Positions 1-64,000 of a stretch of 64,000 bases of DNA are shown one piece after another; position 1 is the first letter of the stretch; each line of letters opens with the position of its first letter. Below the pieces are notes generated by a model. The model was not told the DNA's origin. It was given only the letters and a program-made list of their open reading frames with translations, and did no database searches. This DNA comes from Antribacter soli (lineage in GTDB: Bacteria > Actinomycetota > Actinomycetes > Actinomycetales > Cellulomonadaceae), in contig NZ_JAKGSG010000056.1 of the NCBI RefSeq assembly GCF_021568775.1, positions 1-64,000 of the forward strand, in the 5' to 3' direction. The position numbers and the translations under genes are program-made.

Positions 1-66
1 GGGGGGCGCCCGGCCCGGCGGGGGGGGGGGGGGCCCCCCCCCGCCCCCCCCCCCCCCCCCCCCCCC
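1..66. other. G/C homopolymer stretch at the left edge, probable contig-end artefact
   Basis: The first 66 bases are almost only G then C, with runs of more than ten identical bases. The downstream sequence abruptly becomes normal coding sequence of a cellulase gene whose stop codon lies at 86-88. Such runs at a sequence end are typical of sequencing or assembly noise. A real terminator is possible but no ordinary stem with a loop can be made out. Confidence 0.7.
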
Positions 67-85
67 GTCCGCGCCCCGCGACCTG

Positions 86-1405
86 CTACACCGCCGGCAC
101 CGCGAGCTCGATCAGCTCGCGAGCCTGCTGCACGAACCACCCGCCGGCCGCGGGGTCCTCGATGCCGCGCGCGGGGTCGAGCGGGCCGCTCGTGCCGCGG
201 TAGCACTTGCCGTCGGACTCACCGGGAATCTTGATCCACAGGTGGGCGTCCACCAGCGCCTGGCCCGTGTCCAGCGTGGGCCGCGGGCCCAGGCCGCGTC
301 CCGGCGGGTTGCACCAGTCCTCGGGGTCGCTGTACACGCCGTCGGGCGGGTCCCACGGACCTCGGCCGTTGCGCGACGTGTCGATGACGAAGTGCGTCGA
401 CGGCTCCACCGACCCGAGGATCAGGTCGTAGCGGGAGTCGATGCCCGACGTGTTCAGGGCCGGATCCGGGTTGCCCGCCGACCACACGCCGTAGTTGTTC
501 ATCGCCACACCGGACCAGCCGGTGGCCGGACCGCCGTTCCAGTACTGGTTCGGGCAGCCCCAGTAGTTCAAGGGGACCACCTGCGTCACGTAGGCGATGC
601 AGGACGAGACCCAGGTGCCGTACGCCGTGACGTTCGCCGTGTACTGGAAGTTCGACGTGTTGACGAAGAAGCCGTCCGCATCCTGCACGCCCGCGCGGAG
701 CAGGCGCGAGACGTTGTCGCCCACCGTGAGCCAGCCGCTGTGGCCGGCGTCGAGGTAGACGGTGGTGCCGGGCAGCGCACCGAGCTCGTCGACGGCGTAG
801 TTCAGCATGTCGAAGCGATCCTGCGCCGCCGTGACCGGGTTGGCCTCGGCGGGGCGGCACCACTCCAGCGTGCCGTCGATGGTGGTGTACCAGGGAATGA
901 TCCCGAGCCCGTCGGGCTCGATGATCACGATGGCCGTGTCGTCGCCGATACCGGCGACGACGCCGTCGATCCACGCCTCGTACGCGGCGACGCTGGTTGC
1001 GCCGCCCGCGGAGTACTGGGAGCAGTCACGGAACGGGATGTTGTACGCGACGAGCATCGGGATCGCGTCCGCGGTGTTCGCACGGCCGACGACGTCGGCC
1101 GTCTTGGCTTCGACCTGCGCGGGCGTGCCCGACGTCAGCCACGTCGCAGAGGGATAGCTGCCCAGCAGCTCGGCGTCGTCCTTCGCCTGGCCCGAGAGGC
1201 CGGCAGCGGCCGTGAGGGTCGAGCTGTACGGGTCCACGTACAGCTCGGACGGATCGACCAGGGTGCCAGGCGGCGGCCCGCCCGCCGGCGGTGGCGGCGG
1301 CGCCGCGAGCGCGGGGCCGGCGAGGGTGAGGCCGGCCACGAGAGCGGCGGTGACGGCCACCCCCGCGGCCGCCCGGCGTGCCAGATTGCGTGTGAGAGGG
1401 AGCAT
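86..1405 (-). CDS. Secreted glycoside hydrolase family 6 cellulase (endoglucanase or cellobiohydrolase)
   Basis: A 439-residue exported enzyme predicted to cleave beta-1,4-glucosidic bonds of cellulose. Residues 1-35 form a signal peptide (Arg-rich start, hydrophobic core, AxA-like cleavage) followed by a Pro/Gly-rich stretch. The GH6 domain fills the rest. Visible family motifs are FRDCSQYSAGG (the Asp-Cys catalytic region), IIEPDGLGII, LDAGHSGW, FFVNTSNFQYT, HFVIDTSRNGRG and WIKIPGESDG. No carbohydrate-binding module is attached. The start is an ATG behind AAAGGAG. The leader holds a short hairpin (GAGACC at 1460-1465 with GGTCTC at 1474-1479). Endo versus exo action cannot be decided from the sequence. 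Confidence 0.92.
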   Translation of the reverse strand: MLPLTRNLARRAAAGVAVTAALVAGLTLAGPALAAPPPPPAGGPPPGTLVDPSELYVDPYSSTLTAAAGLSGQAKDDAELLGSYPSATWLTSGTPAQVEAKTADVVGRANTADAIPMLVAYNIPFRDCSQYSAGGATSVAAYEAWIDGVVAGIGDDTAIVIIEPDGLGIIPWYTTIDGTLEWCRPAEANPVTAAQDRFDMLNYAVDELGALPGTTVYLDAGHSGWLTVGDNVSRLLRAGVQDADGFFVNTSNFQYTANVTAYGTWVSSCIAYVTQVVPLNYWGCPNQYWNGGPATGWSGVAMNNYGVWSAGNPDPALNTSGIDSRYDLILGSVEPSTHFVIDTSRNGRGPWDPPDGVYSDPEDWCNPPGRGLGPRPTLDTGQALVDAHLWIKIPGESDGKCYRGTSGPLDPARGIEDPAAGGWFVQQARELIELAVPAV

Positions 1406-1560
1406 CAGATCTCCTTTGACCTTGCGGCGACGACTGCTTTGTCTCGTGCCTTGGGGCCAGAGACCTTCGGTCAGGTCTCCGACGGTGATCGGACAAAAGC
1501 CTCTCAGGTGCTTCTATCGGGCGTCAAGACTCTTCTGGCAGATCCGGCCAAAACGGAGGA

Positions 1561-2226
1561 TCAGCCCGCGGCCGGCGAGGCCGACTCCTCCGGCTCGGGC
1601 GTCAGCACCGGCTGCGGCTCGATCTCTGCGGCCGGCTCGCAGTCGTCGGCGTTCTGCAGCGGCTTGTCGGCCGCCAGCGTGACCTGGTCGGCGTCGAGCG
1701 GCGCTTCGAACTCCGTGCCGACGAGGAGGTCCACCGTGGCGTCCTGCCGCTGGTCCAGCACCATCCGGATCTCGGAGAAGTGCGCCGCCAGCGTGTAGGC
1801 GGCCGTGATGCCGGGGGTGCCGAACCGGAGCTCGGTGTACTCGATCGTCACCGGGGCGTTGTCGGGCTCGGCCACCATCGTGAACTGCCGCGCGATGAGG
1901 GCCTCCTCGAAGGCTGCGGCGACGCCCTGCTCCCCGGACGCGTTGAGGACCCGCACCTGGACCTGGTCGTACGGAACGGGCAGCGCGCCGTCGGGCTGCC
2001 CGTCGACAGCCGGCAGGCACGGCGCGGGCAGGGACTCCTGGCCGGCCGCTCCGGGGGTGACGAAGGGCCGGCTGATCGGCGAGGTGAGGGCGCCCGTGTA
2101 GATGGCGAGGGCGAAGATGCCGCACACCGCCAGGAACGCGATGATCACGCCGAAGATCACTGCCTGGCGCTCATGCTCGCGGCGGCGGCGCTCGACTCGC
2201 GCCTGGTCGTACATCGGGACGGTCAC
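1561..2226 (-). CDS. LytR C-terminal-domain membrane protein
   Basis: A 221-residue protein with a basic cytoplasmic N-terminus (residues 1-24), one membrane helix at about 25-47 and an outside domain. The region around VQVRVLNASGEQGVAAAFEEAL through about residue 190 matches the LytR_C domain, often found alone or joined to LytR-CpsA-Psr wall-polymer transferases; no LCP catalytic domain is present. The tail is acidic and rich in Pro and Glu. It probably acts at the cell envelope. Its exact role is unknown. The next gene to its right on the same strand is the VapB-like gene, about 60 bases away. Confidence 0.8.
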   Translation of the reverse strand: MTVPMYDQARVERRRREHERQAVIFGVIIAFLAVCGIFALAIYTGALTSPISRPFVTPGAAGQESLPAPCLPAVDGQPDGALPVPYDQVQVRVLNASGEQGVAAAFEEALIARQFTMVAEPDNAPVTIEYTELRFGTPGITAAYTLAAHFSEIRMVLDQRQDATVDLLVGTEFEAPLDADQVTLAADKPLQNADDCEPAAEIEPQPVLTPEPEESASPAAG

Positions 2227-2284
2227 GCGACGAACTTACCGGAGAACGAGGTCGTGAGACGTCCTGCGACGGCGTGCGGACGGC

Positions 2285-2581
2285 TCACCGCAGAGACAGC
2301 ACGCGCGCGTGCAGGATCGCCCGCTGCTGCAGCGCCGCGCGCACGGCCCGGTGCAGGCCGTCCTCCAGGTAGAGGGTGCCCTCGTACTCGACGACGTGCG
2401 CGAACAGGTCGCCGTAGAACGTGGAGTCCTCGGACAGGAGGTTGTCGAGGTCGAGGGTCCGCTTGGTCGTCACCAGCTCGTCGAGCCGGACCTGCCGGGG
2501 AGGTACGTCCACCCAGTCCCGGGTCCGCGTGCGCCCGTGGTCCGGATACGGACGGCCGTCTCCTACGGCCTTGAAGATCAT
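2285..2581 (-). CDS. Small conserved actinobacterial protein, commonly labelled VapB-family antitoxin
   Basis: A 98-residue cytoplasmic protein. The start is set at the ATG giving MIFKAVGDGRPYPDHG, which matches the usual N-terminus of this very conserved family; an upstream in-frame ATG would add 15 unlikely residues. Conserved stretches include WVDVPPRQVRLDELVTTK, LDLDNLLSEDSTFYGDLFAHVV and LYLEDGLHRAVRAALQQR. Databases often name it a type II VapB antitoxin, but no PIN-domain toxin gene lies next to it, so a toxin-antitoxin role here is not supported by context. Confidence 0.75.
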   Translation of the reverse strand: MIFKAVGDGRPYPDHGRTRTRDWVDVPPRQVRLDELVTTKRTLDLDNLLSEDSTFYGDLFAHVVEYEGTLYLEDGLHRAVRAALQQRAILHARVLSLR

Positions 2582-2677
2582 GGGAGCAATCCTAGGTGTC
2601 GGTGCGGACAGGGCGGGGCTGAGCACCCTATCGAATCAGCGGGAGAGCGCAACCGCAGGTCAGCAGGGCTCGCAGAG

Positions 2678-4336
2678 TCAGACCGTCGGGACGTCCCGCC
2701 GCCGGAAGCCGGCGAACGCGACCGCGAACAGCACGACCGCCACGGCGCACAGCCCCACGACGTCGGCGACCTCCACGTCCTGCACGAGCGTGTTGGGTAC
2801 CCACCAGAACGGCGAGATCCCGCGCGCCCAGTCGGGCAGTCCGAGCAGCTCGCCGAACAGGCCCACCACGAACATGTAGCCGAACAGCGCCCACAGCACC
2901 GGCGTCGCTCGCGGCACCCAGGCGTACAGCGCGACCGCCAGGGCGGTGAGCACCGCGAGTGCCGGGAGGTACGCGGCCCCGAGCCCGACGAACTCACCGA
3001 ACGTCGGATCGGTGACACCGGCGCCGGCGGCCCCTACCCAGAGGGCGACCACGCCGCTCATCGTCACGACCGCCGTGCCGATCCCGGCCACCGCGAGGTA
3101 GGCGCCGAGCCAGCGTGCGCGGGACACCGGCGTCGCGAGGAGGTACTCCGCCAAGCCCGACTCCTCCTCGGCCTTGACCCGCAGGGACATGGCGACGGCG
3201 TAGCCTGCCCCGCCGAACGCGGCGTAGAGCCCCATGATGCCGATGAACGCCCGCACGAGATCGCCCTCGCCGAGGACGGTCGAGTAGATCGGGTTGTCCC
3301 GGAGCGTCTCCATCATGTCGGGCAACGCCGAGAGGATGCTGCCCGTCGCGAGCCACATGACGCCGAGCCCGAGCGAGGTCCACAGCAGGGCGCTGCGCTG
3401 CTGCGTCCACGCGAGGGCGAACGGGCCGTCCAGGCCTGCGTACGCATCGGCGCGACCCCGGCGGGTGGCAACGAGCCCGCTGCCGAAGTCCCGCCGCGAC
3501 GCGAGGAACGCCGCGAGGAGGAGGAGCAGCACGATCGCGACGACGCACAGCGCGAGCGGCCACCACCGCAGGTCGACGAACGAGCGCGTCTGCTGCGCCC
3601 AGCCGATCGGCGACAGCCAGGACAGCACGCTCCCGTGCTCCTCTTGGATGTCGCCGATGGCACGCAGGACGAACGCGGCGCCGAGCACCGCGAACCCGAG
3701 GCCGGACGCCCCGCGTGCGTGCTCGGTGACCTGGCAGGCCACGAGCGCGGCGGCGCCGAAGACGAGTGCGGCGAGCCCGCTCCCGGCCGTCATCGCGAAC
3801 GAGTCGACGGCGGGGAGCCCGGCGGAGACGAGCACGGCGCCCGTGAGGGCGGCGATGACCACGTTCGCGAGGAGCACGGTGATCAGCGCGGCGACGGACG
3901 GCGCGTGGCGGCCGACGGCGCCGGCCCGGACGAGCTCGGAACGTCCGCTCTCCTCCTCTGCCCGTGTGTGCCGTACCACCTGGAGGATGCTCAGGACGGC
4001 GAGCGTGAGGACGATCCACAGCACCAGCTCGTTCGCGACTGCAGCGCCGACCGTGTAGCTGTCCAGTCCGTACCCCGGCCCGGCCATCGAGATCATCGCG
4101 GGGGTTCGCATGAGGAGGGCACGCGTCGCGAGCCCGTTGGGGTCATCCGCCAGCACCGCGTACTCGCCGAGCTGCGAGGCGTACAGCGCCGTGACGACCA
4201 GCACCCACACTGTCAGCCGCACCCGGTCGCGGCGCAGCATGAACCGCACCAGCCGCCAGGTTCCGGTCAGCGTGGACCCGAACGCACGGGGCATGGTGCC
4301 CGACGGCGCCAGGGTCGCCGCCGCGACGGCGCTCAC
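2678..4336 (-). CDS. ABC-2 type exporter permease (polyketide/antibiotic exporter family)
   Basis: A 552-residue membrane protein with about twelve hydrophobic segments in two similar halves, as in actinobacterial 'exporter of polyketide antibiotics' permeases. It should form the channel with the ATPase encoded just upstream. The GTG start at 4336 overlaps the ATPase stop (GTGA, four bases), showing translational coupling. A longer reading frame extends upstream but only shadows the ATPase. Motifs such as [17 protein letters not shown] and [20 protein letters not shown], repeated once per half, are typical. The substrate is not visible in the sequence. Confidence 0.88.
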
Positions 4337-5310
4337 CGCCCGCTCCGCTCGCCCGAGGCGGCCACGCCGGCGGGCGCGCCGTTCGTGGAGGGCGCGCGAC
4401 CGGCGTCGGGCAGCTCGTCGCCGTAGTGGCGCAGGAAGAGCTCCTCGAGCGACGGCGGGGCCGCCGTGAAGCTGTGCACGCCCAGGCCGCCGAGGGCGGA
4501 CAGGACGCCGCCGACGTGCTCGTTGTCCACGTCGAACGTGACGCGCGTGCCGCCGTCGGCGGGCGCGGTGACCACGTCGTGCACGCCCGGCAGGACGCCG
4601 ACGACGGACGGGTCGCCCGTGACGACCGCCGCGACGTTCGAGCGGGTCAGGTGACGCAGCTGGTCCAGGGTGCCCGACTCGACGGAGCGGCCCGCGCGGA
4701 TGATCGTGACGGTGTCGCACACCTTCTCGACCTCGCTGAGGATGTGGCTGCTCAGCAGGACCGAGCGGCCGGCCGCCTTGGCGTGGCGCACGTGGTCGGT
4801 GAAGACCGCCTCCATGAGCGGGTCGAGGCCGGCCGTCGGCTCGTCCAGGAGGAGGAGCTCGACGTCGGACGCGAACGCCGCGACGAGAGCGACCTTCTGC
4901 CGGTTGCCCTTGGAGTAGGTGCGGGCCTTCTTGGTGGGGTCGAGCTCGAAGCGCTCGAGCAGCTCAGCCCTGCGGGCCTTGTCGACGGGGCCACGCAGGC
5001 GCGTGATGAGGTCGATCGCCTCGCCGCCGGTCAGGTTGGGCCACAGGCTCACGTCGCCGGGCACGTAAGCGAGCCGGCGGTGCAGGGCGACGGCCTCGCG
5101 CCAGGCGTCGCCGCCGAAGAGGCGCGCGGAGCCCGAGTCCGCCCGCAGGAGACCGAGCAGGACCCGGAGCGTGGTGGACTTTCCGGCCCCGTTGGGGCCG
5201 AGGAACCCGGCGACCTCGCCGGGACGGACGGTCAGGTCGAGGCCGTCGAGGGCCTTGACGGTGCCGAAGGACTTGTGGAGGTCGCGGACCTCGATGGCGG
5301 GGACGTCCAT
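4333..5310 (-). CDS. ABC transporter ATP-binding protein of the exporter
   Basis: A 325-residue ATPase. The Walker A motif GPNGAGKST is at residues 38-46, the signature is a variant YSKGNRQKV near 135, and the Walker B/D-loop is [12 protein letters not shown]. The C-terminal 100 residues form the accessory domain usual in drug and polyketide exporters. It powers the permease encoded downstream with a four-base overlap. A TetR gene lies 66 bases upstream on the same strand, so TetR-ATPase-permease is probably one operon controlled by the TetR protein. Confidence 0.92.
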
Positions 5311-5376
5311 GGTTTCGCTCTCTGTCGTCGTCGTGACGCGGGCGTGCGGGCACGGCGGCGCCCCGGAGCCCTGTCG

Positions 5377-6066
5377 TCAGGACCCGGTCGCCACCTCGTG
5401 CTCGCGAGGCGGGTCGGGGACGTACATCAGGTAGTCGTCGAGCATGCGCCGGGTCGTCAGGAAGCCCTGCGTGTACAGCTCGAGCGCGGGCAGCGCGATC
5501 CGGTCGAAGTAGGTGCCGACCATCGCGTTGAGACCGTCGAGGTCGTCCATCGGGTTGAGCGCGACCTCCGCGAGCAGGGCGCCGAGCGCGGACATCGTCA
5601 GGTACCGGGCGCGCGCCTCCTCGTCGAGGCTCGGCTTGATGATGCCCGCCGCGACACCCTCCCGGGTGTACTGGACGGCGTCCTCGATCATGTGGTCCAG
5701 GAAGGCCCTGCCCACGGGGCCGCCTGCCTGGACGGAGCGCAGCACGTAGCCGACGAGAGGCGCGAACTCGTCGACCCTGCTCAGGTGGACGAGGAACGCC
5801 CCCGGCCCCGACCCGGACGCGAGCACGTCGCGCTTCGCAGCCCTGATCAGGCCGAGCACGTACTCGTCGCACTCCGCGTGGAGCCGTTCCTTCGAGCCGA
5901 AGTGGTGCATCACGAGGCCCGGGCTCACGCCGGCGTCGGCGGCGATCGCGCGGACCGGGGCGGCGAGGCCGCTCAGCGCGAAGCGGGCGATCGCGGCGTC
6001 GCGGATGCGTGCGCGGGCGGTGAGGTCTCCGTCCGCGTCGCCCCTCGCGACGTCGGCTGAACGCAT
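5377..6066 (-). CDS. TetR-family repressor, probable regulator of the ABC exporter operon
   Basis: A 229-residue one-component regulator. The N-terminal helix-turn-helix is clear (RIRDAAIARFALSGLAAP...VSPGLVMHHFGSKERLH, residues about 20-65). The rest is a helical ligand-binding domain. The start is taken as the ATG at 6066 (MRSADV); an ATG at 6075 adds three residues. A TATAGC -10-like hexamer at 6081-6076 puts transcription start close to 6066, so the mRNA may be leaderless. Operator-like palindromes overlap this start, suggesting autorepression together with the exporter genes. Confidence 0.85.
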   Translation of the reverse strand: MRSADVARGDADGDLTARARIRDAAIARFALSGLAAPVRAIAADAGVSPGLVMHHFGSKERLHAECDEYVLGLIRAAKRDVLASGSGPGAFLVHLSRVDEFAPLVGYVLRSVQAGGPVGRAFLDHMIEDAVQYTREGVAAGIIKPSLDEEARARYLTMSALGALLAEVALNPMDDLDGLNAMVGTYFDRIALPALELYTQGFLTTRRMLDDYLMYVPDPPREHEVATGS

Positions 6067-6091
6067 GTTCAACATGCTATACGCGCGTTCA
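6058..6091. promoter_or_regulatory. Probable TetR operator and promoter over the tetR start
   Basis: The sequence holds TGAAC-GCAT-GTTCA (6058-6071), the overlapping palindrome ATGTTCAACAT (6065-6075) and a further GCGTTCA (6085-6091) in inverted relation to TGAACGC at 6058-6064. A TATAGC -10-like element on the minus strand sits inside the cluster. Position and symmetry fit a TetR dimer site. Binding by the neighbouring repressor is inferred. Confidence 0.55.
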
Positions 6092-6119
6092 GCATCGTGC
6101 CAGTGTTCCCCGGGGAGAC

Positions 6120-7412
6120 CTACCGGGCGGAGGACCTGCCGCGCTTCTGCGCCGGGGTCGCCGTGCCCCGCCAGCGGGCGACCGTCCGCATCAGGTGGTA
6201 AATGCCCAGCGCGGCGGCCGTGCCGAGGGCGATCCCCTCGAACCGCAGGTCGCCGGCCGTCCACGTGTAGTTCGCGATACCGATGATCAGCGGTACCGCC
6301 GCAGTGGTCAGGTTGACCGGGTCGGAGAAGTCGACCCGGTTCTGCACCCAGATGCGGGCGCCGAGGACGCCGATCATGCCGTAGAGCATCGTGGTGACAC
6401 CGCCGAGCACGCCCGCGGGGATGGTGTTGATGACCTCGCCGAACTTGGGCGACAGGCTCAGCACCAGCGCGCCGGCGGCCGCGACCCAGTAGGCGGCGGT
6501 CGAGTAGACGCGCGTCGCGGCCATGACGCCGATGTTCTCGGCGTACGTGGTGGTGCCCGAGCCGCCACCCACGCCCGCGAGCGTCGTGGCGACGCCGTCC
6601 GCCAGGAGGGCCCGGCCGGTCACCGCGTCGAAGTTCTTGCCCGTCATGGCCGCGACCGACTTCACGTGGCCCACGTTCTCCGCGACCAGCACGAGCACCA
6701 CGGGGAGGAACAGGCCCAGCACCGACGCGTCGAACGACGGCGCGGTGAACTGCGGCAGACCGAACCACGCCGCCTGGTCGACAGCCGTGAAGTCGACCTC
6801 GCCACGCACGACCGCGAAGGCGTAGCCCACGACGACTCCGAGCAGGATCGACAGCCGGCCCAGGATCCCCTTGAACAGCACGGAGATCAGCACGACCGCC
6901 AGCAGCGTGACCACCGCCGTGGCCGGCGACTCCTGGAAGTTGTTCCACGCCGCGGGCGCCAGACTGAGGCCGATGAGGGCCACGATCACACCCGTGACGA
7001 CCGGCGGCATGACGACGTCGATCCACCGCGCGCCGGCGAAGTGCACGATCGCGCCAACGGCCGTCAGCGCCAGGCCGGTGACGAGGATGCCGCCGACCGC
7101 GACGGACTGACCGCCGGCGGCCGTGGCCGCACCGATCGGCGCGAGGAACGCGAAGCTCGACCCGAGATAGCTGGGCAGCCGGTTGCCGGTGATGAGCAGG
7201 AAGGCCGCCGTGCCGATCGCCGAGAAGAACAGCGTGGTCGCGGGCGGGAAGCCGGTGATGATCGGCACCAGGAACGTCGCGCCGAACATCGCGACGATGT
7301 GCTGCAGGCCGATGCCGACGGTGCGCGGCCAGGTGAGCCGTTCGCCGGGGGCGACGACCTCTCCGGGAGCGACGTGCGCCCCGTCTCCGTGCAGGGTCCA
7401 GCCAAGCTTCAT
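6120..7412 (-). CDS. Uracil/xanthine permease (NCS2 family, UraA-like)
   Basis: A 430-residue inner-membrane carrier with about 14 hydrophobic segments that should import a nucleobase, by analogy uracil, with protons. The N-terminal part (GLQHIVAMFGATFLVPIITG) and the central glycine-rich GVGGGSGTTTYAENIGVMAATRVYS are hallmarks of UraA-type NCS2 proteins, where the Glu after TTYA contacts the base. The gene stands alone on its strand. upp, the enzyme that would use imported uracil, lies far away at 52115. Confidence 0.9.
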   Translation of the reverse strand: MKLGWTLHGDGAHVAPGEVVAPGERLTWPRTVGIGLQHIVAMFGATFLVPIITGFPPATTLFFSAIGTAAFLLITGNRLPSYLGSSFAFLAPIGAATAAGGQSVAVGGILVTGLALTAVGAIVHFAGARWIDVVMPPVVTGVIVALIGLSLAPAAWNNFQESPATAVVTLLAVVLISVLFKGILGRLSILLGVVVGYAFAVVRGEVDFTAVDQAAWFGLPQFTAPSFDASVLGLFLPVVLVLVAENVGHVKSVAAMTGKNFDAVTGRALLADGVATTLAGVGGGSGTTTYAENIGVMAATRVYSTAAYWVAAAGALVLSLSPKFGEVINTIPAGVLGGVTTMLYGMIGVLGARIWVQNRVDFSDPVNLTTAAVPLIIGIANYTWTAGDLRFEGIALGTAAALGIYHLMRTVARWRGTATPAQKRGRSSAR

Positions 7413-7547
7413 GACGACTCCCAGGGTAGATCCAGCGATTGACCTGGACGCAGGGTAGACCCGGGAATCCCTTGACCTGGCCGGATCCTGTGTGACGCTC
7501 GCGACGCCGCACGCTTGCCTTCCGGCGGCGGTGAGGTCGGCGGCGGC

Positions 7548-8477
7548 TCAGCCGAGCTGCGGCCGCACGTCGCTCGCGACGAGCTCGAGGTGGTCGAGGT
7601 CCTGCAGGTCGAGCGTCTGCAGGTAGACGCGGGACAACCCGGCCTCGCGCAGCGCGGACAGGGTGTCGACCGCCTCCGCGACCGTCCCGGCGACGCCGTG
7701 CTCGCGGAGCTCTGCCGGCTCGCGGCCGATCGCCGCGGCGCGGCGCTCGAACTGGGCGTCGTCCTTGCCGACCGCCAGCACGAGCGCGGCCGAGAAGACC
7801 ATGGACTCCGGGTCCCGCCCGGCGTCCTGGCACGCCGCCCGGACGACGTCGACGCGCTCGGCGACGGAGCCGACGTCGGGGAACGACATGTTGAACTCGT
7901 CGGCGAAGCGCGCAGCCAGCGCCGGCGTCCGCCTGAGCCCGTTGCCGCCCACGATCACGGGGATCCTGTCCTGCGCCGGCTTGGGCAGGGCGGGCGAATC
8001 CTTCACCGTGTAGTGCGCGCCCTGGAAGGAGTACGTCTCGCCGACGGGGGTGCCCCACAGGCCGGTCAGGATCTCGAGCTGTTCCTCCAGCAGGCCGAAG
8101 CGCTTCGCCGGGAACGGGATGCCGTAGGCCGCGTGCTCGGCCTCGAACCAGCCGGCGCCGAGCCCGAGCTCGACCCGCCCGCCCGACATCTGGTCGACCT
8201 GCGCCACCTGGATCGCGAGCACGCCCGGGTGACGGAAGGTGGCCGACGACACGAGCGTGCCGAGCCGGATGGTCGACGTCTCGCGGGCGAGGCCGGCGAG
8301 CGTGGTCCAGGAGTCGGTCGGGCCGGGCAGGCCGTCGCGGCCGCCCATCGCCAGGAAGTGGTCGGACCGGAAGAACGCGCTGTACCCGAGCTCGTCGGCC
8401 GTCCTCGCGACGGCGAGCTGGTCGTCGTAGGAGGCGCCCTGCTGAGGCTCGGTGAAGATGCGGAGATCAAGCGTCAT
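7548..8477 (-). CDS. LLM-class (luciferase-like) oxidoreductase, probably F420-dependent
   Basis: A 309-residue TIM-barrel flavin or F420 oxidoreductase. The start MTLDLRIFTEPQQGASYDD, the FRSDHFLAMGG segment, TIRLGTLVSSATFRHPGVLA and GRVELGLGAGWFEAEHAAYG are characteristic. The usual length is about 290-320 residues. The substrate is unknown. It is transcribed as a single gene, with a short gap from the DsbA-family gene upstream on the same strand. Confidence 0.85.
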   Translation of the reverse strand: MTLDLRIFTEPQQGASYDDQLAVARTADELGYSAFFRSDHFLAMGGRDGLPGPTDSWTTLAGLARETSTIRLGTLVSSATFRHPGVLAIQVAQVDQMSGGRVELGLGAGWFEAEHAAYGIPFPAKRFGLLEEQLEILTGLWGTPVGETYSFQGAHYTVKDSPALPKPAQDRIPVIVGGNGLRRTPALAARFADEFNMSFPDVGSVAERVDVVRAACQDAGRDPESMVFSAALVLAVGKDDAQFERRAAAIGREPAELREHGVAGTVAEAVDTLSALREAGLSRVYLQTLDLQDLDHLELVASDVRPQLG

Positions 8478-8528
8478 GGTTCAACCTTGCCACCCGGCGG
8501 GGCCGCCCCTCGGCACGGTCTGCGCCGG

Positions 8529-9173
8529 TCAGCTGAAGTCCAGGCCGCCCGTGCGGGTGCGCTTCAGCTCGAAGAAGTACGGGTACGACGCCAGCGCCCG
8601 CGCGCCCTCGAAGATCCGGACCGCGTCCTGCCCGCGCGGGATGCGCGTGAGCACCGGCCCGAAGAAGGCGACGCCGTCGAGGTGGATCGTCGGGGTGCCG
8701 ACGTCCTCCCCGACGGGCTTCATCCCGGCCTCGTGGGAGGCGGCGAGCGCCGCGTCGTACGCGTCCGTGTCCGCCGCGTCGACGAGCTCGTCGGGCAGGC
8801 CGGCCTCGTTCAGGGCCTCCTTCGCGACGGCGAGGAGGTCCTTGTCGCCGCCGTTGTGGATGCGCTTGCCAGCCGCGGTGTAGAACGCGGCGAACGCCTC
8901 CGGGCCGTGGTCGGTCTGCACGGCCGCGGCGATCCGGCCGATGCCGCGCGACGTCTCGATGCGGTCCCGGTAGTCGGCCGGGATGTCCCGGTCCTTGTTG
9001 AGCAGGTACAGGCTCATCAGCCGGAAGGTGAGGTCGAGCGGTCGCTGCGCGGCCACCTCGAGGGCCCAGCGCGAGGTGATCCACGCGAAGGGGCACATCG
9101 GGTCGACGTACACGTCGACGACGGGCACGTCGGCCTGGGCGGGGAGCTGGGAGGTCTCGGTCACGGGGTGCAC
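8529..9173 (-). CDS. DsbA-family protein resembling mycothiol-dependent nitroreductase Rv2466c, with an incomplete CxxC
   Basis: A 214-residue thioredoxin-fold protein without a signal peptide. The active-site region reads [16 protein letters not shown]: Cys27 is present, but the second cysteine of the CPxC motif is replaced by alanine. The family contains the mycothiol-dependent reductase Rv2466c, which normally carries CPWC, so a monothiol mechanism with mycothiol is plausible here. Other family stretches are [18 protein letters not shown] and [17 protein letters not shown]. Confidence 0.78.
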
Positions 9174-9253
9174 CCTAGCGCCGACGCGCCGCGTCGCCGT
9201 CGGCCCGTCCGGGCCGGCCCTTCCGGGTCACCGCAGGGTCGTAGGCTCGCCCC

Positions 9254-9502
9254 GTGCCCAGGATCCGGTGGTCGAGTCTCCTCACCGTTCTCGGCGGCGG
9301 GGCCGTGGCGCTGGCGGGGCTGGCCGGCGCGCTGACGGGTCATCCGTGGTCGTGGCTGCCGGTGGCACTGGGCCTGGGGATCGCGGTGCGCGAGGTCCGG
9401 TTCCTGCAGCGAGCTCGCGCCGGGCGCATCCTGGGAAATTCGCAACATCAGGGACGAAAGGCGCGCAAAGACTCTTCCCCCAACGGCCCGCGTGCGCGGT
9501 AG
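9254..9502 (+). CDS. Small hypothetical membrane protein
   Basis: An 82-residue frame from GTG. Residues 8-28 and about 31-48 are hydrophobic (SLLTVLGGGAVALAGLAGAL and SWLPVALGLGIAVREV), followed by a basic tail. It is divergent from the DsbA-family gene (80 bases apart) and ends ten bases before the TetR start. No family is recognised. Coding is supported mainly by position and by the two clear membrane segments. Confidence 0.5.
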   Translation: MPRIRWSSLLTVLGGGAVALAGLAGALTGHPWSWLPVALGLGIAVREVRFLQRARAGRILGNSQHQGRKARKDSSPNGPRAR

Positions 9503-9512
9503 CCTGCCTGGC

Positions 9513-10262
9513 ATGACCGCGGTCCGTACCCACACGCACGCACAGGCCGTCGACGCCGCGATCGACCTCTTCACGCGGCAGGGGTATGAGAGGACGACCG
9601 TCGAGGAGATCGCCGACGCCGCCCGCGTGAGCCGGGCGACGTTCTTCCGCCGGTTCCGCTCCAAGGAGGACGTCGTCTTCGCGGACCACGAGCTGCTGCT
9701 CGAGGAGGTCGTCGTGATGCTCGCCGCGACGCGCACCGAGGCGCGGCAGAGCGAGGAGTCGATGGCCGACGTCGGCCGCGGGTGGGACCCGAACATCGAC
9801 CCGTACCTCGAGGTCTGTCGCGCCGCCCGGATGGTGTTCGACCACCACGTCGGTCAGCGGGAGACGTCGCTGGCCCGGTACGCCCTGCTGCAGCAGGTCC
9901 CCCAGCTGCGCGACCGCGAGCTCGTGACGACGCACCGCTACGAGCGGGCCTTCACCCACTACCTGCGCGACACCCTCTCCCCCGACCGCTCCACCTCGAC
10001 CGCGTCGATCGCCTTCGCGGCGTCCGTGGTGGCCGTGCACAACGCGATCCTTCGTCGCTGGCTGCGCAACCCCGGCCTCGACCTGCGCCCGGACCTCGAG
10101 GAGGCGTTCGCCGACCTGCGTCGTGCCGCCATCCTCGGCTCTGGCGGGGCCGCGCCGGCGGAGGGCGGCATCGCGCCGGGGCGCCGGGTCGTCGTCACCG
10201 TCATCGAGGGCAGCCCGGCGCCCGACGACGTCGCGCGCGCGGTCCGCGAGGCCCTCGCCTGA
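9513..10262 (+). CDS. TetR-family transcriptional regulator
   Basis: A 249-residue regulator. The DNA-binding domain covers residues about 8-55 (AVDAAIDLFTRQGYERTTVEE, then VSRATFFRRFRSKEDVVF). The C-terminal ligand domain is not assigned. The start is the ATG at 9513; seven extra upstream residues are possible but lie over the promoter-like stretch. An operator-like palindrome is found 65 bases beyond its stop, in front of the FMN riboswitch, and could be one of its targets. Confidence 0.85.
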   Translation: MTAVRTHTHAQAVDAAIDLFTRQGYERTTVEEIADAARVSRATFFRRFRSKEDVVFADHELLLEEVVVMLAATRTEARQSEESMADVGRGWDPNIDPYLEVCRAARMVFDHHVGQRETSLARYALLQQVPQLRDRELVTTHRYERAFTHYLRDTLSPDRSTSTASIAFAASVVAVHNAILRRWLRNPGLDLRPDLEEAFADLRRAAILGSGGAAPAEGGIAPGRRVVVTVIEGSPAPDDVARAVREALA

Positions 10263-10326
10263 CCAGCGGCTCCGGCTGTCCAGCAGGGCTTGCCACCAGG
10301 GAATGGCCCTGTGGCATCCTTGGTTT

Positions 10327-10344
10327 CGTTCGTTATGACGAACG
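10327..10344. promoter_or_regulatory. Inverted repeat over the likely promoter of the riboswitch transcript
   Basis: CGTTCGT at 10327-10333 and ACGAACG at 10338-10344 form a perfect seven-base inverted repeat with a TATG spacer that resembles part of a -10 element. It lies seven bases before the riboswitch. It could be a repressor site, for example for the TetR protein encoded just upstream, adding a second control layer. Confidence 0.45.
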
Positions 10345-10350
10345 CACACA

Positions 10351-10470
10351 CGTGCTCCGGGGTCGGTGAAATTCCGAGCCGGCGGTGACAGTCCGCGACC
10401 CGCGCTCCTGCGCGGTTGACCTGGTGGAACTCCAGGACCGACGGTGAGAGTCCGGATGGGAGGAAGCACG
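10351..10470 (+). ncRNA. FMN riboswitch (RFN element)
   Basis: The stretch carries the conserved FMN aptamer blocks: GGGGTCGGTGAAATTCCGA, GCCGGCGGTGACAGTCCGCGA, TGGTGGAACTCCAGGACCGA and CGGTGAGAGTCCGGATGGGA. CGTGCT at 10351-10356 pairs with AGCACG at 10465-10470 to close the P1 stem. A GC-rich hairpin at about 10472-10501 follows and may be the expression platform. No U-tract is seen, so control may act on translation. It should lower expression of the downstream transporter when FMN is plentiful. Confidence 0.95.
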
Positions 10471-10558
10471 TGCGGCGCGCGCCCTCGGTGGCGTGCGCCG
10501 CCGTCGGCGTAGGCCGATCACCCCGGGCGCCCGCGTGGCCGACCTGGGAGACGCATTC

Positions 10559-11254
10559 ATGGACATCATCCGGTGGCTGTTCGAGGCCACGTTCGCGATC
10601 GGCGACCAGCAGCTGCTGTGGCGCGAGGTCATCGGCAACGCGTTCGGGCTCGCGTCGGCCCTGGGCGGGATGCGGCGCAAGGTCTGGGCCTGGCCCGTCG
10701 GCATCGTCGGGAACGTGCTGCTCTTCACCGTGTTCGTCGGGTCGATCTTCGGTGACGCGGACCGCGTGAACATGCTCGGCCAGGCGGGCCGCCAGATCAT
10801 GTTCATCGCCGTGTCGGTCTACGGCTGGGTGCGGTGGCGGCAGGCCCGCGCCACCGCGGTCGCCGAGGGCTCCGAGGGTGTCGGCGTGCACCCGCACTGG
10901 GCGTCGTGGCCCGCCCGCATCGGCCTGGTCGTCACGATGGTGGCCGGAACGCTGATCCTCACGCCGATCTTCCGCGCGCTCGGCTCGTACGAGCCCGTCT
11001 GGTCCGACGCGTGGATCTTCATGGGCTCGCTGCTCGCGACCTACGGCATGGCGAAGGGCTGGGTCGAGTTCTGGCTGATCTGGGTGGCCGTCGACGCCGT
11101 CGGCGTGCCGCTGCTGTACAGCGCCGGCTACTGGGCCACCGCCGCGATGTACCTGTTCTACGGCGGCTTCACGATCGTCGGCTTCGTGGTGTGGTGGCGG
11201 GTGAACCGCCGCGAGCGCCTCGCCGAGGCGGCCGCCGCTCCCGCTGCAGCCTGA
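10559..11254 (+). CDS. pnuX: PnuC-like riboflavin transporter (PnuX type)
   Basis: A 231-residue membrane protein with seven or eight hydrophobic segments. WREVIGNAFGLASALGGMRRKVWAWPVGIVGN at the start and WVEFWLIWVAVDAVGVPLLYSAGYW near the C-terminus are PnuC-family features. PnuC proteins take up vitamins by facilitated diffusion coupled to phosphorylation. The FMN riboswitch directly upstream points to riboflavin rather than nicotinamide riboside, as in the PnuX branch. The ATG at 10559 has GGGAG upstream and was chosen over an earlier in-frame ATG that lies inside the leader. Confidence 0.88.
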   Translation: MDIIRWLFEATFAIGDQQLLWREVIGNAFGLASALGGMRRKVWAWPVGIVGNVLLFTVFVGSIFGDADRVNMLGQAGRQIMFIAVSVYGWVRWRQARATAVAEGSEGVGVHPHWASWPARIGLVVTMVAGTLILTPIFRALGSYEPVWSDAWIFMGSLLATYGMAKGWVEFWLIWVAVDAVGVPLLYSAGYWATAAMYLFYGGFTIVGFVVWWRVNRRERLAEAAAAPAAA

Positions 11255-11274
11255 CCCGGGTAGCGTCGGGCGGC

Positions 11275-12411
11275 GTGACGACGACGACACCCCGCCCGGC
11301 GCGGATCGGCCTGGTCGGGTCCGGCTTTCGAGCCCGCACCATGCTCCGCGTGATCCACGCCCTTCCGGACGAGCTCGACGCGGTGGGGGTCACGACCCGG
11401 AACGCCGCCGACCGGGAGGCCCTCGCGACGCTGGGCCTCCCGGCGGCCGGCCTGACGGGCCAGCCCGCCCCGGCGTTCGCGACGCTCGACGAGCTCCTTG
11501 CCGGACGACCGGACTTCGTGGTTCTGACGCTCCCGGCGGGTGCGGCCCAGCCGCTGGTCAGGGAGCTCACGGCAGCGGGCGTGCCGGTGCTCCAGGAGAC
11601 CCCGGCGGCGGGCACGACCGAGGAGCTGGCGGCCCTGCAGGATCTGGTCGCGGCGGGCGCCTGCGTGCACGTGGCGGAGCAGTACCACCTGGAGCCGCTG
11701 GTGTCGGCGCAGCTCGGCGTCGCGACGTCGGGGCTCCTCGGCCGGGTGACCGACGCGCAGGTCAGCGTGGCGCACGACTACCACGGCGTGAGCGTGCTGC
11801 GCCGGGCCCTGGGCGTGACCTTCCAGGATGCGACGATCACGGCGCGGCGCGACGAGCGGCTGATCGCCGCGAGCCCGAGCCGCGCGGGCGACCCGGCCGG
11901 CCTGGAGCTGGTGGCGACGGTGCACGCGACGGCGTGGCTGGACTTCGGCGACCGGCTCGGGGTGTACGAGTTCGACGACCAGCAGTACCGCTCGTGGGTG
12001 CGCTCGCCGACCCTCGTGGTGCGCGGCGAGCTGGGCGAGCTGCGGGACGAGACCGTCCGGTACGTGCGCCCGGACGGCACCCCGATGCGGTCCGTCCTGG
12101 AACGGGTGGCGGCCGGCGGGGCGGGCGGCCACGAGGGCCTGTTCCTGCGCGGGTACGCCTTCGAGGGCGGCTGGGCCTACCGCAACGCGCTCCGACCGGC
12201 ACGGCTGGCCGACGACGAGCTGTCGATCGCGCGACTGCTCACCGCGATGCGCGACCACGTCCTCGCCGGCGGGCCCGCACCGTACGAGCTCGCGGAAGCC
12301 GCGCAGGACCAGTACCTGCAGCTCGAGGTCCGCCGCGCGGCCACCTCGGGCACGGTGCGGACGATGCGGCAGCCGTGGGCAGACGCCCCGGGCTGCCGCG
12401 GCCATAACTGA
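11275..12411 (+). CDS. Gfo/Idh/MocA-like NAD(P)-dependent oxidoreductase
   Basis: A 378-residue protein from GTG at 11275. The N-terminus RIGLVGSGFRARTMLRVIHAL is a Rossmann dinucleotide site (GxGxxA/G type). Residues about 60-130 (FATLDELLAGRPDFVVLTLPAG, GVPVLQETPAAGT) continue the fold, with Glu-Thr-Pro replacing the usual Glu-Lys-Pro. The rest is the alpha/beta catalytic domain. The missing Lys of the EKP motif, normally catalytic in this family, is notable. The substrate is unknown. It lies 20 bases after pnuX and may share its transcript. Confidence 0.78.
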   Translation: MTTTTPRPARIGLVGSGFRARTMLRVIHALPDELDAVGVTTRNAADREALATLGLPAAGLTGQPAPAFATLDELLAGRPDFVVLTLPAGAAQPLVRELTAAGVPVLQETPAAGTTEELAALQDLVAAGACVHVAEQYHLEPLVSAQLGVATSGLLGRVTDAQVSVAHDYHGVSVLRRALGVTFQDATITARRDERLIAASPSRAGDPAGLELVATVHATAWLDFGDRLGVYEFDDQQYRSWVRSPTLVVRGELGELRDETVRYVRPDGTPMRSVLERVAAGGAGGHEGLFLRGYAFEGGWAYRNALRPARLADDELSIARLLTAMRDHVLAGGPAPYELAEAAQDQYLQLEVRRAATSGTVRTMRQPWADAPGCRGHN

Positions 12412-12444
12412 TACCGAGTATCGCTTGACCTGATACGCCGTACC
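12410..12444. promoter_or_regulatory. Two operator-like GATAC palindromes at the acyl-CoA dehydrogenase promoter
   Basis: GATAC-CGA-GTATC (12410-12422, perfect) and GATAC-GCC-GTACC (12432-12444, one mismatch) lie 22 bases apart with a TTGACC -35-like hexamer (12425-12430) between them. The spacing of two helical turns suggests a dimer-of-dimers repressor such as a TetR protein. The cognate regulator is not in sight. Confidence 0.45.
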
Positions 12445-12460
12445 GGCGCACGATGAACGC

Positions 12461-13693
12461 ATGACGCAGACTCCCGGGGTGACGGCGCCCTCCTACGACG
12501 TGGCACAACCGCTCGACATCGACTTCGCCGGCGCGTTCGCCGACGTCACCGAGGACGAGCGGGCCTACCAGCTCGCGGTGCGCACCTTCGTCCAGGACGA
12601 GGTCCTGCCCATCATCGACGGCTACTGGGAGCGGGCCGAGGTCCCCTTCGAGCTGGTCAAGCGCATGGCCGAGCTCGACTTCCTGCGCGACGGCGTGGAC
12701 GTGCCCGGCCGCCCGAAGGTCAGCCTCATGGCCGAGGGCCTCGCCGCGATGGAGATGTCCCGCGGCGACGCGTCGGTCACGACGATCTGTGGCGTCCAGG
12801 GCGGCCTGGCCCTGCGCTCGATCGTCATGCTCGGCTCGCCCGAGCAGGTCGAGCGCTGGGCCGAGCCCATGGCGCGCGGGGAGATCCTCGGCGCCTTCGC
12901 GCTCACAGAGCCGACCCACGGCTCCGACTCGGTCGCCCTCGAGACCACGGCCGTGCGCGCGACCCGTGACGGCGTCGACGGCTACGTCATCAACGGCGAG
13001 AAGAAGTGGATCGGCTTCGGCTCGTGCGGCGACATCACCGTGGTGTGGGCACGACTGGTCGGGGACGGGGCCGACAACGCCGTGCACGGCTTCGTCGTGC
13101 CGCAGGACGCCCCCGGCTACGCGGCCACGACCATCGAGGGCAAGGCGTCGCTTCGCGCCATCTGGCAGGCACACATCGTCATGACGGACGTCTTCGTCCC
13201 CGCGGAGAACGCCCTGCCCGGCGCCCGCAGCTTCAAGGACACCGGCCGCGTGCTCCAGGCGACGCGCCTCGGGGTGGCGTGGTCCGCCGTCGGACAGGCC
13301 GTGGCCTGTTACGAGACCGCGGTGGCGTACTCCAAGCAGCGCATCCAGTTCGGCCGCCCCCTCGCGGCGAGCCAGATGGTGCAGGAGCGGCTCACCCGCA
13401 TGCTCTCCACGCTCACCCAGATGCAGCTCCTCGTGGCGCGGATGACGCGCCTCGACGAGGCGGGAGTCCTCACCGGCCCGCAGGCGTCGCTCGCGAAGTA
13501 CACGTGCACGCGGGGCGCCCGCGAGATCGCCGCGACCGCGCGCGACATGCTCGGCGGGAACGGCATCCTCCTGCAGAACCGCGTGGCCCGGCACTTCGCC
13601 GACATCGAGGCCCTGCACACGTACGAGGGCACCGAGTCGGTCCAGGCGCTCATCGTGGGCCGCGACATCACGGGAGTCTCCGCGTTCGCGTGA
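12461..13693 (+). CDS. Acyl-CoA dehydrogenase, close to glutaryl-CoA dehydrogenase group
   Basis: A 410-residue FAD enzyme that oxidises an acyl-CoA at the alpha-beta bond. Family marks include GAFALTEPTHGSDSVALETTA (FAD/substrate loop), GYVINGEKKWIGFGSCGDI, the GRPLAASQMVQERL segment and the C-terminal MLGGNGILLQNRVARHFADIEALHTYEGTESVQALIVGR. The YEGTE segment carries the catalytic glutamate of glutaryl-CoA-type enzymes. The start is the ATG at 12461. No electron-transfer flavoprotein or CoA ligase gene is adjacent. Its 3' end has been copied downstream. Confidence 0.9.
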   Translation: MTQTPGVTAPSYDVAQPLDIDFAGAFADVTEDERAYQLAVRTFVQDEVLPIIDGYWERAEVPFELVKRMAELDFLRDGVDVPGRPKVSLMAEGLAAMEMSRGDASVTTICGVQGGLALRSIVMLGSPEQVERWAEPMARGEILGAFALTEPTHGSDSVALETTAVRATRDGVDGYVINGEKKWIGFGSCGDITVVWARLVGDGADNAVHGFVVPQDAPGYAATTIEGKASLRAIWQAHIVMTDVFVPAENALPGARSFKDTGRVLQATRLGVAWSAVGQAVACYETAVAYSKQRIQFGRPLAASQMVQERLTRMLSTLTQMQLLVARMTRLDEAGVLTGPQASLAKYTCTRGAREIAATARDMLGGNGILLQNRVARHFADIEALHTYEGTESVQALIVGRDITGVSAFA

Positions 13694-13823
13694 CGTGCAG
13701 CGCAGGGTGAGGGCCGAGGAGCGAGGCACTCGCCCGGAGCGGAACGTCGCGTGAACGCGGCAACAAGCAGGGCGTTCGCGTGACGTGCAGCGCAGGGTGA
13801 GGGCAGGCAGGGCGTTCGCGTGA
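13682..13823 (+). repeat. Tandem partial copies of the acyl-CoA dehydrogenase gene end
   Basis: The 33 bases 13682-13714, which include the last codons and stop of the gene, occur again unchanged at 13772-13804. A third, shorter copy covers 13806-13823 and resembles 13766-13783. The copies leave about 130 bases of non-coding filler before the next gene. The pattern suggests slippage or repeated duplication at a repeat element. Confidence 0.8.
13695..13746. repeat. Dispersed intergenic repeat, copy 1 (52 bp)
   Basis: These 52 bases recur at 42689-42740 with one difference (51 of 52 identical). The unit includes GCGAG-GCA-CTCGC, a small hairpin, and begins with a GTGCAGCGCAGGGTGAGGGC block that is copied once more at 13785-13804. 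Both full copies are intergenic. It behaves like a REP-type element. Confidence 0.8.
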
Positions 13824-13951
13824 GGCAGCGCCCCCTCTCCCGACGCCGGGTCACCTCCTCGCGAGGCGGCCCGGCGTCGTGGGTTATCCCTACCTGGGCT
13901 GGTGGGACCGCCGGGTGCTCACCGAGACCGCCGCCGCCTACTGTCGGTGAC

Positions 13952-15313
13952 ATGGAGATCCCCCGCGGCACAACCGCTGCGCCCGCCCCGGGCCTGCCCG
14001 AGGACCTGGCGCGCGTGGCGCCGGCGTGGGCATCGCGTGACGCGTTCTTCGCGGCCCCGTTCGCGCCGGCGACGTGGCGGGCCGTCGCCCAGGTGACGAT
14101 CGCCTGGCTCTGGCTGCAGGCCGCGGGGCTGGCCCTCGCGATCCTCGTCGTGACCGCCGCCTCGATGGTGCCCGCCCTCGGCCTGGGCCTGCCGCTCCTC
14201 GTGCTGGTGCTGCTCGTGGCGCGCGGCTTCGCGACCGTCGAGCGGGCCCGGCTCAGCGCCCAGACCGGCATGGCCGTCCGCGCGCCGCGGTACCGGTCGC
14301 CCGGACGCGCGGGCGTCTGGGCCGCCGGGTGGACCGTGCTCGGCGACGGCCGCTCCTGGGCGCACGTGCTCTACGCGCTGGCGGGCTTCGGGCTCGCCGT
14401 GGCGACCGCCACCGTGGCGCTCTGCTCCGCCGGGGCCGCCCTGGCGCTGCTGGCCTTCCCCGCCTACGGGCGCTCGGCCGTCGTGACCGGCTGGCTGGAC
14501 GCCCCGTGGCCGCTCGCCGTGGTGGGCGCACTGGGCAGCGCGGTCGTGCTGGCCTGGGTCGCGGCCCTCGCCGCGCAGGGCGGCACGCTCCTGCTGCTCC
14601 GCCTGGGACGCACGCTGCTCGGCCCGTCAGGGATCGACGCAGCGCGCGAGGCCACCCTGGTCGCCGAGCGCAGGGCCGTGGTGCTGGCCGAGACGCGGAC
14701 CCTCGCCGTCGACGCGGCCGACACGGAGCGCCGGCGCATCGAGCGCGACCTGCACGACGGCGCCCAGCAGCGCCTCGTCGCACTCGGCGTCGAGCTGGGC
14801 ACCGTGCGGCGTCGGGTCGCCGCGGACCCGGAGGCCGCCGTCGCCGCCCTCGACCACGCGCACCGGGAGGTCAAGGAGACCTTGGCCGAGCTGCGAGACC
14901 TCGTCCGCGGCATCCACCCCGCGGTCCTCGCCGACCGGGGCCTCGACGCCGCCCTGTCCGCGCTCGCCGCGCGCAGCCCCGTCCCCGTCCGCGTCGAGGT
15001 GCCCGACCCGGGTTCGCTCGCGGGCGCGGGACCCACCGCGCAGGCGGCGGCGTACTTCGTCGTCGCCGAGGCGCTGACGAACGTCGCCAAGCACGCCGGC
15101 GCGCAGAGCGCGGCGGTCCGGGCGGAGGTCGTGGACGGCTCGCGGCTGCGCATCGTGGTGTCCGACGACGGACGCGGCGGCGCCGACCCCACCGCCGGCA
15201 GCGGGCTGCACGGCCTCCGGGGCCGGGTCGCCGCGCTCGACGGGACGTTCCACCTGGACAGCCCGGCCGGTGCCGGTACCCGGCTCACCGTGGAGGTGCC
15301 GTGCGCATCGTGA
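13952..15313 (+). CDS. Membrane-bound two-component sensor histidine kinase (NarL/DesK type)
   Basis: A 453-residue kinase starting at ATG 13952. Residues about 30-215 contain four to six membrane segments (Sensor-like domain). A dimerisation/phosphoacceptor helix follows with ERRRIERDLHDGAQQRLVALGVELG; the His of RDLHDGAQQ is the phosphorylation site. The HATPase_c domain shows VVAEALTNVAKHAGA (N box) and the G boxes VSDDGRGGAD and GSGLHGLRGRVAALDG. It phosphorylates the response regulator encoded next, whose GTG start lies 13 bases inside this gene. The external signal is unknown. Confidence 0.9.
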   Translation: MEIPRGTTAAPAPGLPEDLARVAPAWASRDAFFAAPFAPATWRAVAQVTIAWLWLQAAGLALAILVVTAASMVPALGLGLPLLVLVLLVARGFATVERARLSAQTGMAVRAPRYRSPGRAGVWAAGWTVLGDGRSWAHVLYALAGFGLAVATATVALCSAGAALALLAFPAYGRSAVVTGWLDAPWPLAVVGALGSAVVLAWVAALAAQGGTLLLLRLGRTLLGPSGIDAAREATLVAERRAVVLAETRTLAVDAADTERRRIERDLHDGAQQRLVALGVELGTVRRRVAADPEAAVAALDHAHREVKETLAELRDLVRGIHPAVLADRGLDAALSALAARSPVPVRVEVPDPGSLAGAGPTAQAAAYFVVAEALTNVAKHAGAQSAAVRAEVVDGSRLRIVVSDDGRGGADPTAGSGLHGLRGRVAALDGTFHLDSPAGAGTRLTVEVPCAS

Positions 15314-16002
15314 TCGCCGAGGACTCCGTCCTCCTCCTGGACGGCCTCACGCGGCTGCTCACTACCGAGGGGCACGCCGTCACGGGCCACCGCACCGCGG
15401 ACGACCTGGTCCGGGCACTGTCCGCGCGGGACGCCACGCTGCCCGACCTCCTGGTCACCGACGTCCGCATGCCGCCCACGCACACCGACGAGGGGCTGCG
15501 GGCCGCGGTGCACCTGCGCAGCCTCCACCCCGACCTGCCGATCCTCGTGCTGTCGCAGTACGTCGAGCAGCGGTACGCCGCAGAGCTCTTCGCCCGCGGC
15601 GCCCGCGGCCTCGGCTACGTGCTCAAGGACCGCGTCGCCGACGTCGACGAGTTCCTCGACGCCCTCCAGCGGGTCGCCGACGGCGGGACCGTCGTGGACC
15701 CGGAGGTCGTGACCCAGATCATCGCCCGGACCCGGCGCACCGGGCTCGAGACCCTGACCCCCCGCGAGCGCGAGGTGCTCACGCTCATGGCCGAGGGTCG
15801 CTCCAACAGCGCGATCGCCGACCGCCTCGTCGTCGGCCTGCCCGCCGTGGAGAAGCACGTCACCTCGATCCTCGGCAAGCTCGGCCTCCCGCCCGACTCG
15901 GACGACCACCGGCGGGTCCTCGCCGTCCTGCGCTGGCTCGAGCACCGTCCCGCACCTACCCCCGGGGCGCTCCCCGGATCACCGAACGGAGCACGCCCAT
16001 GA
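15301..16002 (+). CDS. LuxR/NarL-type response regulator
   Basis: A 233-residue regulator from GTG at 15301. The receiver domain spans residues 1-125: acidic pocket IAEDS, phospho-acceptor Asp in LLVTDVRMPP, and Lys in VLKDRV. The C-terminal LuxR helix-turn-helix (TPREREVLTLMAEGRSNSAIADRLVVGLPAVEKHVTSILGKL) binds DNA. The overlap with the kinase gene and the four-base ATGA overlap with the following gene make one operon, so the DUF4097 protein is a probable partner or target. Confidence 0.92.
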   Translation: MRIVIAEDSVLLLDGLTRLLTTEGHAVTGHRTADDLVRALSARDATLPDLLVTDVRMPPTHTDEGLRAAVHLRSLHPDLPILVLSQYVEQRYAAELFARGARGLGYVLKDRVADVDEFLDALQRVADGGTVVDPEVVTQIIARTRRTGLETLTPREREVLTLMAEGRSNSAIADRLVVGLPAVEKHVTSILGKLGLPPDSDDHRRVLAVLRWLEHRPAPTPGALPGSPNGARP

Positions 16003-17003
16003 GCACGAACACTCCCAGCGACAACGGCGCCGCGGTTCCTGCGGACGCACCCGCACCCGCGCCCGCACCCGATCCCGGCACGCCCGCGCCCGGCGGGTCC
16101 GGCCGCCGCGTCCTGCTCGTGGTCGGCACCGTGCTCGGGATCGTGGCCGCCGCGTGGGCCGCGCTCTTCGTGGTGGACCTGCTCCTGTCCCGCACGGAGA
16201 CCTCCCACGAGACCTACGACCCGGCGTCCACCGTCGAGCTCGTCGCCGACGGGCACGTCACCGTCGTCGCCCAGGAGGGCGACGTGGAGGTCGACCGGAT
16301 CGCGCGCGGAGGCCTGACCCGCCCGACCTACTCGGTCGAGGAGACCGGGGACCGGCTCGTCGTGCGCCACCAGTGCGACTGGTGGCTGCTGTGGCAGTGC
16401 TCCGGCGCGCTCGAGGTCACGCTCCCCGCCGACACGGAGGTGGTGGTCCGCACCGAGAACGGCGACGTGGTGGCCTCGGGCCTCGCCCGGGACGTCGACC
16501 TGTCCTCGGGCAACGGCCAGGTCGAGGCGTCCGGCATCGGCGGCGGGGTCGGCGTGAGGTCCAGCAACGGCGACGTCAGCGTCCGCGATGCCGGCGGCGA
16601 CGTGGTAGCCCGGACGAGCAACGGCCGGGTCGAGGTCGAGGAGGCCGGCGGCGCCGTCGTCGCGGACTCGAGCAACGGCGACATCACGGTCCGGGCCGCC
16701 GGCAGCGACGTGCAGGCCCGCACCAGCAACGGCCGGATCGACGTCGCCGACGTGGACGGCGACGTGTCCGCCCGGTCGTCCAACGGCCGGGTCGACGTCG
16801 ACGGCATCACCGGCAACGTCCGGGCCGAGACCAGCAACGGCGACGTCACCGTGCACGGCAACGGTGAGCCTGTCGCGCTGACGATCAGCACGTCGAACGG
16901 CCGGCAGACCGTCGAGGGCGCCACCGACCCGGACGCCGACCGGGAGGTCTGGATCAGGTCCAGCAACGGCAACGTGTCGTACCTCGACAGCTCGGCCGGC
17001 TGA
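15999..17003 (+). CDS. Membrane-anchored DUF4097 (adhesin-like beta-helix) protein
   Basis: A 334-residue protein. A Pro/Ala-rich cytoplasmic N-terminus (residues 1-35) is followed by one membrane helix (RRVLLVVGTVLGIVAAAWAA). The outside part is a run of about ten short repeats built on SSNGDV/TSNGRV (for example VRSSNGDVSVRDAGGDV), as in DUF4097 proteins, which fold as a right-handed parallel beta structure. Gene overlap with the two-component system suggests an envelope-stress or surface role under that system. Function is not established for the family. Confidence 0.8.
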   Translation: MSTNTPSDNGAAVPADAPAPAPAPDPGTPAPGGSGRRVLLVVGTVLGIVAAAWAALFVVDLLLSRTETSHETYDPASTVELVADGHVTVVAQEGDVEVDRIARGGLTRPTYSVEETGDRLVVRHQCDWWLLWQCSGALEVTLPADTEVVVRTENGDVVASGLARDVDLSSGNGQVEASGIGGGVGVRSSNGDVSVRDAGGDVVARTSNGRVEVEEAGGAVVADSSNGDITVRAAGSDVQARTSNGRIDVADVDGDVSARSSNGRVDVDGITGNVRAETSNGDVTVHGNGEPVALTISTSNGRQTVEGATDPDADREVWIRSSNGNVSYLDSSAG

Positions 17004-17073
17004 CGGTCACGCGCCCGTCGTCAGCAGCAGGAGCCTGCACTCTGCGCCCAGCCGGTGATGGGAGGATGTCCGC

Positions 17074-18579
17074 GTGGCCGCCGAGACCAGTGACCCGCAG
17101 ACCCCCTCAACACCGAGCACCCGCGAGCGCCTGCGCGGTGCGGCACGCCTCACCGGACGCGTCCTGGCGTCGTGGCCCGTGCTGTGGATCGCCTTCGCGG
17201 TGGTCCACGTGGTCCTCATCAAGCAGTCGTGGGAGTGGGAAGGCGAGATCTACGGCGACGTCACGCTCTACGAGTGGTGGGCGCGCAACGGCCTCGACTC
17301 GGGCTGGTGGGTCGTCTTCGACACGCAGTGGGTGTACCCCGTCGGCGCGCTCGTGCCGATCACGCTGCCCGCGCTCGTGGCGGGCACGACGTACGGCTAC
17401 GAGGTGGTGTGGTCCACGCTCGTCACCATGCTCGACGCGCTCGCGCTGCTCGCGCTCGGCAGCGCCCGTCCTCGCGGACGCGTCGCCGCCTGGTTCTGGC
17501 TCGCGTTCCTGCTCGCGCTCGGCCCGATCTTCGTCGGGCGGCTCGACGGCGTCATCGCCCCGATCATCCTGGTGGCCCTGCTGGTCGCGGTGCGGCATCC
17601 GGTCGTCGCGATGGTGCTGGCGACCGCCGGCGCGTGGATCAAGATCGCGCCCGGCGCCGTCGCGGTCGCGCTGTTCGCGGCAGCCCGCCGCCCGGTGCGC
17701 CACGTGCTGCTGCCCGGCGCCGCCGTCACCGCCGTCGTGCTGATCTGGGCCCTGGCCGGGGGCGCCGGCAGCCGGGTCTTCGACGTCTTCGGCGAACAGG
17801 GCGACCGCGGGCTCCAGGTCGAGTCCGTGGCGGCCACGCCGTTCCTCGTGTCCCGGCTGTGGGGCGCCGCGGTGACCGTCGAGTTCAACGACCGCATCTT
17901 CACGTACGAGGTGCTGGGCGACGCCGCGCTGCGGGTCGCCGGCGCACTCGACTACGCGCTGCCCATCGCCGTGCTGCTCATCGCCGTGCTCGCGTGGTGG
18001 GCCGGCCGCCGCCGCCCCGACCTCGCGGGCGACATCCTCCTGCTCACCGCCGCCGCCGAGCTCGTCGCCCTCATCGTCTTCAACAAGGTGGGCTCGCCGC
18101 AGTTCCTCGCGTGGGTCGGGCCGCCGGTCGCGGCGGGCATCGCACTCGCGTCCGCGGGGCGCCGGCACACCTGGGCATGGACCTGGCTCCCGCCCGCCGT
18201 CGGCGCGATCGTCGCCGCCCGCCTCACGCAGGAGATCTTCCCCCGGCAGTACGGAGAGTTCCTCGGGGCGTGGCCGCACATGGTGTGGGTCGGCGCGGCC
18301 CGCAACACGCTGCTGGTGCTGCTGCTCGTGGGAGCCGTGGTGCGGCTCGTGCAGGTCGCGGTGGGGGCGTCGCCCTACGCGCGGGTCCGGGCGACCGCAC
18401 CCGCCGCCGGAGACGGCACGACGTCGGACGCCGACGACGCCCACGAGCCCGGCGAGGCCGACGCTGACGGCGAGGCCGACGCTGACGGCGAGGCCGAGCC
18501 GGCGAAGGCCGCCGCTGCCGAGCCCGCCGTGGCCGCGCCGGCGGGGTCTGCCGAGGCCGACACGTCCGCGACGAACTAG
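17074..18579 (+). CDS. Polytopic membrane glycosyltransferase (GT87/DUF2029-like mannosyltransferase)
   Basis: A 501-residue protein from GTG with at least ten hydrophobic segments. WLGRLDGVIAPIILVALL-like features and an ending in WAGRRRPD loops resemble GT-C fold polyprenyl-phosphate-mannose transferases. The short acidic pairing early after the first helix (EWEGEIYGDVTLYEWW) is where GT-C enzymes keep catalytic acids. The C-terminal 60 residues are low-complexity with two copies of EADADG and many Ala/Pro. Downstream GT4 genes point to assembly of mannosylated lipids or polymers. The exact acceptor is unknown. Confidence 0.7.
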   Translation: MAAETSDPQTPSTPSTRERLRGAARLTGRVLASWPVLWIAFAVVHVVLIKQSWEWEGEIYGDVTLYEWWARNGLDSGWWVVFDTQWVYPVGALVPITLPALVAGTTYGYEVVWSTLVTMLDALALLALGSARPRGRVAAWFWLAFLLALGPIFVGRLDGVIAPIILVALLVAVRHPVVAMVLATAGAWIKIAPGAVAVALFAAARRPVRHVLLPGAAVTAVVLIWALAGGAGSRVFDVFGEQGDRGLQVESVAATPFLVSRLWGAAVTVEFNDRIFTYEVLGDAALRVAGALDYALPIAVLLIAVLAWWAGRRRPDLAGDILLLTAAAELVALIVFNKVGSPQFLAWVGPPVAAGIALASAGRRHTWAWTWLPPAVGAIVAARLTQEIFPRQYGEFLGAWPHMVWVGAARNTLLVLLLVGAVVRLVQVAVGASPYARVRATAPAAGDGTTSDADDAHEPGEADADGEADADGEAEPAKAAAAEPAVAAPAGSAEADTSATN

Positions 18580-18700
18580 TACGTTCCGGGACCTCTCACC
18601 GCACTCCGGGACATCGCGTCACCGTTCCGTCGCCAGCCGTTAGCCGAGACGCCGCACAAGAAACCCCAGGCCGTCATCGGCTGCTGGTCAAGTCTTTCCT

Positions 18701-19834
18701 GTGCGCGTAGCGATCGTGGCAGAGTCCTTCCTCCCGCAGGTCAACGGGGTGACCAACTCCGTCCTGCGCATCCTGGAGCACCTCGAGCGGCGTGGCGACG
18801 AAGCCATCGTCCTGGCCCCCGACGCCGAGAACGGCTCCGTCCCGCCGTTCGTCAACGGCGCCCCCGTCGTCGAGCTGGGGGCCATCGGGCTGCCCGGGTA
18901 CCCGGACGTCCGGCTCGTCGTCGGCAAGAAGTGGCGTACCGAGCGGACGCTCCAGGCGTTCGAGCCCGACGTGGTCCACCTGGCCTCTCCCTTCGTCCTC
19001 GGCTGGCGCGCCATCCTGGCGGCGGAGCAGATGGGGCTGCCGACCGTGGCCGTCTACCAGACCGAGGTGCCGGGCTATGCGGCCCGGTACGGCCTCCCGC
19101 ACCTGGAGTCACTGCTGTGGCGCCGGGTCAAGAACATCCACGAGCGGGCGACCGTCAACCTGGCGCCGTCGACGGCGACGATGGCGCACCTCACCCGGCG
19201 GGGCATCCCCAACCTGCGGCTGTGGGGCCGTGGCGTGGACACCGAGTCGTTCCACCCGCGGTACCGCGACCAGGCCTGGCGCATCCGCGTCGGCGACGGC
19301 CGGGACGTGCTCGTCGGCTACGTCGGGCGCCTCGCCGCCGAGAAGCAGGTGGAGGCCCTCGGGGTCCTGGAGGACCTTCCGGGCGTCCGGCTCGTCGTCG
19401 TCGGCGACGGCCCCGAGCGGGCCGACCTCCAGGACATGATGCCGTCCGCCCACTTCACCGGGCTGCTGCGGGGCACCGAGCTGTCGCGCGCCATGGCGAG
19501 CCTCGACGTGTTCGTGCACCCCGGCGAGCTGGAGACGTTCGGCCAGACGCTCCAGGAGGCGCACGCGAGCGGCGTCCCGGTAGTCGCCCCCGCCGCCGGC
19601 GGCCCGCTCGACATCGTGCGCCACTCCCACGACGGCTGGCTCTACCCGCCCGGCGACCACGCCGCGCTACGCGGCCACGTCGTCGACCTGGTCGGCGACG
19701 AGCGCAAGCGCAAGGCGTTCGGCGCCGCCGCCCACGAACGGGCCCAGCGCCGCACGTGGTATGACATCTGCGAAGAGCTCGTCGGACACTACGAGGACGC
19801 CATCCGGGTGCACGCACGGGCAGCCTCGACATAG
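18701..19834 (+). CDS. GT4-family mannosyltransferase, MgtA/PimB-like
   Basis: A 377-residue cytoplasmic GT-B glycosyltransferase from GTG at 18701. The opening RVAIVAESFLPQVNGVTNSVLRILEHL is typical of GDP-mannose-dependent alpha-mannosyltransferases that act on glycolipids. VGRLAAEKQVEALGVL and the C-terminal HPGELETFGQTLQEAHASGVPVVAPAAGGP (E-x7-E region) form the donor site. It is followed after two bases by a second GT4 gene, forming a lipoglycan-type cluster with the SGNH esterase. Confidence 0.85.
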   Translation: MRVAIVAESFLPQVNGVTNSVLRILEHLERRGDEAIVLAPDAENGSVPPFVNGAPVVELGAIGLPGYPDVRLVVGKKWRTERTLQAFEPDVVHLASPFVLGWRAILAAEQMGLPTVAVYQTEVPGYAARYGLPHLESLLWRRVKNIHERATVNLAPSTATMAHLTRRGIPNLRLWGRGVDTESFHPRYRDQAWRIRVGDGRDVLVGYVGRLAAEKQVEALGVLEDLPGVRLVVVGDGPERADLQDMMPSAHFTGLLRGTELSRAMASLDVFVHPGELETFGQTLQEAHASGVPVVAPAAGGPLDIVRHSHDGWLYPPGDHAALRGHVVDLVGDERKRKAFGAAAHERAQRRTWYDICEELVGHYEDAIRVHARAAST

Positions 19835-19836
19835 GC

Positions 19837-21096
19837 GTGACGCACAAGGAGACAGCCTTGCGGATAGTCCACGTCGCGAACTTCTACGGACCGCGGTCCG
19901 GCGGGATCCGGACCGCGATGCACGCCCTGGCCGGGCAGTACCTGGAGCACGGCCATGACCCCGTGCTCGTCGTCCCGGGCGAGCGGCCGGGGGTCTCGGT
20001 CGTGGACGGCGTCCGCGTCGTGACGATGGCGGCACCCCGAGTCCCCCTGTCCGGCGGCTACCGCGCCGTCGTCCGCACGGGGCAGGCCCGGCGCCTGCTC
20101 GACGCGCTGCGGCCCGACCGCCTGGAGGTCAGCGACCGCACCACGCTCGTCAGCACAGGGGACTGGGCGCGTGAGTCCGGCGTACCCTCCGTCCTCCTCC
20201 TGCACGAGCGGGTCGACGGCGTCCTGCGCGCCTTCCTGCCAGGGGGCGGCCCGGACGGGCGCATCCGCGAGGTGGGCGCGCGGACCATGCCGATGGTCGC
20301 CGACCGGTACAACGCCCTGGCGCTGCCACTGTTCGACCGGCTCGTCGCCACCACGGGATACGCGGCGGCCGAGGTGGAGCGGCTCCGGCAGCGCCCGTTC
20401 GCCCGGGGCCTCCGGATCCCGCCCCTGCACCGGGTCCCGCTCGGCGTGGACCTCGACCTCTTCCGGCCCGACCGGAACACGCCCGAGGCTCGGGAGCAGC
20501 TCGCCCCGCGCGACGCGGCGCTCGTCGTCGTCGCGAGCCGGCTGTCGAAGGAGAAGCGGGTCGACCTCGCGGTCGACGCGGCCGCCCAGGTACTGCACGA
20601 CGGCCGGCCGCTGCGGCTCGTGGTCGCAGGTGCCGGACCGCTCCTGCCTGCGCTGCGCGAGCGCGCCGAACGGGCCGGCCTCCCCCACCGCTTCCTGTCC
20701 TTCGTGCCCGACCGAGAGCGCCTCGCGACCCTGCTGGCCTGTGCGGACGTCGTCGTCGCCCCCGGCCCGATCGAGACGTTCGGCCTCGCGGCGCTGGAGG
20801 CGCTGGCGTCGGGCACGCCGGTCGTCTGCTCGTCGACGAGCGCGCTGCCCGAGGTGGTGGGCGACGCCGGTGCGGCCGGGGCGCCCGAGCCCGCCGCGCT
20901 CGCCCTCGCCATCCACGAGGTCCTCGCCCGGGAGGTCACGGCCCGCAGGGCGGCGGCCCGCGCGCGGGCAGAGCTCTTCCCGTGGAGCGCCACCGGCGAC
21001 GCGATGCTCGCCCTCCACCGCCGGGCCTTCTTCGAGCATCCAGAAGTCCTCCCGGACTCCGGCGCGCGCACCGTGCTGGCGGGGAGCCTGGGGTGA
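19837..21096 (+). CDS. Second GT4-family glycosyltransferase
   Basis: A 419-residue GT-B enzyme. RIVHVANFYGPRSGGIRTAMHALA at the N-terminus and SRLSKEKRVDLAVDAA plus APGPIETFGLAALEALASGTPVVCSSTSALPEVV at the C-terminus define the family. The GTG start is two bases after the previous stop. It likely adds a further sugar, probably mannose, in the same pathway, as PimC-like enzymes do; the specificity is inferred from neighbours only. Confidence 0.82.
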   Translation: MTHKETALRIVHVANFYGPRSGGIRTAMHALAGQYLEHGHDPVLVVPGERPGVSVVDGVRVVTMAAPRVPLSGGYRAVVRTGQARRLLDALRPDRLEVSDRTTLVSTGDWARESGVPSVLLLHERVDGVLRAFLPGGGPDGRIREVGARTMPMVADRYNALALPLFDRLVATTGYAAAEVERLRQRPFARGLRIPPLHRVPLGVDLDLFRPDRNTPEAREQLAPRDAALVVVASRLSKEKRVDLAVDAAAQVLHDGRPLRLVVAGAGPLLPALRERAERAGLPHRFLSFVPDRERLATLLACADVVVAPGPIETFGLAALEALASGTPVVCSSTSALPEVVGDAGAAGAPEPAALALAIHEVLAREVTARRAAARARAELFPWSATGDAMLALHRRAFFEHPEVLPDSGARTVLAGSLG

Positions 21097-21998
21097 GCCC
21101 CGTACCCGTGATGGTCGCGCTGGGCGACTCGATCACGGTGGGCGTGGGGGACTCCGTCGGCGCGGACGCCGTCCACGGGCCCGGGTGGTCCGCACACCTC
21201 GCGGCGCTCCTGCGCGCGGACGCCTTCACGAACCTGGCGAACAACGGCGCCAGGTCGCGGGACGTGCACGGCACGCAGCTCCCCGCGGCCCTCGCCCTGA
21301 GGCCGACCCTCGCGACGGTCGTCGTCGGCGGCAACGACGTGCTGCGCAGCGACTTCGACCCGCGCGAGGTGGAGCACGACCTGCGCGCCACGGTCGGCGG
21401 GCTCCGCTCCGCCGGCGCGGACGTGGTGCTCGTGCGGCTGCCCGTCATCGGCCTGTTCGAGCTCGGGCCGCAGATGGTCCGGACGGTCATGCGGCGCCGC
21501 GTCGCCGCGGTGAACGCGGCGGTCGACGCGATCGCGGCGCAGCCGCCTGCCGGGGCCGGCACGGCGCCCGACGTCGGACCCGCTCCGGGCCGGCTGCTGG
21601 TCATCGACACCGCTCGGGCGAACGCCCCGAGCGGCCCGAAGGCGTGGCACATCGACCGGGTCCACCCGTCGCCCGCCGGGCACCGGCAGCTCGCGCTCGG
21701 GGTCGCGACCACCCTTGCGCGCGCCGACCCTCGGTACGCGCGGGCGCTGGGGGCCGACGTCGGACGCGCGGAGCGGCTGCCCGTCGCGCCCCATCCGCCG
21801 ACCCTGCCGCAGCGGGCGTACTGGCTGGTCACGGCCGGTCTGCCCTGGTGCGTGAGCCGCGGGAGCGACTTCCTGCCCGGGCTCGTCCGCGCGGTCGTGG
21901 CCGACCTGCGCGCCGAGCGCGCGTTCACGCCCGGCTCGACGCTCGCCGGCCTCGCCGACTCAGGACTCGACCCGCGCAAGCGCCTCGGACGCCGCTGA
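21093..21998 (+). CDS. SGNH/GDSL-type esterase
   Basis: A 301-residue hydrolase from GTG at 21093, overlapping the previous stop by four bases. Block I is VALGDSITVGVGDS (catalytic Ser), block II has the LANNGARSRDV Gly/Asn region, block III is VVVGGNDVLR, and block V is DRVHPSPAGHRQLA (catalytic Asp and His). No signal peptide is seen. Coupling with two glycosyltransferases suggests removal or transfer of acyl groups on the same glycolipid. Confidence 0.85.
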   Translation: MSPVPVMVALGDSITVGVGDSVGADAVHGPGWSAHLAALLRADAFTNLANNGARSRDVHGTQLPAALALRPTLATVVVGGNDVLRSDFDPREVEHDLRATVGGLRSAGADVVLVRLPVIGLFELGPQMVRTVMRRRVAAVNAAVDAIAAQPPAGAGTAPDVGPAPGRLLVIDTARANAPSGPKAWHIDRVHPSPAGHRQLALGVATTLARADPRYARALGADVGRAERLPVAPHPPTLPQRAYWLVTAGLPWCVSRGSDFLPGLVRAVVADLRAERAFTPGSTLAGLADSGLDPRKRLGRR

Positions 21999-22061
21999 GC
22001 GCGTGCGCGTCGTTCACCTCGGGGGCAGCGCCGCGTCATCCGCGCGAGGGGGACGGGCCAC

Positions 22062-22710
22062 CTGACGGCGGACGACGCCGCGCTCAGCCTGCGCCCGCTC
22101 GGCGCGTACTCGACCGGCGTCTTCGACGCCGCCGCGGCGGAGGTCGTCGCCTTCCACGCGCAGAGCGACCGGCTGTTCTCCGCCGGACGTCCCCTCGCCG
22201 GACGGCTCGCTCGAGTTCCGCGTCTCCCGCAACCTGGAGCCGGAGTACGTGGCGGTCGCGAGTGGCTCGGCCACTGCGTACGTCGCGCTGCAGGAGGCGA
22301 ACGCGGTCGCCGTCGTCGACCTGGCGTCCGCCACCGTGACGGGACGTGAACCCGCTCGGTGCCAAGGACTTCTCCGTCGCGGGCATCGACCCGTCCGACA
22401 AGGACGGGGTCGCCGCGATCCGTGAGGTGCCGGTCCAGGGTCTGTACATGCCGGACCGCCTCAACGCCTACACGGTGCGCGGCGAGACCTACCTCGTCTC
22501 CGCCAACGAGGGCGACGCCCGCGAGTGGGGCTCCTACGTGGAGCCGGTCCGGCTGAAGGACCTCGGGAAGAAGGGCCTCGCCCCGGTGTGCGCCGACTCC
22601 CCCGCCGCGGCGCTCCGCGGCGACGCCGACCTCGGCCGCCTCAACGTCACCACCGCGTCCGGCCTGTCCGACGACGGCACGTGCTACGAGGAGCTGTACG
22701 TTCGAGGTGG
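22062..22710 (+). pseudogene. Remnant of a choice-of-anchor-I (esterase-like, LVIVD-type) surface protein gene
   Basis: Three blocks in three different frames match successive parts of this family: 22062-22187 (RPLGAYSTGVFDAAAAEVVA), 22189-22341 (VSRNLEPEYVAVASGSATAY...ANAVAVVDL) and 22346-22710 (DFSVAGIDPSDKDG, VQGLYMPDRLNAYTV, YLVSANEGDAREWGSY, DADLGRLNVTTASGL). Intact members are several hundred residues long, so the stretches between the blocks are deleted as well as frame-shifted, and the C-terminal half is gone. There is no start codon or signal peptide in place. This is decay, not a single base error. Confidence 0.8.
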
Positions 22711-22917
22711 ACGTGCTGCGGCAGCTCGGTCGCTGAGCTGGCGGTGCCTACGGTCCGGGACGCGGTAGTTGAGGATCAACCAGCCCTCCGGGACCATCTT
22801 GGACAGCGCCTCGACAGCATCGTCGTACGTGACAGCCTCCGCGCTGATCACGCGCGCGGAGGACTCGGCCTTGCCCGCGACCGCGGCGGCCGTGTCGATC
22901 GTTGCGAGGACCAGCAT
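22684..22917 (-). CDS. Small hypothetical protein
   Basis: A 77-residue frame starting MLVLATIDTAAAVAGKAESSAR and running through AEAVTYDDAVEALSKMVPEGWLILNYRVPDR, which has the regular alternation of a folded protein. The last 20 residues are basic and low in information and reach into the end of the decayed gene, so the natural C-terminus may have been changed. It is divergent from the MerR-VOC gene (52 bases apart) and could share a promoter region. No family recognised. Confidence 0.5.
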   Translation of the reverse strand: MLVLATIDTAAAVAGKAESSARVISAEAVTYDDAVEALSKMVPEGWLILNYRVPDRRHRQLSDRAAAARPPRTYSSS

Positions 22918-22969
22918 GCTGCCAGGCTAGGTTTGACTCTCGGGTTACCCGAGGCTGAACACTCGTGTC

Positions 22970-23704
22970 ATGAGCGACAAGACCCTGCTGCCGATCGGCC
23001 AGTTCGCCAAGCTGGCGGGGATGTCCGTACACGCGTTGCGCCACTACGACTCCGTCGGGCTGCTCGCTCCTGCCGACGTCGACCCTGAGACGGGTTACCG
23101 GCGTTACGACCGAAGCCAGCTGGCTGCCGCGAGATTGATCAACGACCTGCGCTGGCTGGACCTGCCCATCCACCTGGTCCGCGACGTCATGGCCGATCCG
23201 GACTCCCCGGAGGCCCGGCAGGTCCTCGCAGCTCACGCTGACCATCTTGTCCGAGACCGGATGCAGCTTGACCGTCAGATCGCCCAGTCGACCCGCTACG
23301 CCTCAGAAGGAGTTCCCATGCCCACCACCGTGACCGGCACCGCACCCGTGCAGATCAAGCTCGGCGTCGCGGACAGGGACCGAGCCCGTGCCTTCTACGC
23401 GTCGGCGTTCGGGCTCTCCGAGAGTGTGATCCGCCGCACGGACGACGCCGACTTCACCGGCTACCAGTTCGGCACCTACGGTCAGCCCGGCTTCTTCCTG
23501 CTCGTCCTGTCGGAGCCGGAAGCGTTCGACCACCCGGGCCGGAGCACGATCGGCTTCACGGTCGAGGACCTCGACGAGGCGCACCGGCGTGCACTCGGCG
23601 CGGGTGCTACGGAAGCGGTTCCGATCAACTCGCCGCAGGGCATGCCCCGCAACTCCGCCGTCACCGACCCCGACGGCAACTGGCTCTGGCTCTACCAGGG
23701 CTGA
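22970..23704 (+). CDS. MerR regulator fused to a glyoxalase/VOC domain
   Basis: A 244-residue protein. Residues 7-75 are a MerR helix-turn-helix and wing (IGQFAKLAGMSVHALRHYDSVGLLAPA...TGYRRYDRSQL), followed by a dimerisation helix to about 115. Residues 125-244 are a VOC domain (QIKLGVADRDRARAFYASAFGL, ...GFTVEDLDEAHRRALGAGA, VTDPDGNWLWLYQG) where MerR proteins usually carry an effector domain. The VOC part may bind a drug-like or aldehyde ligand. A second VOC gene lies 66 bases downstream on the same strand. Confidence 0.88.
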   Translation: MSDKTLLPIGQFAKLAGMSVHALRHYDSVGLLAPADVDPETGYRRYDRSQLAAARLINDLRWLDLPIHLVRDVMADPDSPEARQVLAAHADHLVRDRMQLDRQIAQSTRYASEGVPMPTTVTGTAPVQIKLGVADRDRARAFYASAFGLSESVIRRTDDADFTGYQFGTYGQPGFFLLVLSEPEAFDHPGRSTIGFTVEDLDEAHRRALGAGATEAVPINSPQGMPRNSAVTDPDGNWLWLYQG

Positions 23705-23770
23705 ACCTGGTGACCGGCGAGACGGCCGACTGCGCCGACGGCGTCGGACCGGGCCCCTAACCTGGGGGAC

Positions 23771-24211
23771 ATGACCATTCAGCGCATGGACAACGTCGGC
23801 ATCGTCGTCGACGATCTCGACGCCGCCATCGCTTTCTTCACCGAGCTCGGCATGGAGCTGGAAGGCAGGACGCCGATCGAAGGACGCTGGGCGGAAGACG
23901 TCGTCGGGCTCGACGACATGCGAAGCGAGATCGCGATGATGCGGATCCCGGACGCCCCGGGCCGGATCGAACTGGCGAAGTATCACACCCCGAAGGCGAT
24001 CACCCCCAAGCCGGAGATCACCCCGGCGAACACGCTGGGCCTGCACCGCGTCATGTTCGCCGTCGACGACATCGAGGACACCCTCGCCCGCCTCCGCCCG
24101 CACGGCGCCGAACTCGTTGGCGAAGTGACGCGCTTCGAGGACAGCTACCTGCTCTGCTATCTCCGCGGGCCGAGCGGAATCATCCTCGCGCTGGCCGAGC
24201 AGCTGAGCTGA
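23771..24211 (+). CDS. VOC-family (glyoxalase/bleomycin-resistance-like) protein
   Basis: A 146-residue two-module VOC protein: MDNVGIVVDDLDAAIAFFTELGMELEGR opens module one and LHRVMFAVDDIEDTLARLRPHGAELVGEV module two, ending YLRGPSGIILALAEQLS. Candidate metal ligands are the His of LHRVMF and the late acidic residues, so enzyme or binding function stays open. It may be transcribed with, or controlled by, the MerR-VOC protein upstream. Confidence 0.85.
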   Translation: MTIQRMDNVGIVVDDLDAAIAFFTELGMELEGRTPIEGRWAEDVVGLDDMRSEIAMMRIPDAPGRIELAKYHTPKAITPKPEITPANTLGLHRVMFAVDDIEDTLARLRPHGAELVGEVTRFEDSYLLCYLRGPSGIILALAEQLS

Positions 24212-24365
24212 GCATCCGCGCCTGGACCAGGTCATGGAACGACAACCCCCGCCCGTTCACCTGGACCAAGACCGCCGTCAGATCCTGGAACGCGCCGCCG
24301 CAAATCTTGATCGGATTCCTGGCGGAGGACACTAGAAGGGCAGCGCGTCCCAGCCGATGGGGCTC

Positions 24366-26381
24366 TCAACGATCGTGGAGCCGTCGCCTTCGCACGTCGG
24401 CGCGATCGTCCTGCGTGGCCGGGTTGTCGTGGCTGGGGTCGACGGTGTTGGCGGTGCGGGTGAAGGTGCGCCCGGTGGGTGAGGTCCACGCGATGGTGCC
24501 GGTGGTCTCGTCGCGAGTCACGGTCCAGCCACCCGTCGTCTTGGCCCTGTGGTGCCGGCGGCACAGCGGGTGAAGGTTGGCCGCGCGGGTCTGGCCCGGC
24601 TCGTCGCCGTGGGTCTCGGGGTCTCGGGCGCGCGTGTGGTCGAAGGGGTGGATGTGGTCGAGGTCGCAGCGTTCGGCGGGCCGGTCGCAGAACGGGAACG
24701 TGCACGTGCCGTCCCTGGCCTCGACCGCGCGGCGCAGCACCCGGCCGGGGACATAGGTCTTGGTGGAGTGGTCGGTCAGGATCCCGGTGAGGGGGTCGGT
24801 GACCAGCCGCTGCCAGGTCGCGTCCTCGGCGAGGGTGCGGGCAACCTGCGCGGGTACGGGTCCGTACCCGGACAGCTCGCCCGGGGCGTCGTCCAGGCCC
24901 AGGAGCGTCCCCGCACCGACGGTGACTCGCACCAGCGGACGCACCGGCACCGGGCGCAGCACGTACCCGGCCTCGCCGACCGACGCACCGCACGACGCGC
25001 AGCCCCCAGCGGCCGGGCGGACGAGCAGCCCACGGGACACCCCGCCCACGACCGTCCCGGCAGCTTCTGCAGGGGCGCTCTCGGCCGGGCCCGTGGCCAC
25101 GCTGGTCGACGTCGTCGCTGCCGTCCCGCCGACCGTGCCGCCGGTCGGAGCACCGACGACGACAATGCTCGTCGTCGTGCTCGTCGTCGCGCACACGGAC
25201 CCGGTGGATTGGCTCGCGGGCGCGGCCGTGGTGGTTAGTGTCTCGCCGTCGCCGGCGGTGGGCAGGATGCGGCCCGTCGTGAGGGCGACCAGCGCGTCCG
25301 CGCGGGCCTGGGCCAGGGTGCGGGCCTCGCCGGGGGTGCGGGAGACCTGGTGCCCGGCGTCGTCCAGAACCGCCCATACCGCGGCGGCGTCCCCGGCGGG
25401 CAGGTACGCGGTCAGGTACGCCATCGAGTTCTCAACCGCCTCCAGACGCACATACCGCTCGGCCGCGGCCGCCTTCCGGTTGATCTCCACCGCCTCCGGG
25501 GACGCCTTGACCGCCTCAGCCAGCATCCGCGTGCGCAGGGCCCGCAAGCCCAACCGCGGCGCGTCCGGCAGGACCTTCATCGTCGCGGCCCGCCGGTCGA
25601 CGGGGTCGGCGAACACCCCGGTGAACGCCAGCACGTCCACCTTGGCAACATCCACCACCCCGGCGGTCAGGGCAGATCGGACCTCGGGCAGGTCTTCCAG
25701 CGCCTCACCCCGGGCGACCAGGGTCCGACCCACGGTCGGCGTGTGCCCGACCGTCGCCGCCAGCTCGTCCCCCAGGTGCTCCCGCTCGGCCGACCACGCC
25801 CGCCGCGCCGCGAGCTCCCCCGCAGCCGAGGCCTGCACCCCGGCAGCCCACGCCGCCAAACGGGAGCCCGCCGCCACGACCTCCACCAGCACGTGGTCCG
25901 CAACGTCCGCGACCTTCAGATCGCCCAGCAGTGCCGCAAGGCCGGGCCCTGGCACCGCACCTGCAAGAGCCGTCTCCAACGCCACGTCACGCACCGCAGC
26001 AGCCGCGTCATCGCTGACCGCTTCGCCCCCGACCAGCGCAAGACCGCGGCCCGTCAGGGACGGAGCCACGGGATGCACTGATGCCGCCGCAGAGACCGTG
26101 AACGCCCGACCGGTCGACGCTCTGGGCCCGGCAGTACGGGCATCCGACCAGGACATGTCCACGCCGTCGACCACAGCAGCAGCCCCGAACCCAGCACCGG
26201 CAGCCCCAGCGCCCACGGCGGCGGCCGTCGTCTGACCGCCAACCAGGCCGCCAGGGCCGGCCGCGGAAGCCGAGCCGAGCCACGGCGCGGCGAAGGCCTC
26301 CTCGACCCAGCCGCGGGCGTCAGCGAGCGGCAGACCGGCGTCGGCCTGCCCGCCCCACGCACCCCTCGACCACTCGAACAC
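24366..26381 (-). CDS. DUF222 protein with C-terminal HNH endonuclease domain (13E12-repeat type)
   Basis: A 671-residue protein. The DUF222 region covers about residues 130-390. A Thr/Ala/Gly-rich linker lies at about 395-460, and the HNH nuclease is near the C-terminus (CTFPFCDRPAERCDLDHIHPF, LHPLCRRHHRAKTTGGW), with CxxC-like and His ligands in place. The GTG at 26381 is preferred because a TAGCAT -10-like box (26394-26389) puts the transcription start there; an upstream ATG (26417) is possible. The SOS-box palindrome lies on the start. In mycobacteria, 13E12 genes include LexA-regulated members, so damage induction is likely. The biological target is unknown. Confidence 0.85.
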   Translation of the reverse strand: MFEWSRGAWGGQADAGLPLADARGWVEEAFAAPWLGSASAAGPGGLVGGQTTAAAVGAGAAGAGFGAAAVVDGVDMSWSDARTAGPRASTGRAFTVSAAASVHPVAPSLTGRGLALVGGEAVSDDAAAAVRDVALETALAGAVPGPGLAALLGDLKVADVADHVLVEVVAAGSRLAAWAAGVQASAAGELAARRAWSAEREHLGDELAATVGHTPTVGRTLVARGEALEDLPEVRSALTAGVVDVAKVDVLAFTGVFADPVDRRAATMKVLPDAPRLGLRALRTRMLAEAVKASPEAVEINRKAAAAERYVRLEAVENSMAYLTAYLPAGDAAAVWAVLDDAGHQVSRTPGEARTLAQARADALVALTTGRILPTAGDGETLTTTAAPASQSTGSVCATTSTTTSIVVVGAPTGGTVGGTAATTSTSVATGPAESAPAEAAGTVVGGVSRGLLVRPAAGGCASCGASVGEAGYVLRPVPVRPLVRVTVGAGTLLGLDDAPGELSGYGPVPAQVARTLAEDATWQRLVTDPLTGILTDHSTKTYVPGRVLRRAVEARDGTCTFPFCDRPAERCDLDHIHPFDHTRARDPETHGDEPGQTRAANLHPLCRRHHRAKTTGGWTVTRDETTGTIAWTSPTGRTFTRTANTVDPSHDNPATQDDRADVRRRRLHDR

Positions 26382-26389
26382 GTGTTCTA
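26374..26389. promoter_or_regulatory. LexA-type SOS box on the start of the HNH endonuclease gene
   Basis: TCGAACACGTGTTCTA contains the perfect 12-base palindrome GAACACGTGTTC (26376-26387), which fits the actinobacterial SOS consensus GAAC-N4-GTTC. It covers the predicted start codon and lies just downstream of the -10-like TAGCAT. LexA bound here would block transcription initiation. Confidence 0.75.
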
Positions 26390-26417
26390 TGCTAGTCGCT
26401 CGGTCTCGGCCCGCCAC

Positions 26418-26816
26418 TCGAAACGCAAATCTGTGGATAACCCGGCCGATCTGGGAGAGGGCGCCCTGGCTGAGGACGCGATGCGCCCGGGAGACGCGTC
26501 ATCTGAACGACCACGACCACGCTAGACCGAGCCACCCACACTCCCCCGGCAGAGCCGAACGGCTCCGCAACTCCGCAGGCCAGAACGGCAACTGCCCGGA
26601 CAGGCCCGGACAGGAAGACTCCTCACAAGAAAGACACGACTCTCGCATGTGAGAGCCGATTTGGTTTGTCAGGTTTCCACTCCGGCGACAATTGGCCCCA
26701 ACACGACGATTGCGCTCGGGACCCATCTGTGGGTTCACATTTCAAACGAGGGGTTGATGGTCGAGGTCGACAACGTGCACCCGGCGCCATAACAGATGGG
26801 CCTTGCCCAAGTAGCC
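26418..26816. other. Gene-poor spacer between the HNH gene and the cupin gene
   Basis: About 400 bases with visibly lower GC than the surroundings (for example around 26640-26760). Short frames exist but none has a convincing product, ribosome-binding site or codon pattern. No terminator or insertion-sequence end was recognised. It may be debris from older insertions near the tRNA-Ser site. Confidence 0.5.
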
Positions 26817-27191
26817 TCAGCCAGCGGCTTCCATGTTCTTCGTGACCACGTCGATGGTCTGCTGCAGCTGCTCGGTCGGGCTGAACTCGACGACCTCGGT
26901 GCCGGCATAGAGCACAGGGGTGTGACCCGGGGGGACGTAGTAGGCATCGCCCGCCTCGAACGTCTCCTCGCCGGAGGAGGTCTTGTACGTCAGCTTGCCC
27001 GCAAGAACGTACCCCCAATGGGGTGACTGGCACCGGTCGTCCGGCAGGCCCTTGAAGAACTCTGAGAGGTCGGCGTCGGCGGTGTACTTCTCGAAGGCCA
27101 CCGTATAGCCCCCTTCGAAGCCCTCCAGGTGACCCTCGTAGCCCTCCATCTCGACGTTTTCTGATGCGCTTGTCTTCGATGCCTTGGGCAT
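26817..27191 (-). CDS. Cupin-domain protein
   Basis: A 124-residue single-domain cupin starting at ATG 27191 behind AAAGGAGAGG. The beta-barrel motifs are CQSPHWGYVLAGKLTYKT (motif 1, with few metal ligands) and EAGDAYYVPPGHTPVLYAGTEVVEFSP (motif 2, PPGH). The substrate is not known. It lies between the SOS-controlled HNH gene and the integrase remnant, so it may be cargo of an older element at the tRNA-Ser site. Confidence 0.82.
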   Translation of the reverse strand: MPKASKTSASENVEMEGYEGHLEGFEGGYTVAFEKYTADADLSEFFKGLPDDRCQSPHWGYVLAGKLTYKTSSGEETFEAGDAYYVPPGHTPVLYAGTEVVEFSPTEQLQQTIDVVTKNMEAAG

Positions 27192-27302
27192 GGTTCCTCT
27201 CCTTTCAGCGGTGAAATTTGAGAATGCGCGTCTCCCGATTGTAGATCGACGACGCCGGCGCTCGCGACTCGATGTAGTCCCCATCCCCGTCGATCAGTCG
27301 CC

Positions 27303-27431
27303 GGCCCCCTCCCGGTGCGGGAGCCGCTGCACGAGGCGCGTGCAGTGCGAATGCACGTGGCACCAGACGTCCGAGGCGTGCTGGTGGAGACGGCCGGCTC
27401 CGGGGACGCTCCAGTACCCCGGACGGAGTGA
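27303..27431 (+). pseudogene. C-terminal remnant of a second tyrosine integrase
   Basis: Read in the frame that ends ACG-GAG-TGA at 27423-27431, this stretch gives VRMHVAPDVRGVLVETAG and a final RTE, against YVRRTHVAPDMREVIDQLVQQ and KTE at the end of the intact integrase. The likeness ends at about residue 27 from the stop, and no upstream catalytic motifs are seen. It joins directly to the left 91-bp repeat in the same arrangement as the live integrase joins the right repeat. It is best read as the tail of an integrase from an earlier insertion. The match is short. Confidence 0.5.
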
Positions 27432-27513
27432 AAACGGAGTACGACGCATGACGAAGGCCCCCAGATCCGCAGAATCATGCGGCTGGGGGCCTTCGGTCGG
27501 CGGTAGCGGTGAG
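27423..27513. repeat. Left attachment-site repeat of the integrative element
   Basis: It matches 38954-39044 at 87 of 91 positions. It contains the last codons and stop of an integrase frame, the tandem CGGAGT arm-like motif, a 13-base-stem hairpin and the 3'-terminal 13 bases of tRNA-Ser. The four differences all fall in or beside the hairpin loop. The tRNA gene itself is not rebuilt here, so the living tRNA is at the right end. Confidence 0.9.
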
Positions 27514-27633
27514 GTTGGAGAGCGGCCTTGGATGCAGTTGGACCGGCCCGGACAGAACCCGCGCTGACCAGCGCAAACACCTGCCCCGCGGTCGCCCGAG
27601 GTTGTACCGAGTTCGACGCGCCCGGACCGCAAA

Positions 27634-27653
27634 CCGGAGTGAATCCGGAGTAC
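27634..27653 (+). repeat. Third partial copy of the integrase-end/att arm motif
   Basis: CCGGAGTGAATCCGGAGTAC matches the motif at 27423-27442 and 38954-38973 in 17 of 20 bases, keeping the CGGAGTGAA-N2-CGGAGTAC pattern. It lies 120 bases inside the element. It may be an integrase arm-binding site or a relic of another element end. Confidence 0.55.
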
Positions 27654-27799
27654 CCCCGGCGGGGCCGAGGGTGGGGCGTCGTCCGGCTCCCTGCTACGCA
27701 GGTAAGACCATCAAGCAGAAAGCCCTCGGGCTCGTCTGGCAGCGGCTCACGCTCGCTGCGAGGCATGAGGTGCCCGCCTACGCGCGTGAACTGTGTGTC

Positions 27800-28399
27800 C
27801 TACGGCGTCGGCGTTCCGGTGAACGAGCCAGCGGGAAACCCGAGCCGAAGCATCGCCTCGGATGTGAACACGACCATGATCTCGTCGCCAGGGATGAAGA
27901 CGCCGCCAGCCTCGGTGGGGATGCCTGCGACGAACCAGACCGGTCCAGCTGCGAAGTCGAACCGAAGGGCAGCCGGTAGCTCAAGCGTCCGGGCGGCCTC
28001 CGCGATGCGCCCGTTGGAGTAACGAGCGGGACCGAGTTCAAGCCGTTCCCAGTGGGTGTCCACGGCGAGGACCTGTTGGCCCATACGCGATCTCCACTCA
28101 GGATGATCCGTGACCGTCCAGCGCTCGGGACCATCGTCGCTCATGGCGAGGAACTTCGTGATCGGCTCACTGAAGACCTCGACGCCGTAGGGGTAGAACG
28201 TGTCCGTCCAGATCACCGAGACAGGACCGGCGCTCGTCTTCAACTCCACGCCCATGGCGGCGTGGTGCCAGTCGCCGTAGTCCCACTCCCGCGGCTCATC
28301 ACTGAAGTTGTGGATGTCCCAGTAGTCGACGAGGTCGATACGGACCCCGACCAGCCCCGTCGTCTTCCGGTCGAACTCGCCCCTCACGCTCACGCTCAC
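27800..28399 (-). CDS. Hypothetical protein of the element's left arm
   Basis: A 199-residue soluble protein starting MSVSVRGEFDRKTTGLVGVR. It is rich in aromatic residues (YWDIHNFSDEPREWDYGDWHH, GPVSVIWTDTFYPYGVEVF) and shows regular mixed alpha/beta character; no signal peptide or membrane segment. No family recognised. Its place at the inner edge of the left attachment site is typical for cargo. About 300 bases without clear genes separate the left repeat from its stop. Confidence 0.7.
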   Translation of the reverse strand: MSVSVRGEFDRKTTGLVGVRIDLVDYWDIHNFSDEPREWDYGDWHHAAMGVELKTSAGPVSVIWTDTFYPYGVEVFSEPITKFLAMSDDGPERWTVTDHPEWRSRMGQQVLAVDTHWERLELGPARYSNGRIAEAARTLELPAALRFDFAAGPVWFVAGIPTEAGGVFIPGDEIMVVFTSEAMLRLGFPAGSFTGTPTP

Positions 28400-28491
28400 G
28401 AGGCGAACGATGCCTCATGCCCACACGCAAAAGGAAGACACGCCCTAGCTGTGCGGGTTGGTGGCCCGGCCACAGGTGGGTGCCTCGGGGT

Positions 28492-28674
28492 CCCTGATCC
28501 TCCGTCATCCGTCGGCGCGGGGCGCGTCTCGGACGTCGGTTCTGCCGGCAGTGCAATGGGTCCCGCCTCGTAGTGCTCAGGTGCGGTGGTGTGCGGTCTG
28601 GCGGGACCTGTTGCGCTGCTGGCGGGTTCGGTGTCAGGGTCCCGGTGGAGCCGATGGGTGACGGAGGATCAGGG
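28492..28674. repeat. Long imperfect inverted repeat (two 75-base arms)
   Basis: Arm 28492-28567 and the reverse complement of 28600-28674 align over their whole length at about three quarters identity, with perfect outer 16 bases (CCCTGATCCTCCGTCA) and a nearly perfect inner end (GGTCCCGCC). The loop is 32 bases. It fills most of the 390-base gap between the 199-residue gene and the next small gene, where no convincing coding sequence is seen. It could be a replication or transfer origin structure, or two inverted, drifting copies of one ancestral piece. Confidence 0.65.
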
Positions 28675-28789
28675 GCACCGCGGTTCCCTCGATCCTCTTG
28701 ATTCCCGAGGTGCCCGCGGGAGGCACTGGGGTTCCCGACACCTGTATCCGCGCATCGCCACACCATGACTCGACGGAAGGCCATCTCGC

Positions 28790-29026
28790 GTGCACGTCTC
28801 TGAGCTGCTCGAAGAGTTGCGTTCACGCGGCGTTCCCGAGGACGCCTACAGCATCGGCCAGGACCGCAACGACTCCTACTGCCTGACGGGCGCCTATGGG
28901 ACGTGGCAGGTCTACTACAGCGAACGCGGTCTCCGGCGCAGCGAGCGGATCCACGCCAGCGAGGACGCCGCCTGCCGGGACCTCCTCAGCCGCCTACTGC
29001 GCGACGTCATGCGCTCCCAAGAGTGA
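28790..29026 (+). CDS. Small hypothetical protein, element cargo
   Basis: A 78-residue acidic/basic mixed protein from GTG: HVSELLEELRSRGVPEDAYSIGQ, then DSYCLTGAYGTWQVYYSERGLR and ASEDAACRDLLSRLLRDVM. The pattern helix-strand-strand-helix is compact, like many small immunity-type proteins, but no function can be assigned. It is flanked by two large inverted-repeat structures. Confidence 0.65.
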   Translation: MHVSELLEELRSRGVPEDAYSIGQDRNDSYCLTGAYGTWQVYYSERGLRRSERIHASEDAACRDLLSRLLRDVMRSQE

Positions 29027-29068
29027 ACGACCCAGGCTCAGATCCGAAGAGCCCTTCTTCGCATGCGG

Positions 29069-29165
29069 GGCCGGGCGCCCCTTTGGCGATCGGCGGGGGT
29101 GCGCGAGGGCGCGCAGCGCCCGACGCGTCGGGGGTCCTTGCCGGGCGCCAAAGGGGCGCCCGGCC
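29069..29165. repeat. Perfect 20-bp inverted repeat with a GC-rich 57-base centre
   Basis: GGCCGGGCGCCCCTTTGGCG at 29069-29088 is perfectly complementary to 29146-29165. The centre holds further small palindromes (for example CGACGCGTCG). The structure lies between convergent genes at 29026 and 29234, so a bidirectional terminator is possible, but a stem this long and this far apart is more like an origin or a protein-binding site. Confidence 0.65.
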
Positions 29166-29233
29166 GGGCCGCGCCCGAAGGGCGCCTTGATCTGGTAGAG
29201 GTCAATTCGGCAGTCGTCGCCCTGTCCGGGCTC

Positions 29234-29872
29234 TCACCGTCGATGCCGACGTAGTCGATCGCGCCCGGGAGCGCCGAGCCCTTGAAGGGGCCCGAGCGAC
29301 CTTCGTTTCCGGATGATTCTCGCGGGAACGAAGGGGCGCGGCTCGTCGAGTGCCACGATGAGCAGGCTGAACGCGAAGTCCTCACGGGCGTCGTCCCACA
29401 GGCCGTCTTGGAGCGAGACCGCCACGACCCGATCGCAGCCCAGACCGTGCTCTCGCAGGAGTTGCGCACCGGTCTCCAGCAGCGCCGGGACGTCATTCCC
29501 GGCCGCGTCCGACGGCAGCTCGACGTGGAACACGCGGGCCGGTGCCCCGTCTCGCAGCCCCTCGGGAAGTGGGTGCGGCCTCGGCATGACGAATTGTCCC
29601 GTTCGGCCCGACTGTGCCTCTTCAGGTGCCTCTGCCTGCCCGGCCGCAGGATCCTCCACAGGGTCCGGGTCGTCCTCGGCACTTACCGAGAACCGAAAGG
29701 ACGGTAGCGGCCCGTCCTGCGTCTGCTCGATGCACTCGAAGGACAGCATCATGCTCCCGGCCTCGATGGCAGAGCCGCTCGCGCGCAGCGAGCCGGCCAG
29801 ATGCTCGAAGAGCCTGGGCAGGTCGTCCTGACCCGGCCCTAAGGGAAGGTTCAGCCCGTAGATACTCGTCAT
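29234..29872 (-). CDS. Hypothetical protein with a possible frameshifted C-terminus
   Basis: A 212-residue protein from ATG 29872 (MTSIYGLNLPLGPGQDDLPR). It has two similar halves of mixed helix and strand, linked by an acidic, Pro-rich segment around residues 80-100. The last 25 residues are Arg/Gly-rich and unlike the rest, while the next frame on the same strand continues with a sensible sequence (LPGAIDYVGIDGESPDRATT). A lost or gained base near 29300 may have replaced the true end. No family recognised. Confidence 0.6.
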   Translation of the reverse strand: MTSIYGLNLPLGPGQDDLPRLFEHLAGSLRASGSAIEAGSMMLSFECIEQTQDGPLPSFRFSVSAEDDPDPVEDPAAGQAEAPEEAQSGRTGQFVMPRPHPLPEGLRDGAPARVFHVELPSDAAGNDVPALLETGAQLLREHGLGCDRVVAVSLQDGLWDDAREDFAFSLLIVALDEPRPFVPARIIRKRRSLGPLQGLGAPGRDRLRRHRR

Positions 29873-30151
29873 CCCCACGGGAGAGCACTCTGGCACACCG
29901 CGCGTCGGGACGAGCGCCGCCGACCTGGAGGTTGCCCCGATTGCACGCTGGGCCGGCTCACAGCTGCGGCCCAGAGCCATGCATGCGCCGGTCGCGCTGC
30001 ACCTGGATGAGTGCCACGCGGGTGTACGTCGTCGCGCGGTCGTACCGGCTCGCCTGCGTCGAGAGCCGCACGGATCGGCGCCGCGTCGACCTCAGCGTTG
30101 CTTCGAGGCGTGCGCGCGGGCCGGATCTGGGTGTGCGGCAGGATGGCATGT

Positions 30152-30721
30152 ATGTGGGAATCGGATCGGGCACCAGAGATCGCGCGACGTTTCCTGGCGG
30201 ATCTCGGGGGGCGCTGGCTGCACGTGCAGAGCGTCGGTCGGCTCGCGGATCAGCTCGCCGCCGATGCTGGGCTTCCGGATGACGTCCGGGCGGCCGCGTG
30301 GCTGCACGACGTGGGCTATGCCCCTGACTTGTCCCTGACCGGGTTCCACCCGCTCGACGGGGCTGTCTACCTGACCGAGTGCGGGGCTCCTACGGAGGTC
30401 GTCGGTCTTGTCGCGTGGCACACGGGTGCGGTGTGGGAAGCCGCCGAGCGCGGACTGTCCGACAAACTGGCCAGGATGCCTGTGCCGTCTGCGAAGTGGC
30501 TCGATGTGGTCACGTTGATCGACCTGGTCAATGGCCCTGATGGCGTCGCGACGACGCCGGAGAAGCGCGTCGCGGAAATCCTCAGCCGCTACGACTCGTC
30601 GCATCCTGTGCACCGCGCCGTGAAGTTCTCCGCGCCGGAACTCCTCGCGTCTTCCGCTCGTGCCCGCGCGACGCTGGGGCTACCCGATGAATGGCCGCTC
30701 GGCCCCGCTGAGCGCATGTGA
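30152..30721 (+). CDS. HD-domain protein (predicted metal-dependent phosphohydrolase)
   Basis: A 189-residue protein. HVQSVGRLADQLA supplies the first His, AAWLHDVGYAPDLS the HD pair, and the C-terminal VVTLIDLVNGPDG the last Asp, the H...HD...D order of HD hydrolases that cleave nucleotides or phosphodiesters. The ATG at 30152 has AGG upstream; an ATG at 30143 would add three residues. It converges on and overlaps the Nudix gene by 42 bases. Paired nucleotide hydrolases in an AICE may bear on immunity or signalling. Confidence 0.8.
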   Translation: MWESDRAPEIARRFLADLGGRWLHVQSVGRLADQLAADAGLPDDVRAAAWLHDVGYAPDLSLTGFHPLDGAVYLTECGAPTEVVGLVAWHTGAVWEAAERGLSDKLARMPVPSAKWLDVVTLIDLVNGPDGVATTPEKRVAEILSRYDSSHPVHRAVKFSAPELLASSARARATLGLPDEWPLGPAERM

Positions 30722-31150
30722 AAGTCGGAGGCGCATCGATGGGTGCAGTTTCAATCCGTCGATCTGTTCGGGTGTCAGCCACTCGACCTCGTCGCTCTCG
30801 TCGCTCGTACGTCGCTCACCGCCGGTCAGTCGTGCGCGAAAGGCGATGGAGAACTGCTGGCGCACTTCGCCGTCGTCGTACGACATGACGTGGTGCGGGT
30901 TCGTGTAGGTGCCCGTGATCGTCTCGACTTCGACGTCGTACCCGGTCTCTTCCTTCACTTCCCGCACGACGGTGTCCGCGATGCTCTCGCCCGGCTCGTG
31001 TCCACCGCCGGGAAGTGCCCAACGGTCGTTGTCGGTCTTGTGGATCATGAGGACGCGGCCGTCGTCGTCGAGGACCACCGCTACGACGGAGGGCACGACG
31101 CTGTTGATGGCTGGCGCGTTGGGGTCGTCGATGTAGTCGATCCGTGGCAT
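30680..31150 (-). CDS. Nudix hydrolase, possible Pif-like transfer-immunity protein
   Basis: A 156-residue protein with a complete Nudix box, GGGHEPGESIADTVVREVKEETGY, after the LPGGG strand. It should hydrolyse a nucleoside diphosphate derivative. In the AICE pSAM2 the immunity factor Pif also carries a Nudix motif and blocks transfer between two element-bearing strains, so this gene is a candidate for the same role; homology to Pif beyond the motif was not tested. It follows the XRE/PLD-like gene by 20 bases on the same strand. Confidence 0.85.
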   Translation of the reverse strand: MPRIDYIDDPNAPAINSVVPSVVAVVLDDDGRVLMIHKTDNDRWALPGGGHEPGESIADTVVREVKEETGYDVEVETITGTYTNPHHVMSYDDGEVRQQFSIAFRARLTGGERRTSDESDEVEWLTPEQIDGLKLHPSMRLRLSHALSGAERPFIG

Positions 31151-31170
31151 GCGGCCGACGGTACGCGCGA

Positions 31171-31908
31171 TCAGACGGGTTCGGCACCCTGCCAGGTGCG
31201 CTCGAACGACTCCATGTAGTGGGCGAAGAGTCGGCCACCCGGAATCCGATTCATGTGCAGGATCGGATTGTGGCCGGCGGGCGCACCGTAGACGTGAACG
31301 TTGGCCAAGAGGGTGTCGTCGAACCGGAAGATGGACGCGTAGAGCGTGCTTCCGTGCTTGCGCGCCTCGATCCCTTCTTCGCCCAGGATCGGCTTGAGGT
31401 AGTTCCACGTGAGGCGGCATCGGGCGCTCATGAGATCGCCGATGCCTTCCTCCTCGCCACGAAGGGCGACGGCGGCAGAGTCCGGGTCACCGAAGAGCAT
31501 GCGGACCCGCACGCCAGCACGGGCGCGAGCGCTGATGCGCGCCCCGAACTCCGGAATGCTGTCGTGGAGGAAGCTGCCACCGAACGCGAGAAGGTCGATC
31601 GACTCCTTGGCGTTCTCGATGAAGTCGATCCAGGACGACACGGGAACGGTGGCGCGGGTCGGGTAGAGGTCGACGAACTCCGCACGGGCCGCCGACTGGG
31701 AACGCGGGTCTGACTCCGTCGACGGCCAGAGGTACACGACGGTCTTCCCGAGAACCGACGCCGTCTTCATGCGGTGGGTCTGGTGAGGCATGCGGTCCTT
31801 CGTGATCCAGCGTTCGACGGTCTTGGGGTCGACGCCGACCTCTTCACCGAGCTGCTGGATCGACATTCCCTTATCGGTCATCGCTGCGCGCAGTCGCTCG
31901 TTCGACAT
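31171..31908 (-). CDS. XRE-family regulator with a C-terminal PLD-like (DUF5919-type) domain
   Basis: A 245-residue protein. Residues 4-55 are a helix-turn-helix (LRAAMTDKGMSIQQLGEEVGVDPKTVERWITKDRMP). From about residue 95 a phospholipase-D-like fold follows (VSSWIDFIENAKESIDLLAFGGSFLHDSIPEF, VRMLFGDPDSAAVA), but clear HKD motifs are not visible, so it is probably non-enzymatic. The start is ATG 31908. It is divergent from the transfer operon, with inverted ACGTCCC sites in the gap, and is likely the master repressor of the element. Confidence 0.8.
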   Translation of the reverse strand: MSNERLRAAMTDKGMSIQQLGEEVGVDPKTVERWITKDRMPHQTHRMKTASVLGKTVVYLWPSTESDPRSQSAARAEFVDLYPTRATVPVSSWIDFIENAKESIDLLAFGGSFLHDSIPEFGARISARARAGVRVRMLFGDPDSAAVALRGEEEGIGDLMSARCRLTWNYLKPILGEEGIEARKHGSTLYASIFRFDDTLLANVHVYGAPAGHNPILHMNRIPGGRLFAHYMESFERTWQGAEPV

Positions 31909-31928
31909 CTGCCCTCCAAGGGCGTTCA

Positions 31929-31969
31929 GGGACGTTTCTAACGATTGGTAAGACGTCCCTAAACGTCCC
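31929..31969. promoter_or_regulatory. Operator cluster between the XRE gene and the transfer operon
   Basis: GGGACGTTT (31929-31937) is perfectly complementary to AAACGTCCC (31961-31969), and a further ACGTCCC lies at 31953-31959. Three half-sites in 41 bases within the divergent promoter region fit binding by the XRE-family protein, giving autoregulation and control of transfer and replication genes. Confidence 0.6.
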
Positions 31970-32052
31970 GCAAGGGGGTGTGGCCGTCCCGTGCTCTCGC
32001 GGTTTCGTGGTTGTGGGCAGAGAGCCCGACACGAACCGAGGGAGATGCAGAG

Positions 32053-32430
32053 ATGGCGACGTTCGCGGTGGACAGCAGCCGACAGCAGATGGTGGCGACC
32101 GGTGTGGTGGAGCCGGTCATGGAGTGGATCGAGACGGCGGACGGCAAGCGCCGGCCGGGTGACAGCCAGGCGCGGCACGAGGACACGGGTGCCCCGCTGT
32201 GGGGGGTGGAGGTGGTGTACCAGTCCGAGTCCTGGGGTCGGGTCTCGACGGAGTCGGTGAAGGTGACGGTGCCGGCGCGGGAGATGCCCGCCCCGTCGCT
32301 GTTCACGCCGATCCAGTTCAACGACCTGGTGGCCTCGGTCCGTGTCGACCGGCGCAACAACGGGCTCTCCACGTCGTGGGAGGCGTCCGGTATCGCGACG
32401 ATGGCCGGTGCCTCGGCCAAGGCGGCGTGA
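32053..32430 (+). CDS. AICE-associated hypothetical protein, first gene of the transfer/replication operon
   Basis: A 125-residue soluble protein from ATG 32053 behind GGGAGATGCAGAG. It begins MATFAVDSSRQQMVATGVVEPV and contains VSTESVKVTVPAREMPAPSLFTPIQFNDLVASVRVDR. Short proteins of this sort are the usual leader gene of AICE operons; the function is unknown. It is followed after three bases by the next frame. Confidence 0.75.
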   Translation: MATFAVDSSRQQMVATGVVEPVMEWIETADGKRRPGDSQARHEDTGAPLWGVEVVYQSESWGRVSTESVKVTVPAREMPAPSLFTPIQFNDLVASVRVDRRNNGLSTSWEASGIATMAGASAKAA

Positions 32431-32433
32431 CCG

Positions 32434-32807
32434 ATGGCCTCCGACACGATGTCGTCGGGGGTGGCGGGGGCTTCGGTTCCCGCCCCCTCGGCGGGGGAGG
32501 CGCTGCAGCTCGGCGCGTACGTGGTCGGGCTCGTCGGGCAGGACCGGCTGGAAGCGGTCGGTTGGGAGGCCGCGGAGCGGGGCTGTTCATGCACGTCACG
32601 GACGCGACGCACGGCGAGACGATCGCGCACCTTCTCGGGCTGCGCCCGCGCACGGACGCCGAGCACTTCGCGGGACGTAGCCGCTCGTACTGGTCTGGCT
32701 GGTCCGGGCGGGTGCCAGTGCTCGTGACGGCCCCGCTGGCTCTCGGTGGCCTGCCCGCCCGCCGCCCGTGGGCGTGGACGGCCGGCGACGTGAGAGCGGT
32801 GGCCTGA
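32434..32807 (+). pseudogene. Frameshifted or two-part AICE hypothetical gene
   Basis: A first frame from ATG 32434 reads MASDTMSSGVAGASVPAPS...GAYVVGLVGQDRLEAVGWEAAERG, then becomes Arg/Ser nonsense. Near 32583 the sense passes to another frame (LFMHVTDATHGETIAHLLGLRP...LPARRPWAWTAGDVRAVA, stop 32807). The second part could start alone at ATG 32589. Either one gene carries a single-base shift or there are two overlapping small genes. Neither part is recognised. Confidence 0.55.
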
Positions 32808-32808
32808 G

Positions 32809-33069
32809 GTGTCCCGGGCGCAGTCACTCGCCGCTGCGGCGGACTACCTGTTCGAGGCCGTGAACGGTCTGGATGGTGCCGCCAAGGTGCTGGACGGTGC
32901 CGGGGTCTTCGGCGCTGCCGGCCAAGCCCAGAAGCTGCACGACGGCGTCGCGGGCCTGCACACGGAGATCAGTCTCGCGGCCTCGGTCGCGCACCGGGCC
33001 GAGCGGCCCGAGTTCTACGACGAGTCCGGCCGGTGGGTCGGCCGCACGGATGGAACGGAGAAGAGCTGA
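32809..33069 (+). CDS. AICE small hypothetical protein
   Basis: An 86-residue helical protein from GTG 32809, one base after the previous stop: RAQSLAAAADYLFEAVNGLDGAAKVLDG and KLHDGVAGLHTEISLAASVAHRAE. No family. Its stop shares a base with the start of the next gene, which places it in the transfer operon. Confidence 0.7.
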   Translation: MSRAQSLAAAADYLFEAVNGLDGAAKVLDGAGVFGAAGQAQKLHDGVAGLHTEISLAASVAHRAERPEFYDESGRWVGRTDGTEKS

Positions 33070-33317
33070 TGGCACGAGAGACGACACGCCGGGTCAACCG
33101 GCAGGTGGTGGAGGCGCTGGAGGCTGCACAGATCGCGGGTGAGCGTTCGTCCGAAGCCTGGCTCGCGCTCATGACACATCTTGCCGAGGTAGGCGTGGTC
33201 ACGCGGCTGCATGACGACCTGTGGGCCGACGCCGCCTCGCTGCAATCTCGGCTGGACACGTTCCGCGACCAGGTGAACGCGCGCCTGCGCACCGAGCGGG
33301 ACGGAGAGGGCCGATGA
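33069..33317 (+). CDS. AICE small helical hypothetical protein
   Basis: An 82-residue protein, almost entirely helical with charged heptad-like spacing (NRQVVEALEAAQIAGERSSEAWLALMTHLAEVG, LQSRLDTFRDQVNARLRTER). The ATG at 33069 overlaps the previous stop; its own stop overlaps the ATG of the translocase (ATGA). It may be an accessory factor of the DNA translocase. Confidence 0.7.
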   Translation: MARETTRRVNRQVVEALEAAQIAGERSSEAWLALMTHLAEVGVVTRLHDDLWADAASLQSRLDTFRDQVNARLRTERDGEGR

Positions 33318-34957
33318 GCCCCCGCCGGCCCTTCCGCGATGCCCGCCCCCGGGCACGATCCCAGATCGTCGCCGCGACGACCGGCCGGCCGGGCAAGGCC
33401 GGTATGGCCTGGCGGGTCCTGGTCTGGGTGCTGCGGGTCGTCCTGGCCCGGGCGTGGCTGTTCACCAGGGCCTCGGGCGGCTGGATGGTCAAGCACCCCG
33501 CCGTCGCGGTCCTGGGTCTGGCCCTGGCATGGCTGTGGTGGGGCATCCTGACCGTGGCGGAGTGGCCGGGGGATCGCAAGACGGGGCCGCTGCTGGTCCT
33601 GGTCGCATGCCTGTGCCCGGGGCTGTTCCTCGGGGTGTGGGCGGCTCTGGCGCCGCGCCACTACGTGCGGGTCACCCACGCCCGCGCCGTTGCCCGGAGC
33701 TGGGCGCAGACCGCTGCCTCGTGCGGCCTCGGCACCCGCGGGCCGGACGGCGCCACGGTGGTGTCCCGGCTGCGGCGCGTCGCCCACGAGAACGGCGCCG
33801 TGGTGCTGCGGGTCGAGACCTCGCCCGGGCAGACCCTGGACACCCTGCACCGGGCCGCGCCCGCGATCGCGACCGCCTACCGGGCGCACGGGTACGAGAC
33901 CCGGACCGTCAAGCCCGGCGTGCTGGACCTGGTCCTGTTCACCACCGCCCGCCTCGCGCCCCGCACGGCCGGGCTGCCGAACCCCGACCTGATCACGACC
34001 GACGCCGTGCCCGTGGGCCGCACGCGTGGTGGTGCCCCCTGCGCCCTGGTGGTCCGTGGCCGGCACACCCTGATCGTGGGTGCCTCCGGCGCCGGCAAGG
34101 GCTCCGTGCTCTGGTCGGTCGCCGGTGGCCTCGCCCCCGCGATCCACGCCGGCGTGGTCCGGCTGTGGGGTGTGGACCTGAAGAAGGGCCTGGAGATCGA
34201 GACCGGGCGGCCCCTGTTCGGGCACGTGGCCTACACCGCTGCTGATGCCGTGAGCGTGCTGCGCACCCTGCTGCAGGTCTCCGACGACCGGGGCGACGCC
34301 ATGCGCGGCAGGTCCCGCCTGCACCAGCCCCGACCCGGGGACCCGCTGCACGTGCTGGTGATCGACGAGCTGGCGGACCTGATGGCGTACTCCGAGCTCG
34401 AGGTACGTCGTGAGGCCGAGCGGCTGCTGTCCAAGATCCTGACCCAGGGCCGCGCGCTGGGCGTCGTGGTGGTCTCCTGCGTGCAGAACCCCCGCCAGGA
34501 AGCCCTCGGCGGGACCCGGAACCTCTACACCCAGAAGGTCGCCCTGCGCCTGGACTCCGACTCCGAGACGGAGATGGTGCTGGGCGGGCTCGCGCCCCTG
34601 GCCCCGGCCCACACCATCAGCCCCACCGATCAGGGCACCGCGTACCTGGTCGGGGAGGACGGCGCCCCGGTCCTGGTGCGGTTCGACTACTGGCCCGACG
34701 ACCTGATCCGCACCGTGGCCCTGCACTACGCCGCACCCGCCGAGCACACAGCCCCGGTGCCCCGCTCGGGCATCGACGCGGCCAGCGCCTGGGCCAAAGC
34801 CGGCCGGCGCCTCCACGCCGTCGACGCCGACGAGACCGACGCGCTCGAGGACACCACGCCCACCGAGGCTGCTCCTGGGCCCCGGCCGCGTAAGCCCCGC
34901 GCTCCGCGTAAGCCTCGTGCCCCGCGCCAGACCGTGACCGAGGAGGTCTCGCCATGA
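33314..34957 (+). CDS. FtsK/SpoIIIE-type conjugative DNA translocase (TraB-like)
   Basis: A 547-residue membrane-bound motor. Two or three membrane segments lie at about 60-120. The FtsK-like ATPase follows with Walker A VGASGAGKGS at about 255-264, Walker B LHVLVIDELADLM at about 345, and VVSCVQNPRQEALGG downstream. The last 70 residues are Pro/Arg/Lys-rich, with two copies of RKPRAP. In AICEs this single protein moves double-stranded DNA between mycelia. Four-base overlaps tie it to the genes on both sides. Confidence 0.92.
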   Translation: MSPRRPFRDARPRARSQIVAATTGRPGKAGMAWRVLVWVLRVVLARAWLFTRASGGWMVKHPAVAVLGLALAWLWWGILTVAEWPGDRKTGPLLVLVACLCPGLFLGVWAALAPRHYVRVTHARAVARSWAQTAASCGLGTRGPDGATVVSRLRRVAHENGAVVLRVETSPGQTLDTLHRAAPAIATAYRAHGYETRTVKPGVLDLVLFTTARLAPRTAGLPNPDLITTDAVPVGRTRGGAPCALVVRGRHTLIVGASGAGKGSVLWSVAGGLAPAIHAGVVRLWGVDLKKGLEIETGRPLFGHVAYTAADAVSVLRTLLQVSDDRGDAMRGRSRLHQPRPGDPLHVLVIDELADLMAYSELEVRREAERLLSKILTQGRALGVVVVSCVQNPRQEALGGTRNLYTQKVALRLDSDSETEMVLGGLAPLAPAHTISPTDQGTAYLVGEDGAPVLVRFDYWPDDLIRTVALHYAAPAEHTAPVPRSGIDAASAWAKAGRRLHAVDADETDALEDTTPTEAAPGPRPRKPRAPRKPRAPRQTVTEEVSP

Positions 34958-35631
34958 CCCGCACCACCGTCCGGATCGCCGCCGACTCCCGCCCCGTGCT
35001 CGTGTTCACCGTCGCACTGACCGTGGCCGTCGCCCTGGCGAGCTTCGCCCTGTCGTTCTCCTCGCTGCGCGACGCCGCCCTGTGGGGCAGGGTCCCCACC
35101 TCCCTGGCGTTCCTCGTCCCGGTCGTGATCGACGCATCCGTACTCGTCTACGGGCTCGTCGCCCTCGTGCTGCGCGCCCGGGGCCACTCCAGCGCGTGGG
35201 CCTGGACCCTGATGCTGGGCTTCACCGTGGTCTCGATCGGCGCGAACGCCGCCCACGCCTACGACGTCGCCGGATACGTGCGCATCGTGGTCGGCGTCGT
35301 CCTGGTCGCCCTCGCACCGCTGTCCGTCCTGACCAGCACCCACGCCCTGGCGTCCCTCGTCGTCGCAGACGCGCCGGCTGTCACGCTGGAGCCTGCACCC
35401 GTGGTCGATCCCGCATCGCGCGCCGTCGCGTCCGTGCCGGCTGCCATCGAACCGGCCACCGTCGCCGTGCCCGCGCCCGTCGACGTGACGCCCGAGCCGA
35501 AGCCCGAACCGGTGCCGGTGCTGGGTCCGGTCCGCTCCTCGCGGGGACCCCGGACCCGCCCGGTGCCCGCGGTCCGCCCCGCCGGGCAGAGCATGCTTCC
35601 CGGCTTCGGTGTCGTGGGGGCCGAAGCATGA
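34954..35631 (+). CDS. DUF2637 membrane protein (SpdB-like spread protein)
   Basis: A 225-residue protein with four hydrophobic segments in residues 12-130 (VFTVALTVAVALASFALSFS, SLAFLVPVVIDASVLVYGLV, WTLMLGFTVVSIGANAAH, IVVGVVLVALAPLSVL) and a Pro/Val-rich cytoplasmic tail. DUF2637 proteins are found beside TraB-like translocases and are thought to aid intramycelial spreading. It overlaps both neighbours by four bases. Confidence 0.85.
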   Translation: MTRTTVRIAADSRPVLVFTVALTVAVALASFALSFSSLRDAALWGRVPTSLAFLVPVVIDASVLVYGLVALVLRARGHSSAWAWTLMLGFTVVSIGANAAHAYDVAGYVRIVVGVVLVALAPLSVLTSTHALASLVVADAPAVTLEPAPVVDPASRAVASVPAAIEPATVAVPAPVDVTPEPKPEPVPVLGPVRSSRGPRTRPVPAVRPAGQSMLPGFGVVGAEA

Positions 35632-35912
35632 GCGCGGGAACGTCGTGGATGCTCGGCGCGCTGTGCGCCCACCCCGAGCTGCGCGACCTGCCGTGGACCG
35701 CTGAGGACGCCTCGTCCTGGGACCGGGTCCGCATGGCCAAGGTCTGCGCCGCCTGCCCGGTCCTCGCGGCGTGCGCGGTGTCGGTGGCGACGACGGACAC
35801 CACGGCCGGGTTCTGGGCCGGTCACGACCGTACCGAGCCCGACCTGCCCGAACAGCCGGCTTTCCTGGGCCTCGACACCCTCGGCGTCGTTACGGCACGG
35901 AAGGCGGCGTGA
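35628..35912 (+). CDS. WhiB-family iron-sulfur regulator, element-borne
   Basis: A 94-residue protein with four cysteines in WhiB order: C13, then C40-x2-C43-x5-C49 (AKVCAACPVLAACA), which should hold a 4Fe-4S cluster. The usual GVWGG turn reads GFWAGHD. It probably acts with the vegetative sigma factor on element genes. It sits between the DUF2637 and rep genes with four-base overlaps. Confidence 0.88.
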   Translation: MSAGTSWMLGALCAHPELRDLPWTAEDASSWDRVRMAKVCAACPVLAACAVSVATTDTTAGFWAGHDRTEPDLPEQPAFLGLDTLGVVTARKAA

Positions 35913-37489
35913 GCATGCGTCTGGATGGTGGGCTGTCGCCGGTCGTGGATGACGACCTGGCCCGCGCTGCGGCCGAGTCCGCCCGGGTCTGCGTGCGACC
36001 CCTGGTTCGCTCGGTCCACGACCGGGTGACCGGGACGACGCACATCGTGCCTATCCCGTGCGGGTCCACCCGGGAGGCGGTCTGCCCCTCGTGCGCGGAC
36101 AAGGCGCGCCGGCTGCGCATGCACCAGTGCCGCGAGGGCTGGCACCGCGAGGACGAACCCCCGATGCCCGCCCCGGCCGACGAGCCCACGACGGACGACG
36201 CCGACGACGAGGACACGGCCGATGACCTGGACGGCCCCGCCGGCGATGACGAACGGCAGATCCGTTCCACGCGCCGGATCCAGGACGTGCCGGCCCTGCC
36301 GAAGCAGGAGATGAGCCAGGGCACGATCGGGCGCACGTTCACCGACCCCAAGACGGGCCGGGTGTTCCGCCCCTCGATGTTCCTCACCCTCACGCTGCCC
36401 TCCTACGGGAAGGTCCGTGACGGCGGGCTGCCCCGCAACCCGGGCACGTACGACTACCGGCGGGCAGCTTTGGACGCGCTGGTGTTCTCCAAGCTGGTGG
36501 ACCGGTTCTGGCAGAACCTGCGCCGCTGCGCCGGGTACAAGGTGCAGTACTTCGCGACCGTCGAGGCTCAGAAGCGACTCGCCCCGCACCTGCACGCCGC
36601 CGTCCGCGGTTCCATCCCGCGCAAGACAGTCAAGGCCGTCGCCGCCGCGACCTACTACGCCGCCTGGTGGCCCCCGATCGACACCGTGCGGTACAGCACC
36701 CGGGTCCCGGTGTGGGACACCGAGACGGCCGGCGGCGCGTACGTCGACCCCGACACCGGCGAGGTCCTGCCCACCTGGAAGGAAGCCACCGCCCGCCTCG
36801 AGCGGCCCCTGCACGTCGCCCGGCTCGGTACACAGGTCGACGTCAAGGGGCTGCTGGCCGGCACGAAAGACTCAGAGCGCACCGTGCGCTACCTGTGCAA
36901 GTACCTCACGAAGTCCATCGCCGCCACCTACAACCCAGACACCGACCACGACGACGACGAGCCGACCCCGCACGCGGCCGCGTACGCGCGGCACGTCGAC
37001 CGTCTGCACGCCGAGGTGCGGTGGCTGCCCTGCGGGCCGAGCTGCGCGAACTGGCTGCGCTACGGCGTCCAGCCCAAGGACCCCGGCCCCGGCCTCGTCC
37101 CCGGGCAGTGCCCGTCCCCGGCTCACGACCGGGAAAACCTGGGCCTGGGCGGTCGGCGCGTCCTGGCCTCGCGGCAGTGGACCGGCAAGACTCTCACCGA
37201 GCACAAGGCCGACCGGTCCGCCGTCGTCCGCGCCGCACTCACCGCTGCCGGGTTCGAACCCGAAGACGCAGACCGACTCGCCGCCGACCAAGAAACCGAC
37301 GACGGACACGCCCGATTCATCTGGCGCGCCCCCGAAGCCGGCACCTTCACCTACCCCGCCGTGATCGCCGCATCCCTACGGCAAGCCATCACCTGGCGCG
37401 CCCAGTACGCCCAGGCCAAACAAGCCCTCGGGCACCCGCCCGGGCCTGTGGACAGTCAATCGGCAACACCAACGCCGGCAGCGGCTTGA
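35909..37489 (+). CDS. RepSA-type replication initiator
   Basis: A 526-residue protein. A zinc-ribbon-like CxxC site (VCPSCADKARRLRMHQC) lies at about residue 50, an acidic linker at 80-110, and the rolling-circle initiator core at about 150-330: FLTLTLPSYGKV, the His-hydrophobic-His motif RLAPHLHAAVRG and the downstream VRYLCKYLTKS with candidate catalytic Tyr. RepSA lets pSAM2-type elements replicate after excision. The GTG at 35909 overlaps the whiB stop; ATG 35915 is the alternative. Confidence 0.9.
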   Translation: MSMRLDGGLSPVVDDDLARAAAESARVCVRPLVRSVHDRVTGTTHIVPIPCGSTREAVCPSCADKARRLRMHQCREGWHREDEPPMPAPADEPTTDDADDEDTADDLDGPAGDDERQIRSTRRIQDVPALPKQEMSQGTIGRTFTDPKTGRVFRPSMFLTLTLPSYGKVRDGGLPRNPGTYDYRRAALDALVFSKLVDRFWQNLRRCAGYKVQYFATVEAQKRLAPHLHAAVRGSIPRKTVKAVAAATYYAAWWPPIDTVRYSTRVPVWDTETAGGAYVDPDTGEVLPTWKEATARLERPLHVARLGTQVDVKGLLAGTKDSERTVRYLCKYLTKSIAATYNPDTDHDDDEPTPHAAAYARHVDRLHAEVRWLPCGPSCANWLRYGVQPKDPGPGLVPGQCPSPAHDRENLGLGGRRVLASRQWTGKTLTEHKADRSAVVRAALTAAGFEPEDADRLAADQETDDGHARFIWRAPEAGTFTYPAVIAASLRQAITWRAQYAQAKQALGHPPGPVDSQSATPTPAAA

Positions 37490-37509
37490 CCACCACGAAG
37501 GGGGACGTG

Positions 37510-37716
37510 ATGACGAACAACGAGAGCATGCGGCGTCGTCTGATGACGCCGGAGGAACTGGCGGAGTACCTGGGTGTGACGCTGCACTGCGTCTACGCGT
37601 GGTCGAGCCGGGGCGGCGGGCCGAAGGTGCTCCGTGTCGGGGCCCGGCTGCGCTACCGGCCGGACGACGTCGAAGCGTGGCTCGAGAGCGTCACCGACGA
37701 TCGGAAGGCGGCCTGA
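37510..37716 (+). CDS. xis: Excisionase (helix-turn-helix, Xis type)
   Basis: A 68-residue protein with a MerR/excisionase-like winged helix (RLMTPEELAEYLGVTLHCVYAWSSRGGGPKVLRVGARLRYRPDDVEAWLES). It ends one base before the integrase start, the standard xis-int layout of AICEs. It should bend att DNA and steer the integrase toward excision. The start ATG has GGGGGACG upstream. Confidence 0.9.
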   Translation: MTNNESMRRRLMTPEELAEYLGVTLHCVYAWSSRGGGPKVLRVGARLRYRPDDVEAWLESVTDDRKAA

Positions 37717-37717
37717 C

Positions 37718-38962
37718 ATGGCGAGGACTCCGATTGCTCCGGGACGGTGGGGCCGAATCAGTCGCAAGGAGTTGGGTCCGAACGTCTGGCGCGCGCAGGT
37801 GCTCTACCGCGACTTCGCGGGCAACCTGCACAAGCTCGAAGCGCGGGGCCGCTCGGGTGCAACTGCTCAGCACGCGCTGGAGGACAAGCTTCACCAACTC
37901 AGCAGTGACGATCCGTTCGGCGGGTTGACGGCGATCGAACCGGGTACCCGCATGTCGGACGTGTTCGACCAGTGGTCTCGTGAGAAGCGGGCTGAGGGGC
38001 AGGTGTTATCCCAGTCGATGAACACCTACCTCGGGACGCTCGATCGTGTTCTTCGGCCGGCGCTCGGCGGTCTGCGAGTCCGGGAGGTGACTCCGGTCGC
38101 GGTGAACCGGGTGCTCATGGCGCTCGTCGCCTTGGGGAAGTACGACACGGCGCGGCAGGCTCGCAACGTGCTGACGCAGGTGATGACCATGTGCGTCCGG
38201 TATGGCGCGGCTCCCTTCAACCCAGTTCGGGACGCGGTGACGGTCCGCAAGCCGAAGCGGCCCGAGGTGCGGACGCTCGAGCTGCGAGACATCGCGACAC
38301 TGCGCAAGGCGGTGCGCGCCTGGGAGGACCGTCCCGCCAAGACCCGAGGTCGCCGCAACATCACGTTGCTGCCACAGATCGTTGACACGATGCTCGGTAC
38401 CGGGCTGCGCATCGGCGAGTGCCTGGCGCTGCGGCAGGATGACCTGCGGCTAGACGCCGAAGTACCGACTCTGACGGTGACAGGCACAGTCGTGCGGGTC
38501 GAAGAGACGACGGCCCACGGCACGGTCCAAGGGCGCCTCGTGCGGCAGTCCAAGCCGAAGTCCGACGCGTCACGCCGGACGATCACACTCCCCGAGTTCG
38601 TCGTCACGGCACTACGGCAAGCCATCGACCTCGGGCTCGACGGCGGGCCGGACAAGCTCGTGTTCCCGTCCACGAAGGGCACGCCGCGCTCCCCCGCTCG
38701 GGTCCGTGAGCAGCTGCAAGAGGCGCGCGAGGGAACCGGTGTGAAGGTGACGCCGCACGACTTCCGCCGCACGGTGGCGACGCGGGTCGCGAACGAGACG
38801 ACGATCGGGAACGCCTCCGCGCTCCTCGGTCACGCGGACGAGGGCACGACGGTGCGGCACTATGTGAGGCGGACGCACGTCGCGCCCGACATGCGCGAGG
38901 TCATCGATCAACTCGTCCAGCAGGCGGACGAGCGCGAGGGTCCCGAGACCAAAACGGAGTGA
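37718..38962 (+). CDS. int: Tyrosine-family site-specific integrase
   Basis: A 414-residue recombinase. The arm-binding N-terminus and core-binding SAM-like domain (residues about 70-180) precede the catalytic domain: GTGLRIGECLAL (Arg), VTPHDFRRTVAT (His-x-x-Arg), LLGHADEGTTVRHYVR (His and the nucleophile Tyr). All catalytic residues are present. Its last three codons lie inside the right attachment repeat, so each recombination event exchanges the gene's end. It acts on the tRNA-Ser(CGA) 3' end. Confidence 0.95.
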   Translation: MARTPIAPGRWGRISRKELGPNVWRAQVLYRDFAGNLHKLEARGRSGATAQHALEDKLHQLSSDDPFGGLTAIEPGTRMSDVFDQWSREKRAEGQVLSQSMNTYLGTLDRVLRPALGGLRVREVTPVAVNRVLMALVALGKYDTARQARNVLTQVMTMCVRYGAAPFNPVRDAVTVRKPKRPEVRTLELRDIATLRKAVRAWEDRPAKTRGRRNITLLPQIVDTMLGTGLRIGECLALRQDDLRLDAEVPTLTVTGTVVRVEETTAHGTVQGRLVRQSKPKSDASRRTITLPEFVVTALRQAIDLGLDGGPDKLVFPSTKGTPRSPARVREQLQEAREGTGVKVTPHDFRRTVATRVANETTIGNASALLGHADEGTTVRHYVRRTHVAPDMREVIDQLVQQADEREGPETKTE

Positions 38963-39044
38963 AAACGGAGTACGACGCATGACGAAGGCCCCCAGACTCG
39001 CAGAATTCTGCGGCTGGGGGCCTTCGGTCGGCGGTAGCGGTGAG
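38954..39044. repeat. Right attachment-site repeat of the integrative element
   Basis: It begins at the third-last codon of the integrase and ends in the T-arm of tRNA-Ser (13 tRNA bases). 87 of 91 positions equal 27423-27513. The crossover point must lie in a part identical in both, most likely the tRNA 3' end as in other AICEs. Confidence 0.9.
38983..39026. terminator. Bidirectional hairpin terminator between int and tRNA-Ser
   Basis: CGAAGGCCCCCAG (38983-38995) pairs with CTGGGGGCCTTCG (39014-39026), a 13-base stem. Inside it CGCAGAATTCTGCG (38999-39012) is itself a perfect palindrome. It can end transcription of the integrase from the left and of the tRNA from the right. The left repeat carries the same outer stem but an altered inner palindrome. 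Confidence 0.75.
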
Positions 39045-39118
39045 ATTCGAACTCACGGTGGACTTTCACCCACACACGCTTTCGAGGCGTGCTCCTTAGG
39101 CCGCTCGGACACGCTACC
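39032..39118 (-). tRNA. tRNA-Ser (anticodon CGA)
   Basis: The minus strand folds as a class II tRNA of 87 bases without an encoded CCA. The acceptor stem is GGTAGCG with CGCTACC plus G73. The anticodon stem is CACGC/GCGTG with loop CTCGAAA (anticodon CGA, reads UCG). A long variable arm follows, and the T-arm is TGAG-TTCGAAT-CTCA. It is the integration target of the element; the gene is intact after insertion. Confidence 0.95.
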
Positions 39119-39182
39119 TATGCCCGGCTGACCGGGCCGTTGAAGGATACCCGGTCCGGGCCTCCAACGCCGAATCGTCCCC

Positions 39183-39240
39183 TTGACCAGCCGGTAGCGC
39201 ACTGGCTAACCTCATGCCCGCCGCGGTCTACAACGTTGTA
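39183..39240 (+). promoter_or_regulatory. Likely promoter and palindromic operator of the GH43 gene
   Basis: TTGACC (39183-39188) and TAACCT (39207-39212) have 18-base spacing and resemble a vegetative promoter. Seventeen bases downstream, TACAACGTTGTA (39229-39240) is a perfect 12-base palindrome of the kind bound by LacI-family repressors. TCTACAACG, which overlaps it, also occurs upstream of the second GH43 gene (47610-47602, minus strand). Confidence 0.5.
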
Positions 39241-39317
39241 CAGATCCTGCCGCGGTCACGTCGACGACGACACGCCCTCATGGAACAGGGCGCCACGGAT
39301 CGAGAGGACAAAACCCC

Positions 39318-40742
39318 ATGAGTCGTACCCGTCCCGCCACCCGCTTCGCCGTGGCGGCGCTGACCGGGCTCGCGCTGCTCGCCCCCGCCGTCCCGGCCGC
39401 CGCGGGCGCAGCCACCAGAACCAGCACCAGCGCCACCGCCGCCACACCCGCCACCGCCCCCGAACCCGCCTCTGGCGGCATCAGCGTCACCGGCGAGACC
39501 TCGCCGATCCACGACCCGGCCCTGATCGTCGACGACGAGGACGGCACCTGGTACGTCTACTCGACCGGCCTGCTCAACCGCGAGAACGGCGGCACCGTCC
39601 AGATCTGGGCCTCGCACGACGAGGGCACCACCTGGGCCTACGAGGGCACGGTCTGGGACCGGATCCCGGCATGGATCGACGCGCACTTCGCTGACGGCGA
39701 CCTGCCGGGCAACCTGTGGGCGCCGGAGATCTACGAGCACGACGGCACCTACTACCTGTACTACTCGGCGAGCCGTTTCGGCACCAACAACTCGGTGACC
39801 GCCCTGGCGACCAACACGACGCTGGACCCGGACGACCCCGACTACGAGTGGGTCGACCAGGGTCCGGTGGTCACGTCGCCGAACCCGATCGAGAACGGCA
39901 AGACGTTCAACGCGATCGACGCCGGCATCGTCGAGGACGCCGACGGCACGCCGTACATGGCGATCGGCTCCTTCTGGTACGGCATCTTCCTCGTCGAGCT
40001 CGAGTGGCCGAGCGGCAAGCTCGCCCCCGATGCCCTCGCGAACGCCACGCACCTCGTGGACCGCTTCATGTGGGGCAACCCGGTCGAGGCGCCGTACATC
40101 TACTCCCACGACGGCTGGTACTACCTGTTCGTCTCGTTCGACTTCTGCTGCCAGGGCGCGAACAGCACCTACAAGGTCGCGGTGGGCCGCTCGCGGAGCA
40201 TCACCGGCCCGTACCTCGACAAGGACGGCAACAACATGTTCGGTGGTGGCGGCACGGTCATCCTCCAGTCGCACGGTGGGATGGTGGGCACCGGCGGCCA
40301 GTCCGTGTACGACGACGTCCTCGCCTTCCACTACTACGACGCCCTGAACGAGCAGATCCCGTACTTCCCGACACTCGGCCTGCACCGCCTCGCGTGGGAG
40401 GACGGCTGGCCCGTCGTCGACCAGACGGTCGACCCGGCGACGCTCACGACGGCGCCGCAGGCCGCGAGCGTCCCCGCCGGCCGCACCGCGAGGTTCACGG
40501 CGGTCGCGGAGGGCACGCCTCTCCCGGTCATCACCTGGGAGGTGTCCGACGACGGCGGCGCCACCTGGCACGCCCCCGCGGGCGGGCAGCCGGTGACGAG
40601 CCCGGACGGCACGTCGACCCTGACGCTCGTCCGCGTCAACCCGCTGCACGACGGCCTGCTCGTGCGCGCGACGGCGAGCAACGCCCACGGCCACGAGACG
40701 AGCGAGCCGGCCACGCTGACGGTGACCCGAGGCCGCCCGTAG
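39318..40742 (+). CDS. Secreted GH43 enzyme, arabinan endo-1,5-alpha-L-arabinosidase-like, with Ig-like domain
   Basis: A 474-residue exported enzyme. A signal peptide (residues 1-31) and Thr/Ala-rich linker precede a five-bladed GH43 propeller. SPIHDPALIVDDEDG carries the catalytic base Asp, TFNAIDAGIVEDADG the pKa-modulating Asp, and WGNPVEAPYIY the acid Glu. The conserved FVSFDFCCQG matches endo-arabinanases. Residues about 375-474 are an Ig-like domain (TTAPQAASVPAGRTARFTAVAEGTPLPVITWEVS). It should trim arabinan side chains of pectin. Confidence 0.88.
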   Translation: MSRTRPATRFAVAALTGLALLAPAVPAAAGAATRTSTSATAATPATAPEPASGGISVTGETSPIHDPALIVDDEDGTWYVYSTGLLNRENGGTVQIWASHDEGTTWAYEGTVWDRIPAWIDAHFADGDLPGNLWAPEIYEHDGTYYLYYSASRFGTNNSVTALATNTTLDPDDPDYEWVDQGPVVTSPNPIENGKTFNAIDAGIVEDADGTPYMAIGSFWYGIFLVELEWPSGKLAPDALANATHLVDRFMWGNPVEAPYIYSHDGWYYLFVSFDFCCQGANSTYKVAVGRSRSITGPYLDKDGNNMFGGGGTVILQSHGGMVGTGGQSVYDDVLAFHYYDALNEQIPYFPTLGLHRLAWEDGWPVVDQTVDPATLTTAPQAASVPAGRTARFTAVAEGTPLPVITWEVSDDGGATWHAPAGGQPVTSPDGTSTLTLVRVNPLHDGLLVRATASNAHGHETSEPATLTVTRGRP

Positions 40743-40747
40743 CGCAC

Positions 40748-40820
40748 GTCCGGTTCGAGAACACCATCAGGTACCGCCACGCCAGGCGCTGCGATACCTG
40801 ATGGTGTTCTCGAACCGGAC
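40748..40820. terminator. 26-bp perfect inverted repeat between convergent genes (terminator or other element)
   Basis: Bases 40748-40773 are perfectly complementary to 40795-40820, around a 21-base loop. It lies in the 99 bases between the convergent GH43 and chitinase stops, so a bidirectional terminator is the simplest reading. No T-run flanks either side, and the stem is far longer than ordinary terminators. Confidence 0.65.
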
Positions 40821-40841
40821 CCCGAGCGACCCGAGGTCACG

Positions 40842-42587
40842 TCACACGCAGGGCGATCCCTCGTCCCACGCGCCCTTGACGTCGGCGCCCGGGCGGGACC
40901 CGAGCGTCCACCACAGCGCGGTGTGGTTGACCCCCGCGCGGGAGACCACGTCGCCCTTGAAGTAGGCGGTCCCGGCGGACCAGGCCGGGCCGCACGCGGC
41001 CGGTGCGGGCGCCGGCGTGACCGTGCCCGTCGGCTGCCACGGGCCGAACGAGGCACCGGGCTCCTGGTTGCGGGTCCACCACTTCGCGGCGTACTCGACG
41101 CCGTCGTGCGTCACGACGTCGCCCTTGGTGTACACGCCGGCGGCGTACCAGGGGTCGGAGGCGTCGGCAGCGACGAGCGGGCCCGGCGTCGAGAGGCGCA
41201 GGGTGTCGGCGAGCGCCGAGCCGAGCTCGTTCTCGTGGTCCCCGGTGATGTCCCAGAAGAACGCGCCACCGTAGCCGCTGGTCGCGACCCACTCGGCCTT
41301 GTCCGTCACGGAGCGGGGCGTGTCGAGGCTCCACCACTCGTTGCCGTCCCAGCGGTACGCGGCGCCGGCGGTCTCGTCGTAGTACTCCTCCCCGACGGAA
41401 CGCAGGAGGTTGTAATTGCGGGTGCCGATCGGGGCGCCCGCGGCGGCGCCCGGCGTCGGGTCGGTCACGCCGGACCAGCCTTGCCCGTACGCGGCGAGGC
41501 CGAGGTTGATCTGGTCGTCGCGGTAGCCGGCGGCCCGGTAGGCGCCGAGGAGGTCGTCCGCGGCAAGACCCCAGTTGGCCCACGAGCCGGGCGTGTCGGG
41601 CCACTCGTACTTGTGCAGGTTGCCCTGGTGACCGGTCCGGTCCGCGACCCAGGTGCCGTGGTAGTCGTAGCCCTGGACGTTGAGGAAGTCGATCACGGCG
41701 GACAGGCGCGGGTTGACCCAGCCGCCGTTGGTCCGCGGCCACCAGCCGGCCGGCGCGAAGCCGGTGAGCAGGTAGTCCTCGCCGGTCTCGGCGCCCACGG
41801 CGTCGAGCCGCGCACGGAGCAGCTCCATGAACGCGAGGAAGTTCTCCTGGTCCTCCTCGGGGCGCGGGCTCGGGTGCTCGCCGTCGGCCCCCGGCCACTC
41901 CCAGTCGATGTCGATGCCGTCGAAGATCCCGGCCGCGACGCCCTCGCCGCCCTGCGCGCCGTACACCGGCAGGTTGCCGCGGATGTACAGGTCGATGCAC
42001 GACTCGACGAGGCGGGCCCGGCTCTCGGGCGTGGCGACGGCGTCGGAGTAGTTGTCCGACCAGGTCCAGCCGCCGATCGAGATGAGGATCTTCAGCTCCG
42101 GCGCGACGGCCTTGAGCTCGCGGAGCTGGTTGAAGTTGCCGGCCAGCGCCTGGCCGGCGGTGTCACCGACCCCGTCGACGGAGTCCTCCGCGGCCACGAG
42201 GTGCAGGTAGTCGGCGTCGGGGTCGCCGTCGATGCCCTCCGGGCCCACGGTGTCGGCGATGTCGCACACCAGGTCGCTGGTGATGTTGCCGAAGGCGTAG
42301 TTGAGGTGCGTCAGGTCGGAGACGGCACCGGTGCGGACGAGGTCCGCGACCTGGTAGTCGCCGCCCGGCGGCACCCAGGCCGGGAAGTAGCCGACAGCGT
42401 TGTAACCGTTGATGCCGTCGGGGTCCGGCGCGACGGTGCCCGAGGACGTCCCGGGCGCCTTCTGGGGCGCGGCTGCGGTCGCGCTCAACGCGGCGGGGCC
42501 GAGGGTGAGGGTCACGATGAGGCCTGCGGCGGCTGAGCCTTGGAGGATGCCGCGGAGTCGTCGGCGATCTGATTGCTGCTCGGACAT
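40842..42587 (-). CDS. Secreted GH18 chitinase with two C-terminal chitin-binding (CBM5/12) domains
   Basis: A 581-residue exported chitinase. The signal peptide covers residues 1-35. The GH18 barrel runs from about 55 to 470, with LKILISIGGWTWSDNYSDA and the catalytic DGIDIDWEWPG (last Glu is the acid). YDYHGTW and GQGWSGV are further barrel motifs. Two CBM5/12 modules follow: WYAAGVYTKGDVVTHDGVEY...WWTRNQEPG and WSAGTAYFKGDVVSRAGVNH...WWTLGSRPG. It degrades chitin outside the cell. Confidence 0.94.
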   Translation of the reverse strand: MSEQQSDRRRLRGILQGSAAAGLIVTLTLGPAALSATAAAPQKAPGTSSGTVAPDPDGINGYNAVGYFPAWVPPGGDYQVADLVRTGAVSDLTHLNYAFGNITSDLVCDIADTVGPEGIDGDPDADYLHLVAAEDSVDGVGDTAGQALAGNFNQLRELKAVAPELKILISIGGWTWSDNYSDAVATPESRARLVESCIDLYIRGNLPVYGAQGGEGVAAGIFDGIDIDWEWPGADGEHPSPRPEEDQENFLAFMELLRARLDAVGAETGEDYLLTGFAPAGWWPRTNGGWVNPRLSAVIDFLNVQGYDYHGTWVADRTGHQGNLHKYEWPDTPGSWANWGLAADDLLGAYRAAGYRDDQINLGLAAYGQGWSGVTDPTPGAAAGAPIGTRNYNLLRSVGEEYYDETAGAAYRWDGNEWWSLDTPRSVTDKAEWVATSGYGGAFFWDITGDHENELGSALADTLRLSTPGPLVAADASDPWYAAGVYTKGDVVTHDGVEYAAKWWTRNQEPGASFGPWQPTGTVTPAPAPAACGPAWSAGTAYFKGDVVSRAGVNHTALWWTLGSRPGADVKGAWDEGSPCV

Positions 42588-42986
42588 GCTGCTCCTTGCG
42601 GTGCGTCGGCGGTGCGGGCCGGTCCGTCCCGGCCGGCCCGCGGTCGGGCTGCTGTGCTTCGACGTGGTTGTCCTCGCCTGAGACCGGAGTGCAGCGCAGG
42701 GTGAGGGCCGAGGAACGAGGCACTCGCCCGGAGCGGAACGCAGGGCTCAGGCGACCAAAACGACGTGCGACCCGGACCTCGCTGTCCAGGTGGGACGACG
42801 TTAGCGGTGTGAACCGGATTACGCCAGAGTCCTAGCGAAAGAGTCCTACCGAATTCGTCGCGGGCCCGACCTGTGGCGCAGGCCTCATAGGAACGGCACA
42901 GGCCGGCACCAGGGTCCGCATGGGCGGACAGCGTTCTCTAAGGGTTCAGGTGAGAGTCACCTCCTGTTCACCCCCGGAGCCACCCC
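42588..42986. other. Divergent intergenic region between chitinase and DUF4956 operon
   Basis: About 400 bases without a supported gene. It should hold the promoters of both neighbours, although no strong -35/-10 pair was recognised. The main recognisable item is a copy of the 52-bp dispersed repeat at 42689-42740. No chitinase-type direct-repeat operator was found. Confidence 0.6.
42689..42740. repeat. Dispersed intergenic repeat, copy 2 (52 bp)
   Basis: This stretch equals 13695-13746 at 51 of 52 bases; the single change weakens the small GCGAG/CTCGC stem. It lies about 100 bases upstream of the chitinase gene. A 29-kb distance between copies and intergenic location fit a REP-like or decayed mobile repeat. 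Confidence 0.8.
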
Positions 42987-43622
42987 ATGTCGCCAGTCCT
43001 GCTCTACGCGGTCGACCTCGTCGCCGTCGCCATCCTCGTGTTCGCCCTCTACTTCCCCCGCCACCGGCGGCGCGACCTCGTCGTCGCGTACCTGGGCGTG
43101 AACGTCGGCGTGCTCGCGGTCGCCTCGACGCTGGCGGCGAGCTCGGTGGCAGCGGGCCTGGGGCTCGGGCTCTTCGGCGTCCTGTCGATCATCCGCCTGC
43201 GCTCCTCGGAGCTGTCGCAGCACGAGGTGGCCTACTACTTCGCCGCCCTCGCGCTCGGCCTCCTCGGCGGCCTCGGCACCAGCGCCGGCTGGCTCGGGGT
43301 CGCGGGCACCGCGCTGATCCTCGTCGTCATGGCGTTCGCCGACCACCCCCGCCTGCTCGCGCGGCACCAGAGCCAGACCGTGATGCTCGATCGAGCGGTG
43401 AGCGACCAGGCGGAGCTCGTCGTACGCCTCGAGCAGGTGCTCGGCGGGCGCGTGCACTCCGCGTCGGTGCAGCGGCTGGACCTCGTGAACGACACCACGC
43501 TCGTCGACGTGCGGTACACGCTGCCCGAGGGCGGCCGGGGCCCGGCCCACCGCGCCCCGGTCGTCGGGCAGGCGACGGCCCCGACGTCGGACCACACCGC
43601 GCTGCAGGGGGTGTCCCGATGA
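42987..43622 (+). CDS. DUF4956 membrane protein
   Basis: A 211-residue protein. Four hydrophobic segments occupy residues 4-115 (LLYAVDLVAVAILVFALYF, VVAYLGVNVGVLAVASTLA, GLGLGLFGVLSIIRLRSSEL, AALALGLLGGLG...). The soluble C-terminal part is ferredoxin-like. The SIIRLRSSELSQHEVAYYFAALALGL core is the family signature. DUF4956 genes very often sit beside VTC-type polyphosphate polymerases, as here with an ATGA overlap. A role as membrane partner of that enzyme is inferred. Confidence 0.88.
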   Translation: MSPVLLYAVDLVAVAILVFALYFPRHRRRDLVVAYLGVNVGVLAVASTLAASSVAAGLGLGLFGVLSIIRLRSSELSQHEVAYYFAALALGLLGGLGTSAGWLGVAGTALILVVMAFADHPRLLARHQSQTVMLDRAVSDQAELVVRLEQVLGGRVHSASVQRLDLVNDTTLVDVRYTLPEGGRGPAHRAPVVGQATAPTSDHTALQGVSR

Positions 43623-44410
43623 TCGCCACCGCCCTCGCCGGCCACGCCCCGGTCGACCTGGACGAGCTCAACGCCACGGCGGCGCTGCAGACCCGTCGCG
43701 ACCGCAAGTACGTCCTCACGCAGGACGAGTGCCGGGCTCTCCTCGCCGGCCTCGACCCCGCGACGCGGGTCCTCGAGATCGACGGCGCGCGCGACTTCGC
43801 CTACGAGTCGACGTACTTCGACACCCCCGACCTCGCCGCCTTCCACCTCGCCGCCGGCCGCCGCCGGCGCCGCTTCAAGGTCCGCACCCGCACCTACGTC
43901 GACTCCGGGGCGTGCTTCGTCGAGGTGAAGACCCGGGCGGCCCGCGGCACCACCGTGAAGGAGCGCCAGGTGCACGACGACGTCGCGGTCCGCCTCGGCG
44001 CGGACGGCACCTTCGTCGACGCCCGCCTCGCGGAGGCCGGCGTGGCGGGCCCGCCGGCCCACGCGCTCGTCCCTACCCTGCGGTCCTCCTACCGGCGCAC
44101 CACCCTCCTGCTGCCGGACGCGCGGGTCACGCTCGACACCGGGCTGACCTGGGACGTGCCCGCCGGATCGGCCCGCGCCGGCCTCGGCGAGCTGGTCGTC
44201 GTCGAGACGAAGACGGGCGGCCCCGGGCCGTCGTCGGCGGACCGCCTCCTGTGGCGGTCGGGTCACCGGCCCGACCGCATCTCCAAGTACGCGACCGGGC
44301 TCGCGCTCCTGCGCCCCGGCCTCCCCGACGCCCCCTGGCGTCGCCTGATCCGGCACCGCCTCGTCACCGTCGCGGCCACCCCCAACGTTTCCACCGAGAG
44401 GACCGTCTGA
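43619..44410 (+). CDS. VTC-domain polyphosphate polymerase-like protein
   Basis: A 263-residue tunnel-fold enzyme of the VTC/CYTH type. The family's basic tunnel residues and acidic metal ligands are visible: TRRDRKYVLT, YESTYFDTPDL, RRRRFKVRTRTY, FVEVKTRAARGTTVKER, SSYRRTTLLL, LVVVETKT and RISKYATGLALL. In yeast, VTC makes polyphosphate from ATP. The bacterial substrate is less sure. The start at ATG 43619 overlaps the DUF4956 stop and its stop overlaps the next start, so the three genes form one operon. Confidence 0.88.
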   Translation: MIATALAGHAPVDLDELNATAALQTRRDRKYVLTQDECRALLAGLDPATRVLEIDGARDFAYESTYFDTPDLAAFHLAAGRRRRRFKVRTRTYVDSGACFVEVKTRAARGTTVKERQVHDDVAVRLGADGTFVDARLAEAGVAGPPAHALVPTLRSSYRRTTLLLPDARVTLDTGLTWDVPAGSARAGLGELVVVETKTGGPGPSSADRLLWRSGHRPDRISKYATGLALLRPGLPDAPWRRLIRHRLVTVAATPNVSTERTV

Positions 44411-46026
44411 TGCGTATCACCCGCCCCCGTCCCCTGCTCAGCGCCGCCCTCGCCGGGACGCTCGTCTTCGGCGCCCTCGCGGGCTGCAGTGCCGTCGCCG
44501 CGACCGAGACGACGACCACCACCACGACGGAGTCCACCGAGACGGACACGTCCACGGGGACCACGACCACCGCGGTGGCGCTCGACGTCACCGAAGCCCT
44601 GGCCGACAACAAGGACTACACGGAGACCGCCGCCCTGGCGGACGAGACGTGGGACGCCTCCGACGAGGTCGCGATCACCCTGGAGGGCGACACCGCGAGC
44701 GCCTCCGGCGACGGCGTCACCGTGGACGGCTCGACCGTGACGATCACGGCCCCCGGCACGTACCGGATCAGCGGCACGCTCACCGACGGGCAGATCGTGG
44801 TGTCGTCGGCCGTCGAAGGCGTGGTCCGGCTCGTCCTGGACGGCGCCGACATCACCAGCTCGACGACTTCCGCGATCGCGGTCATGGAGGCCGACAAGGT
44901 GTCCGTCGTGCTGGCGGACGGCACCCAGAACAGCCTCGAGGACGCCTCGACCTACGAGTACGCGGACGGCGAGGACGAGCCGAACGCAGCCCTGTTCTCC
45001 GCCGCGGACCTCGTGATCTCCGGCGGCGGCTCGCTCGACGTGACGGGCAGCTCGAACGACGGCATCGCCTCCGAGGACGAGCTCGTGATCGCGGGCGGCA
45101 CCATCACGGTGACCGCCGTCGACGACGGCGTGCGCGGCAAGGACTACCTGGTGGTCACGGGCGGCACGCTCGACGTGACCGCCCAGGGCGACGGCCTCAA
45201 GTCCGACAACGAGGACGGCACGGACGACGACGGCGACACCGTCGGCTACATCGCCTTCCTCGGGGGCGACGTCACGGTGAGCTCCGGCGACGACGGCGTC
45301 CACGCCGAGTCGGACCTCGTGATCGGCGACGGGACCCTCACGGTGACGGAGGCCGTCGAGGGCCTGGAGGGTGCGCACATCCTTGTGGCGGGCGGGACCG
45401 TCGACGTCACCGCTTCCGACGACGGCCTCAACGCCGCGGGCGCGACGAGCACCACGACCGACGACACGACGGCGGAGAACGCCGCGGCGACCGCCCCCGA
45501 GCCGCCGGCCGGCGGCCCCGGCGGCGGTGGCGGCGGGACGGGCGGCGAGGCCGCGGGCGACTTCTCGCTCGCGATCACCGGCGGCACCCTGACCGTCGAC
45601 GCCGGTGGCGACGGCCTGGACTCGAACGGCACGTTCACGATCACGGGCGGTGACATCACCGTCTTCGGCCCGACCAGCGACGGGAACGGCGCCCTCGACA
45701 GCCAGGGCACCTTCACGGTCGACGGCGGCACGGTGATCGCCGTGGGCTCCGCCGGGATGGCGCAGAGCCCGGGCGCCTCGTCCGCTCAGGGCTGGGTCGC
45801 GGCCACGTTCGACACCCTCTCGGCGGGCACCGTGCTCCAGGTGACGGACGCGGACGGCACCGTGGTCGCCGAGGTCACGCTGACCAAGGACACCCGGTCG
45901 GTGGTCCTCTCCGGCGCCGAGGTGCAGGACGGCGCCACCTACACCGTCGTCGCCGACGGCAGCGAGGTGGCGACGGCCACGGCCGGCGAGGCGGTGGCCG
46001 GCGGTATGGGCGGCATGCGCCCCTGA
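44410..46026 (+). CDS. Lipoprotein with Cthe_2159-like carbohydrate-binding beta-helix domain
   Basis: A 538-residue exported protein. The signal ends in a lipobox (FGALAGCSAVAA, Cys26 region), followed by a Thr-rich linker. The body is a repeated beta-helix built on units such as DLVISGGGSLDVTGSSNDGIASEDELVIAGGTITV, with Asp/Gly-rich turns that may bind calcium. The Thermoclostridium protein Cthe_2159 of this fold binds cellulose and pectin-like acids. A Gly-rich loop (GGPGGGGGGTGGEAAG) near 380 and a Gly/Met end are unusual. The last gene of the DUF4956-VTC operon. Confidence 0.82.
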   Translation: MRITRPRPLLSAALAGTLVFGALAGCSAVAATETTTTTTTESTETDTSTGTTTTAVALDVTEALADNKDYTETAALADETWDASDEVAITLEGDTASASGDGVTVDGSTVTITAPGTYRISGTLTDGQIVVSSAVEGVVRLVLDGADITSSTTSAIAVMEADKVSVVLADGTQNSLEDASTYEYADGEDEPNAALFSAADLVISGGGSLDVTGSSNDGIASEDELVIAGGTITVTAVDDGVRGKDYLVVTGGTLDVTAQGDGLKSDNEDGTDDDGDTVGYIAFLGGDVTVSSGDDGVHAESDLVIGDGTLTVTEAVEGLEGAHILVAGGTVDVTASDDGLNAAGATSTTTDDTTAENAAATAPEPPAGGPGGGGGGTGGEAAGDFSLAITGGTLTVDAGGDGLDSNGTFTITGGDITVFGPTSDGNGALDSQGTFTVDGGTVIAVGSAGMAQSPGASSAQGWVAATFDTLSAGTVLQVTDADGTVVAEVTLTKDTRSVVLSGAEVQDGATYTVVADGSEVATATAGEAVAGGMGGMRP

Positions 46027-46051
46027 CCGAGCTGCTCACCCCGGCAGCACG

Positions 46052-46093
46052 ACGCCGGAGCGCACCTTCCGTACGGGAGGTGCGCTCCGGCGT
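46052..46093. terminator. Bidirectional terminator hairpin between convergent genes
   Basis: ACGCCGGAGCGCACCT (46052-46067) pairs perfectly with AGGTGCGCTCCGGCGT (46078-46093); three further pairs can form toward the loop. It lies exactly between the lipoprotein stop (46026) and the GH43 stop (46097). Confidence 0.8.
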
Positions 46094-46096
46094 GTG

Positions 46097-47545
46097 TCAG
46101 TAGACGTACGGCCAGCCCTCGGAGTCGTAGGCGAGCAGGTTGATGCCGAGCAGGGCCGTGCCGGCGTCGTTGTAGTAGTGGTAGAAGAGCACGTCGGCGT
46201 CAGTGTCCGCGAGGACGGCCTGGTGGCCGGTCCCGTGGAACGACCCGTGTCCGGCGAGGACCTCCGTGCCGCCGCCCGACGTCATCGCGACGCCGTTCCG
46301 GTCCGCGTACGGGCCGTTGACCGAGGTGGAGCGGCCGACCATCGTGCGGTACGTGCTGCTGGCACCCTGGCAGCAGGCGTCGAAGGACACGAACAGGTAG
46401 TAGTAGCCGTTGCGGTAGTGGATCGTCGGCGCCTCGATCGCGCCGCCGCCGCGGCCGGCGATGCTCGAGAACGACGAGCCGGAGCGCAGGCCTGTGGACG
46501 AGTCGATGCGGATCATCTTGATGCCCGACCAGAAGGAGCCGAGGCTCAGCCACCAGGCGCCCGACTGGTCGATCACCAGGTTCGGGTCGATGGCGTTCCA
46601 GTCGTCCGAGGTGGTCGACGCGATGACGAGCCCCTGGTTGGTCCAGCTTCCCGCCGCACCCGTCGTGCTCGTCGCGAGGAAGATCGCCGAGCTGTTCGAC
46701 CCGAACGTCGAGGCCGAGTAGTACATGTAGTACTTCCCGTTCGCGTACGTGATATCGGGCGCCCAGACGGTGTTGCTGTTGTTCGTGTAGCCGTAGACCC
46801 AGGACATGCCGTTCGGGAAGGCCACCCCGGCGCTGCTCCACGCGGTGCGGTCGGTCGACGTCTTGAGCGTGATGTTGTCGCCCGTGTGCGCCAGGAGGTA
46901 CGTGCCGTCCGGCTTCTTCACCACCTCGGGGTCGTGCACGGTGGTGACCCCGGAGACGACGCCGGGGTTCGGGTAGGTCACCGTGGCGACTCGGATCATC
47001 TGCCACTGCTGGTTGTCGGCGTTGGTGTCGGTGAACTGCGAGACGCGCCCGCCGTCGGCCGTGGACCACTCCCACACCTCGAGCGCCTTGCCGCTGTTGC
47101 GGTTCAGGAGCTGGACGTAGCCGGTCGCCACGTCCTGGACGCTGAACTGCTGGTTGGTCCCGTTGTTGTCGGCCCACTGCACGACGTTGGCGCCGTCGGC
47201 CGTCGACTTGCCCGAGATGTCGATGACCTTGCCGCTGTTCCGCGACTGCAGGCGGTAATAGCCGCTGCCCGAGCTGACGAACCGCCACTGCTGCCAGGCG
47301 CCGTTGTTGCGGCTCCACTGGTCGATGGCGGCGCCGTCCGCCGTGGATCGGTCGAAGACGTCGAGCGCCTTGCCGCTGTTGCGGTTCACCAGCACGTACC
47401 AGGCGTTGGTGTCGATGGTGGCGGCCGCAGCCGGGGCGACCGACACCGGGGCCACCAGCTGAGCGAAGGTGACGGCGACGACGGCGAGCAGCGTCAGTGC
47501 TGCCCGGATGCCGCGTCGCCAGGGGAAATCACGCGTTGCTTCCAT
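46097..47545 (-). CDS. Secreted GH43 enzyme with N-terminal ricin-type (CBM13) lectin domain
   Basis: A 482-residue exported enzyme. The signal peptide covers residues 1-42. A ricin-type trefoil lies at about 45-180, with three similar repeats each built on NRNSGK(A/V)(L/I) and ending in a Gln-x-Trp/Phe motif (QQWRF, NQQFSV, QQWQM). The GH43 domain follows: TTVHDPEVVKKPDG (base Asp), DWNAIDPNLVIDQ (second Asp), IEAPTIHYR (acid Glu) and FVSFDACCQG, as in endo-arabinanases. Unlike the 39318 gene the binding domain comes first. A perfect LacI-like operator precedes the gene. Confidence 0.9.
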   Translation of the reverse strand: MEATRDFPWRRGIRAALTLLAVVAVTFAQLVAPVSVAPAAAATIDTNAWYVLVNRNSGKALDVFDRSTADGAAIDQWSRNNGAWQQWRFVSSGSGYYRLQSRNSGKVIDISGKSTADGANVVQWADNNGTNQQFSVQDVATGYVQLLNRNSGKALEVWEWSTADGGRVSQFTDTNADNQQWQMIRVATVTYPNPGVVSGVTTVHDPEVVKKPDGTYLLAHTGDNITLKTSTDRTAWSSAGVAFPNGMSWVYGYTNNSNTVWAPDITYANGKYYMYYSASTFGSNSSAIFLATSTTGAAGSWTNQGLVIASTTSDDWNAIDPNLVIDQSGAWWLSLGSFWSGIKMIRIDSSTGLRSGSSFSSIAGRGGGAIEAPTIHYRNGYYYLFVSFDACCQGASSTYRTMVGRSTSVNGPYADRNGVAMTSGGGTEVLAGHGSFHGTGHQAVLADTDADVLFYHYYNDAGTALLGINLLAYDSEGWPYVY

Positions 47546-47566
47546 GGAACCTCCTCGTCGAGGTGA

Positions 47567-47582
47567 ATGTGAGCGCTCACAT
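47567..47582. promoter_or_regulatory. LacI-family operator palindrome upstream of the ricin-GH43 gene
   Basis: ATGTGAGCGCTCACAT is a perfect 16-base palindrome 22 bases upstream of the start codon, between start and likely promoter. It has the central CG and the TGTGAGCGCTCACA form of LacI/CebR-type sites. Sugar-dependent repression is likely; the regulator gene is not in the window. Confidence 0.7.
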
Positions 47583-47693
47583 GAGCGGGCCAAGTTTCCA
47601 TCGTTGTAGAGCCGGGCGTCAAGGGGTGATTCCCGGGCGCCGCCGGGACGGCCACGCCCGGGGCCGCCGTCCCGCTGGAAGTACGCTCGACGC

Positions 47694-48569
47694 GTGCAGC
47701 CCACCCCGCGCCCCACCACCTGGCATCCGGAACCCGTCGAGGTGGCCCTCACCACGATGGACGACGCCGTGCGTGTGCTCGCAGGCCTGCGCATCACGGC
47801 GCTGACCGGCGCGGGGGTCTCCACGGACTCCGGCATCCCCGACTACCGCGGCCCCGACTCGCCCCCGCGCAACCCGATGACGTACCAGCAGTTCGTGCAG
47901 GACGAGGCGTTCCGCCGGCACTACTGGGCACGCAACCACGTGGGCTGGCAGCACATGCACCGCACCCACCCCAACGCCGGCCACCGCGCCCTCGTGCGCC
48001 TCGAGGAACGCGGGCTGCTCGCCGGGATCGTCACGCAGAACGTGGACCTCCTGCACGAGGACGCTGGCTCCCGGAACGTGATCGACCTGCACGGACGCTA
48101 CGACCGCGTCGTGTGCCTGCAGTGCCGGCGCGTCGTGTCCCGCGAGCACCTCGCCGAGCGGCTGACCGCGCTCAACCCCGGGTTCCTCGAGTCCGTCGCG
48201 AACGACGTCGCGGACATCGAGATCGCGCCCGACGCCGACGCCGTCATCGAGGCGACCTCCCACTTCCGGCCCGCGCCGTGCGAGTTCTGCGGCGGCGTCC
48301 TCAAGCCAGAGATCGTGTACTTCGGCGAGAACGTGCCTCGCGCGCGGGTCGAGGCCGCGTTCGCGCTCGTCGATGACGGCGACGCGCTCCTCGTGGCCGG
48401 CTCGTCGCTGACCGTCATGAGCGGGCTGCGCTTCGTCCGGCACGCCGCTCGGGCGGGCAAGCCGGTCGTGATCGTCAACCGCGGCATCACGCGCGGCGAC
48501 GTCCACGCGACGGTCAAGGTCGACGCCGGGACGAGCGAGGTGCTGGCGCAGCTCGCGGACCTGCTCTGA
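47694..48569 (+). CDS. Sirtuin-type NAD-dependent protein deacetylase
   Basis: A 291-residue deacylase. NAD-binding motifs GAGVSTDSGIPDYRG, TQNVDLLH and GSSLTVMSG are intact, with the catalytic His in DLHGRY. The zinc module has CLQC and CEFC pairs separated by a 55-residue insert, longer than in E. coli CobB. GTG at 47694 is used. It removes acyl groups from lysines using NAD, possibly controlling acyl-CoA metabolism. It stands alone on the plus strand. Confidence 0.92.
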   Translation: MQPTPRPTTWHPEPVEVALTTMDDAVRVLAGLRITALTGAGVSTDSGIPDYRGPDSPPRNPMTYQQFVQDEAFRRHYWARNHVGWQHMHRTHPNAGHRALVRLEERGLLAGIVTQNVDLLHEDAGSRNVIDLHGRYDRVVCLQCRRVVSREHLAERLTALNPGFLESVANDVADIEIAPDADAVIEATSHFRPAPCEFCGGVLKPEIVYFGENVPRARVEAAFALVDDGDALLVAGSSLTVMSGLRFVRHAARAGKPVVIVNRGITRGDVHATVKVDAGTSEVLAQLADLL

Positions 48570-49226
48570 TCAGCGGTCCGGGACGACGTCGAGGAGGTCG
48601 CAGAGCTGGGAGCGAACCTCCGCCAGAAAGCCGCTCTCGCGCCCCAGGTCGGCCCGCAGCGCACCGACGGACGCGGAGCGCAACGCAGCCTCCACGGCCG
48701 TGAGCGTCTCCGCGAGGTCCCGGCGCCGGTTGTATCCGTGTGCCGCTTCGCGCCACCGGTGCAGGCGCGCTACGACCGGGGCGTCGGTGCGCCGTGCGAG
48801 AGCGCCGGAGACCAGCGCGGCGTCCACTGCGGACACGACGATGCGAGGGCTGACGCGCGTCACGGCGTCCTGCCCGGCGGATGGTTCCAGCTCCTGCAGC
48901 CGCAGGTCGATGGCCAGGAGATTCACCGTGAGCTCGTAGCGGACCGAGGCGAACAGCTCCGCCCTGCGCTCCGCCTCGGTGTTGAGCCTCTCGACCAGCA
49001 GGCCGGTCACGCCCGCGACGAGGGTCAGGGAGTTGACCGCAGGTTCCCAGCGTGGCGGGTCGGGCCAGACGAACCACAGGATGCCGAGTACGAACGCCAC
49101 GGAGAGCAGGCCGTACGTCACGACGGCGACCGCCAGGCGGCGAGTCGTCGCCCACCTCCGGCTCAGCCAGGTCTCGGCGACCCGGCGAAACGGGCGGCGC
49201 AGCGCGTCGCCGACGCGCGACAGCAT
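48570..49226 (-). CDS. Hypothetical membrane protein coupled to an EgtD-like methyltransferase
   Basis: A 218-residue protein. A basic N-terminus (residues 1-28) is followed by two hydrophobic segments (about 30-52, LAVAVVTYGLLSVAFVLGILWFVW, and about 62-78) and then a long helical cytoplasmic domain with many Arg, Glu and Leu. No family is recognised. Its start ATG shares one base with the stop of the methyltransferase gene, so the pair is translated together. Confidence 0.7.
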   Translation of the reverse strand: MLSRVGDALRRPFRRVAETWLSRRWATTRRLAVAVVTYGLLSVAFVLGILWFVWPDPPRWEPAVNSLTLVAGVTGLLVERLNTEAERRAELFASVRYELTVNLLAIDLRLQELEPSAGQDAVTRVSPRIVVSAVDAALVSGALARRTDAPVVARLHRWREAAHGYNRRRDLAETLTAVEAALRSASVGALRADLGRESGFLAEVRSQLCDLLDVVPDR

Positions 49227-50371
49227 CAGGTCCAGATCTCGAACGGCGAGTGCCGGCCGACGTCGCCGTCACCGTTCCGCTTGAGGAGGCGCATGTCGAG
49301 CCCGAACGGGTTCACCCCCCGCATGTGCCGGAACTGCTCCCGGACGACGGCGACCGTGGCAAGCCCCGCGGCCGTGATCAGGCGCTCGACGCTCTCCGGC
49401 GTGTACTTGCGCGTCGTGAGCAGCCGGATCGTGTCGCTGGGGTGCAGGTTCACGCCGAGCTGTCCCGGGATCGCCAGCCGGATCGCCGCCTCGGTCTCGT
49501 TCTGCCAGAACATCTTGACCAGCAACGCGTCCTCGTCCACCGCGCCCACGAACTTGACGTGGTCATAGTTGACCTTCAGGTCGGTGTTGTACCGCAGCGC
49601 GCTCGTGACGAACTCCGTGAACGCCCGCGTCTGCATGTACTCGTCGGCAGCGGCCCGCGCGACGCGGTCGTCGAGGCGCTCGGTGCTCGCCACCTCGAGC
49701 AGCAGGCGGTCCTGCGGCCTCAGCAGTCGCGTGAGGCCACCGAGGAACTCGTGGTCCGCCTCGAAGTTCGCGGCGGTGTTGCCGGTCAGCGAGAAGAGGA
49801 TCGGCTCCTCACCCACGAGGCGCGCGAGCAGGTCGCGCAGCTCCTCCACGTTGCTGGGCATCGACAGGTCGAGCTGGATCGACAGGGCGCGGGCATCCGG
49901 GAACGAGCCACCGCGGACCGCCTCCTGCATGCCGATCCGGAGCATCTCGGCGCTCATGTCGACGGGCACGTAGTACATCGACGGGTTGTTCCGGTACATG
50001 TCCTCGAGGATCACGCGGTCCTTCAGGCCGGTACCCACGCCGAGGCTGACGAGGTGGACACAGTCCTGGGCTATGCCGCCGTCGACCCGGATCTGCCGCC
50101 ACTGCCGCAGGAACATCTCGGTGCCGACCTTGATCACCAGGTAGTACGGGTCCTTGGAGGCGTTGATCCACGCGATCGTGGGTCCGATACCCCAGTAGGC
50201 GAAGCCGGACGGGATGGCCTTGCCGTCTCCCGTCGCCGAGAAGTCGCCGCGGAGGGCGCTCGACAGCGTGCTCAGCTTGTCCGACTGGTCCTCGCCCACC
50301 AGCAGCAGCGACCAGGCGAACTCGTCCCCTGCGAGCGCCTGCTCCAGCCGCTTGATCACCGACTCGCCCAC
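49226..50371 (-). CDS. EgtD-like (histidine N-alpha-methyltransferase family) SAM-dependent methyltransferase
   Basis: A 381-residue protein resembling the Methyltransf_33 family. The SAM loop is HLVSLGVGTGLKDRVIL at about residue 105, followed by YVPVDMSAEMLRIG, LFSLTGNTAANFE and a C-terminal segment (VNLHPSDTIRLLTTRKYTPESVERLITAAGL) like EgtD's. Egt partner genes (egtB, egtC) are absent, and it is coupled to a membrane protein, so ergothioneine synthesis is unlikely. The methyl acceptor is unknown. Confidence 0.72.
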   Translation of the reverse strand: MGESVIKRLEQALAGDEFAWSLLLVGEDQSDKLSTLSSALRGDFSATGDGKAIPSGFAYWGIGPTIAWINASKDPYYLVIKVGTEMFLRQWRQIRVDGGIAQDCVHLVSLGVGTGLKDRVILEDMYRNNPSMYYVPVDMSAEMLRIGMQEAVRGGSFPDARALSIQLDLSMPSNVEELRDLLARLVGEEPILFSLTGNTAANFEADHEFLGGLTRLLRPQDRLLLEVASTERLDDRVARAAADEYMQTRAFTEFVTSALRYNTDLKVNYDHVKFVGAVDEDALLVKMFWQNETEAAIRLAIPGQLGVNLHPSDTIRLLTTRKYTPESVERLITAAGLATVAVVREQFRHMRGVNPFGLDMRLLKRNGDGDVGRHSPFEIWT

Positions 50372-50479
50372 GTGCGTCTCCCCTCGGCCGGGGAGTCAGA
50401 GTATCGGCAAGAAGGCGTCATAACCGGGAACTTTTCCGCATGTCCAACGGATCGGCAACGGATCGCCCGCCCGCGGGTC

Positions 50480-51454
50480 TCACGGCATCCCGCTCCGCCC
50501 CGCGAGATCCGTCACCGCGACGCCGTTCAGCGGCGAGAGCGTCAGCACGTGGTCTCCGGGCCGCAGCCGCGGGTCCCCGACGTACAGCTCGGCGAGCTCC
50601 TCGGCCGCCACCTCGTCACCGGAGTCGGCCGCGATCAGGAGGTAGGCGAACTCGTCGGCGATCGCGTCGTACTCGGCGCCGGGCAGGTCGGCGCCGGGCA
50701 GGCCCAGGCCCTCGCCACCGGCGGCGCGGGCCTGCTCCTGGAGGGCGGGCGGGAGCCCGCCCAGCCCCAGCATCGGGCCCCAGAAGTCCCACAGCAGCAG
50801 CTCGTCGCGGTGCCGGTGGGCGACCTCGCGCAGCACGTAGTCGCGCACGAAGTCCCGCCCGCCGAGCTCCGGCATGTCGGGCCCGACGCCGAACCCCGCC
50901 GGGTCGGCGGTGCCACCCCGGATCGCCAGCCACGCCTCGGCGGCCGTCACGAACGGCGCACCAGGCCCTGCGGGGATGTCCGTCGGGTCGAAGCCCCAGC
51001 CGTCCGCGGGGTCCAGCTCCGGGTCGGACCGGCGCCAGCGCGTGCCGTCCCACTGCTCGACGATCACGTGGTCCGCGTGGAACGACGTCGCCAGGTAGCC
51101 CGCGAAGCCCACCCGGGACCGCGCGGGGATCCCGTGCGTGCGCAGGGTGCCCACGGCGAGGAGCGTGTGGTCGCGGCAGCAGCCGGCCAGGGTCTGCTCC
51201 GGAGACCGCGGCCCCGCGAGGCTCCCGGCGCGGCCGACGGCCCCGTCCAGGATCGCGGCGAGCCACCGGCGGTCGATGTCGGCTCGTTGCTCGGGAGTGA
51301 GGTCCACCCCGGACCGGTAGTGCACCACGGCACCGCACGCCACGGTCCGCAGCGTCGCCGGGTCGGGTTCGACGGCTGCGAGGAGGTCGCGGTGGCGACC
51401 CGGGTCGGAGTACGGGCTGTGGCTGGCGTAGTCGGCAAGCGTCGGTGCGGGCAC
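50480..51454 (-). CDS. Transglutaminase-like domain protein
   Basis: A 324-residue cytoplasmic protein from GTG 51454 behind AGGAAAGGA. The Cys-His-Asp core is recognisable: AGCCRDHTLLAVGTLRTHGIPARSRVGF (Cys), SFHADHVIVEQWD (His) and the following Asp. The length and the N-terminal LADYASHSPYSDPGRH match a group of actinobacterial transglutaminase-like hydrolases of unknown substrate. A longer upstream frame only mirrors tadA. The gap to tadA is 56 bases. Confidence 0.82.
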   Translation of the reverse strand: MPAPTLADYASHSPYSDPGRHRDLLAAVEPDPATLRTVACGAVVHYRSGVDLTPEQRADIDRRWLAAILDGAVGRAGSLAGPRSPEQTLAGCCRDHTLLAVGTLRTHGIPARSRVGFAGYLATSFHADHVIVEQWDGTRWRRSDPELDPADGWGFDPTDIPAGPGAPFVTAAEAWLAIRGGTADPAGFGVGPDMPELGGRDFVRDYVLREVAHRHRDELLLWDFWGPMLGLGGLPPALQEQARAAGGEGLGLPGADLPGAEYDAIADEFAYLLIAADSGDEVAAEELAELYVGDPRLRPGDHVLTLSPLNGVAVTDLAGRSGMP

Positions 51455-51510
51455 GACGGCGTCCTTTCCTCGGCGGTGCCAGGACGCTAGCAAAATGTTG
51501 TGACCAGCGG

Positions 51511-52047
51511 CTACGAACCCCGGCGCGCCTCGAAGAAGTCGCGCAGCAGCGCGCCGCACTCGTCGGCGCGCACGCCGCCGACCACCTCGACGCGGTGCAG
51601 CGCCCGAGCGTCCCGCACGAGGTCCCAGACCGAACCGGTGGCGCCCGCCTTGGGGTCCCAGGCGCCGATCACGAGGCGCGACACCCGTGAGAGGAGGAGC
51701 GCCCCGGCGCACATCGCGCACGGCTCGAGCGTCACCACGAGCGTGCAGCCCTCCAGGCGCCACTCTCCGCGCGCGGCCGCGGCCGCTCGCAGGGCGACGA
51801 CCTCGGCATGGGCCGTCGGATCACCCGTCGCCTCCCGCTCGTTGTGCCCGACGGCGATCGCGCGCCCCGACCCGTCGAGGACCACGGCGCCCACGGGGAC
51901 GTCCCCGCTGCCCAGCGCGAGCCGCGCCTCGTCGAGCGCGCGACCCATCGCCGAGTCCCATGCGGCGTCACGGCCCGCCACCGTCGCAGGCGGGAAGGCG
52001 GGGTCCGGGGAGGGGTGAGCTCCGCCGTCGGGCAACGTTCGACGCAC
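51511..52047 (-). CDS. tadA: tRNA-specific adenosine deaminase (TadA-like nucleoside deaminase)
   Basis: A 178-residue zinc deaminase. TAHAEVVAL (His and Glu) and LEPCAMCAGALLLSRVSRLVIGAWDPKAG (PCxxC) give the full zinc site; the DPKAG and DFF(E)RR end are typical of TadA, which makes inosine at tRNA-Arg position 34. The GTG at 52047 was chosen; an internal ATG before GRALDEARLA would give a shorter 20-residue-trimmed form. It is divergent from upp, 67 bases away. Confidence 0.85.
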   Translation of the reverse strand: MRRTLPDGGAHPSPDPAFPPATVAGRDAAWDSAMGRALDEARLALGSGDVPVGAVVLDGSGRAIAVGHNEREATGDPTAHAEVVALRAAAAARGEWRLEGCTLVVTLEPCAMCAGALLLSRVSRLVIGAWDPKAGATGSVWDLVRDARALHRVEVVGGVRADECGALLRDFFEARRGS

Positions 52048-52114
52048 AACGTCACGATAGACGTCACCTCGTTCCGGCGGCTGGACGCACCCCCGACCCG
52101 GTAGCGTTGAGGCC

Positions 52115-52750
52115 ATGCGCCTGCACGTCGCCGACCACCCGCTGGTGGCCCACAAGCTGACCATCCTGCGTGACGAGCGCACCGACTCCCCGACGTTCCG
52201 TCGTCTCGTCGACGAGCTCGTCACGCTCCTTGCCTACGAGGCGACGCGGGACGTGCAGGTCGAGCCGCACGAGGTGCGCACCCCGGTCACCACCACGACG
52301 GGCGTTCGCATGACGTCGCCCCGGCCGCTGGTCGTGCCGATCCTGCGCGCGGGCCTCGGCATGCTCGACGGTATGACGCGCCTGCTGCCGACGGCGGAGG
52401 TCGGCTTCCTCGGCCTGCAGCGCGACGAGAAGACCTTCCAGGCCGTCACGTACGCGAACCGCCTGCCCGAGGACCTGACCGGCCGCCACGTGTTCCTGCT
52501 CGACCCGATGCTCGCCACGGGCGGCACGCTCGTCGCCGCCATCGACTACGTCTTCGCGCGGGGGGCGCGCGAGGTCACCGCCGTGTGCCTGCTCGCGGCG
52601 CCGGAGGGCCTGAGGGTCGTCGACGACGCGGTCGGCGACCGGGTCGACGTGCAGGTCGTCGTCGCCGCCGTGGACGAGCGCCTCAACGAGAAGGCGTACA
52701 TCGTGCCCGGCCTCGGCGATGCAGGCGACCGCCTCTACGGCGTCGTCTGA
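52115..52750 (+). CDS. upp: Uracil phosphoribosyltransferase
   Basis: A 211-residue salvage enzyme making UMP from uracil and PRPP. Family motifs: [45 protein letters not shown] (PRPP site) and [18 protein letters not shown] at the C-terminus. The start is ATG 52115. It complements the UraA-like permease at 6120. The stop is followed by a 12-base near-duplication before the convergent sigma gene. Confidence 0.96.
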
Positions 52751-52769
52751 GCCATGGTCGTCGTCTGAG

Positions 52770-55700
52770 CTAGGACGTGGGCTCGCACTCGGCGAACCAC
52801 TCGAACGGCGACCAGCCGGAGCGGGGGCCGCCGCGGCTCGCGGCGGTCTCGCCGCGGCCCCCGGCTGACACCGCGCCGCACTGCTGCGAGGTCCCGAACA
52901 GGCCGGCCCACCAGGCCGCCGCCGGGGAGGTATCGCCGGAGTCGGCGGCGACGTCGCTGGTCCCGGTGGAGGTCCCGGACTCGTCCGCCACGTTCTCGAT
53001 GGGCGCGGGCGGGCAGTAGATCCCGGGCACGTCGTGGGTCTGCTCGACCGTCCACGCCGTTCCCTCGAGGACCCGGCTGAGCCGCACCGTCACGTGGCTG
53101 CCCGCCGACGCGGCCAGCGGCCGGTCGAGCACGAGCTGCGCGGTGCCGCCGGCCGGCACCTCCTTCGCGGGCCCCTCACCCTCGGTGATCCCAGAGCCAC
53201 GGACGAGCCAGCCCGACCACGTGATCCCACCGGGGTTCTGCAGGTCCGCGAAGACCTGGACGTGACCGTCCACGCACTGCACGCCCGCCGTCACGACCAT
53301 GTCCTGCGGCCACGAGACCTGCGCGCACGACTCGAAGCCGACCATGAGGGTGGCCAGCGGCCGGCCGTCGGCCCGGACGTCCACCGTGCCCGTCCCCCAC
53401 GGCACCGTGACCACGAGGACGTCCTTGTGGCCGCCACGGACCAGGACGGACACACCCGCGGCCTCGAACACCACGGGGAGCGTCGAGTCACGGTTGTCGA
53501 CCGGAACGCGGAAGGTCCGCTCGGAGGTGCCCGCGGTGTCGTCGAACTGGCAGGCGTCCTCCCACTGCAGGTCGCCCACCTGCGGCGCGATCACGGCCCC
53601 GTTGTAGGCGGCGGACGGACCGGCAGCCACGGAGGCGGCGGCGGGCGCGTCACCGTCGGAGTCCACCGTCCAGCGGGACAGGCGGAACGTCACGTCGCCG
53701 GGGTGGAGCCGGGTCTGCCCGGTGGCCACCGACGTCGTGACCGTGGCACCTGCCTCGACCCGCAGCGGCTGCGACTCGAGGCGCGTCCCGTCGACCACGA
53801 TCTCCATGGTGGCCTGCAACGGCTCGCCGGTCGTGTTGGTCAACGTCCCCTCGACGGCGACGGTGCCGCCCTCGTTGACGGTCCGGGCGCTCGCGTTCGC
53901 CGTCCACGCCGGGTCGTAGCAGTCCTGCGCCCCGTACCAGCCGGCGGGCACGCGGGTCGAGAAGGTGCGTTCGTCCACCACCGCCGAGAGCACGTACGTA
54001 CCCTCACCGGCGGGCAGTCGCAGGCCGTCATGGAGGATCAGCGGCGCCTGCTCGCCGGGCGCGAGATAGTGCACCGTCGCGTTGCCGCTGCCCGCGGCCT
54101 CGAGGCGGACCGAGACCGTCTGGCCCGTCGTGTTCGTGTAGGTGCCCTGCACGACGGCGTCCGCCGTACCGACTCCACCCCTGGCGAGGCACTGGGTCAC
54201 CACGGCTCCGGCACCGGCTGCCGCGCCCGCCCAGGCGGACGCCACGGACAGCGTGGCCGAGCCCGACAGCACCTTCGAGGACCCCGGCAGCACCGGCAGC
54301 ACGCTCGCGGAGGCCGAGGAGGTGCCGGCCTCCGCGGTCGGCGTCGTCCCGTCCGCGAGAACCGTCAGCGGCAGGGTGCGCCACGCGCCGGCAGCGAGCG
54401 GGGTCGACCCGGCGGCAGAGCCGGCGACCGGTGCGCACGACCAGTCGTTCGCGGCGGTGACATCGACCGCCGCGCAGGACAGGATCGACTGCGCCGACGC
54501 GGGTGCGACGCCGGCGGGCAGCGTCACGATCACGGACCAGCCGGGCTCGGCGGCGACGTCCCCGGTGTTGCCCACCTCGATGGGCAGGGAGCCGGAGCCC
54601 GGGTTCGCGAGATGCAGGGACCCAGCCGTGGCAGACAGCTCCGGCCCGAACGCGGCGACGCTGCGCGCCGGGAGCTCCACCGACGCGGGCGTGACGCCCT
54701 CCGCCCACACCTCGGCCCCGATCGCGTACGCGCCGCCGGCTTCCGCCTTCACGCCCACGACGACATGCTGCTGCGTGCCGCCGGCGACCGTGCCGAGGGA
54801 GCAGAGCACCGTGCGGCCGCCGTCGTTCGTGGCGGGCGTGCACGCGAGCGGGTCCGCCGTCGTGGGCGGGCCGAGGATCACCGAGGGGCCCGCCGTCGTG
54901 CCGGACGCCGTCCCGGCCTCGGTCTCCGTGTCGCCCGTGGCGAGCGACGAACCGTCCGCGACGGTGCCCGTGCCGGCGCCGAACGGCGCCTCGTCGAACG
55001 ACGCCGTGAGGCCGTCGGGCAGCGTCAGGCGCACGAAGGTCCCGGTCGCGTCGCCGCCGGTGTTGGACACCGACAGGACGACGTCCTGCGGTGTGCGCGG
55101 CTCCAGCACGACCGCCGGGTCGGCGTACCCGAGACCGATCTCCGGGGGCTCCGGCGGCAGGAGCGTCGTGAGCGGAGCGAGCAGGTTCGAGGGCGACGAC
55201 GGGTCGAGGTAGCCGGGCAGCGGGTTGCCCTGCGCCCACCGCTCGGTGGACATCGTCACGGCCGCGCCGGCCGCGTCCGAGACGCCCGCACCCGCAGTGG
55301 GGGCGAGGACCTGGAGGATCGCGGCGACACCGACGGTCGCGGCCGTGATCACGCCTGCGGCGGCCGCGCCGCCGGACATCACGGTCACGCCCGCGGCACC
55401 GGCAACGACCGCGCCCGTGCCGGTCGCGGCGGCGGCACCGGTGGTCGCGGCGGCGGCGCCGGTCGTGGCTGTGGCGACGGACGCGCTCGCGCCGGCGGAC
55501 GCCGTCGTGCCCGCCGCCGTCGTGCCCGCCGCCGTCGTGCCCGCCGCCGTCGAGGTCGCCGCCGACGAGCTGATCGCCGTGCTCCCCGCGGTGGTCGTGG
55601 CGCCCGCCGAGAGCGTGCCCGAGGGCGCGAGCGTCGCCGTCGTGCCCGCGCCGCCGGCCGCGGACGAGGCCGCGCCGACCTTCGCGAAGCCCGCCGCCGC

Positions 55701-56549
55701 CGAGGCGGCCGTGCCGGCCTTGGCGGCACCGACGGCCAGGCCGCCGACCGGGAGCGCGGTGCCCACCAGGCCCAGCGCCGCGACGCCGAGCATCAGGGGC
55801 GCGATGACGCACTTCATGCCGTGCGCGACGTCGTGCAGCTCCAGCACGAGGTCGCTGCACGTGCTGCAGCCCGCCGTGTGCTCCTCCACCTTGACCGTCT
55901 CGCGCTTCGACAGGCTGCCGCGCACGTACTCGCCCAGCCGCGCGTTCACGTCGCGGCACGCCTCCGACGGCGCATGGGTGAGGTGCTGCTGCAGGTAGCC
56001 GTCCCGCAGGGCGGACTTTGCCCGGTAGATCAGGGCTGAGACGCCGTTCGGGTTGAGCCCGAGGATCGGCGCGATCTGCGCCGGCTTCTGCTCCTCCACG
56101 AGCGCATACCGCAGGACGAGCTTGAAGCGCTCGGGCAGGCGGTCGTACGCCTGGTACACGATGGTCTGCTCGAAGCCCTTGAGGGCGGGGTCGTCCTCGT
56201 CGGCGAAGCGGCCGAGCGCGAACTCCAGCTCGTCGTCCGTGGACGGACGCGTGCGGCGGGCGCCACGGTGCAGGTTGTAGGCCGTGTGCCGCACGGTCTG
56301 GTAGACGTAGCCGCGGAAGTCGAGGTCAGGTCCCTTGCCGCTCAGCAGCGCCTGGAGCGTTCCCTCGTAGGCGCTCTGCACGATCTCTTCGGCGTCCGAC
56401 GGCGAGACGAGGCAGCGGGCGAATCGCAGCGTCGCGGACATGTGACGCTCATAGAGCAGGCCAAAGGCCTGCCGGTCGCCCTCGCGGACCTTCAGAATGA
56501 GCTCAGCATCGCTCGGGGCGTCCCCGGCTGAGCCGTCCACAAACGTCAC
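52770..56549 (-). CDS. ECF sigma factor fused to an anti-sigma-like zinc finger, membrane segments and a long surface region
   Basis: A 1259-residue single protein. Sigma region 2 is at about 14-95 (RFARCLVSPSDAEEIVQSAYEG, FRGYVYQTVRHTAYNLHRG) and region 4 at about 135-188 (RLPERFKLVLRYALVEEQ, LNPNGVSALIYRAKSALRDG). Residues about 196-245 form a zinc-finger anti-sigma-type helix with HTAGCSTC (H-x3-C-x2-C). A membrane segment (IAPLMLGVAALGLVGTALPVGG) follows, an Ala/Thr/Gly-rich run to about 390, another hydrophobic segment (VITAATVGVAAILQV), and then about 830 residues of Ig-like/CARDB-like beta domains with scattered cysteines. No stop breaks the frame. It looks like a one-protein surface-to-promoter switch. 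Confidence 0.88.
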   Translation of the reverse strand: MTFVDGSAGDAPSDAELILKVREGDRQAFGLLYERHMSATLRFARCLVSPSDAEEIVQSAYEGTLQALLSGKGPDLDFRGYVYQTVRHTAYNLHRGARRTRPSTDDELEFALGRFADEDDPALKGFEQTIVYQAYDRLPERFKLVLRYALVEEQKPAQIAPILGLNPNGVSALIYRAKSALRDGYLQQHLTHAPSEACRDVNARLGEYVRGSLSKRETVKVEEHTAGCSTCSDLVLELHDVAHGMKCVIAPLMLGVAALGLVGTALPVGGLAVGAAKAGTAASAAAGFAKVGAASSAAGGAGTTATLAPSGTLSAGATTTAGSTAISSSAATSTAAGTTAAGTTAAGTTASAGASASVATATTGAAAATTGAAAATGTGAVVAGAAGVTVMSGGAAAAGVITAATVGVAAILQVLAPTAGAGVSDAAGAAVTMSTERWAQGNPLPGYLDPSSPSNLLAPLTTLLPPEPPEIGLGYADPAVVLEPRTPQDVVLSVSNTGGDATGTFVRLTLPDGLTASFDEAPFGAGTGTVADGSSLATGDTETEAGTASGTTAGPSVILGPPTTADPLACTPATNDGGRTVLCSLGTVAGGTQQHVVVGVKAEAGGAYAIGAEVWAEGVTPASVELPARSVAAFGPELSATAGSLHLANPGSGSLPIEVGNTGDVAAEPGWSVIVTLPAGVAPASAQSILSCAAVDVTAANDWSCAPVAGSAAGSTPLAAGAWRTLPLTVLADGTTPTAEAGTSSASASVLPVLPGSSKVLSGSATLSVASAWAGAAAGAGAVVTQCLARGGVGTADAVVQGTYTNTTGQTVSVRLEAAGSGNATVHYLAPGEQAPLILHDGLRLPAGEGTYVLSAVVDERTFSTRVPAGWYGAQDCYDPAWTANASARTVNEGGTVAVEGTLTNTTGEPLQATMEIVVDGTRLESQPLRVEAGATVTTSVATGQTRLHPGDVTFRLSRWTVDSDGDAPAAASVAAGPSAAYNGAVIAPQVGDLQWEDACQFDDTAGTSERTFRVPVDNRDSTLPVVFEAAGVSVLVRGGHKDVLVVTVPWGTGTVDVRADGRPLATLMVGFESCAQVSWPQDMVVTAGVQCVDGHVQVFADLQNPGGITWSGWLVRGSGITEGEGPAKEVPAGGTAQLVLDRPLAASAGSHVTVRLSRVLEGTAWTVEQTHDVPGIYCPPAPIENVADESGTSTGTSDVAADSGDTSPAAAWWAGLFGTSQQCGAVSAGGRGETAASRGGPRSGWSPFEWFAECEPTS

Positions 56550-56769
56550 GATTCCCCAAATCCTCGCCGAACCGGCGACGGACCGCGCCCACAGGCCAGT
56601 GGCTTTGGCCCCCCCAGACCCTAGGACCGACTATAGGGCCCCCCTGCAAGTTTCGTGGAGGGTGAATCCACCGGATGAGATTCCCGGTGACCGGATGAGA
56701 TTCGGGTGAACTAGCACCCGATGTGGCCGAACGTGCGTCATGATGTATATCCGTGGGGGTCCTGTCATC

Positions 56770-57537
56770 ATGAGCAAACCGCAGCAGGAAGCCGAAGCGC
56801 GCATCTCCGATGTGCGCGAGCGCTGGCGTGCAGCGAGCCTCGCGAGCGTCTGGATCCGCCCCGGCGACTGGTACCACGCCGCTGTCGACGCTTTCGTCGA
56901 AGCGCTTACAGACGAGCGCCCCGTGGCTGCGGTCGGGGAGCGGCTCGGCATCGCGAGAGCGGCCGTCGGCGTCGGCCTCTCCGAGGCCATCGATGACGTC
57001 GCCTGCCTCTACATGACGATGCGCCTGCCCGTGGACGCCGCGGCGATCCGCGCCGTCGCGCTGGGCTGGCTCGAGGAGCACGAGCGCGTCCCGTTCCAGG
57101 TCTCGAGCCACGACCCCTCGACGGGCCTACCCACCGGCGACTACCTGGGCGAACGACTCAGGGAGACCTACGGCGTCGCGGTGCGGACACGCACCGACGC
57201 GCGGTCGACGCACTGCCTGCTCGTCCTCGACGTCGGGCTCGACAACCTCGACACGTGGCAGCGCCTCGCGCGGTCGGCGGCGATCGGCAGGACGCTGCAC
57301 CAGGTCTTCGGCGAGGGGCACCCGATGGCGGCCGTCGGAGACGGCACGTTCGTCGTGCTGTGCGAGCGGGGGCCGGCCACCGCTCAGCTCGGCCAGGCGC
57401 TGCGCCGCGTGGTCGAACGGAATGCCGAGGTGCTCGGCCTCACCGCCGAGCTGCGCAGGCCGACGCGCGTCTGGATCGAGCGGCTGCCCGAGACCCACGA
57501 CGACGCGCTGATGCTCCTGAACCACCTGAGCCGCTGA
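56770..57537 (+). CDS. Regulatory protein with a degenerate GGDEF-like domain
   Basis: A 255-residue cytoplasmic protein from ATG 56770. The N-terminal 120 residues are helical (WRAASLASVWIRPGDWYHAAVDAF). After DPSTGLPTGDYLGERLRETYG, the usual entry to a GGDEF domain, come HCLLVLDVGLDNLDTWQ and VFGEGHPMAAVGDGTFVVLCE, where the GGDEF active loop is replaced by VGDGT. It is therefore probably not a cyclase but a binding or sensing domain. Divergent from the giant sigma-factor gene (220 bases apart); they may share control. Confidence 0.7.
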   Translation: MSKPQQEAEARISDVRERWRAASLASVWIRPGDWYHAAVDAFVEALTDERPVAAVGERLGIARAAVGVGLSEAIDDVACLYMTMRLPVDAAAIRAVALGWLEEHERVPFQVSSHDPSTGLPTGDYLGERLRETYGVAVRTRTDARSTHCLLVLDVGLDNLDTWQRLARSAAIGRTLHQVFGEGHPMAAVGDGTFVVLCERGPATAQLGQALRRVVERNAEVLGLTAELRRPTRVWIERLPETHDDALMLLNHLSR

Positions 57538-57559
57538 ACCAAGAGCACCCGAGGTCACG

Positions 57560-57607
57560 CGAAACAGCAGGTCCCTCGGACGTTCGTCCGAGGGACCTGC
57601 TGTTTCG
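57560..57607. terminator. 23-bp perfect hairpin terminator between convergent genes
   Basis: Bases 57560-57582 and 57585-57607 are perfectly complementary around a two-base centre, giving a stem with CTCGGACG at its top. It lies between the GGDEF-like gene (stop 57537) and the DUF1540 gene (stop 57620), so it serves both. Confidence 0.85.
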
Positions 57608-57619
57608 GCGTGGTGGTCG

Positions 57620-57928
57620 TCAGCGCGACGCGAACGTGAGGCAGTCGGCGTGCGCCGGGCTGTCCGGGCCGAAGCCGACGCGGATCGACGGGGCGGCACA
57701 CTCGAGGGCGCTGTTGTGGATGCATTCCTCGCGCTGGCAGGCGCCCACGTGCGCGATGACCTTGTCCAGCCCGCCCTTGTGGCCCAGCGGGATGAACGTG
57801 GCGCACTCCGCGTCACCGGAGTGGCCGGCGATCGTCACCGCACCGGCGTGACAGCCGTGGTCGTGGTTGTATCCGCAGCCGTCGATCGAGCACTCGGCGA
57901 CCTCGGGCATCTCCATCAGCGTGGTCAT
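57620..57928 (-). CDS. DUF1540 cysteine-rich protein
   Basis: A 102-residue protein made of two similar DUF1540 modules: VAECSIDGCGYNHDHGCHAGAVTI...DAECATF and VGACQREECIHNSALECAAPSIRVG...HADCLTF. Each carries four cysteines in the same order, so metal (probably zinc) binding is likely. Function unknown. GAGAGAACC precedes the ATG. It lies alone between two terminator-like regions. Confidence 0.88.
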   Translation of the reverse strand: MTTLMEMPEVAECSIDGCGYNHDHGCHAGAVTIAGHSGDAECATFIPLGHKGGLDKVIAHVGACQREECIHNSALECAAPSIRVGFGPDSPAHADCLTFASR

Positions 57929-58080
57929 GGTTCTCTCCTCGCAGCGTCTCGATCACCGGCCTCATGACCGGCACGATATGGCCACCTTATTCCCGCGTCA
58001 CCAATTCTGGATAGCAAGGAATGCCTTACCTCAATTCGAGGAAAGGCCAGGAGAATTACGAAAGAATTGCGTTACGGAAT

Positions 58081-58533
58081 TCATTGGTCGCGGTGCGGGG
58101 CCGGGCGCCAGAGCACCATGGCACCGGCTGCCCCCGGGACGCCGTGGTCCACGTCCACCCGCAGCTCCGCGCGACGAATGCGGCGCCCCCGCGGGACGAC
58201 GATGACGTCTCCGCTGGTGGCCGCCGTGAACACCCGACCGCTCTGCTGTACCTGGGTGAGCAGCTCCTCGAGCCGCTGCTCCAGCACGGTGACGTGCTCC
58301 TGAAGGTCGAGGATGCGCTTGATGCCCGCCAGGTTGATGCCCTCGCCCTGGGCGAGCTGCTGCACCTGCAGGAGGCGGGCGACGTCGTTCCGCGAATATC
58401 GTCGGCCGCGCCCGAGAGTACGCCGCGGCGTCACGAGGCCCAGCCGGTCATATTGGCGCAGGGTCTGCGGGTGCATGCCGGCGAGCTGGGCGGCCTGGGA
58501 CACGGTGAGCACGGGCGACTCGTCGGTGATCAT
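58081..58533 (-). CDS. hspR: HspR, MerR-family heat-shock repressor
   Basis: A 150-residue repressor of the dnaK operon. LTVSQAAQLAGMHPQTLRQYDRLGLVTPRRTLGRGRRYSRNDVARLLQVQQL is the MerR-type DNA-binding domain, and EGINLAGIKRILDLQEHVTVLEQRLEELLTQVQ the coiled coil. It binds HAIR boxes together with DnaK as co-repressor. Two HAIR boxes are found upstream of dnaK. It is the last gene of the dnaK-grpE-dnaJ-hspR cluster. Confidence 0.94.
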   Translation of the reverse strand: MITDESPVLTVSQAAQLAGMHPQTLRQYDRLGLVTPRRTLGRGRRYSRNDVARLLQVQQLAQGEGINLAGIKRILDLQEHVTVLEQRLEELLTQVQQSGRVFTAATSGDVIVVPRGRRIRRAELRVDVDHGVPGAAGAMVLWRPAPHRDQ

Positions 58534-58615
58534 CAGGTCACTCCTCCCGTCTCGCGTCTGGGAAGGCTATCCGACCGGCCGGGACACCTTCGGGGTGCCC
58601 CGCCGGTCGGACGCA

Positions 58616-59608
58616 TCACTCGAGGGCGCGCTTCGCCAGGTCCGCGCGCACGTCCTCCGTATCGACCTCGGCCGCGAACGCGTCGAGCGCTTCCCGGGCC
58701 TTCTTGCTCAGGTTCTGCGGCACCGCGACCTGCGCGGTCACGAGCAGGTCACCGGCGCCGCGAGCGGTCTGGACGCCTCGGCCACGGACACGCAGCACCC
58801 GGCCCGACGGCGTCCCCGCCGGCACCTTGACCCGGACCGGCTCGCCCTCGAGCGTCGGCACCTCGATCGTCGTGCCGAGGGTGGCCTCGGCGAACGTCAC
58901 GGGGACCGTCACCCGAAGGTTGGTCCCGTCGAGCTGGAACACCGGGTGCGGCGCCACGTGGACGGTGACCACGAGGTCGCCCGCCGGGCCGCCCCCCGTG
59001 CCGGGCTGTCCCTTGCCGGGGATCCGCAGGCGGCGGCCGTCGTTGACGCCCGCCGGGATCCGGGTCGCGACCTTGCGGCCGTCGACCACGAGCTCGACGG
59101 TGGCGCCCTCCACGGCCGTCCGGAACGGGAGCGTGGTCTCCGCCGTGACGTCGGCACCCTTCTGGGGCGCGGCGTACTGGGCGCCCCCGGCCTGAGGGCC
59201 GCCCCGGGCGCCGCCGAACATCGCGCCGAGGATGTCCTCGAAGCCGCCGCCGGCGCCGCCCTGCGAGTAGCGCACGCGGGGGCCGCCCGGCGCGCCGCCG
59301 CCGAACATGGTGCCGAAGATGTCCTCGAAGCCGTTGGCGCCGCCGCCCGGGCCGGCCGAGAAGCGCGCGCCGCCGGCCATCGCGCGCACCGCGTCGTACT
59401 GCTGACGCTGCTCCGCGTCGGACAGCACGGCGTACGCCTCGCCGATCGTCTTGAACCTCGCCTCCGCTGCCGCGTCACCCTGGTTGTGGTCCGGGTGGTA
59501 CTGGCGAGCGAGCTTGCGGTAGGCCTTCTTGATCGCCGCGTCGTCGGCGTCCTTGGGGACGCCGAGCACCGCGTAGAAGTCCTTCTCCATCCAGTCCTGT
59601 CCGGTCAC
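58616..59608 (-). CDS. dnaJ: DnaJ co-chaperone (zinc-finger-less, operon type)
   Basis: A 330-residue J-protein. The J domain begins [34 protein letters not shown], with the HPD motif. A Gly/Phe-rich region (residues 90-150) follows with two FEDI(F/L)G(T/A)MFGG repeats, then the two C-terminal substrate-binding barrels. The Cys-rich zinc domain is absent, as in CbpA-like proteins. GTG 59608 lies behind GGGAGG. It stimulates the DnaK ATPase. Confidence 0.93.
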
Positions 59609-59690
59609 GACGCCTCCCTCCGCTCTGCCCTGAGCCGGTCGCCGGCGGCCGCCCCCCGAGGATGCCTCACGGGGCGACCGCCGGCCGCCG

Positions 59691-60340
59691 TCATTCCGGC
59701 CCGACCACTCCGACCCGGGCGGCGCGGACGACCTTCTCACCGATGCGGTAGCCCGGCTCCACGACGAGGTTCACCTTCGTGGACGTGGCCTGCGCGTCGG
59801 TCGAGTGCATCAGCGCGTCGTGGACCATCGGGTCGAACTCCTCGCCCACCTGGCCGAACCGCTCCACGCCGAACTTGACGAGGGACTGGTCCAGCTTCTC
59901 CGCGATGGCCGCCATGGGGCCGCTCAGCTCGGCGTGCTGCCGTGCCCGCTCGATGTCGTCGAGCACGGGCAGCAGCGCCGCCAGCACGTCCTGGATGCCC
60001 CGCGCCCGCGCGGCCTCCTGGTCGCGCAGGGCGCGGTTGCGGTAGTTGACGAAGTTGGCCCGCTCGCGCTGGAGGGCGTCGAGGTGCTCGGCCGCCTCGG
60101 CCTTGGCGGCCAGCAGCACCGCGTCCTCACCGGCCTCGCCCGACGGCTCGAAGTCGAGCGCCTCGAGCGGGTCGGCACCTTCACGAGGCGTCCCGCCGTC
60201 GGCCGACGTCGGCTCGCCGGACTGCTCACCGGCCCCCGACGGTGCTCCCGTCTCCGGGTTCACCTTGCGCTTGTCCGTGAAGTGGAAGGGGCGCTCCCCC
60301 GAGCCCTCCGGCTCGGGGGTGCCCTGCGGGTCGTTCTCGG

Positions 60341-60344
<4 letters not shown>
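59691..60344 (-). CDS. grpE: GrpE nucleotide exchange factor
   Basis: A 217-residue DnaK partner. A charged, disordered N-terminus of 65 residues is followed by the long helix ([45 protein letters not shown]) and the beta wing, ending [23 protein letters not shown] and [23 protein letters not shown]. It overlaps the dnaK stop by four bases. Confidence 0.96.
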
Positions 60345-62203
<1,859 letters not shown>

Positions 62204-62226
62204 GGTTACTGCCTCCGTACGACAGG

Positions 62227-62245
62227 TTGAGTCTTCTCCGCTCAA
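62227..62245. promoter_or_regulatory. HAIR box 1, promoter-proximal
   Basis: TTGAGT-N7-GCTCAA at 62227-62245 has one mismatch to the HspR consensus (C)TTGAGT-N7-ACTCAA(G). It overlaps the region just after a TAAGTT -10-like box (minus strand), with TTGCAT as -35 at 17-base spacing. HspR binding here would block dnaK transcription. Confidence 0.85.
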
Positions 62246-62288
62246 CTTAGGTCGCGGCGTCAGGCAATGCAAGCCCGACGCGTCAAAG

Positions 62289-62307
62289 TTGAGTCCACTC
62301 GACTCAA
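62289..62307. promoter_or_regulatory. HAIR box 2, upstream
   Basis: TTGAGT-N7-ACTCAA at 62289-62307 is a perfect HAIR element, about 62 bases upstream of box 1. Two sites on either side of the promoter suggest cooperative or looped repression by HspR. Confidence 0.92.
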
Positions 62308-62474
62308 CGTCACGGAAGGCACTGGCGTTCGAGAGGTGCCCTGGACGCCGGATCCCGAGATCACCGTCAGCAGGCCGCACCGCCCTTGGATCCGCCGTGT
62401 GTACCGGGTGCCGTGCCGCGCGAGCGGCAGCACCCAGGAGCGCAGGTCAGAGGCGAACTGCTCACCGAGCTGGC

Positions 62475-63404
62475 TCACACCAGTTCGACACTGTCGGCCT
62501 GCGGTCCCCGGTCACTCTGACGCACCTTGAAGCGGACCCGATCACCCTCCTCCAGGACCTCGGCGCCCCGCACGACCGACACGTGCACGAACAGGTCCGC
62601 GCCCCCGGCATCGGGGGTGATGAAGCCGAAGCCGCGCTCCGCGTCGTAGCGCGCGACGGTGCCCTCACCTCCGCGCACGGGCCCGCCGGATGCCGCGGGA
62701 CGGCTCGACCGACCGCGGTCCGTGGCCGCGCGCGCACTCCCGGAGCCGTGCACGAGCTGCACGTTGCGGGCATTCGGCCCCTTGTCGCCGTCGACGACGT
62801 CATACGTCACGCGTGCACCCTCGGAGAGCTCGGTCAACCCCGAGCCGAGCGCACTGACGTGGACGAAGACGTCCTCGCCACCCGAGTCGGGAGCGACGAA
62901 CCCGAAGCCCTTGATGTCGTCGTACCAGGACACCGTGCCGTCCGCGCCGTCGGATGCCGGCCGTGCAGCCTCCGCCCCGAGCGGTAGCAGGTGGTCCGCC
63001 TGCGGCCCCTTCTCCCCGTCGACGACGAGAAACGCCACCCGCTGCCCCTCCGAGATCACACCGCCCCCGACGATGGCCGAGCTGTGCACGAAGATTTCGA
63101 CGCGACCGCCGTCGGGCGTGACAAAGCCGTATCCCTTGGCCGGCTCGTACCAGGTGACGGTGCCGAGCACGCCCACGGGCGCGTCGGCGGCCCGGTCGCC
63201 CGTGACACGGACGCGGCGCGCCTGCGGGCCACGGTCACCCTCGCCCACCTCGAACTCGACGACCTGCCCCTCGCGGAGAAGCCTCGGTCCGTCGTCGCCG
63301 ACGATCTCGGACGCATGGACGAACAGGTCCTCGGCCTCGTTCCCGAGGTCGATGAAGCCGAACCCTCGGTCGGCGTCGAACCATCGGACAGTTCCCTGGG
63401 GCAC
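62475..63404 (-). CDS. Protein with four tandem cold-shock domains
   Basis: A 309-residue protein made of four CSD units: about 1-67 ([26 protein letters not shown]), 80-145 ([26 protein letters not shown]), 155-225 ([26 protein letters not shown]) and 247-309 ([26 protein letters not shown]). RNP1 and RNP2 are kept in all. A linker rich in Ser, Arg and Gly lies before the last unit. Single CSDs of 67 residues are the bacterial rule, so this is a multi-site RNA or single-strand DNA binder. Function unknown. Confidence 0.9.
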
Positions 63405-63811
63405 CTAGGACTCCTAGTCTCGGCAGACATTGCCGTCGCCCATTGTCCCCGACAGAACCGTAGACGGGTGGGCCCAGCCGTTTCCGGCGTACCTCGCGCA
63501 CGCTCGACGTCGGCGGAGCGACCGGCATCCGCTCGGCCTGGCCGGCTGCACGGTCAGGAGGTGCGAAAACCGGGAACAACGAGACCGACCCACCGTTCGA
63601 GGACCAGCCGCGACGCTGAGGATTCCGACACCATGGTGAGAATCCGCTGGCGACACGCTGATGCGAACCCGCTGGTCACGGGCGCCGGCCACCGACACGT
63701 TCCGCGAGAACCTACACGGCCGAGGCCGCCCGAGGCGGGCGCGCGGGAGGGGCCGACCGGTGTCCGGTCGGCCCCTCCTGTGTGCAGCTGAGCCTGGTCA
63801 GCTGGATGAGA
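63405..63811. other. Intergenic region upstream of the four-CSD gene
   Basis: About 400 bases without a supported gene. The promoter and 5' leader of the cold-shock-domain gene should lie near 63405-63480. The only clear structure is the terminator hairpin at 63746-63778. Short frames on both strands lack credible products. Confidence 0.6.
63746..63778. terminator. Strong terminator hairpin of the wall-anchored protein gene
   Basis: GGAGGGGCCGACCGG (63746-63760) pairs perfectly with CCGGTCGGCCCCTCC (63764-63778) with a three-base loop. It lies 34 bases beyond the stop of the minus-strand gene at the window's right edge. Confidence 0.85.
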
Positions 63812-64000
63812 TCAGCGGAGCTGGCGGCGCCGGTGCCCCCACGCGGCCATGACCAGGCCTGTGAGCAGGCTCAGCGTCGACAGGCCGATGAGTACGCCGG
63901 TCCCGTCGGCTCCCGTGACCGGGAGGATCGGGGCTGCCGGTGGCGCCGGCTGTGCGGGCTTGGGGCAGACGGCGTCAGGGCCGAAGGTGACCTTGAACGT
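63812..64000 (-). CDS. C-terminal end of a sortase-anchored (LPXTG-type) surface protein, partial
   Basis: The last 62 codons of a gene entering from the right. After a Pro/Ala-rich wall-spanning stretch (KPAQPAPPAAP) come LPVTGADGTG, a hydrophobic segment (VLIGLSTLSLLTGLVMAAW) and a basic end HRRRQLR, the three-part sortase signal. LPVTG fits the LPXTG pattern directly. The body of the protein and its function are outside the window. The frame stays open to base 64000. Confidence 0.9.
   Translation of the reverse strand, partial: TFKVTFGPDAVCPKPAQPAPPAAPILPVTGADGTGVLIGLSTLSLLTGLVMAAWGHRRRQLR

Follow-up and report, generated by a model that had tools for sequence, protein, structure and literature searches.

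A predicted envelope-spanning ECF sigma factor with its own ZAS segment, an Ig-like stalk and a divergent GGDEF-like partner gene in Antribacter soli

The 64,000-nucleotide window analysed here (Antribacter soli contig NZ_JAKGSG010000056.1, from position 1) carries on its minus strand a gene for a 1259-aa protein (52770..56549; GTG start at 56549, stop at 52770), a single chain that is predicted to comprise ECF sigma regions 2 and 4, a ZAS segment, an Ala/Gly/Thr linker, a membrane span and an Ig-like array. The frame is unbroken, with third-position GC of 0.91–0.97 along its entire length, and the same interval on the plus strand contains stops in frame 1. An ORF of 1001 aa on the plus strand (53034–56039) overlaps the gene and is read as a high-GC by-product. 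Convergent with the sigma gene is a conserved neighbour, upp (uracil phosphoribosyltransferase; 52115..52750, plus strand); divergent from it is the gene for a 255-aa protein resembling a degenerate GGDEF domain (56770..57537, plus strand), termed the partner below, whose conserved start is at 56770 and whose ORF can begin at 56740.

Sigma region 2 (residues 32–100; 56250..56456, minus strand) matches Pfam PF04542 (Sigma70_r2) at 28.4 bits (cut-off 24) and scores 34.5 bits in a search of the window's own genome, which holds 26 region-2 matches; region 4 (residues 131–181; 56007..56159, minus strand) matches PF08281 (Sigma70_r4_2) at 21.7, below the cut-off of 25.7. Region 4 is also covered by NCBIfam TIGR02937 (sigma70-ECF), which extends over residues 28–183 at 59.4 bits against a cut-off of 42.9. 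This family model recognizes the protein as an ECF sigma factor, for which polymerase binding and transcription are predicted, and the unbroken frame with regions 2 and 4 described in the sequence-only reading is confirmed. The ZAS segment (residues 198–231; 55857..55958, minus strand) matches PF13490 (zf-HC2) at 33 bits (cut-off 22.2). The H-x3-C-x2-C segment already seen in the letters is H224/C228/C231, and C198 is the likely fourth ligand, giving the C-x25-H-x3-C-x2-C form of a class I (ZAS) motif that is present in 51 of the 52 proteins examined. Three helices are predicted at residues 196–245; the AlphaFold model of the N-terminal part was discarded as too poor for use (mean pLDDT 47.5). 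No separate zf-HC2 anti-sigma gene was found on the 64.8-kb contig, the sole match lying within the sigma-surface frame, in agreement with the earlier statement that none is nearby.

Full-length relatives are widespread. The whole protein lies in a single frame at 11 of 12 homologous loci (the twelfth leaves its contig), profile matches were obtained in 116 of 121 family genomes (110 at E 2e-46 or better) and in all 25 genera of the family, and each of 20 fetched family representatives is a single frame of 785–2164 codons. A two-gene join or frameshift was rejected on the strength of the full-length homologues and the third-position GC, so that neither of two outcomes named beforehand as damaging to the single-protein view, a sequencing join or a want of full-length homologues, came about. 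Proteins linked to the partner gene are 677–2149 aa long. Over ten relatives, identity is 56–62% for residues 1–430 and 40–51% for the ectodomain; the better conservation of residues 1–430 is expected if the sigma factor is active. In a tree of 50 of the 52 sequences (L010 and L081 dropped; L010, which contains runs of N, does not figure in A2 and A3 either), the partner-linked sigma factors are clustered (4 changes; none of 500 shuffles as low) without forming one clean clade, and three partner-less paralogues nest among them.

Two membrane-like stretches had been read from the sequence, and both are indeed hydrophobic: stretch 1 (residues 248–266; 55752..55808, minus strand) has a mean KD of 2.19 and stretch 2 (residues 398–416; 55302..55358, minus strand) of 2.03; they cannot, however, both span the membrane if the Ig domains are outside. 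Between them lies the nearly uncharged Ala/Gly/Thr linker (residues 267–397; 55359..55751, minus strand), which is probably cytoplasmic. The nearly uncharged block from the start of stretch 1 through stretch 2 measures 79–264 residues in 31 of 32 proteins with the motif. Stretch 2, the probable span, has a KD of at least 1.6 in 51 of 52 proteins. Whether stretch 1 fails to cross fully, as we suppose, is uncertain; it reaches a KD of at least 1.6 in 33/33 partner-linked proteins and 12/19 others (45/52 in total; 1.86 in L057), the relatives that lose it are all partner-less, and four partner-less relatives that keep stretch 2 (L076, L078, L080, and L083) carry charges within stretch 1. The first charge past stretch 2 is acidic in 48/52 proteins, and across the 52 sequences the 25 residues after it hold 184 acidic and 32 basic residues, those before it 3 acidic and 23 basic. 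The positive-inside rule helps weakly, because basic residues occur within 25 residues before stretch 2 in just 12/52 sequences and follow it in 27/52. Post-span cysteine counts are even in 35 of 37 cysteine-bearing sequences (32/33 partner-linked). A single span at stretch 2 with the C-terminal part exported is favored by indirect topology indicators (the acidic flank and the even cysteines); export was also the earlier proposal.

The C-terminal region is predicted, from modeled fold and from profile matches in relatives, to be a string of Ig-like DUF11/CARDB-type domains (residues 466–1182, about 720 residues; 53004..55154, minus strand), a fold assignment that replaces the initial impression of a large beta region unlike any nameable carbohydrate-binding fold. 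Five cysteine pairs are invariant (570/583, 692/705, 787/877, 1000/1075, and 1092/1179). Pfam finds no DUF11 match in the window protein; among 11 aligned proteins, 7 have DUF11 at E ≤ 1 (best 8.4e-5), and of 10 wider relatives that were scanned, 4 exceed the Pfam cut-off for it (L052, L063, L068, and L070). A named carbohydrate-binding fold was considered and dropped, no carbohydrate-binding Pfam family matching the window protein at E ≤ 1; a binding function is nevertheless conceivable. NPCBM_assoc, which is an associated Ig-like domain and not a carbohydrate-binding module, gives weak matches to 3 of the 11 aligned proteins (best 0.19) and passes its cut-off in L069. An ectodomain profile retrieved no sequence relative from the PDB up to E 1. 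Foldseek ranks ciliary and complement-type Ig-like chains highest, at low TM scores, and VIA-align returned integrin legs (Z 12.3, with 254 aligned at rmsd 8.8) and cohesins (Z 9.9, with 122 aligned at rmsd 3.8; model residues 209–347); these model-based matches are read as a common Ig-like/beta-sandwich arrangement only.

The partner is present in 29 of 198 genomes, with the sigma gene divergently adjacent in 29/29 (compared by eye); no case of a partner lacking the sigma gene turned up among the 198. Its likeness to GGDEF proteins is distant: GGDEF_2 was detected in 2 of 15 partner proteins (best 5.7e-4) and GGDEF in 2 of 15 (best 0.26), the window's own partner matched neither, and a score over the GGDEF cut-off combined with an intact signature was not seen, the signature reading GDGxF by eye. 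A partner profile finds 7e6g at 4.8e-4.

Upstream of the partner lies a promoter-like element, GCGTCA-N19-TCCTGTC (56735..56766, plus strand), which begins 35 bp before the partner ATG. The −10 half is TCTCATC in many other genera and has diverged (TCCTGTC) in the window and the nearest genera; the −35 half GCGTCA precedes the start codon of the partner itself by 35 or 36 bp at 32 of the 34 loci, with the frame checked, and is missing in L054 and L060. A search for promoter motifs had been suggested from the sequence, with surface genes and the sigma gene itself as places to look; a conserved element was indeed found, but it faces the divergent partner and not the sigma gene. GCGTCA-N19-TCTCAT gave 27 matches in 16 genomes, 14 of them independent and the 13 at the partner not, because these genomes were hand-picked, most for a consensus already visible at the partner promoter. 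The reversed pattern, run as a control on the 16 genomes, had 0 matches. A further control, built by hand by reversing the two halves individually, also had 0, and the reverse control built into that run 2, both in one genome. Twelve of the 14 non-partner matches precede GerE, EAL or ATPase genes. Matches occur in 1 of 14 partner-less genomes vs. 7 of 15 partner-bearing genomes outside the family; in 11 genomes of window-like or nearest genera the exact consensus had no match, and within the window the one-mismatch pattern is no commoner (5) than in shuffles (5.08). The k-mer test drew on just five single-base shuffles, of stretches that include the first 20 coding bases. We infer from these comparisons that the window sigma uses the GCGTCA/TCTCATC element. 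There is no sign of the autoregulation usual for ECFs, since no exact copy of the element was seen facing the sigma gene. Upstream of the sigma gene, CTATAGTC (56629..56636, minus strand) is invariant in 13 aligned loci and is a possible −10 element of that gene; TTCACCC was noted with it as a candidate sigma-gene promoter. A GGRTGA-type repeat was seen by eye upstream of several elements. In the open-licence literature we found neither an obligate divergent GGDEF-like partner of such a sigma factor nor, with queries that did not include the motif letters, the promoter-like element.

Among known systems, clostridial RsgI-type anti-sigma factors resemble the window protein in being membrane proteins with a large outer sensing part, but differ from it in serving a separate sigma gene of the sigma-I type. 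Cis-inhibited ECF sigma factors of similar general plan are already published (ECF48, ECF52, and ECF53, including SCO4117 of Streptomyces coelicolor), which bears out the earlier hint at described actinobacterial groups (PMC5826349; PMC8999054); the likeness is one of domain plan. Like the window protein, SCO4117 (ECF52), for which activation by release was proposed, unites an ECF sigma, a zinc finger, a membrane segment and an extracytoplasmic part; development was still modulated by a form without its zinc finger, membrane part and module (PMC5826349). SCO4117, located downstream of atrA, combines a proline-rich stretch with a carbohydrate-binding module (PMC5826349), whereas the window protein has an Ala/Gly/Thr linker and DUF11/CARDB-type Ig arrays, with a GGDEF-like divergent partner and upp beside it. 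Of the ECF52 traits, the zinc finger and membrane segment are thus present and the carbohydrate-binding module absent; inspection revealed no proline-rich stretch from span to module, a short Pro-containing stretch following the span. The ECF52 motif is given as CSGYN-17-SRHA (PMC5826349), as against the candidate GCGTCA-N19-TCTCATC. ECF48 and ECF53 are described as C-terminal zinc-finger fusions with one to two spans, expected to be activated by proteolysis, with extensions of up to ~400 residues (PMC8999054) compared with ~1070 here. IutY of Pseudomonas putida likewise joins sigma and anti-sigma in one chain and is reported to be released by regulated intramembrane proteolysis, but acts in Gram-negative iron-starvation surface signaling, and the part of PMC8999054 describing it does not mention an Ig array.

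We give an even chance to the reading that the protein is a single-polypeptide, envelope-spanning ECF sigma switch, released to drive a small regulon; its topology, ZAS inhibition, proteolysis and signal are what we infer from the comparisons above. The N-terminal sigma would be kept silent at the inner face of the membrane by its own ZAS, and joined to the span by the flexible, nearly uncharged linker, while the disulphide-bearing Ig-like DUF11-type stalk would reach into or through the wall and may sense contact, tension or the state of the wall. An external change would bring about cleavage both outside and within the span, trimming of the cytoplasmic piece and freeing of the sigma, which would transcribe a small regulon through the −35/−10 pair GCGTCA/TCTCATC. 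The divergent GGDEF-like partner, leaderless, would be its first target; in many species further targets may include the gene of a small GerE regulator, as well as certain EAL, ATPase or envelope genes.

It is somewhat doubtful, in our judgement, that the GCGTCA/TCTCATC element serves another sigma factor and the window sigma controls other genes. The 26 region-2 matches and the occurrence of the element before distant regulator genes speak for this; yet the most constant site of the element adjoins the sigma gene, the partner is never without that gene in the 198 genomes, and matches are skewed toward partner-bearing genomes. The tether might instead remain uncut, a conformational change through the span loosening the ZAS so that the sigma works membrane-anchored, which we consider unlikely: proteolysis is the expected route of release for the reviewed actinobacterial ECFs with ZAS and span (PMC8999054) and truncated SCO4117 still acts (PMC5826349), although ECF41 and ECF238 are switched by conformation without cutting (PMC8999054) and the uncharged block of 79–264 residues could let an anchored sigma reach polymerase.

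Were both stretches to span, the Ala/Thr linker would lie outside and the Ig-like array would therefore be cytoplasmic. The mean KD of about 2 of each stretch and the hydrophobicity of stretch 1 in all 33 partner-linked proteins fit this arrangement, which is nevertheless quite improbable in view of the even cysteine numbers, the DUF11/Ig-type domains, the acidic flank after stretch 2 and the four partner-less relatives with charges inside stretch 1. Very improbable is a mainly structural surface protein with a relic sigma part, since the N-terminal part is the best conserved and a conserved promoter-like element adjoins the sigma gene, even though the outer part makes up most of the mass and region 4 falls below its Pfam cut-off.

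The proteins may, tentatively, represent an ECF lineage new to description, in which one polypeptide would form the whole outside-to-promoter pathway: a species-tuned Ig stalk (305–1731 residues) as wall-contact or tension sensor, a cis ZAS brake, and a dedicated leaderless promoter feeding a module of degenerate GGDEF, GerE-type and EAL proteins. Bacteria usually need several proteins to turn an event outside the wall into transcription; in this case a single chain seems to serve as sensor, anchor, brake and transcription factor at once. The natural series of stalk lengths lets effects of length and force be asked, and the genome comparisons point to a candidate target promoter and a partner, so that the pathway is testable in Promicromonospora or related strains.

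The sigma gene runs from a GTG codon at 56549 to a stop at 52770 on the minus strand and encodes 1259 residues, in which a Pfam/NCBIfam scan places sigma region 2 at residues 32–100 and region 4 at residues 131–181, the latter scoring under its Pfam family cut-off within a passing TIGR02937 match. A zinc-finger anti-sigma domain (ZAS; zf-HC2) follows at residues 198–231 with the motif C198-x25-H224-x3-C228-x2-C231. Pfam, TIGR02937 and the frame itself thus bear out the sequence-only reading of both sigma regions and an H-x3-C-x2-C segment in one unbroken frame. Two hydrophobic stretches come next, stretch 1 (residues 248–266) and stretch 2 (residues 398–416), separated by a nearly uncharged Ala/Gly/Thr linker; about 840 residues lie beyond stretch 2. 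We attribute a 1001-residue open frame opposite the gene (53034–56039, plus strand) to the high GC content.

The giant sigma fusion is real and not an artefact. Twelve related loci turned up when the genome_contigs collection was scanned (11 Promicromonospora and one Antribacter gilvus, the latter with a frame of 1365 codons); 11 of the 12 hold the whole protein in a single open frame, and the other (L019) reaches its contig end. Identity to the window protein is 43–54% overall in the 12-row alignment. The full profile matched 116 of 121 genomes of the host family, Cellulomonadaceae, at E ≤ 0.001 (25 of 25 genera); 110 of these matches reached 2e-46 or better, and the six weak ones (1e-8 to 1.7e-4) may be ordinary sigma factors. 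All 20 representatives from 18 genera have single frames, 785–2164 codons from stop to stop, so full-length homologues exist and the doubt that two genes had been joined is answered. An N-terminal profile at 1e-15 matched 68 of 198 genomes of the wider order, with frames mostly of 500–1600 codons. The comparisons below use 52 proteins: the 12 alignment rows, the 20 representatives and another 20 proteins, chosen by us among the matches at 19 more loci and including a tandem pair from the window's own genome. This pair (L072 on C54, 4192–5895 and 6079–7650, minus strand) has a region-4-like part, the ZAS motif and hydrophobic stretches; the genome search recorded no match to region 2 in either protein, and the two are possibly diverged relatives. 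The motif C-x22–28-H-x3-C-x2-C occurs in 51 of the 52 proteins, with a first gap of exactly 25 residues in 50 of these.

The large beta region had been described as unlike any nameable carbohydrate-binding fold. An AlphaFold model of the 761-residue ectodomain (11 rows) is all-beta with a mean pLDDT of 78.5, the arrangement of domains being uncertain (pTM 0.42). Foldseek and VIA-align match it to structures made of successive Ig-like or related beta-sandwich domains, and an Ig-like fold is predicted. Of the 11 aligned proteins, seven match DUF11 and five CARDB in Pfam at E ≤ 1; the window protein is in neither set. DUF11 passes its cut-off in four of ten wider relatives scanned (L052, L063, L068, and L070). 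Cohesin structures align to model residues 209–347 (protein 633–771; Z 9.9, rmsd 3.8, 122 residues), a similarity that, unless shown otherwise, goes no further than a common sandwich fold. The 12-row alignment has ten invariant ectodomain cysteines (570/583, 692/705, 787/877, 1000/1075, and 1092/1179). Past stretch 2, the cysteine count is even in 35 of the 37 proteins that have any (15 of the 52 have none) and in 32 of 33 proteins adjoining the partner gene (one odd), counts that come from related, non-independent sequences; even counts are expected from disulphide pairs outside the cell. The outer part of these partner-linked proteins spans 305–1731 residues, and the whole proteins 677–2149.

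Two membrane-like stretches had been noted alongside a presumably exported C-terminal part, which overlooked that, if both crossed the membrane, the Ig array would end up back in the cytoplasm. A KD mean of at least 1.6 is found for stretch 2 in 51 of the 52 proteins and for stretch 1 in 44 (45 with L057 measured properly). Against an outside array stand the retention of stretch 1 above 1.6 KD in all 33 partner-linked proteins, against 12 of 19 others, and the occurrence of a basic residue within 25 residues ahead of stretch 2 in only 12 of 52 proteins, compared with 27 of 52 past it. However, the 25 residues past stretch 2 hold 184 acidic and 32 basic residues, acidic residues providing the first charge in 48 of 52 proteins, and this flank together with the even cysteine counts suits an Ig array outside the cell; moreover, four partner-less relatives (L076, L078, L080, and L083) have charged residues within stretch 1 and retain stretch 2. 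The N-terminal AlphaFold model is of too poor quality to discriminate the role of stretch 1. On these sequence features we favour stretch 2 as the single span, with the N-terminus in and the Ig array out; stretch 1 would then belong to the ZAS or rest on the membrane surface.

The order dnaK-grpE-cbpA (named by eye), divergent partner gene (56770–57537, plus strand), sigma gene is kept at all 12 first-scan loci, with upp convergent at all 11 that reach that far. The partner gene adjoins 33 of the 52 proteins and is absent beside 19; it was matched at 21 of the 40 loci L052–L091 (19 of the 20 family representatives and two others). At E ≤ 1e-8 it occurs in 29 of the 198 order genomes, divergently beside the sigma gene in all 29 (positions compared by eye), and is absent from the remaining 39 of the 68 with the N-terminal match. 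GGDEF_2 matched two of 15 partner proteins (best 5.7e-4), the window's not included, and a partner profile search found a GGDEF structure at 4.8e-4; the partner thus resembles a degenerate GGDEF protein. The window also holds a 309-residue protein with four cold-shock (CSD) stretches (62475–63404, minus strand; 94% identical in Antribacter) and a cluster of secreted polysaccharide enzymes (39318–40742, plus; 40842–42587 and 46097–47836, minus), comprising one GH43-like and one chitinase-like protein, each named by eye, and a GH43 that carries two ricin-lectin stretches.

ATGACGC occurs in the upstream sequence of 20 of 24 loci (at most 9 in five shuffles) and reads GCGTCAT toward the partner. 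GCGTCA lies 35 bp ahead of the partner's in-frame start codon in 22 of 34 loci and 36 bp ahead of it in another 10 (32 in all), L054 and L060 lacking it there. Nineteen bases past it, 13 of the 17 loci that do not belong to the window's wider group have TCTCAT and the other four a one-base variant; TCCTGT, TCCCTT and similar take its place in the window's group, the window itself reading GCGTCA-N19-TCCTGTC at 56735. We take this spacing to fit the −35/−10 pair of a leaderless transcript. L060 has GCGGAAT in place of the GCGTCAT of other genera, which could be a changed −35 half, comparable with region 4 of its sigma. Upstream of the element, GGRTGA/GGGTGAA-type repeats are seen by eye in the window (56670–56720) and at L009, L058, L064, L097, L098, and L112, possibly an activator site.

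In the window, a loosened pattern showed no enrichment (5 matches against 5.08 expected). Across 16 family genomes GCGTCA-N19-TCTCAT is matched 27 times (reversed control 0), 13 of these being the partner promoter, the source of the pattern itself. Of the other 14, eight precede small GerE-type proteins (75–89 residues, all eight over the GerE cut-off), two EAL proteins and two HATPase_c_2 proteins, and two are unassigned. In the window's own genome the GerE homologue (77% identical) is likewise preceded by GCGTCAT, and TCCTACC stands 19 bases past GCGTCA. The stricter GCGTCAY-N18-TCTCATC has 16 matches in 8 of 40 further genomes (control 0): six partner genes, two LRV/HEAT-like proteins and two NIT-domain sensors (one of each tested), a tandem pair from a single genome and four unassigned. 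Matches fall in 7 of the 15 genomes that have the partner but lie outside the family, in 1 of 14 without it, and in none of 11 from the window's wider group, where the −10 half is different. The tandem proteins (L131/L137, G229:C3), each behind GCGTCAT-N18-TCTCATC, have twin-arginine-like signals by eye and no Pfam match, and are possible surface targets.

ECF48, ECF52, and ECF53 are described as C-terminal fusions with a zinc finger, one to two spans and extensions of up to 400 residues, for which proteolytic action is expected (PMC8999054). SCO4117, reported as an ECF52 sigma, carries a carbohydrate-binding module and still modulates development when truncated (PMC5826349). The principle of sigma fusion is therefore already known; a DUF11/Ig array, obligate partner or promoter-like element of this kind was not found in searchable papers. 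Against a circuit built on these parts, no exact autoregulatory copy of the element was seen, the window's group has a diverged −10 half, and the genome holds other sigmas (26 region-2 matches). The observed architecture and linkage most likely reflect a circuit in which the ZAS would inhibit the sigma in cis, a signal at the Ig array would lead to proteolytic cleavage and release, and the freed sigma would act at the element to transcribe the partner together with a small number of regulator genes.
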